Shown: positions 1 through 52,896 of the stretch, one piece after another
Layout of the letters: each line of letters starts with the position of its first letter
How positions within the stretch are numbered: the first letter of the stretch is position 1
Assembly: GCA_024277115.1 (NCBI GenBank)
Contig: JAJRVW010000115.1
Coordinates: 1 to 52,896, forward strand
DNA from: Calditrichota bacterium
Lineage (GTDB): Bacteria; Calditrichota; Calditrichia; Calditrichales; J004
Direction: 5' to 3'
Length of the DNA stretch: 52,896 nucleotides
Made by a program: the position numbers and the translations under genes
The notes under the pieces: generated by a model
Database searches by the model: none
Told to the model about the DNA's origin: nothing
The model's input: the letters and a program-made list of their open reading frames with translations, nothing else

Positions 1-997
1 AGAAGAAAAAAGATATTTGCCGATTCAAAAAAAGTTGTCACCAGGCGCTTACTTATAAAATCCATCAACTCACCAACCCCACTGCTGGCTACAACCCTTT
101 TGCCAATCTCATTTATAGTTTGTACCTGCAAATACCTTTTTCGAGCAGCCGGTCACTTTTGGTTTTCTCAGTTGTGTCATAAAAACTTTCGATACCACCA
201 ATAACTGAATTCTCAGAATCATACAAAACATTGGCATTGCGGTTTATATAGCGCATTTCCTGTTGCTTATTTAAGATTTGGCCGACAATATTTTGTTTTG
301 ACTTACAACTATTTTTTTGATCGGTACTTATAAGATGGCTATCAAAAACAAAAATTTCTTTAACTGTTTTTCCAATCGTCTCCGATTTCAGATAACCTGT
401 AATCTTTTCTGCAGCTCCATTCCACGAGGTTATTTCGCCTTGTGTATTATAGGTCATTGTCGCATTGGGCGAGCTCTGTAAAACTGTTTCCAAATATTCC
501 CGCGAGTGGTGAACATCTTTAAAAAGTTCTTCGAGTTCTGTAGTATATTTTTTTACGTCGTCCTTCAACCTCAAACGTGATTCTGCATTTTGGACCGAGT
601 GCAATAAAACATCTAGGTCGACCGGCTTAATCAAGAACTCTGAGGCATTTTCTTTTAAGGCCTTAATGGCAATATCCATATCGCCATTCCCTGTCAAAAC
701 GATCACTTCGGTCTCATCATCGGTTTCTCTTATTGCGCTTAACAGGTCAAGCCCATCCATTATTGGCATCAGGATGTCTGTTATAATTATACGCGGGGAT
801 TGTGACTTATATATTTCGAGAGCCTCCAAGCCATTACTGGCCATAAATACTTGGTATTTTTTGAAGGATAAATATTTCTCGATCGTTTGCCTGATATGTT
901 CTTCATCATCAACAACTAAGATAGATATTTTTCCAAAAAAATCATCTTTTAAGAAGGTATCTTGCTGATCTTCTTCAAATAGCTCTAACCAACCCAT
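1..997 (-). pseudogene. Receiver-PAS-GAF signalling protein, frameshifted and running off the left edge
   Basis: An uninterrupted frame from 997 down to 113 encodes a response-regulator receiver domain (residues about 24-140: ILVVDDEE acidic pocket, phosphoacceptor Asp in IITDILMP, Lys in FLIKPVD), a short coiled coil, and a PAS domain (from LETVLQSSPNATMTYN). That frame stops at 113, but bases 136 to 1 in another minus-strand frame read YLQVQTINEIGKRVVASSG and onward, which looks like the start of a GAF domain. Adding one A to the five-base A run (T run 137-141 on the plus strand) joins the two frames as LLEKRYLQVQTINEIG. The gene therefore most likely continues past the window and may end in a kinase or output domain. 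Whether the missing base is real or a sequence error cannot be decided here. Start ATG at 997 with a weak ribosome site. Confidence 0.8.
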
Positions 998-1154
998 AGA
1001 ATTTTTTCCATATTTGTTTAAAATATAATAATTCTATTTCGGCATTTTAGCAGTTTGCTTGATATTTGATAAAAAATTGGATAGACAAAAGAGAGGCCAC
1101 TAAAGGTGGAAGGAAGTGTTTAAAATTGCGTGCGTATAAAGATTCATGATAAAA

Positions 1155-1190
1155 TATCCTTGCGCCTCCTTACTATCAGGCACAAGGATA
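1155..1190 (-). terminator. Terminator hairpin behind the peptidase/propeller/barrel gene
   Basis: Arms 1155-1166 and 1179-1190 pair over 12 bases (one G-U wobble in the minus-strand RNA) around a 12-base loop, and the minus strand continues with TTTTAT. It lies just beyond the stop codon of the gene at 1202-4267. Confidence 0.6.
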
Positions 1191-1201
1191 GGTATAAATT
1201 T

Positions 1202-4200
1202 TTAAATATCAACACCAATGGAAAAATAGTGCTTTGCTTTGCTGGATTTTTTCAAATCATACTCCCAGGCCAAATCGTACTTTAACAATAAGCCAAATAT
1301 AAACAATCGTGCCCCGGTACCATAACCGACAAACAAATCTTTAACCTTGCCACTTTCAATTCCTCTAAAATTACGGGTCGAATTCCAGGCGCTTCCAATA
1401 TCACTAAACAAGATTCCTTGTATATAGCCAAAACTAATCGGTGGCAACCCTAAGTCCAATCGGGTAATTAGAGGGAAACGCAGTTCTGAATTTACCAACG
1501 CAAAATTGTGGCCAATCTTTTCATAAAACCGTGCACCGCGTACAGGTGTAACAAATTCAGAAAAATAGACATCTTTAACCGAGTTTATCTGTAAATCTAT
1601 ATCCGGACTAAACTTACGGTTTATCCAATTTTCTGTTCCGCCAAAATAAAAATTTTGAGGATTCTCCCCAAAACTGGAGCCCGCATTCAGACGAAAGGCA
1701 AGACTGTAATAGTCATGTATTTTAACGTATTTTCTTACATCCGCTTTGATTGTTGTAAACTGCAAACTATTGCTTGTGTATTTTGGGCTGCTTGTTAAGG
1801 TAATCGCCCCTCTAAACCCTCTGTTCGGCCCTGTGCCCCACCATTCGGAGGTATCGTGTACCAACTGGATACTAGGCAAAATACTCCGTACCTCATCCGT
1901 TGCACCGCCTTCAATTAATTGTTCCAGGCTGGCATTGATCATATAGATGGAAAAATCTGCCCTCGAAAATTTATTAAAAGGGCGGGATGCTATGAACGCC
2001 GCTCCATAATTACGGAACCTAATATAACCGGAGGACCTGGAAAAATATGCATTTGCTGAATGAAAGGCAGAGATACCATAGTCCGTGCGCTCGGGCAGGT
2101 ACCAGTACTGAGCGGCGATGTAACTATTACGCAAATCAAAAACCAAATTCGTCCCAAGATTAATTCGATGATTTCCGAGAACATCACTATATGCGATTTG
2201 AGTATACCCCTGAAATCCCCATAAAGTATTATATTGCGCTTGCCCCTGAATTATATCCGCCGAAAATTTTACTTTATAATTATGTACTTTAAAATTTCCA
2301 TCGTCTCGCTTATAATCATCTTCCTTCAATTTAATATCAATTTTTTTCTTACGGGTTTTCCTGGTCAAATCGGCAAAAACATAATTACTGTAGTCTGTGG
2401 AGCGGGGTACTTTTACCGCTGTTCTCACAGAATCGGAATCGGTTCCATCTTCTTCGTTTAATTTATCTACCGTGCTTAGTAAACTTTTTTCATCATCAAG
2501 TTTCTTAAAGAACACTGTTTTCTCAAGCTTAACTTCCGGCAGGTCAAATGGGTTTTTAATTGTATACAGATCAAAACCTATCTCGCTAAAGGAAGTAAAA
2601 GCAAGGGTATGCCCTTTTTTATCTAAAGAAAGTTGAAATGCGCCGGACAAAAGATTTGAGACGGGATAATGTTCTCCCGTTGCCAGGTCATGGATATAAA
2701 TATTTGAGATTCCGTTGGCATCACTTACGTAAAGCAGTTTACTGTCATCAGGTGAAAAAACGGGATCCGATTCCAGATATTTTGAATCCGTAATTCGCGT
2801 TATTATTTTTGTGTTTTTATCAACAACATAAATGTCTTTATTATCATAGTCATGCTCAGACATTCTAAAATTAGCCGGCACTTCTTTAGACGATAAATAT
2901 TTACCACGCTCCGATACAAAAGCAATTTTCTTCCCATCATTTGACCAGTGGGGGTATGTATCCGAAAAAACATCATCCGTTATTTTATCAAGTTTTTTTG
3001 ATTTAATATTATAGACATAAATATCACCCGCACCATTATAGTTTCCAACAAACGCAATCTCATCGCCCTGTGGCGACCAGCTTGAAGAGAAAAGTCCGTC
3101 AATTTCAAATTTGAATTGTTCTACTTCCTCTGTCGCTACATCATAAATATAAAGTGCATCCCTGTCGCCTGCTTTGGCAGAAAATGTTAACTGGGTCGCA
3201 TCGGGCGACCAGCCCATTCCCGGGCTTAACCAATGCAATTCCTCAAAATCCACATCTGTCTCACCCTCAATAACTTTGGTTATATTTTCAGGATCAAGAA
3301 TATCCATTATAAATATGCCCTGTTTGCCACCTCTGTTAGATAGAAATGCAACTTTATCCCCATTGGGCGATAAAGTCGGGCTGATATTTAAATAACTACG
3401 GCTTTCCTTATGGTCCGTAATGGCACGTGCAAATTCTTTGGATTCCAACCGATCGGCAATATCCGGCCAGTATTCTTTACGCATTTGTTTTTGCCAATTC
3501 TCCGCAAGGTCCTCCAGCTCAATGCCCAAGGCAGATTTGAACGCATTATCAAAACGAAAACTGCCTTTAATTTTATGGAGTATTTCACCAACTTTTTCAT
3601 TGCCGTATTTCTCCGCGATATATCTAAAAAGGCTATTTCCACCAAAATAAGCACCATACGTGGGTAACGCATTAACCAAATATCCACCAATCGTTGCATC
3701 CCGCACCATCATATCTGTACGTGTGTTCCATCTTTGAGAAAAATACTCGGCCAGGCCTTCGGCAAACCAGGTGGGTACTTGTGCAATCTGGCCGGAAATA
3801 ATGGACTGAACAGAACCGCCATAAAGCATATCGTTCATCACGGCGTGTACAAGCTCATGATGGATTACATGTCTAAAAGATGAATAGGAACCTTCAAACG
3901 GGACAACAACCCTGTTTTTATAAAGCTCTGTCACACCACCTATTCCCTCTTGCAGATAACTGAATACTACATTTGTTTGTTGAAAATCGTTATGGGATTT
4001 ATAGAGGATTAACGAGACGCGTTTACTTAATTCATAATTAAAATCACGCTTTAATAATTTATAAGCATTTTCGGCAACATCGGCCGTAAAAACGGCAATA
4101 TCATATCCACCCGGATAAAAGTATATATCAAAGTGTTCCGACTGTAAAAAGTGCCAATCAAAATCCCTGTATTGTACTTTATTTTTACCAAATCCTTGTG

Positions 4201-4267
4201 GGAAAATTGAAGAGACTAAGAAGAATGTAAAAAACAGGAAAAAGAAAAAATTTCGGAGTTTAAACAT
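1202..4267 (-). CDS. Secreted zinc-peptidase-like protein with TolB-type propeller and surface-antigen beta-barrel
   Basis: 1021 residues. Signal peptide (about 1-24, very Phe-rich), then a gluzincin peptidase-MA-like domain with HExxH at residues 137-141 and the downstream WFAEGLAEYFS (third-ligand Glu near 170-174). This is followed by several PD40/TolB-like propeller repeats (recurring SPNGDKVAFLSNRGG, WSPQGDEIAFVG, FSPDDSKLLYVS). The last ~330 residues are aromatic, alternating strands resembling a BamA/D15 surface-antigen barrel (FGGTENWINRKF; SDIGSAWN) and end in a barrel-like YFSIGVDI. Inference: the barrel sits in the outer membrane with the propeller and peptidase parts exposed in the periplasm; substrate unknown. 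GGAGG seven bases before the ATG supports the start. Such three-part proteins are known in this broad group but their function is not established. Confidence 0.85.
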   Translation of the reverse strand: MFKLRNFFFFLFFTFFLVSSIFPQGFGKNKVQYRDFDWHFLQSEHFDIYFYPGGYDIAVFTADVAENAYKLLKRDFNYELSKRVSLILYKSHNDFQQTNVVFSYLQEGIGGVTELYKNRVVVPFEGSYSSFRHVIHHELVHAVMNDMLYGGSVQSIISGQIAQVPTWFAEGLAEYFSQRWNTRTDMMVRDATIGGYLVNALPTYGAYFGGNSLFRYIAEKYGNEKVGEILHKIKGSFRFDNAFKSALGIELEDLAENWQKQMRKEYWPDIADRLESKEFARAITDHKESRSYLNISPTLSPNGDKVAFLSNRGGKQGIFIMDILDPENITKVIEGETDVDFEELHWLSPGMGWSPDATQLTFSAKAGDRDALYIYDVATEEVEQFKFEIDGLFSSSWSPQGDEIAFVGNYNGAGDIYVYNIKSKKLDKITDDVFSDTYPHWSNDGKKIAFVSERGKYLSSKEVPANFRMSEHDYDNKDIYVVDKNTKIITRITDSKYLESDPVFSPDDSKLLYVSDANGISNIYIHDLATGEHYPVSNLLSGAFQLSLDKKGHTLAFTSFSEIGFDLYTIKNPFDLPEVKLEKTVFFKKLDDEKSLLSTVDKLNEEDGTDSDSVRTAVKVPRSTDYSNYVFADLTRKTRKKKIDIKLKEDDYKRDDGNFKVHNYKVKFSADIIQGQAQYNTLWGFQGYTQIAYSDVLGNHRINLGTNLVFDLRNSYIAAQYWYLPERTDYGISAFHSANAYFSRSSGYIRFRNYGAAFIASRPFNKFSRADFSIYMINASLEQLIEGGATDEVRSILPSIQLVHDTSEWWGTGPNRGFRGAITLTSSPKYTSNSLQFTTIKADVRKYVKIHDYYSLAFRLNAGSSFGENPQNFYFGGTENWINRKFSPDIDLQINSVKDVYFSEFVTPVRGARFYEKIGHNFALVNSELRFPLITRLDLGLPPISFGYIQGILFSDIGSAWNSTRNFRGIESGKVKDLFVGYGTGARLFIFGLLLKYDLAWEYDLKKSSKAKHYFSIGVDI

Positions 4268-4363
4268 CCAAAACCTCCAGGCTTAAAGTTGATCTATTAA
4301 TTTATAAAACAAATAAAGTTATAAACTATTGAATTTGTATCACAATAATTTATACATTTAAAT

Positions 4364-4720
4364 ATGAAAAATTACTCAAACTTATCAAATGGGCTAATCA
4401 TTGTAATAGCTTGTACATTTTTGTATTTAAGTTGTTCATCAAAAAATGAGAGTGTATCAAAAAAAGAGCCGCTTGTCAATGTATTGTCAGAATTAATGAC
4501 CATAGAACAGCTATCAATTTCTGATAGTTTAAAAGCCCTGAAAATTAAAAAACTTCTCGCAAAGAAACATGTTCAAATCGATTCTTTAAAAAATGTCATT
4601 TTATTATCTGATGAAAATCCAGAATACTGGAAATCAATTTTTAATCTGATAAAAGTAAAATTAAAGGATAATGGTCAAAGGCATTTAAAGAAGAAGGTAA
4701 ACGAACCAAATCCTCGATAA
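4364..4720 (+). CDS. Small lipoprotein, DUF4296-like
   Basis: 118 residues with a hydrophobic leader and a lipobox-like YLSC at about residues 21-24, so probably lipid-anchored. The rest is helical and Lys-rich (LVNVLSELMTIEQLSIS ... SLKNVILLSDENPEYWKSIF). The order of helices (short helix after the lipobox, then a segment with 'xxSLxxxxxxPExxxxI') resembles DUF4296 lipoproteins of Bacteroidota, but I cannot confirm membership. It is divergent from the peptidase/barrel gene across 96 A/T-rich bases and convergent with the debranching-enzyme gene. No function can be assigned. Confidence 0.6.
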   Translation: MKNYSNLSNGLIIVIACTFLYLSCSSKNESVSKKEPLVNVLSELMTIEQLSISDSLKALKIKKLLAKKHVQIDSLKNVILLSDENPEYWKSIFNLIKVKLKDNGQRHLKKKVNEPNPR

Positions 4721-4757
4721 AGTCCTGCTATTTTAATTTGACAATTTCCGCTATTAA

Positions 4758-6725
4758 TTATTGCGGGTCTGCATATTTTTCAAGTTCAAAAAAGGCCCAG
4801 AGTAAGCAGGATAGTGAAGGTGTATAATCTTCAATTCCACTCTGAATTAAGTTTTCTGAATCAGAAAGTGCTTCTGGGAGGTAGTTTAGTAATCCTTGGG
4901 AGATGAGTTTTGGAAGAGTGCTAAAATATTGTTTTAATTGTGTTGCCTTTATTTTTTTATCTTCTGCATTCTTAAGGGAAGCAGACACATACAAACTAAT
5001 TGTCCACGGCCAAATGGCACCGTTATAAAAAGATGACATCCTTCGGGTCAGGATTTTTGCTACAGAGGCGTTTGCATCATTTTTTGCTGATTTCAACCCA
5101 AAAGGTGTCAACAGATGGGCATCGACTTGCTTTAGTAATTTGCTTTGCAAGCTGTCGTCCAAAGGTGAAAATGATAAAGCCAGAGGGACGATTTGGTTTA
5201 TTCTGAAATCCGTGTTTTTATTGCCATGTACAGAAAAATCGATAAGCGTGTCATCGTCTTGCACAAAAGTTTTTAGATAACTGTCTTTAACTTTTTCCGA
5301 TAATTTTAAATATTTCGCAGCTTTACGCTTTTTTCCAAGTTCATTACTAAAATGCTCGGTAATTTTTATGGCATTATACCACAAGGAGTTTATTTCTAAA
5401 AGTTTACCATAGCGCATAACCTCATTATCCTCAGCAGTCAAAGGGATCCAGCTCGTAGAAGAAGATTTATTCCCGGAAAAAACCAGATTATCTTTGTCTA
5501 CATAAATATTATTTAACGTACCTTTTTGATAATACTCAATTATAGATTGATAAGCCTGAAATACACCGTTGTTGAAAAACTCGATGTCTTTTGTGAGTTT
5601 ATAATAAATGTAGCCCAGATTGATAAGCCACAAACTTAGATCGGCGGCACTATAATGGTTTTTTTTTCGAATTATCGGAGAGTGAACAGGCAGCAAACCT
5701 TCAGATACCTGGCTTATCAAAGTAAGATATTGATCTTTAAAACCGGCATAATCTTCATTTGCTAAAAACATACCTGGCAATGAAAATATCAGATCGCGCG
5801 TTGTGTAAATATTTTCCAGAAAAGAAACAGAAATTACGGGCGGCGTGGCAACCGTCATTAAAGATTTCTTAAGCGAGCTATTAATTTCAATGATATTATT
5901 GTCTTTTGTAAAGAAACCCTCTCTTGGGGTAATACGCCGTTCTTTTTCGGCCTTAAATAATGCCTCATAATTCAAATTGTCTGTTTCCAGTTCATTAGTG
6001 GAAATGTACAAATCCACAGCTTGATAAGGCACGAGGGTCGTCTGGAAGAAACCTGGATTGAAAAGGTGTTCAAAATTGGTGTCATTATACTTGCCACTGT
6101 CTTTGGGATAATGGAAATTTTTATACCATAAAGTTGTACTTACAAATTCACCGGATGAATAATAAACATAAATTTCCGGCATGGCCGGTTTAAGCGCCCA
6201 ACGTACAAAATAATTACCGATATAGCTGTCCGTATTTAATCCTTGTAATTCTTTGGAAAGGTCTGTACTAAAACGGTCTGCAAGAAAAGGTTTTATAATT
6301 AAATTTAAAGGCTTTCCCTGATTTTTTAATTCATATCGTACAACCAAAATCGAATATTCTGACAGAAGGAAAACTGTTTTTTCGATAATCCTGCCCTCAA
6401 TTTCAAAAATAGAGGTAGGAAACGGTTTCATTTTAAAATTTTTTAGATAGGTGTAACCGGAAGGAAATACGCCGCTGGAGTAAGTATTCGTAGATATTTC
6501 ATGTAACCTGTTTTCAATAAAAATTGATTCCTCAAATTTAGAGAGGAGTACAACTTTTTTTTCAAGAGTCTGGTCTGGAACCACAAATAAGCCATGCTCT
6601 CGCCGGGTATTCATCCCAATTGCGGTCGAGCTTGAATAAATTCCCTTGTTGTTTTTTTCAAGCCATTCGAAACTTGAAGCTTTATCTAAATCCTGAAGAG
6701 TGCCCTTGTCCAGGGAGATTTCCAT
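4758..6725 (-). CDS. Amylo-alpha-1,6-glucosidase (glycogen debranching enzyme family, GH133-like)
   Basis: 655 residues, the usual length for bacterial debranching enzymes of this family. The N-terminal beta-domain has the family signature FEWLEKNN ... GMNTRREHGLFVV. The C-terminal (alpha/alpha)6 part has NHYSAADLSLWLINLGY, LLEINSLWYNAIKITE and MSSFYNGAIWPWTI, matching the DASLWF, ALWYNAL and YHNGTVWPW blocks, including the candidate acid Asp in the first. Expected role: cytoplasmic hydrolysis of alpha-1,6 branches in glycogen-like glucans. AAAAGGA upstream of ATG 6725 supports the start. No other glycogen gene is nearby. Overall similarity appears loose outside these blocks, so a related glucan or oligosaccharide substrate is possible. 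Confidence 0.8.
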   Translation of the reverse strand: MEISLDKGTLQDLDKASSFEWLEKNNKGIYSSSTAIGMNTRREHGLFVVPDQTLEKKVVLLSKFEESIFIENRLHEISTNTYSSGVFPSGYTYLKNFKMKPFPTSIFEIEGRIIEKTVFLLSEYSILVVRYELKNQGKPLNLIIKPFLADRFSTDLSKELQGLNTDSYIGNYFVRWALKPAMPEIYVYYSSGEFVSTTLWYKNFHYPKDSGKYNDTNFEHLFNPGFFQTTLVPYQAVDLYISTNELETDNLNYEALFKAEKERRITPREGFFTKDNNIIEINSSLKKSLMTVATPPVISVSFLENIYTTRDLIFSLPGMFLANEDYAGFKDQYLTLISQVSEGLLPVHSPIIRKKNHYSAADLSLWLINLGYIYYKLTKDIEFFNNGVFQAYQSIIEYYQKGTLNNIYVDKDNLVFSGNKSSSTSWIPLTAEDNEVMRYGKLLEINSLWYNAIKITEHFSNELGKKRKAAKYLKLSEKVKDSYLKTFVQDDDTLIDFSVHGNKNTDFRINQIVPLALSFSPLDDSLQSKLLKQVDAHLLTPFGLKSAKNDANASVAKILTRRMSSFYNGAIWPWTISLYVSASLKNAEDKKIKATQLKQYFSTLPKLISQGLLNYLPEALSDSENLIQSGIEDYTPSLSCLLWAFFELEKYADPQ

Positions 6726-6857
6726 TGATAATTCCTTTTATGAGATCCGGGAATTAGACCTAATATAAATCCCGGGGGACAAACCTATTTAAATAATTCC
6801 TATTCATCAGGTGTGGTCTTGAAGAGAAAATAAAATCGTTGTTTTTTGCGAGATTGT

Positions 6858-7196
6858 CTAGTTAAAACTACTCATTGCTTCTTCCATCGTATCAAAAATA
6901 TCAAAAATCCTGTAAAGCCGTGTTAACTCAAACATTGCGCGGACAGGTGCCTGCAGCCCAACTATCTTTAAATCACCGCTTTTCATTGTAGATTTTTTTA
7001 AGCCGGCCACCAAAGCCCCCAAGAATGAACTATCTACAAAATCGGAAGAGCTTAAATCCACGATTACATTTTGATTGCCTTCTTCAATTTTGGCCAGTAA
7101 TTCTTCCTTTAGCTTTCCAGATATTTCTACCGTGGCACGTTGCTCTGTAATCTTTACAATGAGAATATTATTTTGAATATCAAAATTGAAGCTCAT
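6858..7196 (-). CDS. STAS-domain anti-sigma-factor antagonist
   Basis: 112 residues, essentially a single STAS domain (VKITEQRATVEISGKL ... VDLSSSDFVDSSFLGALVAGL). In the SpoIIAA/RsbV family the Ser in the DSS(F/A)LGxL motif is phosphorylated by a partner kinase and controls binding to an anti-sigma factor; that motif is intact here. I place the start at ATG 7196 because AGAGGAG lies just upstream of it; an in-frame ATG at 7229 would put this ribosome site inside the coding region. No anti-sigma kinase or phosphatase is in the window, so partners are unknown. Confidence 0.88.
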   Translation of the reverse strand: MSFNFDIQNNILIVKITEQRATVEISGKLKEELLAKIEEGNQNVIVDLSSSDFVDSSFLGALVAGLKKSTMKSGDLKIVGLQAPVRAMFELTRLYRIFDIFDTMEEAMSSFN

Positions 7197-7319
7197 TCCT
7201 AACTCCTCTTTAATCCATGGCATTAACATTACTTATAATGGATTATGTTCGGATGTTAAATAAAAAAATGAACATTTTTTTTAAATAGGTGGCTTTTATT
7301 TCATTTTTATTAATTTAAG

Positions 7320-8222
7320 CTATTCTATCATCTTAGGAAGGTCACACAGAGGATCAGGGTTGATTTTAATATCAAACACCTTGTTGTAACGCTCTAAGGA
7401 AGCAATGTATTTTACTACCTCCACCGATCTTGCCGGTTCAACGATAATTTTACTGCCGCTCTTTACCAAATTTTTTATCCGCTCGGCAAGTTCAAAAAGA
7501 CTAATTCCCGTCCCTGAGCCAACATTTGTTGGGGACTCTGCCGCTTCGCGGTTTGTTATTGAATCGATTAATACATCACATATTGTATGTATCGAAATAA
7601 AATCGATGACCTGTTTGCCACCAAAAATAGTAATATCTTTATCCGTCTTCACGTCATCAAGAAAAATAGGAATAACCCTACCAAAATCACGGCTTCCATA
7701 AACATTGGAAAAACGCAGGATTACCACTTCCATGTCAAACATGGATTGAAAAACCTGGCAGTATTTCTCACCGGCAACCTTGCTGGCGCCATAGGAATTT
7801 TTTGAATCTAACGGGTGGTTTTCTTTCACAGGCACAGTTTGCGCTTCGCCGTAGCTCTCGCGCGAGGAGCTAAAAACAAAACGTTTAATTCCATTTTTTT
7901 GAGCGGCCTTTAGCACATTATAAGTTCCGACAACATTGGTCTCAAAAGAATAATCAATATCTGTCACAGAACCCATCACATTGGATTGTGCCGCAAGATG
8001 GAAAACAACATCACACCCCGCAGATTTTCTTACGAGGGCATCGAAATCGCGTATATCGCCATTTACAAACCGGGCTGATTTTGCTGTAAGATGCCGTTCA
8101 ATATTTTCTACTTTTCCACGAAACAGGTTATCAAAGATTATGACTTCATGTTTTTGTTCTATAAGTTTATCCACAAGATGGCTGCCTATAAACCCGGCGC
8201 CACCTGTTATAAATATTTTCAT
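7320..8222 (-). CDS. NAD-dependent epimerase/dehydratase (extended SDR, UDP-sugar epimerase-like)
   Basis: 300 residues. Rossmann motif GGAGFIGSHL at the N terminus, DNLFRG binding loop, VFHLAAQSNV, catalytic Ser region FSSSRESYG and the YxxxK pair in SYGASK. This is the architecture of UDP-glucose 4-epimerase and related nucleotide-sugar epimerases/dehydratases. It is the last gene of the ruvX-aroF-tyrA-oxidoreductase operon, 12 bases after the preceding stop, with AGGA before the ATG. A sugar nucleotide is the likely substrate, but the exact sugar cannot be told from sequence. Its pairing with a Gfo/Idh/MocA oxidoreductase suggests sugar-nucleotide modification for a surface glycan rather than aromatic synthesis. 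Confidence 0.88.
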   Translation of the reverse strand: MKIFITGGAGFIGSHLVDKLIEQKHEVIIFDNLFRGKVENIERHLTAKSARFVNGDIRDFDALVRKSAGCDVVFHLAAQSNVMGSVTDIDYSFETNVVGTYNVLKAAQKNGIKRFVFSSSRESYGEAQTVPVKENHPLDSKNSYGASKVAGEKYCQVFQSMFDMEVVILRFSNVYGSRDFGRVIPIFLDDVKTDKDITIFGGKQVIDFISIHTICDVLIDSITNREAAESPTNVGSGTGISLFELAERIKNLVKSGSKIIVEPARSVEVVKYIASLERYNKVFDIKINPDPLCDLPKMIE

Positions 8223-8234
8223 TTATTTCCTAAA

Positions 8235-9248
8235 TTAATCAAGCGTAACTTCTTCGCCACGCCGCGCCGATTCATAGAGCGCATCGAGGACTTTCATAAC
8301 ATTTAAGGCATCCTCTCCGGAAGACATATTTTTTTCATCACCGTGTAATACTTTAACAAAATGTTTAATCTCGCGGCTATAAGCCTTTTTAAATTGATCG
8401 ACTTTTGCTGTTTGATGAAAGGGTGACACATTCACCAGGTTATTGTGCATTTCTTTATGAATGCGCAGTGGATTTAATTTGGCCGCCCCATTTTTTCCAA
8501 ATATATGGGTATACATTGTATCTTTTTCCAAATGCATTTTCCAGCTAATTTCGATGGTGATGGTTTGTCCCGACTTCGTTTCAATTAAAGCCAACGCCGC
8601 ATCTTCAACATCCATATCCGGGTTGAGGTGATAATCATAAAGCCGTACTTTTTTCAGGTCAGGGAAACCGGTCACAAAAAAGGCCAAATCCATTAGCTGC
8701 AAACCAAGGTCCATTAATACCCCGCCACCGGCGTATTTCATTTCCGATTCCCAATCAGATTTTTGATTTTTTTCCCATTTCTTCAACCAGCCTGCTTTGA
8801 TATAAAAAATCTCGCCCAACTCATCCTGGGCCAAAAAATTTCGCAGTATCTGAACATCGTCACGGAAACGGTTGTGCATGCCAACCATTAAAGTGAGGTT
8901 ATTTTGGGCGGCATAGTCCGTTAATTTTTTTGTATCGGCGGCGTTAAAGGCAATAGGTTTTTCCACCAATACATTTACACCTTTGCTTAAGGCGAGTTGT
9001 GCCATCGGGAAGTGGTGTAAACTTGGGGTACAAATATGCAGGGCATCCAACTCTTCCCTTTTTAACATTTCGTCCAAAACAAAATACCAACGGGGAATGT
9101 TAAATTTTTCAGTTAAATTGCTTGCTTTTCCCTTGTCCACATCACAAATGGCAACAAGTTCTATGTCATCCATCTTTGACCAGTTTGGAAGATGGGCAAC
9201 CTGTGCAATACTTCCTGCCCCAACAACGGCAATTTTCAACTTATCCAT
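8235..9248 (-). CDS. Gfo/Idh/MocA family oxidoreductase
   Basis: 337 residues. N-terminal Rossmann fold (VVGAGSIAQVAHLP; acidic end of beta-2 in ICDVDK, favouring NAD) and the family's EKP motif in NVLVEKPIAF, followed by the C-terminal alpha/beta domain (GGGVLMDLGLQLMDLAFF, with the usual GGxxxDxGxH-like block carrying Gln instead of His). Expected activity: NAD(P)-dependent oxidation or reduction of a sugar, sugar nucleotide or cyclitol. Its ribosome site AAGGAG is formed by the last codons of tyrA and the genes are only 5 bases apart, so expression is coupled. Confidence 0.88.
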   Translation of the reverse strand: MDKLKIAVVGAGSIAQVAHLPNWSKMDDIELVAICDVDKGKASNLTEKFNIPRWYFVLDEMLKREELDALHICTPSLHHFPMAQLALSKGVNVLVEKPIAFNAADTKKLTDYAAQNNLTLMVGMHNRFRDDVQILRNFLAQDELGEIFYIKAGWLKKWEKNQKSDWESEMKYAGGGVLMDLGLQLMDLAFFVTGFPDLKKVRLYDYHLNPDMDVEDAALALIETKSGQTITIEISWKMHLEKDTMYTHIFGKNGAAKLNPLRIHKEMHNNLVNVSPFHQTAKVDQFKKAYSREIKHFVKVLHGDEKNMSSGEDALNVMKVLDALYESARRGEEVTLD

Positions 9249-9253
9249 CGAAC

Positions 9254-10330
9254 CTACTCCTTAATAAAAGCATTATAATTTATGGATTTTAATATTTCTA
9301 CAGCTTCGGCGGCTTTTTCTAAACTTTCAAAAGAAAGCATAAAAACACCACCCTCTTTTTCCCTGATTTTTAGCAGCTCTATATCACGAATATCTATTTT
9401 TTTGGAAAACAGTGCATTTGATATTTTTGCAACAACACCTTTTTGGTCATCCACATAAACCAAAACATCGGTCAGTGGCGAAAGAAAGCCTTTGTTTATT
9501 TTTGGGATTAAACTTCGATAATCGTGTGCCTTCTCAAATCCGCTCTTCAGGTTGTTCAGGTTGGATTTTTCAACAAGTAATTGTTTGATAAAAGCATCGA
9601 TGGCAGCTTTGATGTTTAAATTATTTGAATCAACAATATCCTGCCATATTTCCGGCGAACTTGCGGCAATTCGGGTAAGGTCCCTAAAACCGCCTGCGGC
9701 CAAATCGAAACAATGGGATATTTTTTCGTTCTGCTTCCCAACCGTATTCATCAATGCAACGGCAATCATTTGCGGCAAATGGCTGATAAAAGCCATGGTG
9801 CCATCATGCTCTTCGGGGCCTAGAAAAAATACGCGTGCTTTTATCGCCTCGAGCATTGGCAGTAGTTTTTTGGAAACTTCGTAAGGCAAACTATCCTTTG
9901 CAGCAGTCAAAATATAGACCGCGTTCTCGTATAACAAAGGATTTGCTGCAGAAATACCGCTTTTCTCTGCGCCGGTCATCGGGTGGCTGCCGATATAAAG
10001 GCCACTAAATTCAATTGCCCTGCTATGTTTTTCAATCTCGTCCTTCGTGCTTCCCAAATCCGTAACAACCGTATTTTTTGAGATTATTCCATTCAAGGCA
10101 GATAAATGGTCTTTAATGACTGCAATCGGTGTAGCCAAAATAATAAGGTCAGCAGCCGCACAATCCTCTGGCCAGTTTACAATTTTCCGGTCAATAATCC
10201 GGCTGTCCAAAGCTTGTTTTAAAACCGGGCCAAAATCATAGCCAACGATAGTTGCATCGAGCTTACTGTTTTTTATAGCGAGCGCAAGAGATGCGCCCAT
10301 TACCCCCAAACCGGCAATAACTATTTCCAT
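9254..10330 (-). CDS. tyrA: Prephenate dehydrogenase with C-terminal ACT domain
   Basis: 358 residues. NAD-binding GLGVMGASLALAIK at the N terminus, catalytic-region SHPMTGAEKSG, and the helical dimerisation domain with HDGTMAFISHLPQMIAVAL (conserved His). The last ~75 residues form an ACT domain (LTDVLVYVDDQKGVVAKISNAL), which in this family mediates feedback control by tyrosine. Reaction: prephenate plus NAD+ to 4-hydroxyphenylpyruvate, the committed tyrosine step. It lies directly behind aroF (11-base gap), so entry into the shikimate pathway and the tyrosine branch are co-transcribed. Confidence 0.93.
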   Translation of the reverse strand: MEIVIAGLGVMGASLALAIKNSKLDATIVGYDFGPVLKQALDSRIIDRKIVNWPEDCAAADLIILATPIAVIKDHLSALNGIISKNTVVTDLGSTKDEIEKHSRAIEFSGLYIGSHPMTGAEKSGISAANPLLYENAVYILTAAKDSLPYEVSKKLLPMLEAIKARVFFLGPEEHDGTMAFISHLPQMIAVALMNTVGKQNEKISHCFDLAAGGFRDLTRIAASSPEIWQDIVDSNNLNIKAAIDAFIKQLLVEKSNLNNLKSGFEKAHDYRSLIPKINKGFLSPLTDVLVYVDDQKGVVAKISNALFSKKIDIRDIELLKIREKEGGVFMLSFESLEKAAEAVEILKSINYNAFIKE

Positions 10331-10341
10331 TCAATTCAATC

Positions 10342-11358
10342 CTAAGCTACCTTGCGGCCAATCACATCGGCAATTATGCGGATTTGCTTCATCAAATCGG
10401 CAAATTGCTCCAAATATAGAGATTGTGCCCCATCGGAAAGCGCCTTGTCCGGATCGTTGTGAACTTCAATCATCAATCCGTTTGCACCTGCGGCAACAGC
10501 GGCCCGCGCCATGGGGATCACTTTATTGCGCAGCCCTGTTCCGTGCGAGGGATCGGCAAAAATAGGTAAATGGCTTAATTTTTGGATAATTGGAATCGCG
10601 CTAATATCCATCGTGTTGCGCGTATAAGTTTCAAATGTTCGGATACCACGCTCACAAAAAATTACATTTTTATTGCCACCGGAAAGAATATATTCCGCAG
10701 ACATAAGCCATTCTTCTATCGTAGCGGCAATCCCCCGCTTTAAAAAGACCGGTTTTGAAGATTTGCCCAACGCGCGAATAAATGAAAAATTTTGCATATT
10801 ACGTGCGCCAACCTGGATGATGTCTGTGTAGCTCTCCACCAGTTCAATCTGGTCTTTATCCATCACTTCGGTTATCATGGCAAGATTATATTTATCGGCT
10901 GCTTCGCGCATATATTCCAAGCCCTTTTCGCCAAGCCCCTGAAAGCTGTAAGGTGATGACCGCGGTTTAAAGGCCCCGCCACGTAAAATTTTAGCGCCGG
11001 CCTTCGCAACACTTTCGGCGATCGTCATAATTTGTTCTTTGGATTCAATGGAGCACGGCCCGGCCATAATAACAGTTTCATCGCCACCAATCTCAACATC
11101 CCTAACCTTGAAAGTTGTATTTTGAGATTTGAACTCGCGGCTAACCAATTTATATGGCGCAGTGATTCGGTATGCCTCACCAACACCTTCCATTAATTTT
11201 ATATCACGGATATCCAATTTATTGGTATTGCCGATCACCCCTAAAATTGTGTGGTCAATTCCTGTCGACCTGTGGATATCAAATCCTTCCTGATCCAATT
11301 TTTTAATGATGGACTCAATAACTTTTTCTTTCGTGTCCTTCTCGATTATAATAACCAT
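10342..11358 (-). CDS. aroF: 3-deoxy-7-phosphoheptulonate synthase (DAHP synthase, type I beta with ferredoxin-like domain)
   Basis: 338 residues. An N-terminal ferredoxin-like regulatory domain (residues about 1-70: [18 protein letters not shown] ... [10 protein letters not shown]) precedes the barrel with MAGPCSIES (metal Cys), [16 protein letters not shown] (phosphoenolpyruvate-binding KPRTSPYxFQG-type motif), [14 protein letters not shown] (metal His) and MIEVHNDP (metal Glu/Asp). Reaction: erythrose 4-phosphate plus phosphoenolpyruvate to DAHP, the first shikimate-pathway step. Its ATG shares one base with the ruvX stop (TAATG) and its AAGGAG lies in the last ruvX codons, a classic coupled arrangement. 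Confidence 0.95.
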
Positions 11359-11789
11359 TACTGCTCCTTTAAAATGCGGGTTTTATCCAAGTATGTTTGT
11401 AAAATATTTACGGCGGCAACCTGATCAATTATGTGGCGGTTTCGGCTTGCCTTTTTGCCCGTTTCCCTCAGCATTGTTTCGGCCAACTTTGTTGTTAAAC
11501 GTTCATCAACCGTTTCAATGGGTGTATCTAAATTCTTTTTTAATTCTTCTGTTAGGGCGATTACTTTTTTAGTTTGCTCAGAAAGCCCGCCTTTTAAAGT
11601 ATAAGGCATGCCCACAACAATTTTACTTATTTCTTTTTCTGTAATCAGCTTTTTTAAATCATTGATCAAGGTCGCACTGTTTTTCCATTTTAAAGTTACC
11701 AGCGGATGTGCCATAAACCCAAGTCCATCACTGATGGAAACCCCAATACGAACACTGCCTACGTCCAGGGCAATTATTTTTTTAACCAT
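11358..11789 (-). CDS. ruvX: Putative pre-16S rRNA nuclease / Holliday junction resolvase RuvX (YqgF)
   Basis: 143 residues from ATG 11789. RNase H-like fold with the family's acidic residues in [34 protein letters not shown] and [13 protein letters not shown]. Members process the 5' end of 16S rRNA and some were proposed to cut Holliday junctions. I chose [11 protein letters not shown] as the start because family proteins begin just before this strand; an ATG 33 bases upstream would add a non-conserved extension. It is the first gene of a five-gene operon and overlaps aroF by one base. Confidence 0.9.
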
Positions 11790-11989
11790 AATTTTGTTGG
11801 TAATTATGTACGTGTTCTGCAAATATCAACGATTGTGATCTGCATTCCCGCTATCAATTTTGAAAATATTTATTTTTTGGAAAATCTCCGTGGGGGGAAA
11901 TATAAGAAAGATGAAATAAAGATGGAATTTTAAAAGTGTGTTTATAAATTAAATATTTACTTAAAAAAAGGAGCGAGGCCATTTATAAA

Positions 11990-12325
11990 TTACGCATCAC
12001 TATCCGGGTATTCCTTTTTTAGCTCTTCTTTTAAAATCTTACCCGCTTTAAAATGGGTTTTTCTACGGGCCGGGACATATATAATCTCTCCTGTCCGCGG
12101 GTTACGTGCTTTTGGCTTTGGTTTTGTTTTCTTCACTTCAAACACGCCAAAGTCACGAATTTCAATCCGCACTTCCGGATCGGCTTCACTCAGAACTTTA
12201 CGCAAGGAGGCAAACACGGCATCAACAAACTTTTCTGCTGTGTAAATTTTAATGTTTTCGTCTGTGCCATTATTTAATTCCTGGGCAGTTCGTTTGGCAA
12301 CGTCCTTTTTTGTTACCGTTCTCAT
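11990..12325 (-). CDS. HU/IHF family nucleoid DNA-binding protein
   Basis: 111 residues. Typical HU/IHF fold: N-terminal helices TKKDVAKRTAQEL and KFVDAVFASLRKVL, then RIEIRDFGVFEVKK, the DNA-intercalating arm RNPRTGEIIYVPARR and C-terminal HFKAGKILKEEL. Binds and bends DNA as a dimer. GGAGGAG directly before ATG 12325 fixes the start; an in-frame ATG at 12361 has no such site. The insertion KIYTAEKF between helices makes it slightly longer than classical HU (about 90 residues). Single gene with its own upstream region. Confidence 0.92.
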   Translation of the reverse strand: MRTVTKKDVAKRTAQELNNGTDENIKIYTAEKFVDAVFASLRKVLSEADPEVRIEIRDFGVFEVKKTKPKPKARNPRTGEIIYVPARRKTHFKAGKILKEELKKEYPDSDA

Positions 12326-12361
12326 CCACTCCTCCGCAAAGTTCAATAATCTAAAAATCAT

Positions 12362-12691
12362 TTCTGATTTAATTGGGATTTCAAAAATAAAGCCATCTAT
12401 TTATTAAAGCAAACTTTATATTTAACAAATACACTAATTTAAATCCTTTAATAACAGAACTTTACTTTAACTCGGCTACACGATTTTAATCTTTATCTTT
12501 ATTCTAATTTTTCTAAAAAAAACCTCAATAGATTTTATAATCGCTTCATTTTGGGTTCATCTTTTTTTTCATAACCTGCAATCGGATGACCATATCGTTT
12601 TTTCAATGGTTGCATATTTTTTAAAACCACACTAACTTTACATGCAAATAATCTCAGCAGATTCCTACACCCGATACTTTAAAGGAGCAAA
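12362..12691. other. Intergenic region between divergent HU and WG-repeat genes
   Basis: About 330 A/T-rich bases between two divergently oriented genes. It must hold promoters for both, but I see no convincing operator, RNA element or small gene. AAAGGAG immediately before ATG 12692 is the ribosome site of the plus-strand gene. Confidence 0.5.
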
Positions 12692-13728
12692 ATGAAAAAC
12701 ATTCTCTTTCTTTTAAATATTTTAATTGTATTTATAATCTACAACGGCGTAAAAGCCAACGAGCAGAAAGCGGATGAAACGAACGCTTTTTATGTCATTA
12801 AGGTAGATAATAAGTACGGCTATATCGACAAAAACGGTACGGTGACGATTGAACCTCGTTTTGAAGAAGGCTTTGATTTTAAAGAAGGAATGGCACGGGT
12901 TAAGATTGATAAAAAGTGGGGGTTTATCAATAAAAACGGTGATGTGGCAATAAGGGCAGTATTTCAGAATGCAAGGGATTTCTCAGAGTCTCTTGCTGCC
13001 ATTGAGATGGACGGGAAATGGGGTTTTATCGACCTGAATGGCCAAATAAGAATACCGGCAAAATATGAAAATGCTTTTAGTTTCAGGGAAGGAATGGCAA
13101 AAATTTCGGACTACCAGAATACATTGATCCAAAGATTATTAAAATGGGGCTACATAAACAAACTTGGGGAAGTTGTCATTGTCCCCCAGTTTAATACATC
13201 AGGAGCTTTCTGCGGAGGCTTGGCGGCTTCACCACAACGAATACCCTTCTTTCGTTCCCTTTATACGACCAGGCGGGATATATTGACAAACAAGGCGAGC
13301 TAATCTATACAAGATTTTCCAAAGTACGTTCGTTCTCAGAAGGGCTGGCTCAGGTTGAAATTGAGAATAAAATCGGCTTCATCAATGCTAAAGGGAAAAT
13401 TGTAATTAAGCCTACCTACAAGTTAGCTTATCATTTCTCGAATGGATTGGCACGCATAAATATTAATAATCAAGTCGGCTATATTGATAAAACCGGCAAA
13501 CAAATCATAAAACCACGTTTTGAAAAAGCAATGGATTTCTCAGAAGAGCTTGCTGCTGTCCAGGTTGAAAAAAAATGGGGCTATATCAATAAAGAAGGTA
13601 AAATAATTATCCCCGCCCGGTTTGAGAGTGCGGCAACTTTCGATAATGGCCTGGCCATTGTCCAGTTAGAAAACGTAACGGGCTATATCAACAAACAGGG
13701 TGAATTTATTTGGTCGGATGACAAATAA
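12692..13728 (+). pseudogene. Secreted WG-repeat protein, split by a one-base frameshift
   Basis: Signal peptide (about 1-22), then nine WG repeats of ~30-35 residues (YGYIDKNG, WGFINKNG, WGFIDLNG, WGYINKLG, AGYIDKQG, IGFINAKG, VGYIDKTG, WGYINKEG, TGYINKQG). Reading from 12692 leaves the repeat frame at about 13225-13270 and stops at 13303. The repeats continue without a break in the next frame from about 13230 to the stop at 13728. One missing base (for example a third T in the GGCTTC near 13226-13231) restores a 345-residue protein. WG repeats are thought to bind proteins or surface structures; no enzymatic role is known. AAAGGAG before the ATG. The lesion may be real or a sequence error. 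Confidence 0.8.
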
Positions 13729-13762
13729 ACGACTTAGTGCCTATCTATAAGGTCCTCTGAAG

Positions 13763-13888
13763 TTGTCATTCTGAGTCGCTCTATGACGCCTGCCCCGCAG
13801 AAGGCGGTGGAATAATCTTATTCTGGAACCACAAAGTACTGATTTAGAAGCATCGGATGCTTCGCTATAAAACACCTCAGCATGACAA
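13763..13888. repeat. Dispersed palindromic repeat, copy A
   Basis: A non-coding 126-base element bounded by near-perfect inverted ends: TTGTCATTCTGAG (13763-13775) and CTCAGCATGACAA (13876-13888), 12 of 13 matching. It contains GGATGCTTCG (13855-13864), which also occurs in the second copy at 47450-47578. Elements with ends like these occur in many unrelated bacterial genomes. It sits between the WG-repeat gene and mutS, which converge here. Confidence 0.75.
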
Positions 13889-13919
13889 ATCGGATATTTT
13901 TCTAATTTTAAAACAGGCA

Positions 13920-16540
13920 CTACTTTATCATCTGCTTTAATTCGTTTAGTTTTTGCAAGGCCTGCAGCGGCGTAATATTATTAACATCCACACCTTTCAT
14001 TTCTTCCTCAATTTTATTTTTCTGCGGTTTATCAAATAAATTGGTTTGGTTTTTGTTGACCCGGTGCCCTGCCCTGCGTCCTGCCAGCTTAGGTTTTTTG
14101 CTATTGGGCGTAAGTTCATTTGCCTCCAAATTGGAAAGGATTTCCTTAGCGCGTTCGATCAGTTCTGCCGGTAATCCGGCCAGTTGCGCCACATAAATAC
14201 CGTAACTGTTATCCGTGCCCCCTGCTACAATCTTACGCAAAAAGACAACCTGGTCTTCCCACTCTTCCACGGCCACATTATAATTATGGATGCGCGGATA
14301 CAAAAGCGCCAACTCGGTCAGTTCATGGTAATGTGTGGCAAATAATGTTTTGGAACGGATTTCCGTATTATTGTGGATATATTCCACCACCGACCAGGCA
14401 ATGGACAGCCCGTCAAAAGTTGATGTGCCCCGCCCGATCTCATCGAGCAAAATAAGGCTTTTAGGCGTGGCATTATTTAAAATATTGGCCGTTTCGTTCA
14501 TCTCTACCAAAAAGGTACTTTCACCAAGCGCCAGATTATCGGATGCACCGACCCGGGTGAAAATCCGGTCCACAATGCCGATCTTTGCTTTTTTGGCCGG
14601 TACAAAACTCCCGATCTGCGCCATAAGCACAATCAAGCCAACCTGTCTTAAAAAGGTCGATTTACCGGACATATTCGGCCCGGTGATAATCCAAACCTGC
14701 TGGTCGTCCGTATCGAGGCGGGTATCATTGTCTATAAAATCACTTCCCGGCGGTAAGTTTTTCTCGACTACCGGATGCCGTCCTTCGGTGATTTGCAGCT
14801 CCCGGCCATCGGAAACCTGCGGTTTGATATAATTATTTTCATAAGCGGCCATGGCGAAGCTGCACAGGCAATCGATCTCAGAAACCAACACACTGTTCTG
14901 CTGGATTTCTTTGGTAAAACCGCCCACTTTTTCGCGGATGTCCTGAAAAATTTTATACTCAATTGTGTTGATTTTATCTTCTGCGCCAAGGATTTTCTCT
15001 TCCCATTCTTTCAATTCCGGCGTGATGTAGCGCTCGGCATTGACCAGCGTTTGTTTGCGGATATAGTAATCGGGCGCCTTGCCTTTATGCACATTGGTTA
15101 CTTCCAGATAGTAACCAAAAACCTTGTTATAACTAATCTTAAGAGAAGATATGCCCGTTGCCTCCCGCTCCTTTTGCTGATAATTGAGCAGCCAGTCTTT
15201 ACCGTGCTCGGCAATATCGCGCAGCTCGTCCAGCTCCTTATCAAACCCCGGTTTAATCAACCCACCTTCTTTTAAGGTTGTGGGCGGTGTTTCCACAATG
15301 GCCGCTTCGATCTCACTTTTCAGGTTTTCCAGAACATCGATCTGTTTAACAATCTTTGCTAAATTTTTAAATGGCTTTTGTGCCAGAAGATTTTTGATCG
15401 GTTCCAGCACGGCAAGAGAGCTTTTCAGATTGATCACATCACGCCCGTTGGCGCGCCCGGTAACAATCTTGCCCAGCAAGCGCTCCATATCAAAAACAGA
15501 ACCCAGTAAATTTGCAAGTTCATCACGCTCATTTTTGCCTTTATGAGCTCTTCAACACTTTTTTGGCGGGATTCGATCTCTGCCTTGGAGAGCAAAGGGT
15601 GCTGCAACCATTGTTTCATCATACGCCCGCCCATAGCTGTGACGGTGTGGTCTAAAACAGAAAGTAAGGTGGCCGTTTTGGATTGGTCCTGATTGGATTG
15701 GGCGATTTCCAGGTTACGGCGTGTGCTCTCGTCCAACACCATAAAATCCGACAAATTGAGCACTTTTAGGCTGACAAAATGCTCCAGTCGTGTTTTATAA
15801 TTTTCATTTATATAATGGATGACAGCCCCGGCAGCGCACACGCCCTTATCCATATCATCGCATCCAAAACCTTTAAGCGAATGCGATTTAAAATGATTGA
15901 CCAGGTTCTCGTAGGCGTAATCGCGGTTATAAACCCAATCTTCCCTTTTGGTGATAATGGCGTTGAGCCGGTTCTGGATCAGCGTCTCCACAAACTCAAA
16001 ATCTTTATTGGCGACAAGGATTTCGCGCGGTTGATAGCGCACCAGGTTATCCAGCAAATAATTAGTGGGGAACTCGGCCAAAAGAAAAGTACCCGTGGAA
16101 ACATCGGCTACAGAAATGCCACAGATATTGTCATCAAAAGTAAGCGCCAGCAAAAAATTATTGGCTTTGCTGTCCAGGATTTTATCGCTTAAAGTCGCAC
16201 CCGGTGAAGCGATCTCCACTACTTCGCGCTTTACGATCCCTTTGGCCAGCTTGGGGTCTTCCACCTGCTCGCAAATAGCCACGCGCAACCCGGCGTTAAG
16301 CAACTTAGGCAGGTAATTATCCAACGCGTGATAGGGGAAGCCGGCCAGCGGCACCTCGGCGGATTTACCATGTGCCCGCTTGGTGAGGGCGATACCGATT
16401 GTTTTGGCAATGGTCTTGGCGTCATCGTAAAAGGTTTCGTAAAAATCGCCCATGCGGTAAAGCAGCAGAACATTTTTGTACTCGGCCTTTATATTGAGGT
16501 ATTGCTCCATTAAGGGCGTGGTGGCTTGCTTTTTTGACAT
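13920..16540 (-). pseudogene. mutS: DNA mismatch repair ATPase MutS, broken by one missing A
   Basis: Joined length about 873 residues, normal for MutS. N-terminal mismatch-binding domain with the Phe-x-Glu motif (YRMGDFYETFYDDAK), connector and lever domains, then the ABC-type ATPase: Walker A TGPNMSGKSTFLRQVG, Walker B LILLDEIGRGTSTFDGLS, and HYHELTELA. The reading frame from 16540 goes out of phase at 15532-15536. There the five A's of GCAAAAATGAG would have to be six to give AKNERDELANLLGSVFDMERLLG and continue into the second frame, open to 13920. Both halves are otherwise fully conserved. If real, the cell lacks the core of mismatch repair; otherwise it is a homopolymer read error. A start at the internal TTG/ATG near 15488 would make only a truncated ATPase half. 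Confidence 0.92.
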
Positions 16541-16839
16541 GTGTTTAATGTATTATTAATAAATTTGGGTTTAAAATCAGGTGGGCAAAAATACAAAAAC
16601 GGCGTATAAGAATCTACCTTCAAAGCAGGATTCTTTTTTTGTTCTTTTATCATTTACGTTATAAAGATCGTGTTTTTCAACGGGAGTCAGTCATTTGGGG
16701 TTTTATGGAGTGAACCGACTGTGTCGATTTGGTTTAATGCGCATTGCAGTCCAAACTAAAACAATCCAAAGCGACCTTCAAGGTTACCGCGTTGCAACCT
16801 TGAAGGTCCTCCCATTTGGACTGAAAGGGGTGATTTGAA
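16541..16839. other. Intergenic region upstream of mutS with a nested palindrome
   Basis: About 300 bases between two minus-strand genes. It should contain the mutS promoter next to 16540. The rest is dominated by the nested inverted repeat at 16747-16823. No gene seen. Confidence 0.5.
16747..16823. repeat. Nested perfect palindrome (possible dispersed repeat or terminator)
   Basis: Inner arms GACCTTCAAGGTT (16773-16785) and AACCTTGAAGGTC (16796-16808) are perfectly complementary over 13 bases around a 10-base loop. Outer arms CAGTCCAAA (16747-16755) and TTTGGACTG (16815-16823) pair over 9 more. It lies 16 bases beyond the stop codon of the type IX cargo gene at 16840-18315. It could end that transcript, although no U-run follows on the minus strand, or be a mobile palindromic repeat. 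Confidence 0.7.
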
Positions 16840-18315
16840 CTACTTTAGCAGCACCAGCTTTTTTGTGAGGGAAACCGCGCCTGCCTGCAAGCGGTAGAGG
16901 TACAAGCCGCTGGCAAGATCGCCTATATTGAAAGTCAGTTTATAGCTGCCGCTATTTTTAGTTTCGTCCAATAAGGTTTTTACCTTCTTGCCACTAATAT
17001 CGTACAAATTTATCTGAACATGTTCTTTTTTGGGAATGGAAAAATTTATACTTGTTTGCGGGTTAAAGGGATTGGGGTAGTTCTGGCTAAGGGAGAATTG
17101 AACCGGTTGTATAATTTCTGTTTCCTCAACCGGGACAGGGTTGTCGAAGTCAAACATTTTTATGATGAGGTTATCTGTTTCATATTTTCCATAAATATAG
17201 GAGACGGTAACTCTTTTATTAATTAACTTTACTTTTGGCCTGAAGGGTGAATTTTTTATATCGAAAGGAACAATAATAAAATTATTCCCAATTCGGTTAA
17301 ATAAAGGATCAAACCTTTGTCCCATTAACCTATTATCAAAAGTTTTACCGTTATTTTCATCCCACACAACAATTATATATCCTTCAGAATTCATTGAAAT
17401 ACTTGCATTAGTCAATCCGCCGGGAATTAGCTCATCATTAACTTGAAGACTATTTTCGACAACTCCATCAAGGTTAACTTTACTTAAAAAGGTATTACCT
17501 GACTGAGAGGAAATCGTCGTATATTTTACATAACAACTCAGAAAATTTGTTGAGTCAATAAAAATTAAATCTGTATTTCGGAATTTCACAGTATCTGTAT
17601 TTATAGTAAAAATGTCTGACTGTGGACTAATTTTTTTATCAAATATTCTTCCATAAATTCCATCATTATTTCCCGAAGAGCGCCCGCGCCACGTAATTGG
17701 GAAATATTCAGCATTCTCGTTTATATCTAATTTTACTCTCCCAAGATCATTATATAATGAATCAGATAGTGTGCAATCTTGTTTTGCCTCATACAACTCA
17801 TTTTTATAAATATTTACAACTTTTCCTTTTAAATGAAGTTTGTCGTTAACATTGTCATCAGCTTCTATTTGTGACCAGCATACAAAAAACAGACTATCAT
17901 TTAAAAAGGAAATATCTGGAGTATGCCTCGAGATACCTCCCCCATCACGATTAATTTGATTAGAATTAAGTAAGAAGCCTCTAGAAGTATCAATTACACT
18001 ACTGATAATCCAATCATCATAATCTGTTCTAAACCAGCGCCATGCTGTTACAATGATACCATTTCTCACATCAATAGCTGGGGATCTTGAATCACCAATT
18101 GTTGAAATAATAAATGCATCATTAACAATATTATTATTACTGTCTACCGAAACTAATTTAGGCCTACCGTCATCCCGTATCAAAACAAGTTCAAAATTCT
18201 TCGTATAATTATTAAAAGCTAAGTCTTGGAAGATTGCGTCATTGATAATAAGCGTATCATTAGTTTGTGCATAGCAAAAAAAAGTTGAGAGGAGAATAAT
18301 ATAAATTTTCTTCAT
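16840..18315 (-). CDS. Secreted protein with type IX secretion C-terminal sorting domain
   Basis: 491 residues. Short signal peptide (MKKIYIILLSTFFCYAQ), then a central part made of repeating beta-strand blocks (AIDVRNGIIVTAWRWF, DISFLNDSLFFVCWSQIEAD, SMNSEGYIIVVWDENNG) that looks like a beta-propeller or exo-alpha-sialidase-like fold without recognisable catalytic residues. The last ~85 residues are a type IX sorting domain (FSLSQNYPNPFNPQTSINFS ... GLYLYRLQAG ... LTKKLVLLK). Inference: exported across the outer membrane and anchored or released. Function of the central domain unknown. The secretion machinery itself is not in this window. Confidence 0.85.
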   Translation of the reverse strand: MKKIYIILLSTFFCYAQTNDTLIINDAIFQDLAFNNYTKNFELVLIRDDGRPKLVSVDSNNNIVNDAFIISTIGDSRSPAIDVRNGIIVTAWRWFRTDYDDWIISSVIDTSRGFLLNSNQINRDGGGISRHTPDISFLNDSLFFVCWSQIEADDNVNDKLHLKGKVVNIYKNELYEAKQDCTLSDSLYNDLGRVKLDINENAEYFPITWRGRSSGNNDGIYGRIFDKKISPQSDIFTINTDTVKFRNTDLIFIDSTNFLSCYVKYTTISSQSGNTFLSKVNLDGVVENSLQVNDELIPGGLTNASISMNSEGYIIVVWDENNGKTFDNRLMGQRFDPLFNRIGNNFIIVPFDIKNSPFRPKVKLINKRVTVSYIYGKYETDNLIIKMFDFDNPVPVEETEIIQPVQFSLSQNYPNPFNPQTSINFSIPKKEHVQINLYDISGKKVKTLLDETKNSGSYKLTFNIGDLASGLYLYRLQAGAVSLTKKLVLLK

Positions 18316-18332
18316 GTGGACACCCTTTATCT

Positions 18333-18363
18333 AATAAAGAGGGAGAAAGTCCCCCTCTTTATT
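18333..18363 (-). terminator. Hairpin between the two type IX cargo genes
   Basis: Arms AATAAAGAGGG (18333-18343) and CCCTCTTTATT (18353-18363) are perfectly complementary around a short loop. Position just past the subtilisin gene's stop fits a terminator for it. It could also act on the leader of the following gene, which starts at 18315. Confidence 0.6.
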
Positions 18364-18377
18364 TATGTTTTATTTAC

Positions 18378-20447
18378 TTATTTTAACAGCACTAATTTTT
18401 GTGTTAATTTTTGAGTACCTGTAGAAACAGAAATATAATAAACACCTGCAGAAACAGAGTTTGCATTCCACTTAAATTGCTGCATCCCGGGGTTTAATTC
18501 CCTGTTTTGATAATAAACACGTACACCTAATTGATTAAAAATAGCTATTACCACTTTTGATTTTTCAGGTAAATAAAAACTAATATTTGTTTCCGGATTG
18601 AATGGATTGGGATAAGCCGGATACAAGGTAAATTTCTCAGGCGCAGCAATCTCCTCTAAATCTAATTCCGGTGTTTGCCGGCTATTTACCCCTCCGGCCT
18701 TTGTTGACGCACTGTTTGATTTTGCCGACTCATTCCCTGCCAGGTCATAAGCGCTCACCCAGTATTTGACAATGGGATCAAATCGGCCATTGCCAATAGT
18801 GATTCCATTATCAGTGTAACTGGTTGTCCCGGTAGAAACGCTTGTTAAAAGGATTGTGGAGCCGGAACCAACTTTTTGATAAATTTTATAACCGTCAAGA
18901 TCACCCTCTGTATTGGCATCCCAATGTAAAGTAGGGCTTTGTCCAACAGAACCGGTTATATACAAATTAGTTGGGATATCCGGGAATACCGCTTCCAAGG
19001 CTTTACGCATATTAATGCGGCCATAACCGGTATGGTTGTTCCAACCGTTGGCATCATCCGGGTACAAGGTCTGATCGATTTTATCCGTCCCTTCTTTTAA
19101 GATTTCATAAACATCTTCATTGGGGTCCTTTGCCATAATAAGGCTGGCCAAACCTGAAACGACGGGTGTTCCAAAAGATGTTCCATTTAACATAGTTGGC
19201 GTTGCATTATTAAAATGTGCGACCCAAATATCCCACGAAGGAGCAGCAAAATCAACGAAATCACCAAAGTTGTAATCAGTTATGAATACTTCACTTGTTC
19301 CATTCATTTTTGATCCGGTAATACTAACTACGCCTGAATACTGAGAAGGCCATGAGGCAAAAGGTGCAGGGCACATTGGGTCCCAAGAACAATCGGCACC
19401 CGAATTAAGAGTTTTATTTCCTGCGGCTGCAATAACGATTACACCTAAATTGATAGCGTCTTCGATTTCATCGGCAATACTCTGGTAATTATATGGCTGA
19501 ACTGCTAGTCCCTTCCAATCCAATGGATTGGGACAACCTATTTCAACTAACTCATCAAACGGTATTTTTTCAACCGTAGTCCAACTTATACTTAATATGT
19601 CACTATATCGTGCAGCCAAATAAATCTTATTTGCTGTAATGTTCTCATCTCCTGTATGTCCAATTTTATATGTATTTAGTGATGTATTCCATCCAATACC
19701 TGCTACATCAATATTATTATTAGTCAGAGCTGCCGCAACAGAAGCCACAGAAGTGCCATGATCATTGGTTGCATCTCCATTCTCTCCATCACCACCAACA
19801 ATTTTACTTGATAAATCATTATGACTTTGCTGCGTCCCATAATCTAAAATTGCAATCTTTACATTAGAGCTTCCATGAGTAATATCCCAGCCGGCGGACG
19901 CCTCAATCTTATCAAAATACCAATAGGGATCGGTTCCATCATCATAATAAGGGTCATTTGGATCCTCTAGTGTGGCAATCACAACAGGTTGTTCCGCATA
20001 AACTACTTCGGCGAGGGCATCAAAATCGGCCAATGTTGATTTTAAGGGAACAGGGTTGGGAAATTTAATTGTAAATATTTGTGAGCGCTCTTTACTTGTG
20101 AATGGAGCGCCCGTTCTTTTATTAATCCGGTTTACATCGCCCCATTTGGCATCGGGGAAAACTTTAATCAATTCCATCTCGCCATAAATCTCCGCTTTTT
20201 CCTTTAATACATTTTTAACAGGATAACTTTCAACCACATCGGTACGTGCCATCTTTGTTTTCCCATCCGGTACCGTAACTACTTGCGCGTTAAATTTAAC
20301 TACAATTCTATCAACATAGAGTTCATTGTCTTTTGTATAATACTTTCCATCACTCCTAAAATCATCATTTACAATCTCGGTAAGCTGCGCAAATAAATTA
20401 ACACTCCCCATGCACAATAAAATAAAAACCAGAATACTTCGTCGCAT
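18378..20447 (-). CDS. Subtilisin-like S8 serine peptidase with Fn3-like and type IX sorting domains
   Basis: 689 residues. Signal peptide (about 1-20), a propeptide-like N-terminal region, then the S8 domain with the complete catalytic set: Asp in VKIAILDYGTQQSHNDL, His in NDHGTSVASVAAA, oxyanion Asn in VIVIAAAGN, and Ser in MLNGTSFGTPVVSGLASL. A fibronectin-III-like domain follows (PTNLYITGSVGQSPTLHWDA ... KYWVSAYDLAGNES), then a type IX sorting domain (FTLYPAYPNPFNPETNISFY ... GVYYISVSTG ... LTQKLVLLK). Likely an extracellular or surface protease. AGGATT before the ATG. Its mRNA probably carries the structured leader at 20461-20604. Confidence 0.93.
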   Translation of the reverse strand: MRRSILVFILLCMGSVNLFAQLTEIVNDDFRSDGKYYTKDNELYVDRIVVKFNAQVVTVPDGKTKMARTDVVESYPVKNVLKEKAEIYGEMELIKVFPDAKWGDVNRINKRTGAPFTSKERSQIFTIKFPNPVPLKSTLADFDALAEVVYAEQPVVIATLEDPNDPYYDDGTDPYWYFDKIEASAGWDITHGSSNVKIAILDYGTQQSHNDLSSKIVGGDGENGDATNDHGTSVASVAAALTNNNIDVAGIGWNTSLNTYKIGHTGDENITANKIYLAARYSDILSISWTTVEKIPFDELVEIGCPNPLDWKGLAVQPYNYQSIADEIEDAINLGVIVIAAAGNKTLNSGADCSWDPMCPAPFASWPSQYSGVVSITGSKMNGTSEVFITDYNFGDFVDFAAPSWDIWVAHFNNATPTMLNGTSFGTPVVSGLASLIMAKDPNEDVYEILKEGTDKIDQTLYPDDANGWNNHTGYGRINMRKALEAVFPDIPTNLYITGSVGQSPTLHWDANTEGDLDGYKIYQKVGSGSTILLTSVSTGTTSYTDNGITIGNGRFDPIVKYWVSAYDLAGNESAKSNSASTKAGGVNSRQTPELDLEEIAAPEKFTLYPAYPNPFNPETNISFYLPEKSKVVIAIFNQLGVRVYYQNRELNPGMQQFKWNANSVSAGVYYISVSTGTQKLTQKLVLLK

Positions 20448-20997
20448 AATCCTATCACCTAAATTTTGAATTTATGAATTATGCCCCTATCTTTAACCTG
20501 TTCCGATAAAGCAGGGGCTTTGTTCTTGCTTGGTTCATCCGCCCGGGTAATGTTACCGCATCATCCGGGCTTTTTAATGTACCACATAGGCGCTCACCTC
20601 CTTTAAAATATTATAAACGAAAACAGTATTCCCGTCTACATAAATGTTGGCAAGCCATCCCTGGCGTTATTTTTCCTGTCCCCCTCAGAACAGATCATGG
20701 ATTTTACAATGCGGAGTGGGCTTAACTTTTCCGCTAAAAGAAAATGATCAGTTTGGATTGTAAAACAATTACAGTACATGCAATATACGTAAAAAAAATA
20801 AAAGTATAATTTTTTTTCTTTTTTATGAAAGAATTTTGCAGTATTGGGGTGATATGAATTTTAAGAATAATATTACTTTGAGGTAGGATTTACAATCCTG
20901 CTAAAAATCTTCCCGAATCAAAATGATTTTGATTTAAGAACACCCATTAACGCATGTTGATTTTTAAAGTATTATTATAATATGGCAGGCAAATCTT
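20448..20997. other. 550-base intergenic region upstream of the S8 peptidase gene
   Basis: No gene of normal size. The half next to the peptidase gene holds the structured leader (20461-20604). Further out are a 9-base inverted repeat (TTTTACAAT near 20702 and ATTGTAAAA near 20757) and a small hairpin AGGATT-TAC-AATCCT near 20886-20900. The rest is A/T-rich and unremarkable. Confidence 0.5.
20461..20604 (-). promoter_or_regulatory. Structured 5' leader of the S8 peptidase mRNA with mini-ORF
   Basis: In minus-strand order: AAAGGAGGTGA (20604-20594), an 11-base match to the anti-Shine-Dalgarno end of 16S rRNA. An ATG follows at 20587 opening an 8-codon frame MWYIKKPG with stop at 20563-20561. 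Next is a hairpin with arms 20565-20570 and 20541-20546 (GCCCGG/CCGGGC, with a competing inner GGTAA/TTACC stem). A second hairpin has arms GCCCC/GGGGC near 20520 and 20480. The real start codon of the peptidase follows about 115 bases after the mini-ORF. It resembles an attenuation or translational-control leader, but I do not recognise a known riboswitch class. Confidence 0.45.
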
Positions 20998-23900
20998 TTA
21001 GGGCATCGTTACCGGCAAAGAGAAATAAAACGTGCTACCCTCGGACGGGACACTTTCCACCCACACCTTGCCACCATGCAGGGTTACAATTTCCTTGCAG
21101 ATGGCCAGGCCAAGACCGGTCCCTTTTAAGGATGCATCTTTACCAGCTTCGGTTTGCTCATATTTATTAAATACTTTTTCCTGCTCGTCATAATCGATGC
21201 CCACACCCGTGTCTTTTACCCAAACATGGATCTCTTTTTGCAGCTCACCGGTCAGCTCGTTGGCCACGTTCACCAATCGGTCGCCCACCTCAATAACACC
21301 GCCAAATGTGGTAAATTTAAGGGCATTGCTAATATAGTTGGTCAATACCTGTTCTACGCGCATTTTATCAAAGGAAAGCAGCGGCACCTTTTTGTCGATG
21401 GCCAATCTAAGCACGATATTTTTCTTTTCTGCCAAAACTTTGTGGTTCTCAAAAACAGATTCAATCAACGTATTGAGGGCATTTACTTCGGGCGTAATTT
21501 GGAATTGCCCCACTTCCAGCTTGGAGGCTGTCAGGAAATTATCAATCAGCTTAAGCACTTTATAGCAATTTTCCTTGGCAATGGCCAGCAGTTCTTCCTG
21601 CTCGTCGCTGATATCGCCGACGACTTTATTGCGCACAATATCAATATAGCCCTGGATAATATTTAATGGCGAACGAAGGTCATGCACAATCATTGAGTTA
21701 AAATCGGCCTTTAAACGCTCGATTCTTTTTTGTGGGCCTAAATCGGAAAGGACGCCCAAAAAACCATTTTCCCCACCCTGTTCGTGGGCTTTGGTCAGAT
21801 AAATCTTAAAATGGACAAATTTATTGTCATTGGCCAGCAGTTCAATCTCCAGGCCAAAATCATAGGTCGTATCATCTTTACCGGGATTGTTCACCCACAG
21901 TACATATTTCTCCAGTTCAATCCGTGATTTGTCCGAGGCCAGCTCGTACACATTGCGCCCGTTTAAACTGGAGCTTTCCTCGTAGCGCATCATGCTTGCA
22001 AAACTGGGATTATTATAAACAATCTCGCCATCAACGTTACAGGTTATCAGCCCCATGGTCATCGTTTCGGCCAGAGCGCGATACTTTGTTTCGGAGGTTT
22101 TCAGGCTTTCAAAAAGGGTCGCATTTTCCAACGCCACAGCGGCTTGATTGGCAAAATATTCCAGACTGCGTACCTTATCATCATTAGGACGAATCCTGTC
22201 CACCGGATCATTTACAGAAATAACGCCCAGCTCTTTGCCACGGCTCATAATGGGGATAAACAGCCAGTCGCGGTCGTTCCACTGTTTACCGATCTTTTTC
22301 TCAAACCCGGCAATATCAATTTCTTTGATGGCAATATTGGCAAATTTATGATCAAGGAAATACGAATTGCTCTGGCTAAAACAACGCCTTTTTAATTGGC
22401 CATACATAGTTTTGGGATATTTTTCCTGCAGCGATTTAAATACCTTTTCTTGAATACCGTAATAGCAGACATTCTCAAAAGTGCCTTCATACAAATTTTT
22501 ACGGTGTAAAAGTACAATATTCCAACCCAGTGTGCGGCGGATCGCCGTAGCAATTTTGGGCAACAATTCCGTGATATGGCTTTCCAGGGTTAAATCTTTG
22601 CCCAACTCAAAAACACGGTCTAATTGCTTGATGGTCTGGTTGGCCTTTTTTATCAACCGACCTTCCATCAAAACGTCTGTCGCCTTACGGATTATATTTT
22701 CAGCCTCTTTTATTACCGTAGTTGAGAAGCGTTTCATACTGTTTTCATTGGCAGTAATAAGATACCCTTTAACTTCACCTGCAATTTCCACGGAAAAAAT
22801 TAAAACCGAATTATACTTACCTCCGGCCAGCTCAGTCATTGCCGCCAAATCCGGGCGGGCATTTTTTGTGAGGTTAAAAACAGCGCTCATTTTCTTCGAT
22901 TCCAGAAACTTCTCAAAGGTGGGATAATCTTTGGCCATTAAAACCGGTGGTTTGTCATCATCAAACAGGTTTAAATCTGAGTCCCTTTGGTAGCAATATT
23001 GCGGGTATAAAAAGCGAGAACCTTTATTATAGTTAAAATAAATACACACGTCCGTATCTAGATTTTCGAGCACCTGCTTGGTAAGATATTCAAAAATCTC
23101 ATCATCACTATAACGATGAAAAATATCCTTCTTATCGATTTGTTGTATCGGCTGATCGCCAGACCGGTCGCCATAAACTTTGCGTAACTCAAAAATACGC
23201 TGGCCGGCAGAATTTACCAGCACAGCAAGGTCTGTTAATTCCCTGTTTGTCAAGGCGGATTTTACCGAACTCCCCGTGATGATTATACCGACATCTTTTT
23301 TATTGGCGGTTAAAGGCATTTGGTAACACACTTCGGAATTGAGCCCCATTGTTTTTAAGATTGTTAAAACTTTTTTATTGGAGATTCTTTCCGGGCCTTC
23401 ATATTTATTTGAAAAATAGGTCTCTTTCCAAATGGGCTCGTCAAAAATATCGCTAATATTTTCTTTGCCTTCGGGGTTCTTGGTTATAAAATTTTTATAA
23501 TCATAATCTGCTGTGGTAGGGTTATAGATTAACTGTAAAATAAAATCGAAGGGATAGTCATTATAAAGATAATCATCAAAAAGTTCACATAACCGGTTCA
23601 AATCATTTACAATGGCAATATTATATTGTATCTCAGAAATATTTTGAAGACGACTTAATTCTTTTTCGTAGGCAGCCTGTTTTTTCCGTATATCCAGGTG
23701 TAAGCGAATTTTTATCCGCAATTCCGTCAACACCGGATCGGCGGCAATAATATCATTGATGCCATTTTTTTCAAGTTCAATACGTTCATATAGCTCAAGA
23801 TCACTGATCATCGCAATTACAGGGCTGTTCCTGCAAAATTTAGATCGTTTAATTTTACGCAAGATTTTTTTTGCATCGGCTGTCAGCGCCGCCCCCCATA

Positions 23901-24056
23901 AAATAATATCCGGCTCAATGCTTTTGCCAGGTTAAACGCATCATCAATAGTTTCCGCGATCATCACAGCAAAATCAAGTTCACGCAAATAGTCCGCAATT
24001 TTTTTCTTTATAATTTTATTTTTATGGATTAACAGAACTTTTTGTTTATATAGCAT
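20998..24056 (-). pseudogene. Hybrid receiver-GAF-PAS sensor histidine kinase, split by one missing base
   Basis: Joined length about 1019 residues. The first ~50 codons (from ATG 24056: KVLLIHKNKIIKKKIADYL) are the front half of a receiver domain. The frame then stops at 23883, while the other frame carries the rest (EPDIILWGAAL ... SPVIAMISDLELYERIELE). One extra A in the run at 23922-23925, or a base nearby, joins them. Then come two GAF-like regions, a PAS domain (YRALAETMTMGLITCNVDGE), HisKA with phosphoacceptor His near residue 792 (IVHDLRSPLNIIQGY) and HATPase (N box NYISNALKF, G1 VKDTGVGID, G2 GTGLGLAI). The receiver lacks the usual Asp-Asp pocket (LIHKNK), so it may not be phosphorylated. 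Cytoplasmic, no membrane segment. It starts 33 bases after coaX. Confidence 0.88.
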
Positions 24057-24089
24057 GCGTAATCTACTTTTCCAATTATCTAACAATGA

Positions 24090-24860
24090 TCAATTCTTTT
24101 TATTTCTTTCATAAATCAGGGCAATACCCTCAAGGCTTAGAAATGGATCGACTTCATCTATAATCTCCGTTTTTTCTGCGATAATTTTTGCCAGGCCACC
24201 TGTCGCAATAACTTTTGCCGATTGACCAAGCTCGGCGCGAATATCTTTAATCAAACCTTCCACAAAATGGATTGAGCCGCGCAGGATGCCGACCTGAATG
24301 CTTTCTTCTGTTGTCCGGCCAATGCAAAAATCAGGGATTTTCAATTCAATAAGTGGCAGTTTTGCCGCCCTTCGGTGCAAGGCACTAATCGATGTTTCAA
24401 TGCCCGGTGCAATAAGCCCACCGAGGTAATCGCCATTTCGATCGATACAATCAAAAGTTGTGGCCGTGCCAAAATCCAACACAATAAGCGGTTTGCCATA
24501 TTTTTTTATTCCGGCAACCGCATTGCACAATCGGTCAGCCCCAACAGTTTTAGGATCGCGGTAATTTACAGCCATGCCTAAATCCAGATCAGAGTTGATA
24601 ATAAGTGCGTCAATCCCCAGATATTTTTGGCTCATCCAAACATAAGCCTGCGATAAATCAGGGACAACCGAGGAGATACAAACCCCTTTCACATCCGAAA
24701 ACTTATGGCCGCTATGCGCAAAATAATCTTTTAAAAGGATGCCAATCTCATCCTCTGTCCGCGCCAATGAGGATGTGATCCGCCAATGCAGTTTAATTTT
24801 TGAACCAATCACAAATCCAAATACGGTATGCGTATTTCCAATATCAACAACTAAAATCAT
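24090..24860 (-). CDS. coaX: Type III pantothenate kinase
   Basis: 256 residues. ASKHA fold with phosphate-1 motif VVDIGNTHTVFG, pantothenate-binding GADRLCNAVAG, phosphate-2 LDFGTATTFDCID, GGLIAPGIETSISALHRRAAKLP and adenosine motif VIATGGLAKIIAE. Catalyses ATP-dependent phosphorylation of pantothenate, the first step of coenzyme A synthesis; type III enzymes are not feedback-inhibited by CoA. Full length for the family. The hybrid kinase gene follows closely on the same strand. No other CoA gene nearby. Confidence 0.95.
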   Translation of the reverse strand: MILVVDIGNTHTVFGFVIGSKIKLHWRITSSLARTEDEIGILLKDYFAHSGHKFSDVKGVCISSVVPDLSQAYVWMSQKYLGIDALIINSDLDLGMAVNYRDPKTVGADRLCNAVAGIKKYGKPLIVLDFGTATTFDCIDRNGDYLGGLIAPGIETSISALHRRAAKLPLIELKIPDFCIGRTTEESIQVGILRGSIHFVEGLIKDIRAELGQSAKVIATGGLAKIIAEKTEIIDEVDPFLSLEGIALIYERNKKN

Positions 24861-25141
24861 AAAAGTATCGCATTTAATTTTGAAAGCGTAAATGTAAGTT
24901 TTTTATTTGATTAAGTCTATAAAGGTAAAATCTTTTTTTGGGACTTTTAACCCGATTGATTTCTTATTATCTCGGCACTCTACAAATAAAATTCAATTAC
25001 AGAAATGATTTTTACATTCACAGCCTAAATTTGAACTTTCATTATCATTATTGCGATCATAACCATACTCGTTTTTAGACTTTTAAATTTAAAGAATCGT
25101 AAGGCTTGATAAAGATAAAGATCATGATTGGGAGTAGGAAG
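24861..25141. other. Intergenic region between divergent coaX and acyl-CoA synthetase genes
   Basis: About 280 A/T-rich bases that must carry promoters in both directions. No clear operator, RNA or gene seen. Confidence 0.45.
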
Positions 25142-25237
25142 ATGGCGGATAAAAAAGGAGGGAAAAAATTAAATTCCTGCTATTTCACATGGAGCTTTAT
25201 TTTTATTATGTTTATAGCTCGTCGTCCAACCCTTTAA
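25142..25237 (+). CDS. Possible 31-residue leader peptide
   Basis: A small frame starting with ATG 25142 after GGGAGTAGGAAG, a fair ribosome site. It encodes MADKKGGKKLNSC, then a hydrophobic stretch (SFIFIMFI) and a basic end, and stops 11 bases before the synthetase ATG. It could be a translated leader that couples ribosomes to the synthetase gene, or chance. No homologue comes to mind. Confidence 0.2.
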   Translation: MADKKGGKKLNSCYFTWSFIFIMFIARRPTL

Positions 25238-25248
25238 TCAAGGTATTT

Positions 25249-27216
25249 ATGAAAACCGAACAAGAAAAAAACTGGCTTAATTTCATTAAAAAAATCCAGG
25301 CCGGGGAAAATATTGCGTTTGCGGAACAATGGGCAAAATACGTGGAAATCTATTCCGACTGGGATGAGAAAAATGGGCCACCACCAGCATGGTTTCCGGG
25401 AAAAGACAATTTAAACAACTCCAATATAACCCGGTTTATGCAAGAGCTGGGATTTAAAAACTATACGGACCTTCATCAATGGAGTGTGCGTAATCGTGCA
25501 GCTTTTTGGGAAAAAGTAATTGCAAAAATTGGCATTAAGTTTTACAAAACAACAGATAAAATTCTCGATTTAAGTGCCGGTGTCAAAAACCCTAAGTGGT
25601 TAAAAGGCGCGCGCTTTAACTGCACGGACAGCTGTTTCCAGGCTCCGTCCGCACAACCCGCGATTATTTCGGCAAAAGAAGAAAGTAAAAAATTAACTAT
25701 AACCACTTATGCCGAACTCGAAGATCTGGTCAACCGAATTGCCAACGGGCTAATTGAAAATGGTTTTAAACAAAATGATGCCATCGCCCTGTATATGCCC
25801 ATGACCGTCGAATGTGTTGCCGCTTACCTGGCCATTATCCGTGCAGGCTGCCGGGTCGTTTCGATTGCCGATAGCTTTTCAGCATCCGAGTTAAAAAAGA
25901 GGTTGGCCATTTCCAACAGCCGGGGCATCATTACAGTCGATTCTTATGCCCGGGCCGGTAAAAACATTGACCTGTATAAAAAAGTTGCAGAGGCCGGCGC
26001 GCCAAAATCAATTATAATCTCTTCACAAAAAAACAAAGCCGCCTTGCGTGATGGCGATATTTTATGGGACGATCTTTTATCCCAGGATACAGATTATGAA
26101 TCCATAGCCTGTGAAGCGGATGATGTAATAAATATTTTGTTTTCATCCGGTACGACAGGCGAACCAAAAGCTATTCCCTGGACACACCTTACACCAATTA
26201 AAAGTGCAATGGACGGCTATTTCCATCAAGATATACACCCGGGCGATATTGTCTGCTGGCCCACCAATATTGGCTGGATGATGGGCCCATGGCTTATTTA
26301 TGCCACTTTTATAAATAAAGGTACTATGGCTTTATACGAGGGCGCACCTGTTGGAGATGGTTTTATTGATTTTGTTCAGGCGTCCAAAGTAAACATGCTC
26401 GGGGTAATTCCATCCATTGTGCGTGCCTGGCGTTCCAGCGGGATTCTGGATCAGGATAGTTGGCAAGATATTAAAGTATTTAGTTCCACCGGGGAGCCAT
26501 CGAACCGGGAAGATTATTTATGGCTGATGAGCCGCACACGTTATAAAGCGCCGGTAATTGAATATCTCGGCGGTACGGAGATTGGCGGGGGGCATATTAC
26601 CGGAACCGTTGTTCAGCCGGCATCACCGGCCACATTTTCCACACCTGCGCTGGGCATTGATTTTATTTTTATGGATGAAGAAGGCAGGCCTGTAAAGGAA
26701 GGTGAAATGGGCGAGCTCTATTTAATGCCTCCGGCAATCGGGCTGTCACAAAAACTATTAAATAAAGACCATGAAAAAGAATATTACGCCAACTGTCCAC
26801 TTGGCCCGGATGATGAAATCTTAAGACGACATGGCGACCACATGGCGCGTTTGTACAAAGGTTATTTCAAAGCCCAGGGCCGCGCCGATGATACCATGAA
26901 CCTCGGCGGCATAAAGGTGAGCTCGCTGGAACTGGAAACGGCCATTAACCAGCATACTGCTGTTTACGAAAGCGCCGCAATCGCCTTTCAGCCCGGTGGT
27001 GAAGGCCAGGAAAAGCTGGTCTTGTTTATTATCCTAAAAAATGAAATTGAATTCGACTTGCTTAAAGGCGAGCTGAACTCAATCATATCGAAAAGAATTA
27101 ATCCCCTTTTTAAAATTTATGATTTAGTCATAGTTCAAAGTTTGCCACGCACGGCTTCCAATAAACTTATGCGGCGTACACTCCGGAAAGAGTATCAAAA
27201 AAATAATCCGGCATAA
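25249..27216 (+). CDS. AMP-forming acyl-CoA synthetase (acetyl/acetoacetyl-CoA synthetase-like)
   Basis: 655 residues from ATG 25249, chosen because AAGG lies just upstream and the preceding codons look non-conserved. N-terminal ACAS-type region (NITRFMQELGFKNYTDLHQWSV), ATP-loop ILFSSGTTGEPKAIPWTH, VFSSTGEPSNREDYLWL, YLGGTEIGGG, and the C-terminal hinge and lysine motif LPRTASNKLMRR (acyl-adenylate Lys retained). Layout resembles the ACS branch, including plant-type AAE17/18 proteins, rather than long-chain FadD. Reaction: carboxylate plus ATP plus CoA to acyl-CoA; the acid is not predictable from sequence. An SDR gene follows 103 bases later on the same strand. Confidence 0.88.
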   Translation: MKTEQEKNWLNFIKKIQAGENIAFAEQWAKYVEIYSDWDEKNGPPPAWFPGKDNLNNSNITRFMQELGFKNYTDLHQWSVRNRAAFWEKVIAKIGIKFYKTTDKILDLSAGVKNPKWLKGARFNCTDSCFQAPSAQPAIISAKEESKKLTITTYAELEDLVNRIANGLIENGFKQNDAIALYMPMTVECVAAYLAIIRAGCRVVSIADSFSASELKKRLAISNSRGIITVDSYARAGKNIDLYKKVAEAGAPKSIIISSQKNKAALRDGDILWDDLLSQDTDYESIACEADDVINILFSSGTTGEPKAIPWTHLTPIKSAMDGYFHQDIHPGDIVCWPTNIGWMMGPWLIYATFINKGTMALYEGAPVGDGFIDFVQASKVNMLGVIPSIVRAWRSSGILDQDSWQDIKVFSSTGEPSNREDYLWLMSRTRYKAPVIEYLGGTEIGGGHITGTVVQPASPATFSTPALGIDFIFMDEEGRPVKEGEMGELYLMPPAIGLSQKLLNKDHEKEYYANCPLGPDDEILRRHGDHMARLYKGYFKAQGRADDTMNLGGIKVSSLELETAINQHTAVYESAAIAFQPGGEGQEKLVLFIILKNEIEFDLLKGELNSIISKRINPLFKIYDLVIVQSLPRTASNKLMRRTLRKEYQKNNPA

Positions 27217-27319
27217 GACGGTAAAATTTAATTTTTCTCTTTTTTATACAATTTTCCTTCGTATTTTATTATAAGTTTCTTTGATGCCCCACCTTACCGA
27301 AGAAATATTACAGAAGGTG

Positions 27320-28042
27320 ATGATGAAAAAAAAAGCGCTCATTATTGGCTGCACATCCGGGATTGGGTTGGAGCTGACCTATCAGATGATTGAAGATGGC
27401 TATATCGTTGGCGGCACCGGGAAACGGGAAAATGTGCTTCACGATTTAGCGGCGGAATTTAAAGACAAATTTTATTGGTGTGTTTTTAATATCCATGATA
27501 TTAACAGTATCAAACCCACCCTAACCCACTTAATAAAAAAAATGCATGGCATTGATATTTGTATAATTGCCACAGGCATTTTTGGAGACAACGAAAACCT
27601 GCAATGGGGGCTGGACGAAAAAATCATTTATACAAATGTCCTCGGTTTTACGGCCATTGCTAATTTTGCCGCCCATTATTTTTTAAAGAACGACTCTGGA
27701 CATATTGTGGGGATTTCATCGCTTAATAAATATTCCGGGAGTGTAAACCACACCTCTTTTAATGCGTCGAAAGCATATATTTCCATTTATCTGGATGGCT
27801 TAAGGTTCCGCCTAAAAAAACACAATATCCATGTGACTGAAGTTTGCCCGGGATTTCTTAAAGTGCCGCATTTTGATGGTTTTAAATCTATGTTGTGGGT
27901 AGTTCCTGTTCGGAAAGCAGCACGAGAAATTTTGAAGGCGATTGAACGTAAGAAAAAAATTACATACATCTCAAAGCGTTGGCTTATTGGCAGTTGGATT
28001 CTGCGTGTAATTCCGCATGTTTTGAAAAAGCGTTTAGAATAA
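27320..28042 (+). CDS. SDR family oxidoreductase with Phe in place of the catalytic Tyr
   Basis: About 240 residues. NAD(P)-binding IIGCTSGIGLEL (Cys in place of the usual Gly/Thr after the strand), a GISSLNK strand with the conserved Ser, and then HTSFNASKAYISIY. The catalytic Tyr of YxxxK is Phe here (codon TTT at 27758-27760), while the Lys is kept. Classical SDRs need this Tyr as acid/base, so activity may be lost or unusual. AAGGTG sits before two adjacent ATGs (27320 and 27323); either could be used. Earlier in-frame ATGs at 27281 lack support. Same direction as the acyl-CoA synthetase, suggesting a shared lipid or acyl pathway. Confidence 0.82.
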   Translation: MMKKKALIIGCTSGIGLELTYQMIEDGYIVGGTGKRENVLHDLAAEFKDKFYWCVFNIHDINSIKPTLTHLIKKMHGIDICIIATGIFGDNENLQWGLDEKIIYTNVLGFTAIANFAAHYFLKNDSGHIVGISSLNKYSGSVNHTSFNASKAYISIYLDGLRFRLKKHNIHVTEVCPGFLKVPHFDGFKSMLWVVPVRKAAREILKAIERKKKITYISKRWLIGSWILRVIPHVLKKRLE

Positions 28043-28060
28043 TGCAGACCTGATCAACAT

Positions 28061-28756
28061 TTATTTTGATTTTTGGCGCATAACCACACCAAGCCAAATA
28101 TAAGTAGATGCTAAGGCCACCCCAAACAATGGTTCCCAATCAAAAAGATTAAAAGATTTGCCAATTACAATAATAGAAGTGATTATGGCAAATAAAATGG
28201 CATACCAGCCAAACGAATCAATTTTATTACTGCGCACTAAATGAATCCCAATCCCGGCGATCCATAAGCCAATCATAAACTCTCCAAAAAGCCTAAGTTG
28301 CATACCAAGCGCCGCAAAAAGCTCGTGAATAAAAATAGCATTTTCGGTTCCATGGGCAAAAGCCCGTGCAGTGAGCGGCGAGATAATGAAAAAGACAATC
28401 GAAGAAATTATAAGTAGGTAAAAACCGCTAAGCCCCACAAGATAAGACGCGGTGGCCATCGAGGATGAACGGCTGCTGTGCTGCTTAAATATCTGTGAGG
28501 CTGCAAGCGGAACGGGCAGCATTAATACAGCCATTAAGGCGTAGTGAACCCAAAGAATTGCATAAGCAAAATTATTTAGATTTATCCATTGGAGCAATGC
28601 TTTTGTATCTTCAAACATTTCCAGATCGAGCCCCATGCTTTTTAAGACAATAAGGATATAAAAGATTGAAGCAAAGGCAATAATCCCAGAAAAAACACTG
28701 AATGTCCCAGCCATTTTCACAAAATGCAGATTCAATTTCCGGTGTTCGGACCCCAT
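28061..28756 (-). CDS. Six-helix integral membrane protein of unknown function, DUF4386-like
   Basis: 231 residues with about six hydrophobic segments (for example VFSGIIAFASIFYILIVL, FAYAILWVHYALMAVLMLP, FYLLIISSIVFFIISPL, FGWYAILFAIITSIIVI). The order and the periplasmic-loop style remind me of DUF4386 proteins, but no diagnostic motif is visible. AGGAAAACT before the ATG supports the start. Convergent with the SDR gene (18-base gap). No function can be assigned. Confidence 0.7.
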   Translation of the reverse strand: MGSEHRKLNLHFVKMAGTFSVFSGIIAFASIFYILIVLKSMGLDLEMFEDTKALLQWINLNNFAYAILWVHYALMAVLMLPVPLAASQIFKQHSSRSSSMATASYLVGLSGFYLLIISSIVFFIISPLTARAFAHGTENAIFIHELFAALGMQLRLFGEFMIGLWIAGIGIHLVRSNKIDSFGWYAILFAIITSIIVIGKSFNLFDWEPLFGVALASTYIWLGVVMRQKSK

Positions 28757-28852
28757 AGTTTTCCTGCTTTTATTGATTAATCCCTAGAAGATGATAAAAA
28801 AATAGAAAATGAAGATAAGAAGAAAAAGTTAAAGTGTAAATATTTTCTATCA

Positions 28853-29638
28853 CTAAATATTTATTGCCTGTATCGCCCCACCGATACGCATATCGATTTT
28901 ATTTTGTATGTATAAGACAACACTTATATTTGTAGGCTCAAGGCCTTTGGGGACAATAAATGTGATAGAACCGGATCTGTCACGGGCCGAAACTTGACGA
29001 AAACGACGAACAACATTATAGCACTCAATTTTTTTCCCGCTGTTTTAACCGCTGTCAATTTTTATTTCACGATACTTTTCGATAAGGGCAATATTAAGTA
29101 AGCCGGGGTTATTTTTATTTAATCTATACGCCACCTTAATCGAATCGCCAATATGTGTGTAGCTGGCTTCGATTTTTATATTCTGTACAGGAGTTTTAGT
29201 TAAGTATTCAAAAATCTTTTCCTCACAAAGCGATAAATCAGAGCCAACAAATTCAAACTGGCCATTGATGACCATCTGTGGCGTATAAATATTCTTCTTG
29301 TCAAAAGCTCGGGCATACTGTTGTTGGCGTTCACTATAAGCCTCGTTACTAAATTTATCGATCCAATCCAGATGGTTCCAATAATCCACATGAAATGCAA
29401 TGGGATATACCGGCAAGGCCTTTTGCCTGGCCATTTTTATAATTCTGCCCAGATGCTTTTCTGCTTTGGGACAGCTGGAACAACTGAGCGATGTAAATAA
29501 TTCGATCACCGCAAAGGCATGGGGATTTATGTTTTGCGGAGGTTCGAGCGGCGTATTATTTGCTTCGGATGTATGAAATACAAAAAGCACAGAAGTTAGA
29601 AAGATTGCAGATATAAAAGAGATGACGATCCGTGACAT
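28853..29638 (-). pseudogene. DUF1223 secreted thioredoxin-like protein, interrupted by an in-frame TAA
   Basis: Signal peptide from ATG 29638 (MSRIVISFISAIFLTSVLFV), then the DUF1223 domain: AVIELFTSLSCSSCPKAEKHL with a CxxC pair, AFHVDYWNHLDWIDKFS and YTPQMVINGQFEFVGSD. Translation meets TAA at 29045-29047 (codon 198). The same frame then reads straight on for 64 more codons to a TAG at 28853-28855: NSGKKIECYNVVRRFRQVSA, then RSGSITFIVPKG. This matches the family's usual GENSGR...NVVR tail. The stop replaces a Glu codon (GAA). Either a nonsense mutation, a sequence error, or a genuine shortened product of 197 residues. Upstream GGGAAATATTA supports the start. Confidence 0.82.
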
Positions 29639-29757
29639 TAATATTTCCCAAAAATTTAATTGAGGGAAACATAAAAAAGGCAGGAAACAAATTTCTCGCA
29701 GAACTATCAATTTTTATTAAATTTTAAAATAAAAACTTACCAAACAGGCAAATTCGT

Positions 29758-30411
29758 TTATTCAACATCCAGGTCTTGCAAACTGTCAACCTTATCCGCA
29801 TCGATAATTTCACCATTAATCGAACTGCCATCCTCGATAAAGACAAGTACAATTACTTCACGGTTTTCATTGATTAAATCGCCCTGAACAACAGAACTAT
29901 CTCTAATTGTGATCTTAACATTTCGTAATTTTTCAGGAATTTCATCATTATCAGATATTCTGATTGAGCCACGTATTGTAGAGTTTGAACGAACTGTTAT
30001 GTCTCCAAAATTAGTGCTTACATCGCCATCAATTTTTACATGAACAAGTTGAATATCTCCGCTAATATTTGAAATTGATCCGACAACCTCCGAATTAGTT
30101 ATATCAACTTCCCCGTTTAACGTTGATATGTCACCGTTCACCTTTACATTATCATAAATTGTAACAGCGCCATTTACAGTCTGGATTGAGGCATTAACAT
30201 GAGTATCGTTTTTTAGCTCTATCGGGCCATTTACCGTACTTAGGTCACCTTCTACCATACAATGGGCACCAACATAAATCCCGCCATTTACAGTAATAAG
30301 GTCATTTTTTACCGTTGCATGATCTTCAATCTTAAAATCTTTATTTATATTTACATCGCAGGATACTAAAAGTAGAAAACCGATAATGTAAATATTTTTT
30401 AGGTTGGCCAT
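29758..30411 (-). CDS. Beta-helix lipoprotein with 19-residue repeats, bactofilin-like
   Basis: 217 residues. Lipobox-like LLLVSC (about residue 19), then about six tandem repeats of ~19 residues with the consensus TVNGxIxxxxxxxVxGDIS (TVNGGIYVGAHCMVEGDLS, TVNGPIELKNDTHVNASIQ, TVNGAVTIYDNVKVNGDIS, TLNGEVDITNSEVVGSIS and onward). Such short-period repeats fold as a right-handed beta-helix as in bactofilins and polymer-forming or adhesin-type lipoproteins. Expected to be anchored in a membrane and to face the periplasm or surface. GGAG before the ATG. Possibly cell-envelope structure; no direct evidence. Confidence 0.75.
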   Translation of the reverse strand: MANLKNIYIIGFLLLVSCDVNINKDFKIEDHATVKNDLITVNGGIYVGAHCMVEGDLSTVNGPIELKNDTHVNASIQTVNGAVTIYDNVKVNGDISTLNGEVDITNSEVVGSISNISGDIQLVHVKIDGDVSTNFGDITVRSNSTIRGSIRISDNDEIPEKLRNVKITIRDSSVVQGDLINENREVIVLVFIEDGSSINGEIIDADKVDSLQDLDVE

Positions 30412-30678
30412 TCAAACTCCACTTTTTCTAATAATAAAATCAATATAATCAATAATATATACTCATTTTTAATTATTTAAATTTAACGCATTCAACAATT
30501 TTTTCAAACCAAATAATTTGGTATCCGTTTTCCATCTTTATACTTACGATAAAGATACCCAAGGTTGCAAAGAATATTAAATGATCTTAATTTGCCGCCC
30601 TTAAAATGATAATTTTTTAACGTCTTATTTCTAGCGATGTTTGAGTCAGAAATAAACCATAACTTGGAGGAATGATTT
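30412..30678. other. Intergenic region between divergent lipoprotein genes
   Basis: About 270 A/T-rich bases. A weak 65-codon minus-strand frame crosses it but lacks support. GGAGGAATGATTT before ATG 30679 is the ribosome site of the cyclophilin gene. Nothing else recognised. Confidence 0.4.
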
Positions 30679-31338
30679 ATGCAGTTTTTTAGATTAGGCA
30701 CGCTTTTATTATTAATATTTTTATTTTCATGCGAAAAACAAAGCGATCTTGCGCCGGAGAACCAAAAACTTAAAGAAGAGGTTTCACAATTAAAATCAAT
30801 GGTCTCGAAAATGCGTGCCAGTGATGATAAGTTGATGTTTCTTGCTGGTAAATTAAGTGGTATTAAAGCCCGTTTAAAAACAGATTATGGCGATATCGAA
30901 GTAAAGTTTTTCCCGGAAGAAGCGCCCATCCAGTGTTTTAATTTTATAACCCGTGCTGAAAGCGGTTATTACGACAATACCCTTTTCCATCGCGTCGTAA
31001 AAGGCTTTATGATACAAGGCGGTGATCCCAACACCAAAACGGGCAACAAAGCAACGTATGGCCAGGGTGGACCAATCGCCATGGTTCCGCATGAGTTTAA
31101 TGATATTAGCCACAAACGGGGGATTTTATCGACAGCGCGTACAAGCAATGTAAATATGGGTGCTGGGTCTCAATTTTTCATAATGCATGCAGACAACCCT
31201 CAGCTGGACAGGCAATATACTGTTTTTGGAGAAGTAACCAAAGGAATGGATGTTGTAGATAAGATTGCCAATTTAAAAACGGTAAACCAAATGGCGGTCA
31301 ACCCGGCAAAAATCAAAACCATTGAAGTTTATAAGTAA
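30679..31338 (+). CDS. Cyclophilin-type peptidyl-prolyl isomerase lipoprotein
   Basis: 219 residues. Lipobox LFSC (about residue 18), a short coiled coil (ENQKLKEEVSQLKSMVSKM), then a cyclophilin domain: LKTDYGDIEVKFFPEEAP, FHRVVKGFMIQGGDPNT (catalytic Arg), GILSTART, GSQFFIMHADNPQLDRQYTVFGEV. The compact bacterial form without the Trp of human cyclophilin A. It should catalyse proline isomerisation on proteins outside the cytoplasm, probably tethered to a membrane. Ends just before a convergent terminator. Confidence 0.93.
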   Translation: MQFFRLGTLLLLIFLFSCEKQSDLAPENQKLKEEVSQLKSMVSKMRASDDKLMFLAGKLSGIKARLKTDYGDIEVKFFPEEAPIQCFNFITRAESGYYDNTLFHRVVKGFMIQGGDPNTKTGNKATYGQGGPIAMVPHEFNDISHKRGILSTARTSNVNMGAGSQFFIMHADNPQLDRQYTVFGEVTKGMDVVDKIANLKTVNQMAVNPAKIKTIEVYK

Positions 31339-31355
31339 GAAAAAAGATATTTTAA

Positions 31356-31389
31356 AAACCCGGCCCTCTCTTTGAAGAGTGTCGGGTTT
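31356..31389. terminator. Bidirectional terminator between cyclophilin and GT9 genes
   Basis: Arms AAACCCG (31356-31362) and CGGGTTT (31383-31389) form a hairpin flanked by A/T-rich runs, between two convergent genes. Confidence 0.6.
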
Positions 31390-31425
31390 AAATAACTATG
31401 GAACAGCCTTAATCTCATATCTTGT

Positions 31426-32487
31426 CTATTGTAAAATAGTCGAAACAACCAGCTCAGGCTTTATATCGGCAAGGCATTTATACTTTTCCTTCCCGCTATA
31501 TTCGCAGCTAATTGACGAATTAGTCGATTTAAAAGGATACATCAAGCACGGACTGCAAGACAAGCCTAAATGGATTGATACACCAAGTTCACCAAAAGGG
31601 GCTGTTCGTGTTGGATGTGCCGGCCCGGTAATCGCAAAGCTTTTTGTATCCATTGCCACTGCAATATGCCCCAATCCTGAGTCACTTGTTAGAAACATCT
31701 CACACTTTTCAATTATACTGGCTACATTATTTAGATCAGCTTCCTCAACATGATGAATATCCCGTGGCTGCGCAAGGAAATCATCACGTATTGATTTATC
31801 GTCCGGCCCGAAAAAGAAGAGAGGCGCAATACCTTTTTCCTGAGCCATACGGGCGACCTGAAGATAATTTTCCAATGGCCACCGTTTGTATGTTTGCCCC
31901 TCATTACAGCCCGGATGAATTCCGAGAATCTTTTTGTCTTTTATATTCAGGTCTGATAAAAAACCATCTGCAAATTTCTTATTTTGTGGCGAGGTTGAAA
32001 ATGTAACCTTCGGGTTCTCTGGGATGGGAATATTAAATGGTTGCAATAAATTTAAATTCTGATAAACATCGTGAAGGGACTCATCGAGATTAATTTTTAT
32101 ATTTGATAGAAAGCTTCGGGTTTTAAACGGGTTGGTTTTATAGCGATGGATAACACGGTCGGGCGTTCCCGTCCGGTAAGCAATTTTATTATAATTTGGC
32201 CGATTGGACGGGAACAGCGTTATAATACTGTCATATTTTCCATGTAAAGTTTTTAAAAATAATTTTCTATCCTCACGTCCTTTGGGCAGGATCAAGCAAT
32301 TGTTTACACGCCCATCGTATTTAAAAACAGTGGCCATAGCTTTCGTCCTGAATAAAATATCCACTTTAAACTCCGGCCTTTCAAGAAATGCATTAATTGT
32401 GGGCGTTTGTAAAATCGCATTGCCGATTCCTGATCCACAATAAAAAAGGATTCTAGTTCCTGAATCTTTTATTTTAACTTTTTTCAC
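31426..32487 (-). CDS. Glycosyltransferase family 9 (heptosyltransferase-like)
   Basis: 353 residues. Rossmann-type GT-B fold: ILFYCGSGIGNAILQTPTINA at the N terminus, KILGIHPGCNEGQTYKRWPL in the middle and FLTSDSGLGHIAVAMDTKSFAITGPAHPTRTAPFG, matching the nucleotide-heptose-binding blocks of WaaC/WaaF-like enzymes. Probably adds a heptose or related sugar to a surface glycan. Starts with GTG and overlaps the end of the upstream glycerophosphotransferase-like gene by 14 bases, so it belongs to that operon. Donor sugar unknown. Confidence 0.88.
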   Translation of the reverse strand: MKKVKIKDSGTRILFYCGSGIGNAILQTPTINAFLERPEFKVDILFRTKAMATVFKYDGRVNNCLILPKGREDRKLFLKTLHGKYDSIITLFPSNRPNYNKIAYRTGTPDRVIHRYKTNPFKTRSFLSNIKINLDESLHDVYQNLNLLQPFNIPIPENPKVTFSTSPQNKKFADGFLSDLNIKDKKILGIHPGCNEGQTYKRWPLENYLQVARMAQEKGIAPLFFFGPDDKSIRDDFLAQPRDIHHVEEADLNNVASIIEKCEMFLTSDSGLGHIAVAMDTKSFAITGPAHPTRTAPFGELGVSIHLGLSCSPCLMYPFKSTNSSISCEYSGKEKYKCLADIKPELVVSTILQ

Positions 32488-33616
32488 TATGTAACAACTC
32501 CGTTATTGCGCTTGCTGCCCTGATAGAGGCGGGTGTGTCTGAAATATCCATATACTCAGGTATCCGGTCTTTTTGTAACTGTGCGAATGGGTTTTTAGTA
32601 AGTGCCGCATTGAACGCTTCTTCAAACTCGCTTTTAGAATTTACCACAGTGCCCATCTCCCAAAAACGATAGTATAAATTGTCCTTCCAATTTGCATTAT
32701 GCGCATTGAGGAAAATACACGGACGGGGCTTAAGCGATACAAACTCGTAAACCAGGCTACTCACATCGCCGATATAAATATCGGATATTTTGATATAACT
32801 ATTGTCCGAACTGTATGGGCTACCAAAATCAATATGAATATTATCACTTTCATGTTCACTAAAATTTAAATCATACTTATAATGCGTTTTCCAATGTTTT
32901 AATAAAATATGAGGGGCAAATATCAAGTTATATTGTTTATTTTTTTGAAAAAATTCTATGATATATTTTGAATAAGATTTATATGAGCTAAACCTGGGCT
33001 GCCAATGTGGGTTGTACAATACAATTGGGTTGTCGTTATTAAAAAGTTTATTTTTTATATCTTCAACTTTTACAGGCACGTCAAATTTGGGATAGCCAAT
33101 TACCTTTACCTGTTTTTCGGAAGTAATCTTTTTGTCCAACATGATATTTCTGTGATAATGCCCTCCAACCAATACTAAATCAAATTCGCCAAAAACTGGA
33201 TCGAATGAATATGCCCTGTCACCACAACCATGTTTCATAATTACAAGCTTTGGATCGGTAATTTTATACTTAGTTGCCATTGTTCCCAATCCATGAGAAG
33301 TCGTCACCAAAATATCAGCATTCTTGATATATTTTTTTGCCTTTTTCAACATGGCATTTACAGAGGGATGGCTCTTCTTTTTAAAATTTAAATACTTATA
33401 TTTAAAAGTTTGTGGCAACTCGATAATTTTTACGCGTGAACATATATATTTGTCCTTTATTTTTTCCAGGACCTCTGTATGCTCATGGTTGCACGAGATT
33501 AAAACAACATTTATATCTCTGTTCATACAAGAGAACTCCATGGCAGTTGTTACACTGTGATAGAGTTGGTGCAGGCCATATAAATACAAAAAAACTACTG
33601 TCTTCTCAGATGTCAT
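32474..33616 (-). CDS. CDP-glycerol glycerophosphotransferase-like protein (TagB/TagF family) 1
   Basis: 380 residues. GT-B-like fold of the CDP-glycerol:glycerophosphate transferase family: VIMKHGCGDRAYSFD, VLYNPHWQPRFSSYKSY, and the C-terminal ISDIYIGDVSSLVYEFVSLKPRPCIFLN block that corresponds to the 'D.SS..fe...l.kP' nucleotide-binding signature of TagF. Expected to transfer glycerol phosphate, or another polyol phosphate, from CDP-glycerol to a lipid-linked glycan on the cytoplasmic side. Lies between LicD and GT9 on the same strand. A second family member is at 34406-35473. Confidence 0.8.
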   Translation of the reverse strand: MTSEKTVVFLYLYGLHQLYHSVTTAMEFSCMNRDINVVLISCNHEHTEVLEKIKDKYICSRVKIIELPQTFKYKYLNFKKKSHPSVNAMLKKAKKYIKNADILVTTSHGLGTMATKYKITDPKLVIMKHGCGDRAYSFDPVFGEFDLVLVGGHYHRNIMLDKKITSEKQVKVIGYPKFDVPVKVEDIKNKLFNNDNPIVLYNPHWQPRFSSYKSYSKYIIEFFQKNKQYNLIFAPHILLKHWKTHYKYDLNFSEHESDNIHIDFGSPYSSDNSYIKISDIYIGDVSSLVYEFVSLKPRPCIFLNAHNANWKDNLYYRFWEMGTVVNSKSEFEEAFNAALTKNPFAQLQKDRIPEYMDISDTPASIRAASAITELLHSEKS

Positions 33617-33680
33617 CGGCTTTTATACTTTTTATTGGGTGAATATAATCTTGATAGGGGATAATATATCTAAATTTCGT

Positions 33681-34337
33681 TCACCAAAAAATCACCCTTT
33701 GAAATACTTTCTTGAATATGTTTTCTTTTTTGAAGTGATAAATATCCTGTGTACAATTATCACTGCTTCTAAAATCCCACCCTTCTTTTACTGGTGTTTT
33801 CCAGTCTCCATAAACATAGCGAAGGTACGCATTATAATCTTTGGGAACCGTATATTTTTTACCACGGAAAGTTATTTGCGCCCTTTTTGCATGAAAATTT
33901 TTGGGCGTAGTTTTAAGATAGGATTTATTTCCGCCTACAACATAACTTAGCGCATCCTTATATTCTTTCTTTACAAAAACATCCATCAGCGAATGTTTTG
34001 CAAAAAAGAGTAGAAGACGTTCCTGTATTTTTATGATCCGTATGTCCCCTTTTTTATATGGCCCGGTATCCCGTTTAAAATAATACACTCTAAGGCGATA
34101 CCCTGCGCGCCATAATTTCCATTTTAATTTGAGAAGTTTATCGACCTGATCATCGGTAATGCTAATATCAAGATCGGTATCCCACGGTAAAAGGCGGTCT
34201 TCGCGGATTATGCCAAGTAATGTCCCAAAATCCAAAACATATTCTACATTGTTTTCTTCAAGTATTGCAGTCGTGGTTTCTAACATTTTCAAGGCAGCGT
34301 TCGCAACCTTTCCTGTTAATGGCTTTTGCCCGGGCAT
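33681..34337 (-). CDS. LicD family phosphotransferase
   Basis: 218 residues. The nucleotidyltransferase-like LicD/fukutin signature is clear: VLDFGTLLGIIREDRLLPWDTDLDISI, with the metal-binding D-x-D pair in DTDLDISI. LicD enzymes move phosphocholine, glycerol phosphate, ribitol phosphate or similar groups from a CDP donor onto a glycan. Slightly shorter than typical LicD (about 260-270). Flanked by two CDP-glycerol transferase-like genes and next to the CDP-glycerol-making enzyme, so glycerol phosphate is a sensible guess for the group transferred. Confidence 0.88.
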   Translation of the reverse strand: MPGQKPLTGKVANAALKMLETTTAILEENNVEYVLDFGTLLGIIREDRLLPWDTDLDISITDDQVDKLLKLKWKLWRAGYRLRVYYFKRDTGPYKKGDIRIIKIQERLLLFFAKHSLMDVFVKKEYKDALSYVVGGNKSYLKTTPKNFHAKRAQITFRGKKYTVPKDYNAYLRYVYGDWKTPVKEGWDFRSSDNCTQDIYHFKKENIFKKVFQRVIFW

Positions 34338-34405
34338 TTATTTTCTTTCTTCATTAAAGTTTGTATTTAATTTTATAGGAATTTAACACGGAATCTGTGA
34401 GACAA

Positions 34406-35473
34406 TCAGCGCAGGTAACCTTTTTTAAACCAGCTGTGATAGATAATTTGTGCTTTACGAAACAAATTAACCGGTTTGCCTTTTATTGGAAATTGGTGCG
34501 CTTGTTTAACAGTGGCGAGATAATTTATAATATTCTCACTGATTTTGCCATCCAATGCGGGGTTAATCTCTGCTAAATGTTTATGGCGGTTCTCTTTAAA
34601 TTCTTCAGGGTTTTGCAAACATTTATCAAGGGCAGGTCTCAATTCCTTTACATCCAAAATATTCAAGCCTTTATCCTCCCGGCCTTGCGTCCGAAATGTT
34701 ACCACCGGCTTGTCCAATGCCATAAACTCATAAACCACGGAGGAAGTATCGGAAACCATCACATCCGCGGCGTGAAGATACGGGGTAATCTCCACATTTT
34801 GCAAAACTTTACCTTTATGCGGGGCAATATTTTTAAACCTTTTTATACATTCGGCATCCATCAACTCATGAAATTTGAACAACCAAAACTCATCATCTTT
34901 TATTATTTTGGGGATTATATCTAATAATTCTGTTGCAGATTCGTGTTTCGAACTGAAAGTGGGCGCATACAAAATAATTTTTTTCCCCGATGGCAAGTCC
35001 AGGTTTTTGATATCCTGTTTTGGATAATTGAGGATATAATCAATTTTAGGCCAGCCTGTTTCCAATATTAGGAAATAGGGGTTCTTTTCCTGCATTTCTT
35101 TAAAACGCTTTGTTACATAAGGGCCGGATGTTAAATAAATATCAAAAAAGTGGCGGATTTTAAAATGGGCTTCTTTCTCTATCCCTAGTCCATGAAATAG
35201 TTGTACTTTTATTCCGGGAATTCTAAAATCAACAAAATTACCGGAACACAATACAAAATCGGCATTAAATTTTTTTGCAGAATTTAAAGTAGACAGGATT
35301 TTGCCACGGTCCCATTCTTTAGGGAAATTGTTTTTAACTTTTTGCGACACATAAAAAGCATACGCCTGCCCGGTCCTTTTCAGATGTTCCTCTATGGGAA
35401 TAAATATGGGGATTGAGTAATTTTTAGCGATATAAAAGATGAATTTATTTTGAGATGGGTTTCCGACGGACAT
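34406..35473 (-). CDS. CDP-glycerol glycerophosphotransferase-like protein (TagB/TagF family) 2
   Basis: 355 residues. Family blocks VQLFHGLGIEKEAHFKIRH (conserved His-Gly), KKIILYAPTFSSKHES and HAADVMVSDTSSVVYEFMALDKPVVTFRT. Like its paralogue it should use CDP-glycerol at the inner face of the membrane; one of the two could prime and the other polymerise, as TagB and TagF do in teichoic acid synthesis. Gene order and spacing (48 bases after the cytidylyltransferase stop) place it in the same operon. Confidence 0.85.
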   Translation of the reverse strand: MSVGNPSQNKFIFYIAKNYSIPIFIPIEEHLKRTGQAYAFYVSQKVKNNFPKEWDRGKILSTLNSAKKFNADFVLCSGNFVDFRIPGIKVQLFHGLGIEKEAHFKIRHFFDIYLTSGPYVTKRFKEMQEKNPYFLILETGWPKIDYILNYPKQDIKNLDLPSGKKIILYAPTFSSKHESATELLDIIPKIIKDDEFWLFKFHELMDAECIKRFKNIAPHKGKVLQNVEITPYLHAADVMVSDTSSVVYEFMALDKPVVTFRTQGREDKGLNILDVKELRPALDKCLQNPEEFKENRHKHLAEINPALDGKISENIINYLATVKQAHQFPIKGKPVNLFRKAQIIYHSWFKKGYLR

Positions 35474-35520
35474 AATTTAAAATATTTGTAGTGATGCTTT
35501 AAATGGGGCAATAATTCCTG

Positions 35521-35928
35521 TTATTTTGCCATGTTGGTTTTTTTATTCTTTATTTCGTGTTTTATTTGCGTGGTCGAGATACCATCTGTCCGGTCGAGAT
35601 AAACCACCTCGCACAGTTCGATGAGTTCATCAAATTTTCCCTGCCAGTCCGCCCCCATCACCAAAATGTCGATATTATATTTTTTAACATCCTTTTTCTT
35701 TTGCTCCCAGGCATCTTCACGGATTACCTCATCTACATATTTTATGGCCTCTACAATCTGTTTGCGGTGCTCAAAAGGATAAACACATTTTTTCCCTTTT
35801 ATTGCATTAAACTCGTCTGAAGAAACGGCCACTACTAAATAATCACCGAGGTTTTTTGCCCTCTCAAGAATGCGTAAGTGTCCAAGATGGAATAGATCAA
35901 ATGTACCGTACGTAATTATTTTTTTCAT
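35521..35928 (-). CDS. tagD: Glycerol-3-phosphate cytidylyltransferase
   Basis: 135 residues. Nucleotidyltransferase signature ITYGTFDLFHLGHLRILERAK with the HxGH motif, VVAVSSDEFNAIKGKK, and C-terminal YLDRTDGISTTQIK (RTDGISTT is typical of TagD/GCT). Reaction: glycerol 3-phosphate plus CTP to CDP-glycerol, the donor for the two neighbouring transferase-like enzymes. I start at ATG 35928 because family proteins begin at this strand; an in-frame TTG six codons earlier is less likely. Confidence 0.92.
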   Translation of the reverse strand: MKKIITYGTFDLFHLGHLRILERAKNLGDYLVVAVSSDEFNAIKGKKCVYPFEHRKQIVEAIKYVDEVIREDAWEQKKKDVKKYNIDILVMGADWQGKFDELIELCEVVYLDRTDGISTTQIKHEIKNKKTNMAK

Positions 35929-36103
35929 ATTGCCCAAGTGTTTCAATTTAGTTTTTTAAAATTATCTTCCGGCCAAACGGATACAAAACCTTTAGGCGGC
36001 AACTATAAAGCAAAACTTTTAATTTACAAAATAATGCTCATATTTACAATTGAAATAAGACGATTTGGCAACGAAGGAAATCTAATAACATCAGCCTTTT
36101 TGC

Positions 36104-37273
36104 CTAACCATGGATGGTAAAAAATTGCTTAACACGGGTAAGGATGGCCGGGAAAACCCGTTTTATTTCCAGAAATATTTCTTTATAGGTTTCTTCAAAA
36201 AATATAGGATCGTGGCCGATGGGGTCGGCAATGGAAGGAATGAAAAGCGACTTTTCCCTTTTCCACTGCTTTAAGAGTATAAATTTATTTTTATGTTGCG
36301 GGTAGTTTTTTAGCAGAAATTTGTAATGATTCTGGGCCAGGCAAAAAATCAATTCGGATTCACGAACTATTTTGTCATTAATTGGCTGCGAAAAATGTTT
36401 TGTCAGGTCTACCTCATTTTTACGGCTAACATCAATGGCAAAATCATGCGCCTGTGATTTTGGTAAATTTAAAGTCCCTGCGCTCTGTACTTTAATCTGA
36501 TGCCGGTACTTGGTCTTGCTGATCATCTTTTTCAGGATCGCCTCACCTATCGGCGACCTGCATATATTGCCGGAACAGACAAAAGTGATAACAAACTTTT
36601 CCTTTTTTGAGACAATTTTTTTACTGCCCAGGTGGTCAAGCAATTCTGTTTCCGTAACGTCGCCCTGGCGGGAAATAATATAGGGGACCTTCGTCATATC
36701 AATTATTGTAGAGCCCTTTGACTTAGGAATTGGCCCACCGTCTAAAATAAGGTCCAACTCCGTCCCAAAATGGGCAATCACATTTTCGATTGAAAATACA
36801 TTCTCCATCCCGGAGATATTTGCGCTGGTTGCACTTATGGGCGAGTCAAACAAATATACGAGGGCGCGGCTGACCTTGTCCGAAGGAATCCGTATGCCCA
36901 CTTTCTCCAAATAGGTACCCGGTTTTTTTACATTTTCAAAAATGGGCACTTTTTTTTGCAGACTGTTATTTATGATACATGTTATCCTGCCGGGAAGGAT
37001 TTTTTCCAAATCTTCTTTTATTGATGGTGGAGAAAAACCGAAAATCTCTTTAATCTGCTGGATCGAGTTTAATAAAATTGAAACAGGCCGGCGCATATCC
37101 CTTTGCTTGACCATGTATAATTTATTAACAGCTTCCCGATTATACGCATCTACGCCCAGGCCATACAATGTATCTGTGGGATAAACGATAAGCCCGCCCC
37201 TTTCCAGGCATTCCGCGGCTTTCTTAATTATTTTTGGGTCGGGATTTTCCCGATCAATTTTATAATATTTCAT
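36104..37273 (-). CDS. Threonylcarbamoyl-AMP synthase fused to low-molecular-weight phosphotyrosine phosphatase
   Basis: 389 residues, two domains. Residues about 1-215: TsaC/YrdC/Sua5 fold (GGLIVYPTDTLYGLGVDAYN, KQRDMRRPVSILL, SATSANISG, GSTIIDMT), which makes threonylcarbamoyl-AMP for the universal t6A tRNA modification. Residues about 225-389: LMW-PTP fold with the P-loop VCSGNICRSP (nucleophile Cys, Arg) and a DP acid region near SIADPIGHDP. The phosphatase half resembles Wzb/YwlE types. Since it sits among surface-polysaccharide genes, a role in tyrosine or arginine dephosphorylation linked to that pathway is possible but unproven. Such fusions occur elsewhere in bacteria. Confidence 0.9.
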   Translation of the reverse strand: MKYYKIDRENPDPKIIKKAAECLERGGLIVYPTDTLYGLGVDAYNREAVNKLYMVKQRDMRRPVSILLNSIQQIKEIFGFSPPSIKEDLEKILPGRITCIINNSLQKKVPIFENVKKPGTYLEKVGIRIPSDKVSRALVYLFDSPISATSANISGMENVFSIENVIAHFGTELDLILDGGPIPKSKGSTIIDMTKVPYIISRQGDVTETELLDHLGSKKIVSKKEKFVITFVCSGNICRSPIGEAILKKMISKTKYRHQIKVQSAGTLNLPKSQAHDFAIDVSRKNEVDLTKHFSQPINDKIVRESELIFCLAQNHYKFLLKNYPQHKNKFILLKQWKREKSLFIPSIADPIGHDPIFFEETYKEIFLEIKRVFPAILTRVKQFFTIHG

Positions 37274-37285
37274 CTAAGATATGGT

Positions 37286-37912
37286 TTATTCCGTCCCATA
37301 AATCCGGTCACCGGCATCACCAAGTCCGGGCAAAATATAACCTTTTTCATTCAATTCACGATCGAGCGCAGCCGTATAAATGGGAATCTCCGGATGCTGT
37401 GCATGAAAGGTATTTATCCCTTCGGGGGCGGCAACAAGGCATACAAAACTAATGGACTTTCCACCGTGTTTTTTTACAACATCAATGGCCGCCACCGCAC
37501 TCCCGCCAGTCGCCAACATTGGGTCGATCACTATAATTTCCGACTCGGCCAGATCTGTGGGAAATTTAAGATAATACTCTACGGGTTGTAAGGTTTCCTT
37601 GTCCCGGTACAGGCCAACATGCCCCACACGCGCTTTAGGGATCAAACTTAAAATGCCATCGCACATGGCCAGACCGGCACGTAAAATGGGCACCAAAGTA
37701 ACAGGCCGAGATAGCACAAACCCGCTTGTTTTTTCTAAAGGCGTTTTTAGTTCACGCTCTCTTAAGGGCAGGTTGCGGGTAACCTCATAAACCATAAGCC
37801 CGGCAATTTCGTTTAGCATTGTCCGGAAATGAAGGTTAATGGTGCGTTCGTCCCGCAAATAAAATAGTTTTTGCTGGATAAGCGGATGGTTTAAAATATG
37901 GACATTTTTCAT
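37286..37912 (-). CDS. upp: Uracil phosphoribosyltransferase
   Basis: 208 residues, standard length. PRPP loop IVIDPMLATGGSAVAAID, uracil-binding end YILPGLGDAGDRIYGTE, and the typical N-terminal HPLIQQKLFYLRDERT and FRTMLNEIAGLMVYEVTR. Salvages uracil with PRPP to UMP, feeding UTP and CTP pools used by the nearby nucleotide-sugar and CDP-glycerol steps. Begins only 2 bases after plsC stops and 12 bases before the tsaC fusion, so it is part of the operon. Confidence 0.96.
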   Translation of the reverse strand: MKNVHILNHPLIQQKLFYLRDERTINLHFRTMLNEIAGLMVYEVTRNLPLRERELKTPLEKTSGFVLSRPVTLVPILRAGLAMCDGILSLIPKARVGHVGLYRDKETLQPVEYYLKFPTDLAESEIIVIDPMLATGGSAVAAIDVVKKHGGKSISFVCLVAAPEGINTFHAQHPEIPIYTAALDRELNEKGYILPGLGDAGDRIYGTE

Positions 37913-37914
37913 TT

Positions 37915-38649
37915 TTACTCTCGATTATATTCAGGTTCAAATTCAGATACGACACTTTCCCTTACAGCGCGTACAAGATTATTTCTTTGCTCAAACTCGG
38001 TATGTTCGGTTTCGACCGGTTTTAAAAATTTTATCTTAACGGTACCTCTTTTTATCAGTTTGTCTTTTTTAGGGACGACATATTGTGTACCACAAATTAC
38101 CGTAGGAATAATCGGAATTTTTCCGTTGAGGGCGAGGATAAAAGCGCCTTTTTTAAAATTCTGTATTTGGCCGGTGCGGCTGCGGGTCCCTTCGGCAAAC
38201 ACAATTACCGAGCATCCGTCCTTAATTGTTTTGATCGCTTCTTCCAATGTTTTTTTTGCTTCTTCGCTATTGCCCCTATCAATTTTTAACATACCCGAGT
38301 TACGCATCCCCCTGGAAAAAATCGGGATTTTAAACAACTCTTTCTTTGCGATAAAACGGGCAGTACTTGGGATAGCATATAGCATGGCCGGTATATCAAG
38401 CGCTCCCAGGTGGTTCGCAGCAAAAACATAGGCCTTGCCCGGCTCAAGGTTTTCTAACCCTTCCACAACTAACTTGATGCCCGTTAACCATAAAAGCGAG
38501 TGGCCCCATAACCGTAACGATCCTGTCGAAATCTTAGAAAAAGGGTTAAAAAAGCCCAAAACCGCTGCAGAAATTGAGGCAATAATTGTAGAAATTAATA
38601 TGCACGGATAGGCAATAATTGTATGGATAATTTGTACTATTTTTTTCAT
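37915..38649 (-). CDS. plsC: 1-acyl-sn-glycerol-3-phosphate acyltransferase
   Basis: 244 residues. N-terminal hydrophobic anchor (IVQIIHTIIAYPCILISTIIASISAAVL), then the acyltransferase motifs NHLGALDIP (HxxxxD catalytic pair), VIVFAEGTRSRTGQI (EGTRS) and PIIPTVICGT. Makes phosphatidic acid from lysophosphatidate at the inner membrane. Upstream AGGA before the ATG. Located between serS and upp; housekeeping membrane-lipid synthesis. Confidence 0.93.
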   Translation of the reverse strand: MKKIVQIIHTIIAYPCILISTIIASISAAVLGFFNPFSKISTGSLRLWGHSLLWLTGIKLVVEGLENLEPGKAYVFAANHLGALDIPAMLYAIPSTARFIAKKELFKIPIFSRGMRNSGMLKIDRGNSEEAKKTLEEAIKTIKDGCSVIVFAEGTRSRTGQIQNFKKGAFILALNGKIPIIPTVICGTQYVVPKKDKLIKRGTVKIKFLKPVETEHTEFEQRNNLVRAVRESVVSEFEPEYNRE

Positions 38650-38700
38650 TTAGTTCCTGGCCTGCTCAATTTTATTCTTCGGTTCTGCTTATCGTCGTGT

Positions 38701-39972
38701 TTATCCAATTTTTTTTGTGCCACGCAAATACGGATGTAATACTTCCGGAATTGAAATGCTACCATCTTCATTTTGATAATGTTCCAACAAAGAAACCATT
38801 AAACGTGAAGTGGCCAATCCCGATCCATTTAAAGTGTGGACAAATTCCGTTTTACCACCCTGTGCAGGCTTAAAACGGATATTAGACCGTCGTGCCTGGA
38901 ACGAATCAAAATTACTTACGCTGGATGTTTCCAACCATTTATTATCAGCCGTCGACCATGTTTCGATATCATAACATTTACCCGCGGCAAAACTAATATC
39001 ACCGCTGCACAACAAAAGTATGCGATACGGCAAATCCAAGAGCTCAAGTATTTCAGTAGCTTCTCTCAGCATTTGTTCATGATATTCTTCCGACTTATCC
39101 GGGTGTACAAAATTAACCATTTCCACCTTATTAAATTGATGAACCCTTTGGAAGCCCCGTGTATCTTTGCCATACGACCCTGCTTCCCTGCGGAAACAGG
39201 CTGAATAGGCCACATACTTTATAGGTAGTTCACTTTCGGAGATTGTTTCGTTGCGATGTAAATTTGTTACAGGTACCTCTGCCGTAGGGATCAGGAATAA
39301 ATCATCCTTGGTGGCCAGGTACATATCGTCTTCCATTTTTGGCAATTGGCCGGTGCCATACATGCTATCACGATTTACAATAAAGGGTGGTAAAATTTCG
39401 GTATATCCGTGATTCTCAATATGCAGGTCCAACATAAAATTGATCAGCGCCCTTTCCAGTTGCGCACCCTTGCCCTTGTAAACGGCAAACCCACTTCCAC
39501 TAATCTTTCCACCGCGCTTAAAATCTAAAATGTCATGCATCTCGCCTAATTCAAGATGGTCCTTTGCTTTAAATGTAAAATTTGGCTTCTCGCCCCACTC
39601 TCCAACCGTTTCATTAAAAGACTCATCCCGGCCGATAGGCGTTGTTTTATGCGGCAAATTTGGGATCCGACTCAACTCATCAAAAGTTTCTTTTTCGATT
39701 TTGTGAACCTGGGCATCCAATTCTTTTATTTTAATTGAAATTTCTTTGGTTATCGCGATCAACTCTGACGCATCTTTTTTCTCTTTTTTATATTGCGCGA
39801 CTTTTGCGGAATTTTCATTTCTTTGCCGTTTCAGGTTCTCAACTTCATAGATTATATCTCTGCGTTTCTGATCATTCTCAAGGATAAAATCGCTATTTCC
39901 TTTTTCATTTTTATTGTTAATTGCTTCTTTAACAAGTTCAGGGTTTTCCCTTAAAAATTTTACATCAATCAT
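38701..39972 (-). CDS. serS: Seryl-tRNA synthetase
   Basis: 423 residues, normal length. N-terminal coiled-coil arm (MIDVKFLRENPELVKEAI ... QRNENSAKVAQYKKEKK), then the class II core: motif 2 YSACFRREAGSYGKDTRGFQRVHQFNKVEM and motif 3 LNGSGLATSRLMVSLLEHYQ. Charges tRNA-Ser (and tRNA-Sec where present). It heads a minus-strand gene series plsC-upp-tsaC and faces away from the small gene at 40302. No T-box seen upstream. Confidence 0.97.
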   Translation of the reverse strand: MIDVKFLRENPELVKEAINNKNEKGNSDFILENDQKRRDIIYEVENLKRQRNENSAKVAQYKKEKKDASELIAITKEISIKIKELDAQVHKIEKETFDELSRIPNLPHKTTPIGRDESFNETVGEWGEKPNFTFKAKDHLELGEMHDILDFKRGGKISGSGFAVYKGKGAQLERALINFMLDLHIENHGYTEILPPFIVNRDSMYGTGQLPKMEDDMYLATKDDLFLIPTAEVPVTNLHRNETISESELPIKYVAYSACFRREAGSYGKDTRGFQRVHQFNKVEMVNFVHPDKSEEYHEQMLREATEILELLDLPYRILLLCSGDISFAAGKCYDIETWSTADNKWLETSSVSNFDSFQARRSNIRFKPAQGGKTEFVHTLNGSGLATSRLMVSLLEHYQNEDGSISIPEVLHPYLRGTKKIG

Positions 39973-40161
39973 TTAATTCACAAACTCCGTTTATATTATA
40001 TTTTTTACTGATTCTCAATTTAGGTAAATGTCTAAAAATATCATAAAATAGTATCGTTTATTTTATGATTATTTTATCTGTTTAAAAATCATTTTTTTAT
40101 CGTAGAATAAATTAAGTAAAAATTTACACTTATCCTCTTTTTAAGGCAAATAATCCCAATA

Positions 40162-40177
40162 AGGGAAAAATTTCCCT
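40162..40177. promoter_or_regulatory. 16-base palindrome between divergent serS and small gene
   Basis: AGGGAAAAATTTCCCT is a perfect palindrome apart from the central AA spacing, in the 330-base divergent region 39973-40301. It could be an operator or simply a chance A/T palindrome. The rest of that region shows nothing recognisable apart from the ribosome site at 40291-40296. Confidence 0.3.
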
Positions 40178-40301
40178 CTTGCAATACCTTTCTAAATTCG
40201 TTATCATTACGACAATTAATTATTCTTAGCCATAAATGGGAGGGTCGCTCAGAAAGCATTGTTACCGTTTTTTCATCTAAAATAAAAATTAGGAGGAAGT
40301 A

Positions 40302-40565
40302 ATGATGCAGAACCCGCTCAAAAATCATCTCTCAGATGATGCCTTTCAATTTCTTGTCGAAAACAATCTTCTGCGCGAAAAAGGCATTCGCGATTTCCAT
40401 ATCCGTAAACTTTTTTACGATCTCAAAACCAAACATCCGACCTATATGGTCATCGAAAAAATTCAGGATGAATACCCTTATTTACAATACGAAACAATCC
40501 GTAAAATTATTTATCAAAAACCTGAAACGAAGACAATTGATATTACAAGTTTTAGCGTTGTATGA
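40302..40565 (+). CDS. Small uncharacterised helical protein, possible helix-turn-helix
   Basis: 87 residues with a very strong ribosome site (AGGAGG five bases before the ATG; a second ATG follows directly at 40305). Sequence is charged and helical: LSDDAFQFLVENNLLREKGIRDFHIRKLFYDLKTKHPTYMVIEKIQDEYPYLQYETIRKIIYQ. The segment HPTYMVIEKIQDEYPYLQYETIRKIIY has the spacing of a helix-turn-helix (short turn followed by 'YETIRKIIY' as recognition helix), so it may bind DNA. I do not recognise a family. It is divergent from serS and convergent with the GT2-fusion gene of the polysaccharide region. Confidence 0.65.
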   Translation: MMQNPLKNHLSDDAFQFLVENNLLREKGIRDFHIRKLFYDLKTKHPTYMVIEKIQDEYPYLQYETIRKIIYQKPETKTIDITSFSVV

Positions 40566-40591
40566 TCTTGTTTACGATCTCTATGGGTGTC

Positions 40592-42697
40592 TTATTTCTT
40601 ATCTTGGAGAAAAGCTGTGACGAGAAGTTCAACATCAAGAAAAACAGATTGGTTTTTTAGATAATGAAGTTCATATATCTCGTGCATTTGTTCATTCTCA
40701 ATCTTGTGGGAATTGATTTGTATAATACCTGTGAGCCCGGGTTTATACTCAAATTTTGATGATTGTAATTTATCCAAATAAACAGGTGCACCAACAAATG
40801 AGAGCTGTCCCCTCCAAACATTTACCAGGTTAAGGAAAAAACGGAATGTACCCGCCCTTGGGCTTGTAAATATTTTATATTTTTTTAGGCCTGTCATCAC
40901 AAACTGTTTTTTTATTTCCTTTCGCCAAACTAAAAGCTGCATAAGAAAAACAGGGCTTCCTATAATTAGTATCACAGTCGAGACGATCCAATCAAAAACC
41001 CGTTTTACAAATCGGTTAAAAATTCTCCCATACGCATAGTCAATATCAACAAGTGCTACGGAGTCCAAACGCTCGATGTTAGATTTGCCAACCATGAACT
41101 CCAAGTGTCCCGGAACCATTTTAAACTCAACCTGTGTATTTTGCAGGCTGGTCATTGTTGAAAAAACGGCTTCATACGAAATATTATGGGTAGAGAAAAT
41201 AATCATGTCTATTTTTTTTAAGCGGACAAATTCTTCGAGTTGATCAAGTGACGTGACAAATAAAAACCCGCCGACTTTATCACCAATCTGCTCACGATTT
41301 GCAGCTACCAAACCCAAAATATCCATGCCCACTTCCGGCAAGTGCTTCAGTTTGTCTAATAACTTTTTAGTCTCGTTATCTTCCCCAACAATCAAAGTTT
41401 TTTTGCGGATAAATTCTTTACCTAATGCACTGGAATATTTGGAGGCATATTTATTAAAAAAGACACGCCAGCCGATCATCAAAACACTGCTTGCAATGGC
41501 AGCAATCAAAACGACAAAGCGAGAGAAAGCAAATTGGTTAAAAAAGAATGTAAGGGCAGCTACAAACAAAAAAGTGGAAATTAGAACTTTAAAAACCTTT
41601 TCCGGTTGAAAACGGTCTTTTTTACTTAGGTCAAAAAACAATGCGCTGATAAAATAAATAACAGAGGTAATGACATTTATTACAATATATTTTGAAAAAA
41701 AATCATCCAGCAAAAAGGCATGTTTTAGTTTGTACCGTACAAAAAAACTCAAAAACAAAACCGTGTTTAACACAAGTAGATCGAGTAATAACGGGTAATA
41801 TTTTTTTACAGAATTCTTTGTATAGATAACGATTCCACGAAAAATAACACCCAGTAAAATAAACCATTTAAAGGGATAAAAATATTTTTGCTGGTAATGT
41901 TTTTTATAAAACTGATACAGCGAACGGTTAAACGTGATTACATAATCCAGGTTATTTGCTTTACTACTTTCACCCTTATAATGTACAATCTGCGTGTCCG
42001 GTACATAATAAATCTTGCCGCCCTGTAGATTAATGCGGTGGCAATAATCAATATCCTCACAATACATAAAAAAAGTTTCGTCCAGCAAGCCAATCTTATC
42101 AACAACCTCTTTTTTGATCATCATAAACGAGCCGGAAACAGCCTCGACAGGATACGTTTCATCTTCATCCAGATAGGTTAAATTATAGCGGCCAAATATT
42201 TTACTTTTGGGAAAAACCTTATTGAGGCCGATCAGTTTCCAAAATGCTGTAGAAGGCGTGGGTATACTATGTCGGCAATCTATTGAAAATGTGCCGTCCG
42301 GGTTTAAAATTTTGCAGGTTGCCGCCGAGGCCTCAGGCGTTCTTACAAAAAACTCAAGCAATTTGTAAAAGGTATCTTCCTGCACCAATGTATCGGGGTT
42401 AAGAAGAACAATGAACTCGCCAACAGCTTTAGTTAATGCAAGATTGTTACCACCTGAAAAACCAAGGTTCTCTTTGCTGGCAATAACCTGCACATCTTTA
42501 AAACGGCTCTTTAGCATCTGCACCGAGCCATCGATGGAATTATTATCTACAACAATTACCTCGGAAGGGATTCCTTTTAAAGCCCTGTTTACAGATTCCA
42601 ATGCCTGTTCCAAAAAGGCTTTGACATTGTAATTAACAATGATAATGGAAATTTTTATTGGTTCTTTTTTCATACAATTTGAGTTAGGAAACGACAT
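40592..42697 (-). CDS. Fusion of GT2 glycosyltransferase and degenerate polyprenyl phosphoglycosyl-transferase domain
   Basis: 701 residues. Residues about 12-250: GT2 domain of the rhamnosyltransferase type (ISIIIVNYNVKAFL, VIVVDNNSIDGS, NLGFSGGNNLAL, LLNPDT, FMYCEDIDYCHRI). Residues about 290-400: four hydrophobic segments. About 430-540: CoA-binding-3-like domain (KTLIVGEDNETKKLLDKL). About 560-701: bacterial sugar transferase fold (RVFDWIVSTVILIIGSPVF ... LSFVGAPVY ... YKPGLTGIIQI). In the last domain the catalytic Asp-Glu of 'SLDELPQL' is replaced by Arg619-Phe620 (TFRFFLNLVNVW), so it is probably not an active phosphoglycosyl transferase. The GT2 part looks intact. AAAAGGA before the ATG, 10 bases after the WecA-fusion gene. 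Confidence 0.85.
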   Translation of the reverse strand: MSFPNSNCMKKEPIKISIIIVNYNVKAFLEQALESVNRALKGIPSEVIVVDNNSIDGSVQMLKSRFKDVQVIASKENLGFSGGNNLALTKAVGEFIVLLNPDTLVQEDTFYKLLEFFVRTPEASAATCKILNPDGTFSIDCRHSIPTPSTAFWKLIGLNKVFPKSKIFGRYNLTYLDEDETYPVEAVSGSFMMIKKEVVDKIGLLDETFFMYCEDIDYCHRINLQGGKIYYVPDTQIVHYKGESSKANNLDYVITFNRSLYQFYKKHYQQKYFYPFKWFILLGVIFRGIVIYTKNSVKKYYPLLLDLLVLNTVLFLSFFVRYKLKHAFLLDDFFSKYIVINVITSVIYFISALFFDLSKKDRFQPEKVFKVLISTFLFVAALTFFFNQFAFSRFVVLIAAIASSVLMIGWRVFFNKYASKYSSALGKEFIRKKTLIVGEDNETKKLLDKLKHLPEVGMDILGLVAANREQIGDKVGGFLFVTSLDQLEEFVRLKKIDMIIFSTHNISYEAVFSTMTSLQNTQVEFKMVPGHLEFMVGKSNIERLDSVALVDIDYAYGRIFNRFVKRVFDWIVSTVILIIGSPVFLMQLLVWRKEIKKQFVMTGLKKYKIFTSPRAGTFRFFLNLVNVWRGQLSFVGAPVYLDKLQSSKFEYKPGLTGIIQINSHKIENEQMHEIYELHYLKNQSVFLDVELLVTAFLQDKK

Positions 42698-42707
42698 GCT
42701 TTTCCTT

Positions 42708-45152
42708 TTAAAACTTATTGGTCAATATAATAAACAACGATCGCAATAATATCCTAAAATCAAAGGTAAGCGACATATTCTCAAGATAAAATAAATCTTG
42801 TTTGTATTGCTCTCTCTTTGATTTTAAGGAATCATCATATCTATATTTTACCTGCGCCCAACCAGTAAGCCCTGGCCGGATTTGAAAACGCCGGTTATAA
42901 AAGCGGATTTTTTCGCTGTTTTCTGAGACGATTTCCGGTGGTTCAGGACGTGGCCCCACAAAACTCATTTTGCCAATAAGTATGTTAACCAGCTCGGGAA
43001 ATTTATACAAATTACTTTTGTAAAGCATTTGCTGGATTGTGGAGTTTTTATCCAAAACATTAAAATTTAGCATCCCGAATATTTGTGCGTTCTTTCCCAC
43101 GCTGTTCACAATATTTAAGCGTGGGTTTGCACCGCTAATAAGTAAAATAAAATATATTAAAATGCCAAGTGGTAAAAATACCAGAAGCAGGATAATGGAA
43201 AAAATAACGTCAAATGTACGCTTAAGCAACCATTGCCACAGGTGCATGTGGTCAGGAAACAGGCGTATCAAAGGATGCCCAATCACCTCTTCTGTTTTAT
43301 GGCCGGAAACGACATCATAAAACTGTGGGATAATCTTAAAAACAACCTTCATATTTTTTACCGAGGCAATGATCGACAATATTTCATCGCGTGATCGTTC
43401 GTATATGGCGATTATAACTTCCATAACGCCGTAGGAGCGAATAATTTCCGGGATATCATCGTATGAGCCCAGGGATTTTAAATCACTGAAATTTTCTTTT
43501 TGCCCCTCTTTGCTCACAAAGCCGATCACATTATAAAGTAAGTGGCGGTTTTTTCGGATATCTTTTAAAAGCTTACGTGATTTTTCCGTTGCGCCAATCA
43601 ATAAAGTATTTTGCGGGGCGTATTCCAAAATGGAAAACTTTTTCTCCAGGCCAATGACCAATAAACGCCCTAAATTTACAAACCCTATTAACAAAATCGC
43701 ATAGAGCACAATAGTCAACCGGCTTTGGGAAATAATATGGTCATTATCCCAGGTGGCAATAAAAAATATTAAAATGCCAAACAAGATTGTTTTGCTTATG
43801 CGGCGCGCCTTATCGAAACGCGATATATCCCAGCGCATCGTGTATAGATCGTTTAATACAAATAAAATCAACCAGGTTAATGTAACCATTAGCAGCGGTT
43901 GCAGAGATAAAATCTCCTCAAAAGTTTGGGTCGTTGTTGCCATTAATCCAAACTTAAAACGTATCCAAATAAAAACGACCATCGAGAGGTTTAAGGTGAT
44001 AATATCACTTACGCCTAAAAGAATGCGGTGTAAAAACCGTTTGATTGAAAGCGGCGCCAGTTCATTTTCTACAAGGAACGAGGCGTGATCCCCATAAACC
44101 GTTTTACCTTTTCGCGCCTCCAGGTACCCCAACCTTTTTAAGCCTAAAACTGAAAATGCTATGGAAATGATCAGCATAACAAAACCAAGTATCTGGATAT
44201 TTAACGCCATTAACAGCGCTGTAAGCCCGTAGGCAAAAGAGAGCATATAAATGATCTGTACGGCTTGTTTGTGGGTAAGGCCAAGATAAATAAGGCGATG
44301 GTGCAGATGGTCTTTATCGGGCTTAAAGGGATGTTTGCCTTTGTTTAGCCGCCGAAAAAATGAAACGGCCGTATCGCCAATCGGGATGGCCAACGCGATT
44401 AGTGGCAATAGCATGGCAATTTTACTTGAGCTGTTTTCAAATGATTTTAAACTCAGAGTCGCCAAAATAAAACCTAAAAAAAGTGAGCCTGTATCGCCCA
44501 TAAAAATCGAGGCCGGATGATAATTATAACGTAAAAAACCCAGGATAGCCCCGGCAAGAGCAATCCCAAAAAGGACGCCGGTAATATTGCCGGTAACAAA
44601 CCCCATGGTTATCAAAACCAGCGAAACAATAAAACTAACGCCCGCCGCGAGGCCATCTAACCCATCCAATAAGTTTACCGCATTTGTTACGCCGATAATC
44701 CATAAATAGGTGATGGGAATACCCATAATGCCCAGGGGCAAATCGGGGCCAAAAGGATTGACAATTACATCAATGGTACAACCGGATAAAATGACCAGCG
44801 AAGCGGCAATTATTTGTCCCAAAAATTTTTGTGGCGCATTTAACCCTTTAAAATCATCATAAACGCCGATGACCACGATTAAAAGCGTACCCAAAAGGAT
44901 GAAGAAATAATGTGTGTTGATACTGTCAGCAGGAAATAGAAAATAACTAAGAAGAAGGCCCGCAATAAACCCTGCATAAATGCCAAGTCCGCCCAATCGT
45001 GGCACAAATCCCGTGTGTACCATGCGCGCATCGGGGAAGGAGCCGATTTTATGCTTTACGGCAAGCTGCCGCACATAATATGTAACAATTAAAGCAACAC
45101 CCGCCGAAAGCGCTGCAATTAAAAATAATAATGGAAAAGAAATTTGGACCAA
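42708..45152 (-). CDS. Fusion of WecA/MraY-type phosphoglycosyl transferase and degenerate sugar-transferase domain
   Basis: 814 residues. Residues about 1-330: multi-span WecA-like polyprenyl-phosphate HexNAc-1-phosphate transferase with all key motifs: GVYDDFKGL (Asp-Asp), NAVNLLDGLDGLAAG, FMGDTGSLFLGF and KDHLHHRLIYLG. Residues about 375-490: four more hydrophobic segments. About 500-620: CoA-binding-3-like domain (NTLLIGATEKSRKLLKDI). About 635-814: bacterial sugar transferase fold (LLKRTFDVIFSIILLLVFLP, MSFVGPRPEPPE, PGLTGWAQVKYRYDD). Here the catalytic pair of 'SLDELPQL' is Tyr716-Lys717 (SNLYKFPELVNIL), so this second transferase is probably dead. Thus the protein likely primes undecaprenyl phosphate through its N-terminal half, in the inner membrane. 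Confidence 0.87.
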   Translation of the reverse strand: MVQISFPLLFLIAALSAGVALIVTYYVRQLAVKHKIGSFPDARMVHTGFVPRLGGLGIYAGFIAGLLLSYFLFPADSINTHYFFILLGTLLIVVIGVYDDFKGLNAPQKFLGQIIAASLVILSGCTIDVIVNPFGPDLPLGIMGIPITYLWIIGVTNAVNLLDGLDGLAAGVSFIVSLVLITMGFVTGNITGVLFGIALAGAILGFLRYNYHPASIFMGDTGSLFLGFILATLSLKSFENSSSKIAMLLPLIALAIPIGDTAVSFFRRLNKGKHPFKPDKDHLHHRLIYLGLTHKQAVQIIYMLSFAYGLTALLMALNIQILGFVMLIISIAFSVLGLKRLGYLEARKGKTVYGDHASFLVENELAPLSIKRFLHRILLGVSDIITLNLSMVVFIWIRFKFGLMATTTQTFEEILSLQPLLMVTLTWLILFVLNDLYTMRWDISRFDKARRISKTILFGILIFFIATWDNDHIISQSRLTIVLYAILLIGFVNLGRLLVIGLEKKFSILEYAPQNTLLIGATEKSRKLLKDIRKNRHLLYNVIGFVSKEGQKENFSDLKSLGSYDDIPEIIRSYGVMEVIIAIYERSRDEILSIIASVKNMKVVFKIIPQFYDVVSGHKTEEVIGHPLIRLFPDHMHLWQWLLKRTFDVIFSIILLLVFLPLGILIYFILLISGANPRLNIVNSVGKNAQIFGMLNFNVLDKNSTIQQMLYKSNLYKFPELVNILIGKMSFVGPRPEPPEIVSENSEKIRFYNRRFQIRPGLTGWAQVKYRYDDSLKSKREQYKQDLFYLENMSLTFDFRILLRSLFIILTNKF

Positions 45153-45228
45153 AATGTATTAACCGGAAAGTTTACTTTTAAATTTCTTAATGCTGTTTTA
45201 CAGACCACAGGGAGTTAAAGGCACAGCA

Positions 45229-46929
45229 TCAATAATTAAACAAAAAACCAAAATGGAATTCATTGCGTTTTTTACGGATATTTTTGTTCTCTGTATTGAC
45301 CCAAATATACGAAGCAGAGAGATATAAATCGTTAAAAACTTCGTATTGCAAATAGAGCTTTGTTGAGAGCGTGGTCGTTAAATCACCTTCAAGAAAAGTG
45401 CGTGTCTCTTTTGGTACCTCCTGGCCAAAGCCTAAAATATTCCGCCCCGTCAGTAAATCACCTCCCACATTCAGGCTGTCTGGATTGGCGCCTTTTTTAA
45501 AGCGCATTACCTGAACGCCAGCTTTTAAACGGGCATGAAACTCTTTCATCAGATGGAAATAAAACACCTCGGAGTTTGGCCCGGCCCAATGGCCAAGCGA
45601 GCGGCCATCCGATTCGTAACGGTTTATTTTAAATTTGTGCGTGTACACCCAGGGCATGATCGCAGAATATTCCATACGCAGCTCCAGGTTTGGCAACCCA
45701 AATGGATCGGCAATATGAAAACCGCTCTGAATAGCCTGCTTATTGCCCCACCAGTTTGTCCCCAGCTTTTCAAATTTCATCTCATCGAGAAAAACGGTGG
45801 TATATAATTTTAACCCGTTTACAGGGATGTATTCAAAATCCAAAGAAATGGTGGCATTGTCACGGTCGCGTAATTTATGCTGTGCCGCGCGGTAAAAATT
45901 AAATGGGATCAGATAAGCCCAGTCGGCATAGCGGTTGCCATAGATAAAAACCTCGTTCAGTCCAATAGTAAAATTGCCCCAGAGCGCTATTTCCAGCCGG
46001 TGCGCCGCCACCCATTTATCCGGATAAAAACGGCTGCCATCACTTAAACTATCCGATTGGAACGACTGCAATTTGCCATGCATGGCCGTAAACTTGCCCC
46101 AGCCCCAATCTTTGGAAATTTGCAAATAAGGGTACTGCTCGGGATAATTGGATAGAATCAATTTCCCGGATTCGCCCTGCCCCCAACTGATTTCCTGCTG
46201 TGCAAAAACTATATCCATATATTTTGTGTGCCAGGCCAGTTCACCGCCGGTTCGGTCTGTAAAAACAATGTCCCCTGTCTCGCTTTCCTGACGGAACCCA
46301 TTTTTTATGATCGGGTCCTGCTCGCGGTAACCTTCATCGCCACGGATACCCTGTAAACTGATCTTAACCTGGTAGGCAAAATCATTTTCGATGGTTCCCC
46401 TAAAAATATAGGACTGCTCGTTGGCATTACGGCTTAAATTATCCGAGCGGCCGTCAAATGTAAAAAGCTGCTCATAATCAAAATAAAAATTGTCCGCGCC
46501 CTCTTCCCACACAACCACGTGGTTTTCTTCTTCCGGGTATTTTTGGTTCAAAACACGCCAGAAATCATTTTTAAAATTTTGCCAGCCCGCCAATGTGCTG
46601 TACCAAGATTTATTTGCCGGAATAAGCGCGTGTTTCTTTTCCCTGGAAATTTCAAACCTGAAATCAAGCAAAAAATCATCCAGCTTTCGTTTATCGATGG
46701 AAGTTAAACTTTCCCTCCGGGCAAGTAGTTTTTGCAGGAAGCCCGCAACGCGCGCACGACTATAAGGCTTTACACCATCCAAAAGGTTTTCAACTTCGCC
46801 CAATGTTTCCATCCGTTCTAAAAAACCATACACAGGATGATTGAGCGGGACGGATGCCGGATTTTGGGCAAATATGTTTTGCCCGGCTGTAAGAAAAACA
46901 AGAAACAATAGGATATTTTTTATTTTCAT
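45229..46929 (-). CDS. Wzi-like outer-membrane capsule-assembly barrel protein
   Basis: 566 residues. Signal peptide (about 1-21, ending FAQ), then a helical N-terminal domain (HPVYGFLERMETLGEVENLL ... PYSRARVAGFLQKLL) and a large beta-barrel of alternating aromatic strands: ISWGQGESGKLILSNYPEQY, WAAHRLEIALWGNFTIGLNE, YADWAYLIPFNFYRA, ending FHFGFLFNY. This is the Caps_assemb_Wzi family layout; in E. coli Wzi is an outer-membrane lectin that holds group 1 capsule on the cell. Heads the operon of the two fusion transferases (76-base gap), linking them to a surface polymer. Confidence 0.85.
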   Translation of the reverse strand: MKIKNILLFLVFLTAGQNIFAQNPASVPLNHPVYGFLERMETLGEVENLLDGVKPYSRARVAGFLQKLLARRESLTSIDKRKLDDFLLDFRFEISREKKHALIPANKSWYSTLAGWQNFKNDFWRVLNQKYPEEENHVVVWEEGADNFYFDYEQLFTFDGRSDNLSRNANEQSYIFRGTIENDFAYQVKISLQGIRGDEGYREQDPIIKNGFRQESETGDIVFTDRTGGELAWHTKYMDIVFAQQEISWGQGESGKLILSNYPEQYPYLQISKDWGWGKFTAMHGKLQSFQSDSLSDGSRFYPDKWVAAHRLEIALWGNFTIGLNEVFIYGNRYADWAYLIPFNFYRAAQHKLRDRDNATISLDFEYIPVNGLKLYTTVFLDEMKFEKLGTNWWGNKQAIQSGFHIADPFGLPNLELRMEYSAIMPWVYTHKFKINRYESDGRSLGHWAGPNSEVFYFHLMKEFHARLKAGVQVMRFKKGANPDSLNVGGDLLTGRNILGFGQEVPKETRTFLEGDLTTTLSTKLYLQYEVFNDLYLSASYIWVNTENKNIRKKRNEFHFGFLFNY

Positions 46930-47635
46930 TTAATTTAAGGGATTCATTGGAGAGTTAATATTGTTGGAAATTTTTAACGGGCAAAAGTAAGCAGATACGC
47001 TGATTTATACAAGCCATATTCTTTGCCACGTTATCTGTCCTGCATATTTTTTGCAGAAGTAAAATGATTTATTTAAGTTCGGCTTTATAGATTTAATAAC
47101 ATAGTTGTGCTAAATAAATCAATATGAAAAATGTCTTGTTGTAATTATTGAAGTTAAGGGTTAAATACTTAAAATATTCATTTGAAACCCCAAAATTGAT
47201 AAAAGATCGGGTTGAAAATTACAACCAAAAGATTTGCTGTCTCAAGCCATAAATACACAAAAAATTACACTTCGTGAATTCGTAGCTAAATGTACATTGT
47301 TCATTATCCATTTTGTTTTATTTTGGCAGATGTAATTTAATAATTAACCTAAATAAGATTCTTCATCAAAATATAGCGATGAGTGACAAACACGATGGTT
47401 TTTACAAGCGAGCACTAGATAGTGTCTGTCTATTAAAGGCCCCAGTTTATGTCATTCTAAGTTGTTCTTTGAAAGATTGCCCGCTTCTATTTGCGGGGAA
47501 GAATCCCCATGGTTTTTCTTTAGCTTATTACTGGGAGGATGCTTCGACACGCCTAAAGAACGGCGGCTCAGCATGACAAACTAACAAATATCTATTTTAT
47601 AAACGGACACTAAATAAACCAGGATTTACAAAAAC
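46930..47635. other. 700-base intergenic region with repeat copy B
   Basis: No convincing gene on either strand. Left part (46930-47440) is A/T-rich with no motif recognised; right part holds the palindromic repeat at 47450-47578, followed 58 bases later by the trkA start. Confidence 0.5.
47450..47578. repeat. Dispersed palindromic repeat, copy B
   Basis: 129 bases bounded by TGTCATTCTAAG (47450-47461) and CTCAGCATGACA (47567-47578), inverted ends as in the copy at 13763-13888, and sharing GGATGCTTCG (47537-47546). The interior also carries GAAGAATCC, similar to the GGAATAATCTT of the other copy. Located upstream of trkA. Confidence 0.7.
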
Positions 47636-48976
47636 GTGCATATAATTGTTATTGGCGCAGGCCAGGTAGGCTACAATCTTACAAAACTGCTCTCTTACGA
47701 AAAACATGATGTGGTGATTATTTAAAAAGACCATGATAAATACACCCACGCTGCCGAAGCGCTGGATGCACAATCGATCCATGGTAGTGGAACAAGTTAC
47801 AAACTGCTGGAACAGGCCGGGATAAAAAATGCCGACCTCCTTGTTTCCGTAACCAGTAATGACGAAGTGAACCTGCTGGCCGCCCTGCTTGCCAAAAAAT
47901 ATGGCGTTTCCAAAACAATTGCACGGGTTAAAAACTATGAATTCCTTCAGGAAGACTGCCCGCTAAATGCCCAGAAAATGGATATCGACATGATTATCCA
48001 TCCTGAATCGGAAACGGCAATGGGCGCTGTACGGCTGTTAAAACAAACGGCCGCCAGCCATCTAATCGAGTTTGCCGATGGGGAAATTGTTCTGCTTGGC
48101 ATCCATCTGGACCGTGACCTGAATATTTTACGCAAACCGTTGATTGAGCTTGGGAAGGAGTTTTCTGATGTGGAGTTCCGTACCGTGGCCATCCAGCGTG
48201 GCGATACCACAAAAATCCCCGGCGGCGCGGATATGTTTTTGCCTAATGACCGTGTTTTTATCGTCATCCCAAAAGATAAGGTAGACCAGGCCGTGAAGAT
48301 GTTTGGCAAAGAACATCAGTCTATGGAAAATATTATGATTTTGGGCGGTGGCCAAACCGGTTATTTAATCGCGCACGAGCTGGAGAAAGAATTTAATGTT
48401 AAGATCATCGAATCGGATACAGATGCCTCAATGGACCTGGCCGAAAAGCTGCCGAACTCGCTAGTAATAAAAGGTGACGGGCTGGATTTGAACCTGCTGG
48501 CCCTGGAAGGTATCATCGATATGGATGCTTTTATTGCCGTGACGGGGGAAGACGAAACAAATATCGTGGCAAGTTTAATGGCCAAGCACCTGCGTGTGCC
48601 AAAAATCATTTCCCTGATCAATAAAACGGAATACACGCCTATCATCCCGACCATTGGGATTGACGCTTATCTTTCCAAGCAGATGATCACCGTAAACAGT
48701 ATTTTAAAATATATCCGGCAGGGGCAAATCGTAAGTGTTGCGTCTATTCCCGGCACACCGGTCGAGGCGATTGAGCTAATCCCGAAACAAGGTTCAAAAA
48801 TTACACGCAAAAAACTAAGCGATGTTAAAATCCCAAAAAATGCACTATTAGGCGCCGTACAACGTGACGACCGGGTTTTTATCCCAATGGGCGACACGCA
48901 AATTATGCCGGGCGATAAAGTGGTCTTGTTTACTTTGCCCTCCGCCATCCACGATGTGGAGAAAATATTTAATTGA
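47636..48976 (+). pseudogene. trkA: Trk potassium-uptake regulator TrkA, interrupted by TAA at codon 30
   Basis: In frame from GTG 47636: HIIVIGAGQVGYNLTKLLSY (NAD-binding GxGxxG), then VVII, a TAA at 47723-47725, then KDHDKYTHAAEALDAQSIHG and an unbroken frame to 48976. Total 446 codons, the normal TrkA size with two RCK_N/RCK_C tandem units (second Rossmann MILGGGQTGYLIAHEL). Family proteins have an acidic residue after the beta-2 strand; GAA to TAA is the simple explanation. Without read-through only an N-terminally shortened protein could be made from a later start such as ATG 47867. TrkA binds NAD(H) and gates the TrkH channel. trkH follows 193 bases downstream. Confidence 0.88.
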
Positions 48977-48980
48977 ATGT

Positions 48981-49169
48981 AAGATTTAAAGATTGAAATA
49001 ATGAAAGACTGACGACTGTTTCTAACATTTTTTTTTCTATATTTAAAATTGGATACCCTTAAACTACCTCGATAATCGATGAGGATAAAATCAAACAAAC
49101 ACACTGAAAAGCTATAAATTTAGGAAATAAAATCTTTCAGTATTTAAATCTTAAAATATTTCAATCTTT
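48981..49169. repeat. Inverted-repeat element between trkA and trkH
   Basis: AAAGATTGAAATA (48988-49000) and TATTTCAATCTTT (49157-49169) are a perfect 13-base inverted pair; AAGATTTAAA (48981-48990) and TTTAAATCTT (49143-49152) are a second. Together they bracket the trkA-trkH spacer, with the right arm ending directly before the trkH ATG. No coding content. It may be a small mobile palindromic element that forms the trkH leader. Confidence 0.5.
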
Positions 49170-50618
49170 ATGATCCATATAAAAGTCATTCTAAATACCC
49201 TCAGCGCGCTGATTATATTTTTAGCAATCTCATTAATTCCACCGGCAATAATTTCCTGGTACTATGGCGGCGGAGATTTTAATGCTTTTGTTTACACGAT
49301 AATTGCCAGTGTGAGTGTTGGGATAATCCTATTTTTTACAACCCGGAACCATAAGCAGGAATTACGGGCCAAGGACGGTTTTATCATAGTCACATTTGGC
49401 TGGGTTTTATTTTCCCTGCTGGGCGCGTTGCCCTTTTTTCTCTCTGGATTCATCCCATCGTACACGGATGCTTTTTTCGAGACCATGTCCGGTTTTTCAA
49501 CAACAGGCGCTACTATTTTAACAGATATTGAAGCCCTGCCGCACGGCTTATTATTTTGGCGGTCGCTGACCCATTGGCTTGGTGGCATGGGGATTATCCT
49601 GCTTTCGCTGGCTATTTTGCCCTTGCTTGGCGTAGGCGGGATGCAGCTTTTTAAAGCCGAAGTACCGGGCCCCTCGCCCGACAAACTGACTCCGCGTATA
49701 AAACACACCGCCGAGCTTTTATGGGGTGTTTATGTGTTGCTCACAGTTGCAGAAATCATTTTGCTTATGATGGGCGGAATGGGCTGGTTCGATTCTGTTT
49801 GCCATAGTTTTGGCACCCTGGCCACTGGTGGGTTTTCTACTAAGAACGCCAGTATTGGCCACTATAACAGCGCTTATGTTGATTATATTATTACCATTTT
49901 TATGATCCTGGCCGGGTTGAATTTTTCCCTGCATTATCGGGCATTAAGGGGCAAACCACGGATTTATTTTAAAGACCCGGAGACGCTCTTCTTCTTTGGG
50001 ATAATTGGCGCGGCGACCCTTTTTGTAACATTTAGTATTTGGCACCAAACCTCCCAGGATATTGCGTTAAGTTTTAGACAGGGATTTTTTCAGGTAGTCA
50101 GTATAATCACCACCACAGGTTATGGCACCGCCGATTATGAGACCTGGAGTTCCTCTTCGCGCATGGTTATTTTTATCCTGATGTTTTTTTGTGGCTGCGC
50201 CGGTTCTACCGGTGGCGGGTTAAAAATTATCAGCTCGCTTATTTTAATAAAATTCAGCTTAAACGAAATTAAACGTCTTATCCACCCACAGGCGGTATTG
50301 CCCGTTCGTGTAGGTAAGGTAGTGGTTAGCCGTGATATCATCGCCAATGTGGCCGGGTTTTATCTTTTTTATGTTTCTATTTTTGTCTTTGGCGTTCTTT
50401 TTATGAATATCCTTGGCCTGGATTTTGAAACATCTCTTGGCGGTGTGGCGGCATCGCTTGGAAATATTGGCCCCGGCCTCGGCGATTTGGGCCCAACGGA
50501 TAATTATGGATTTCTGCCCGATTTAGGCAAATGGTTCCTGTCCTTCCTCATGCTGGTCGGCAGGCTGGAGATTTATACAGTCTTGATTATTTTCACACCT
50601 ATGTTCTGGAAAAAATAG
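49170..50618 (+). CDS. trkH: Trk-type potassium channel subunit TrkH
   Basis: 482 residues with about ten hydrophobic segments. Four-fold selectivity-filter-like loops with conserved Gly: MSGFSTTGATIL, FGTLATGGFSTKNAS, ITTTGYGTADY and LGNIGPGLGDLG. Also the conserved LTHWLGGMGIILL and GCAGSTGGGLKIIR-like block (CAGSTGGGLKIISS). Inner-membrane K+ uptake, gated by TrkA bound beneath. The start ATG at 49170 has no clear Shine-Dalgarno, being preceded by the AT-rich inverted repeat arm. A small hairpin GGTTC-TTA-GAACC at 50618-50630 followed by CTCTCTTT may terminate it. Confidence 0.95.
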   Translation: MIHIKVILNTLSALIIFLAISLIPPAIISWYYGGGDFNAFVYTIIASVSVGIILFFTTRNHKQELRAKDGFIIVTFGWVLFSLLGALPFFLSGFIPSYTDAFFETMSGFSTTGATILTDIEALPHGLLFWRSLTHWLGGMGIILLSLAILPLLGVGGMQLFKAEVPGPSPDKLTPRIKHTAELLWGVYVLLTVAEIILLMMGGMGWFDSVCHSFGTLATGGFSTKNASIGHYNSAYVDYIITIFMILAGLNFSLHYRALRGKPRIYFKDPETLFFFGIIGAATLFVTFSIWHQTSQDIALSFRQGFFQVVSIITTTGYGTADYETWSSSSRMVIFILMFFCGCAGSTGGGLKIISSLILIKFSLNEIKRLIHPQAVLPVRVGKVVVSRDIIANVAGFYLFYVSIFVFGVLFMNILGLDFETSLGGVAASLGNIGPGLGDLGPTDNYGFLPDLGKWFLSFLMLVGRLEIYTVLIIFTPMFWKK

Positions 50619-50718
50619 GTTCTTAGAACCCTCTCTTTACAAATGCTATTATTTTCCTTATGTTAGGAACGCTTCCCACACCCAACTAAAATCGACTACA
50701 TTTTAACCGGAGGGTGTA

Positions 50719-52896
50719 ATGCGTATATTTCTTTTTATTTTATTAACCCCGTTTTTCTTGTTTGCCCAATATCCCAAAATTATTGACATACAGGGCATGA
50801 CTAACAGTGAGGGAAATACCTGGCTGGTTTATAAAACCAATTCTTCTTTTTCCCAAACCCCGCTCAATAAATTTAGCTCGAATATTTACTACTTTAATTC
50901 AGGTACCTGGGAGGACAGTTTAGTTTTCTCAACATTTATAATTCCAGATACTATTGGGATTCCAGGATATGGGGACTATGCAGGCCTGCTTGCATTTTGG
51001 GACAATAATCCTTTTAGATATCTCCGTTTCGCATCCGGATTTGGATCTGATTCATGGATATTTTTAGAGCTCTATAACCCCAATGGCAGGAAATTTGTAA
51101 GCTTTGGAGGACCTTATGGGGATGAGCGATTAATTATCTCACAGCAACAATCCAACAATATTTATTTTAATAATTTCCAAACATCTTACTTTTCCGCAGA
51201 TAGCGGAAGGAACGCACGCGTTTTTAATGACTCGCTTATTATTTTAAATGTAAACCCATTTGACAAAAACCTCATTTACACAACCGGGTATAACCATTTT
51301 CTGATTATTTCTCCCGACCATGGCACAAATTATTCCATTGCGGACAGCTCCTATAATTGGGGCTCAAACACTGAACTCCATTTTGATAAAGACCGCAAAC
51401 ACGTCTATGCCGTTCTGAATAATGAGACCGAAAATTTAGTTCTTGTCTCTTCTGATTCGGGCAAAACGGGAACGTGGACAGAAGTTTTTAAAAATTATAT
51501 TGATTGGCGTCCCCTTCAAAACACTACGTTGGCTGTAAACGATTCAATTTCCGGCGAAATTTATATTGCCGACCGCAACCGGATTTTAAAATCAAGCGAT
51601 TATGGCCAAACCTTCAACGAATTAATCCAGGCACGCTCGCATATACGCGGTTTGTATAAAACGCCGGGCGATGGCACCCTGTTCTATGCCACAGCGTACC
51701 GGATTTATTCTTTTGATGATAACGAATCAACATCAATAAAGGAATTACAAAATGATTACCTTGCATCTTTCTATCCATTAGGCCTGGGCGATAAATGGGT
51801 TTACAGAGTTGCCAGCCAGCCGGACTCTGCAAGACAATATGAGCTAATACGGGAAGTTGTGGACACTGTTAAGTTTGACTCCATCACGTACATGAAGGTT
51901 TCTGAAAAATCAAGCGATGGCCTGATTTCAAAATTTCGTTTTTTAAGATATGACCCAAATCAAAATAAAGTATTTGAATACCTTGATGGTTCAGAACCCA
52001 CAATAATAGAGTTCTTCGATTTAGAAACCATTCCCGGTGATGCGATCCCAGGGCCGCATTTTGTCCAAACATTCAACAAGCTTGCGCAGGAAACCTGGCT
52101 CGGACAAAAAAAACCAACCCGGACTTATACAAGCAACACACCAATTGATTCTGATATTTACAGATTAGCTTTTGGCCTCGGAATAGTCTCTCAGAACGAT
52201 AGATACGAATTTAACCCTTTAAATTATTCCCTCAGGGGAGCTTCTATAAACGGGGAAATTTACGGTGATACCACAGTTCATAATTTACAATACTACCCGT
52301 TTAGAAATGGGAATTATTGGGTTTATAAAAACAGCTTCTCAGAAGTCTTTATTCAGGAATATTTATATTCTTTAAAAGTCATAAAAGATACTTTGCTTAA
52401 CAACAAAACCTACAAAATTTTAAAATATACAAGTAATTATGAGAACAAATATTATTATGAACGTATTGATAGCAGCTCTGGATTTGTTTATCGTTATGAG
52501 CCCGGGTGTGACAGTACACAAGAACGAAAACTATACTTACTGGCTTCTCATACCATCGATATAGAAGATAAATGCTCCCCATTCAAAGTTTCAAACTTTT
52601 TAAGAGAAACTTCCAATATATTTGAGACCAATCGTAAGAATATTGAGTATACTGGCCAAATGTATATGGAAAGTTATGACCGGGTTTCTTTTATTGAGAA
52701 TATTGGCATGCTTGAAAGACACTATTTTATCGGAACTGGGGACATGAGCGACGAACTTCAGGGTGCAGTTATTAACGGCGTTGTTTATGGCGATACAACC
52801 GTCACGTCCATAAAAGACAATCCTGTTAAGCCCATACATTTCAGCCTTTCCCAAAACTACCCCAATCCTTTTAACCCGCAAACAGTTATAAATTAT
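50719..52896 (+). CDS. Secreted type IX cargo protein, incomplete at the right edge
   Basis: Open for 726 codons to the window end. GGAGGG before ATG 50719. Signal peptide MRIFLFILLTPFFLFAQ, then a long region of beta-strand repeats: the first ~330 residues look like a sortilin/BNR-type propeller (DRNRILKSSDYGQTFNELIQ, LVSSDSGKTGTWTEVFK). After these come two related blocks containing FYPLGLGDKWVYRV and YYPFRNGNYWVYKN, each followed by strands ending in VYGDTTV or IYGDTTV. The last residues, IHFSLSQNYPNPFNPQTVINY, are the start of a type IX sorting domain, so only the last ~65 residues are missing. Probably surface or secreted; function unknown. Confidence 0.85.
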   Translation, partial: MRIFLFILLTPFFLFAQYPKIIDIQGMTNSEGNTWLVYKTNSSFSQTPLNKFSSNIYYFNSGTWEDSLVFSTFIIPDTIGIPGYGDYAGLLAFWDNNPFRYLRFASGFGSDSWIFLELYNPNGRKFVSFGGPYGDERLIISQQQSNNIYFNNFQTSYFSADSGRNARVFNDSLIILNVNPFDKNLIYTTGYNHFLIISPDHGTNYSIADSSYNWGSNTELHFDKDRKHVYAVLNNETENLVLVSSDSGKTGTWTEVFKNYIDWRPLQNTTLAVNDSISGEIYIADRNRILKSSDYGQTFNELIQARSHIRGLYKTPGDGTLFYATAYRIYSFDDNESTSIKELQNDYLASFYPLGLGDKWVYRVASQPDSARQYELIREVVDTVKFDSITYMKVSEKSSDGLISKFRFLRYDPNQNKVFEYLDGSEPTIIEFFDLETIPGDAIPGPHFVQTFNKLAQETWLGQKKPTRTYTSNTPIDSDIYRLAFGLGIVSQNDRYEFNPLNYSLRGASINGEIYGDTTVHNLQYYPFRNGNYWVYKNSFSEVFIQEYLYSLKVIKDTLLNNKTYKILKYTSNYENKYYYERIDSSSGFVYRYEPGCDSTQERKLYLLASHTIDIEDKCSPFKVSNFLRETSNIFETNRKNIEYTGQMYMESYDRVSFIENIGMLERHYFIGTGDMSDELQGAVINGVVYGDTTVTSIKDNPVKPIHFSLSQNYPNPFNPQTVINY

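Follow-up and report, generated by a model that had tools for sequence, protein, structure and literature searches.

Two transferase fusions on WbaP-like chassis

The window, by which we mean the whole 52,896-nucleotide stretch of Calditrichota DNA that was analysed, carries two adjacent genes, here called A and B, which are separated by about 10 bases; an AAGGA ribosome site precedes A. The features of both genes and of their conserved flanks are collected in Table 1. An initial annotation, made from the letters alone, had proposed that these genes encode neighbouring fusions, each with a dead phosphoglycosyl transferase (PGT) domain next to an intact partner domain. We found both genes in place, and alignment confirmed the replacement of the catalytic dyad in each of them as well as the presence of the WecA and GT2 motifs in the partner domains.

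Table 1. Positions of genes A and B, their domains and their conserved neighbours in the window
Feature	Position	Strand	Basis or remark
Gene A: GT2 fused to large monotopic PGT with shortened, predicted inactive catalytic domain	40592..42697	-	701 aa
A: PF00535 GT2 domain (aa 17-202), NPD intact	42092..42649	-	Pfam
A: four-helix membrane bundle, predicted (aa 297-430)	41408..41809	-	AlphaFold2 model
A: PF13727 (aa 367-529)	41111..41599	-	Pfam
A: junction beta-hairpin, predicted (aa 541-552)	41042..41077	-	AlphaFold2 model
A: degenerate PF02397 (aa 559-696)	40610..41023	-	Pfam and alignment
A: Arg619-Phe620 where Asp-Glu is expected	40838..40843	-	Alignment
Gene B: WecA-type (GT4) PGT fused to complete large monotopic PGT with predicted inactive catalytic domain	42708..45152	-	814 aa; TTG start uncertain
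B: PF00953 WecA core (aa 83-236), D99-D100, NxxN and DGLDG intact	44445..44906	-	Pfam and motifs
B: four-helix membrane bundle, predicted (aa 376-505)	43638..44027	-	AlphaFold2 model
B: PF13727 (CoA_binding_3 / WbaP DUF; aa 435-609)	43326..43850	-	Pfam
B: beta-hairpin, predicted (aa 620-630), at DUF-PGT junction, the position of the WbaP dimer-swap hairpin	43263..43295	-	Model and PMC10942596
B: degenerate PF02397 (aa 644-810)	42723..43223	-	Pfam and alignment
B: Tyr716-Lys717 where catalytic Asp-Glu is expected	43002..43007	-	Alignment
Wzi-like capsule assembly protein (PF14052), conserved just upstream of B	45229..46929	-	Pfam and neighbourhood comparison
serS, within conserved flank B-(A)-serS-plsC, also in another phylum	38701..39972	-	Neighbourhood comparison

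The N-terminal half of B resembles the polytopic PGTs of the WecA/MraY type (PF00953, TIGR02380) in every catalytic motif, with DD and NxxN/DGLDG in the core and HxHH present as HLHH (aa 282-285) directly past PF00953. It differs from these enzymes in its fusion to a large monotopic PGT, and its match to TIGR02380 (133.6 bits) is under the WecA cut-off of 326.05. Protein A shares with rhamnosyltransferase-like GT2 enzymes (TIGR01556) the GT2 domain (84.6 bits for PF00535), the NPD motif and an ED motif at aa 214-215, directly after PF00535, and thereby carries both the DxD-like and the catalytic acidic motif that a GT2 enzyme requires; its TIGR01556 score of 51.8 bits is far under the cut-off of 200.55.

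Both proteins end in a WbaP-like large PGT, composed of four TM helices, PF13727 and PF02397 in that order. The likeness to WbaP and WcaJ (TIGR03025, TIGR03023; structure 8t53) extends over the four-TM bundle, the DUF, the position of the junction hairpin, the reentrant-helix anchor and the PF02397 fold. However, A and B lack the Asp-Glu dyad and the substrate motifs, carry an additional live transferase at the N-terminus, and match TIGR03025 and TIGR03023 under their cut-offs. Members of the PGT superfamily share the Asp-Glu dyad (PMC10519829). In an alignment to intact copies taken from this genome and from the order, 'FRFFLNL' of A (R619-F620) and 'LYKFPEL' of B (Y716-K717) both fall on '[LI]DELPQL'. 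The active-site loop that bears KFR(S/T)M has been lost from A by deletion and is shorter in B, and neither protein of the window retains KFR(S/T)M or QxR. Pfam itself recovers a PF02397 remnant at aa 623-696 of A. The genome of the window encodes two further PF02397 proteins that match the full profile length with more than 220 bits.

The large-PGT halves of A and B were modelled with AlphaFold2 from alignments of the window, a closely similar, full-length relative on a Calditrichaeota contig (L065) and other related loci, giving a mean pLDDT of 77.8 for the A half and 80.8 for the B half. The top structural match of both models is S. enterica WbaP (8t53), although the whole-length superposition is loose (TM 0.34-0.40) and the likeness is one of domain by domain. 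The B model reaches a TM-score of 0.79 against PglC, normalised to target length; the fold of the models is partly imposed, because canonical PGTs were present in their alignments. The junction hairpins of both proteins were predicted at low confidence (pLDDT about 46-65). In WbaP, the DUF hairpin is swapped between the two chains of the dimer (PMC10942596), and EpsZ of Myxococcus, which is without the swap hairpin, requires a partner protein (PMC12802240).

Conservation of the pair and of its degenerate domains in Calditrichota

In a protein search, each of the 21 genomes of the window's order gave matches to B and to A, a few of them with fragments or unfused domains alone, and at strict thresholds the B profile and the A profile each matched 36 of 40 Calditrichota genomes. 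The arrangement is thus a phylum-wide pair, in which A and B are adjacent wherever the contig is long enough to tell. Genes usually follow the order Wzi-B-A, often with GT4, heparinase II/III and DegT genes nearby. The dyad is missing from all sequences that were counted: the B position is occupied by Tyr-Lys in 32 of 33 proteins and by Asn-Arg in the other one, and none of 30 A proteins has Asp-Glu. The L065 contig, which is the same as G015:C128, was left out of these counts to avoid double counting. By comparison, the motifs of the live heads (DD, NxxN, DGLDG and HLHH of WecA; NPD and ED of GT2) are invariant in the Calditrichota sequences that cover them. As a control, a simple motif pattern was applied to PGT relatives on viral contigs; 21 of 25 had an intact DE, one had D-H and one YL, and the pattern did not capture the dyad site in the remaining two. 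We also considered whether the dyad change could be a recent artefact of sequencing or assembly, which its conservation across the phylum rules out.

One genome of the phylum, G005, carries two A-B pairs, on G005:C17 (L010, L037) and on G005:C139 (L026, L056). The pair on G005:C17 is near-identical to that of G017, a member of another family, so that contamination or a recent transfer is possible.

We then compared the residues that are kept and lost in the degenerate domain of B, starting from the positions at which intact B orthologues do not vary. The residues of the anchor and the fold are kept, namely K644, R645, D648, P661, GPRP (G733-E737) and PGxTG (P760-G764), the last within a retained RPGxTG. 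The reentrant helix of PglC has a Lys-Arg motif and a helix-breaking Pro (PMC6133551), which correspond to K644-R645 and P661 of B. In contrast, the substrate set (SxGP, QxR, KFR(S/T)M, R711 and DE) is lost jointly; position 711 aligns to Arg88 of PglC, which is reported to contact undecaprenyl phosphate (PMC10519829). We also looked for a relocated acidic pair by comparing conservation in the dead B domains with that in intact orthologues, and found none: D648, E737, E791 and D798 are the only acidic positions conserved in at least 90% of the dead domains, and they are acidic in the intact orthologues too, E791 in most of them.

For pairs with estimable dS, the dN/dS of the degenerate PGT domain was 0.05-0.17 in B and 0.08-0.16 in A, similar to the live domains, with many of the dS values close to saturation. 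In one very close pair, the B domain had accumulated zero amino-acid changes. Taken together, these comparisons establish, at the level of sequence, that the PGT domains of A and B are catalytically dead and that they are under purifying selection.

Relatives in other phyla and ancestry of the two fusions

A survey of about 250 genomes from other phyla located full-length B-type fusions in two phyla, and a further search within these two recovered them in 2 of 9 genomes of the one and in 16 of 245 of the other. Asp-Glu and the substrate motifs are preserved in the monotopic PGT of all 18 orthologues, and in 14 of them the WecA motifs are intact as well. Given that such two-headed orthologues exist, B probably descends from an ancestor in which two unrelated PGT heads were both live. 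The opposite loss is seen in G496, G499 and G500, three genomes of one other phylum, in which the WecA head is dead (DD to SK, DGLDG to DNIKG, HxHH to QxHN) and the PGT has kept its motifs; a single live head on a full chassis therefore recurs both ways. In one of the other phyla, the B fusion adjoins serS, a class II aldolase gene and plsC as it does in Calditrichota, and this shared serS/plsC gene order supports the orthology of the B fusions. Within the genomes searched, the loss of the B dyad is specific to Calditrichota. In the more distant Calditrichota families, the dead B domain keeps a longer loop and part of KFR(S/T)M, and the dyad substitution therefore probably preceded the loop deletions.

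The A-type proteins outside the phylum have a different record. In six of them PF02397 is present but lacks the dyad, five stop before PF02397, and one, a GT2 fusion in G187, has an intact dyad. In a tree of the large-PGT halves, A and B form separate clades with a support of 100/100, while the placement of some long branches is unsure and the proteins of G187 and G211 fall on the B side. In several phyla, the members of the A clade are either dead or truncated. We also considered the A chassis as a duplicate of the B chassis, and this was rejected by the separate clades; A is accordingly no copy of B, and by the evidence of these well-supported branches the two proteins lost PGT activity independently.

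The initial annotation had taken the parallel loss to suggest one shared, selected arrangement, and that part of it calls for correction, given the independent losses and their unlike spread (several phyla for the A clade, Calditrichota for B). It had also named homologues with an intact Asp-Glu as evidence that would overturn the idea of a dead domain; such homologues do exist outside the phylum, where they date the loss and do not undo it. The full large-PGT chassis, the loss of the substrate motifs and the intact two-headed orthologues elsewhere go beyond what it had noticed.

A-type proteins and B-type large PGTs occur together in seven genomes outside the phylum versus 0.8 expected (Fisher p 8e-7, a value that ignores kinship). 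In the genomes of other phyla in which both types were located (G093, G097 and G084), the two genes are unlinked. G183 and G260 carry an A-type protein without PF02397, and each has a single PF02397 protein in its genome. In a plasmid collection, no fused homologue was found, and no record spans 80% of B in one place.

Three proteins from other phyla (L223 in G176, L224 in G125 and L225 in G087) combine a WecA-type domain with a further membrane and Rossmann-like stretch, without PF02397, and might represent another chassis for a WecA-type head.

A candidate role for the dead modules

We propose that A and B would act as the second-step and the priming enzyme of a surface-polysaccharide pathway that is found throughout Calditrichota. 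The WecA head of B would transfer HexNAc-1-phosphate onto undecaprenyl phosphate, after which the next sugar would be attached by the GT2 head of A. The dead large-PGT modules may have been retained as membrane-anchored dimerisation platforms, most likely joining A and B in a heterodimer that forms as the WbaP homodimer does, within which the lipid-linked sugar would be handed on between the two live heads. We lean towards this coupling of priming to the second sugar as the role of the dead modules; the substrates, the complex and the hand-over are what we infer. The scaffold suggested in the initial annotation gains from the WbaP dimer-type architecture, the purifying selection and the phylum-wide pairing, whereas the complex as such is still a deduction. 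A bridge between A and B is also supported, indirectly, by the adjacency across the phylum, the co-occurrence in other phyla and the pattern in G183 and G260.

A different role for the same modules would be regulation, with the dead PGT and the DUF sensing UMP, UDP-sugars or lipid and tuning the live heads without any bridge between A and B. The DUF of WbaP binds uridine nucleotides and UMP inhibits WbaP (PMC10942596), and PF13727 is retained in A and B together with RPGxTG and GPRP. However, SxGP, QxR, KFR(S/T)M and R711 are gone from the dead B domain, which makes the binding of a nucleotide-sugar there doubtful, and sensing leaves the neighbourhood of A and B unexplained, so that we regard regulation as rather unlikely. 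Somewhat less probable still is that each chassis anchors and dimerises its own head, the architecture reflecting ancestry and the pairing ordinary operon linkage. Large PGTs are homodimers (PMC10942596), A and B could likewise each homodimerise, which speaks against the heterodimer, and the two genes are unlinked outside the phylum where both were located; against separate homodimers stand the adjacency throughout Calditrichota and the joint occurrence of both types in other phyla.

The two remaining explanations seem very improbable. The Tyr-Lys pair might have replaced Asp-Glu with Tyr as the nucleophile and a tyrosine-linked phospho-sugar intermediate, making B a two-headed enzyme with new chemistry, and the pair is indeed conserved more strictly than most neighbouring positions. 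Yet one lineage has Asn-Arg instead, loss or shortening has also affected KFR(S/T)M, QxR, the Arg that contacts undecaprenyl phosphate in PglC (711 here) and the active-site loop, and the acidic Mg2+ site is missing. It is just as hard to credit that the PGT domains are inert leftovers that by chance were never deleted. The active-site loop does shorten stepwise in the window's order and the nearest families, and PF02397 is missing from some A-type proteins of other phyla, but dN/dS is well below 1 and the anchor residues are conserved near-completely across the phylum.

Large PGTs, WecA enzymes, GT2 enzymes and bifunctional monotopic PGTs are already known. Bi-PGTs are described in PMC10942596, citing O'Toole 2021, as a monoPGT core fused to another domain. 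A and B resemble them in that a monotopic PGT is joined to a further enzyme, be it a transferase or another member of the pathway, but differ in that the monotopic PGT is inactive here and that the partner in B is itself a PGT, from the unrelated polytopic class. No report of a PGT pseudoenzyme was found in the papers searched. Within those papers, a polytopic-monotopic PGT fusion, the loss of either head depending on the lineage, and a dead pair conserved throughout a phylum appear to be new, and an earlier mention of such a polytopic-monotopic fusion is possible.

In the usual account, one PGT initiates a polysaccharide and separate glycosyltransferases then take over. In the present case, one chain unites two unrelated types of PGT, lineages have silenced one or the other head and retained the chassis, and the neighbouring GT2 has a dead chassis of its own. 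If the bridging is true, catalytically dead PGTs would serve as parts of an assembly in which the first step is coupled to the second. The pair offers a natural separation of the structural and the catalytic roles of the large-PGT fold, and it cautions that the presence of PF02397 alone is insufficient to annotate an active primer.

Other features of the window were recorded in passing. At 13920-16540 (-), two open frames overlap, one of 368 aa and, immediately downstream of it, one of 522 aa with MutS domains III-V, which may reflect a frame-shift in mutS or a mis-assembly. A teichoic-acid-like set occupies 32474-35946 (-) and comprises a TagD-type glycerol-3-phosphate cytidylyltransferase, two CDP-glycerol glycerophosphotransferase-like proteins and a LicD protein. 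A protein encoded at 36104-37273 (-) combines Sua5/YrdC, of tRNA threonylcarbamoyladenosine synthesis, with a low-molecular-weight protein phosphatase (PF01300 and PF01451), and a protein resembling this fusion is present in G020, a genome of the same genus.
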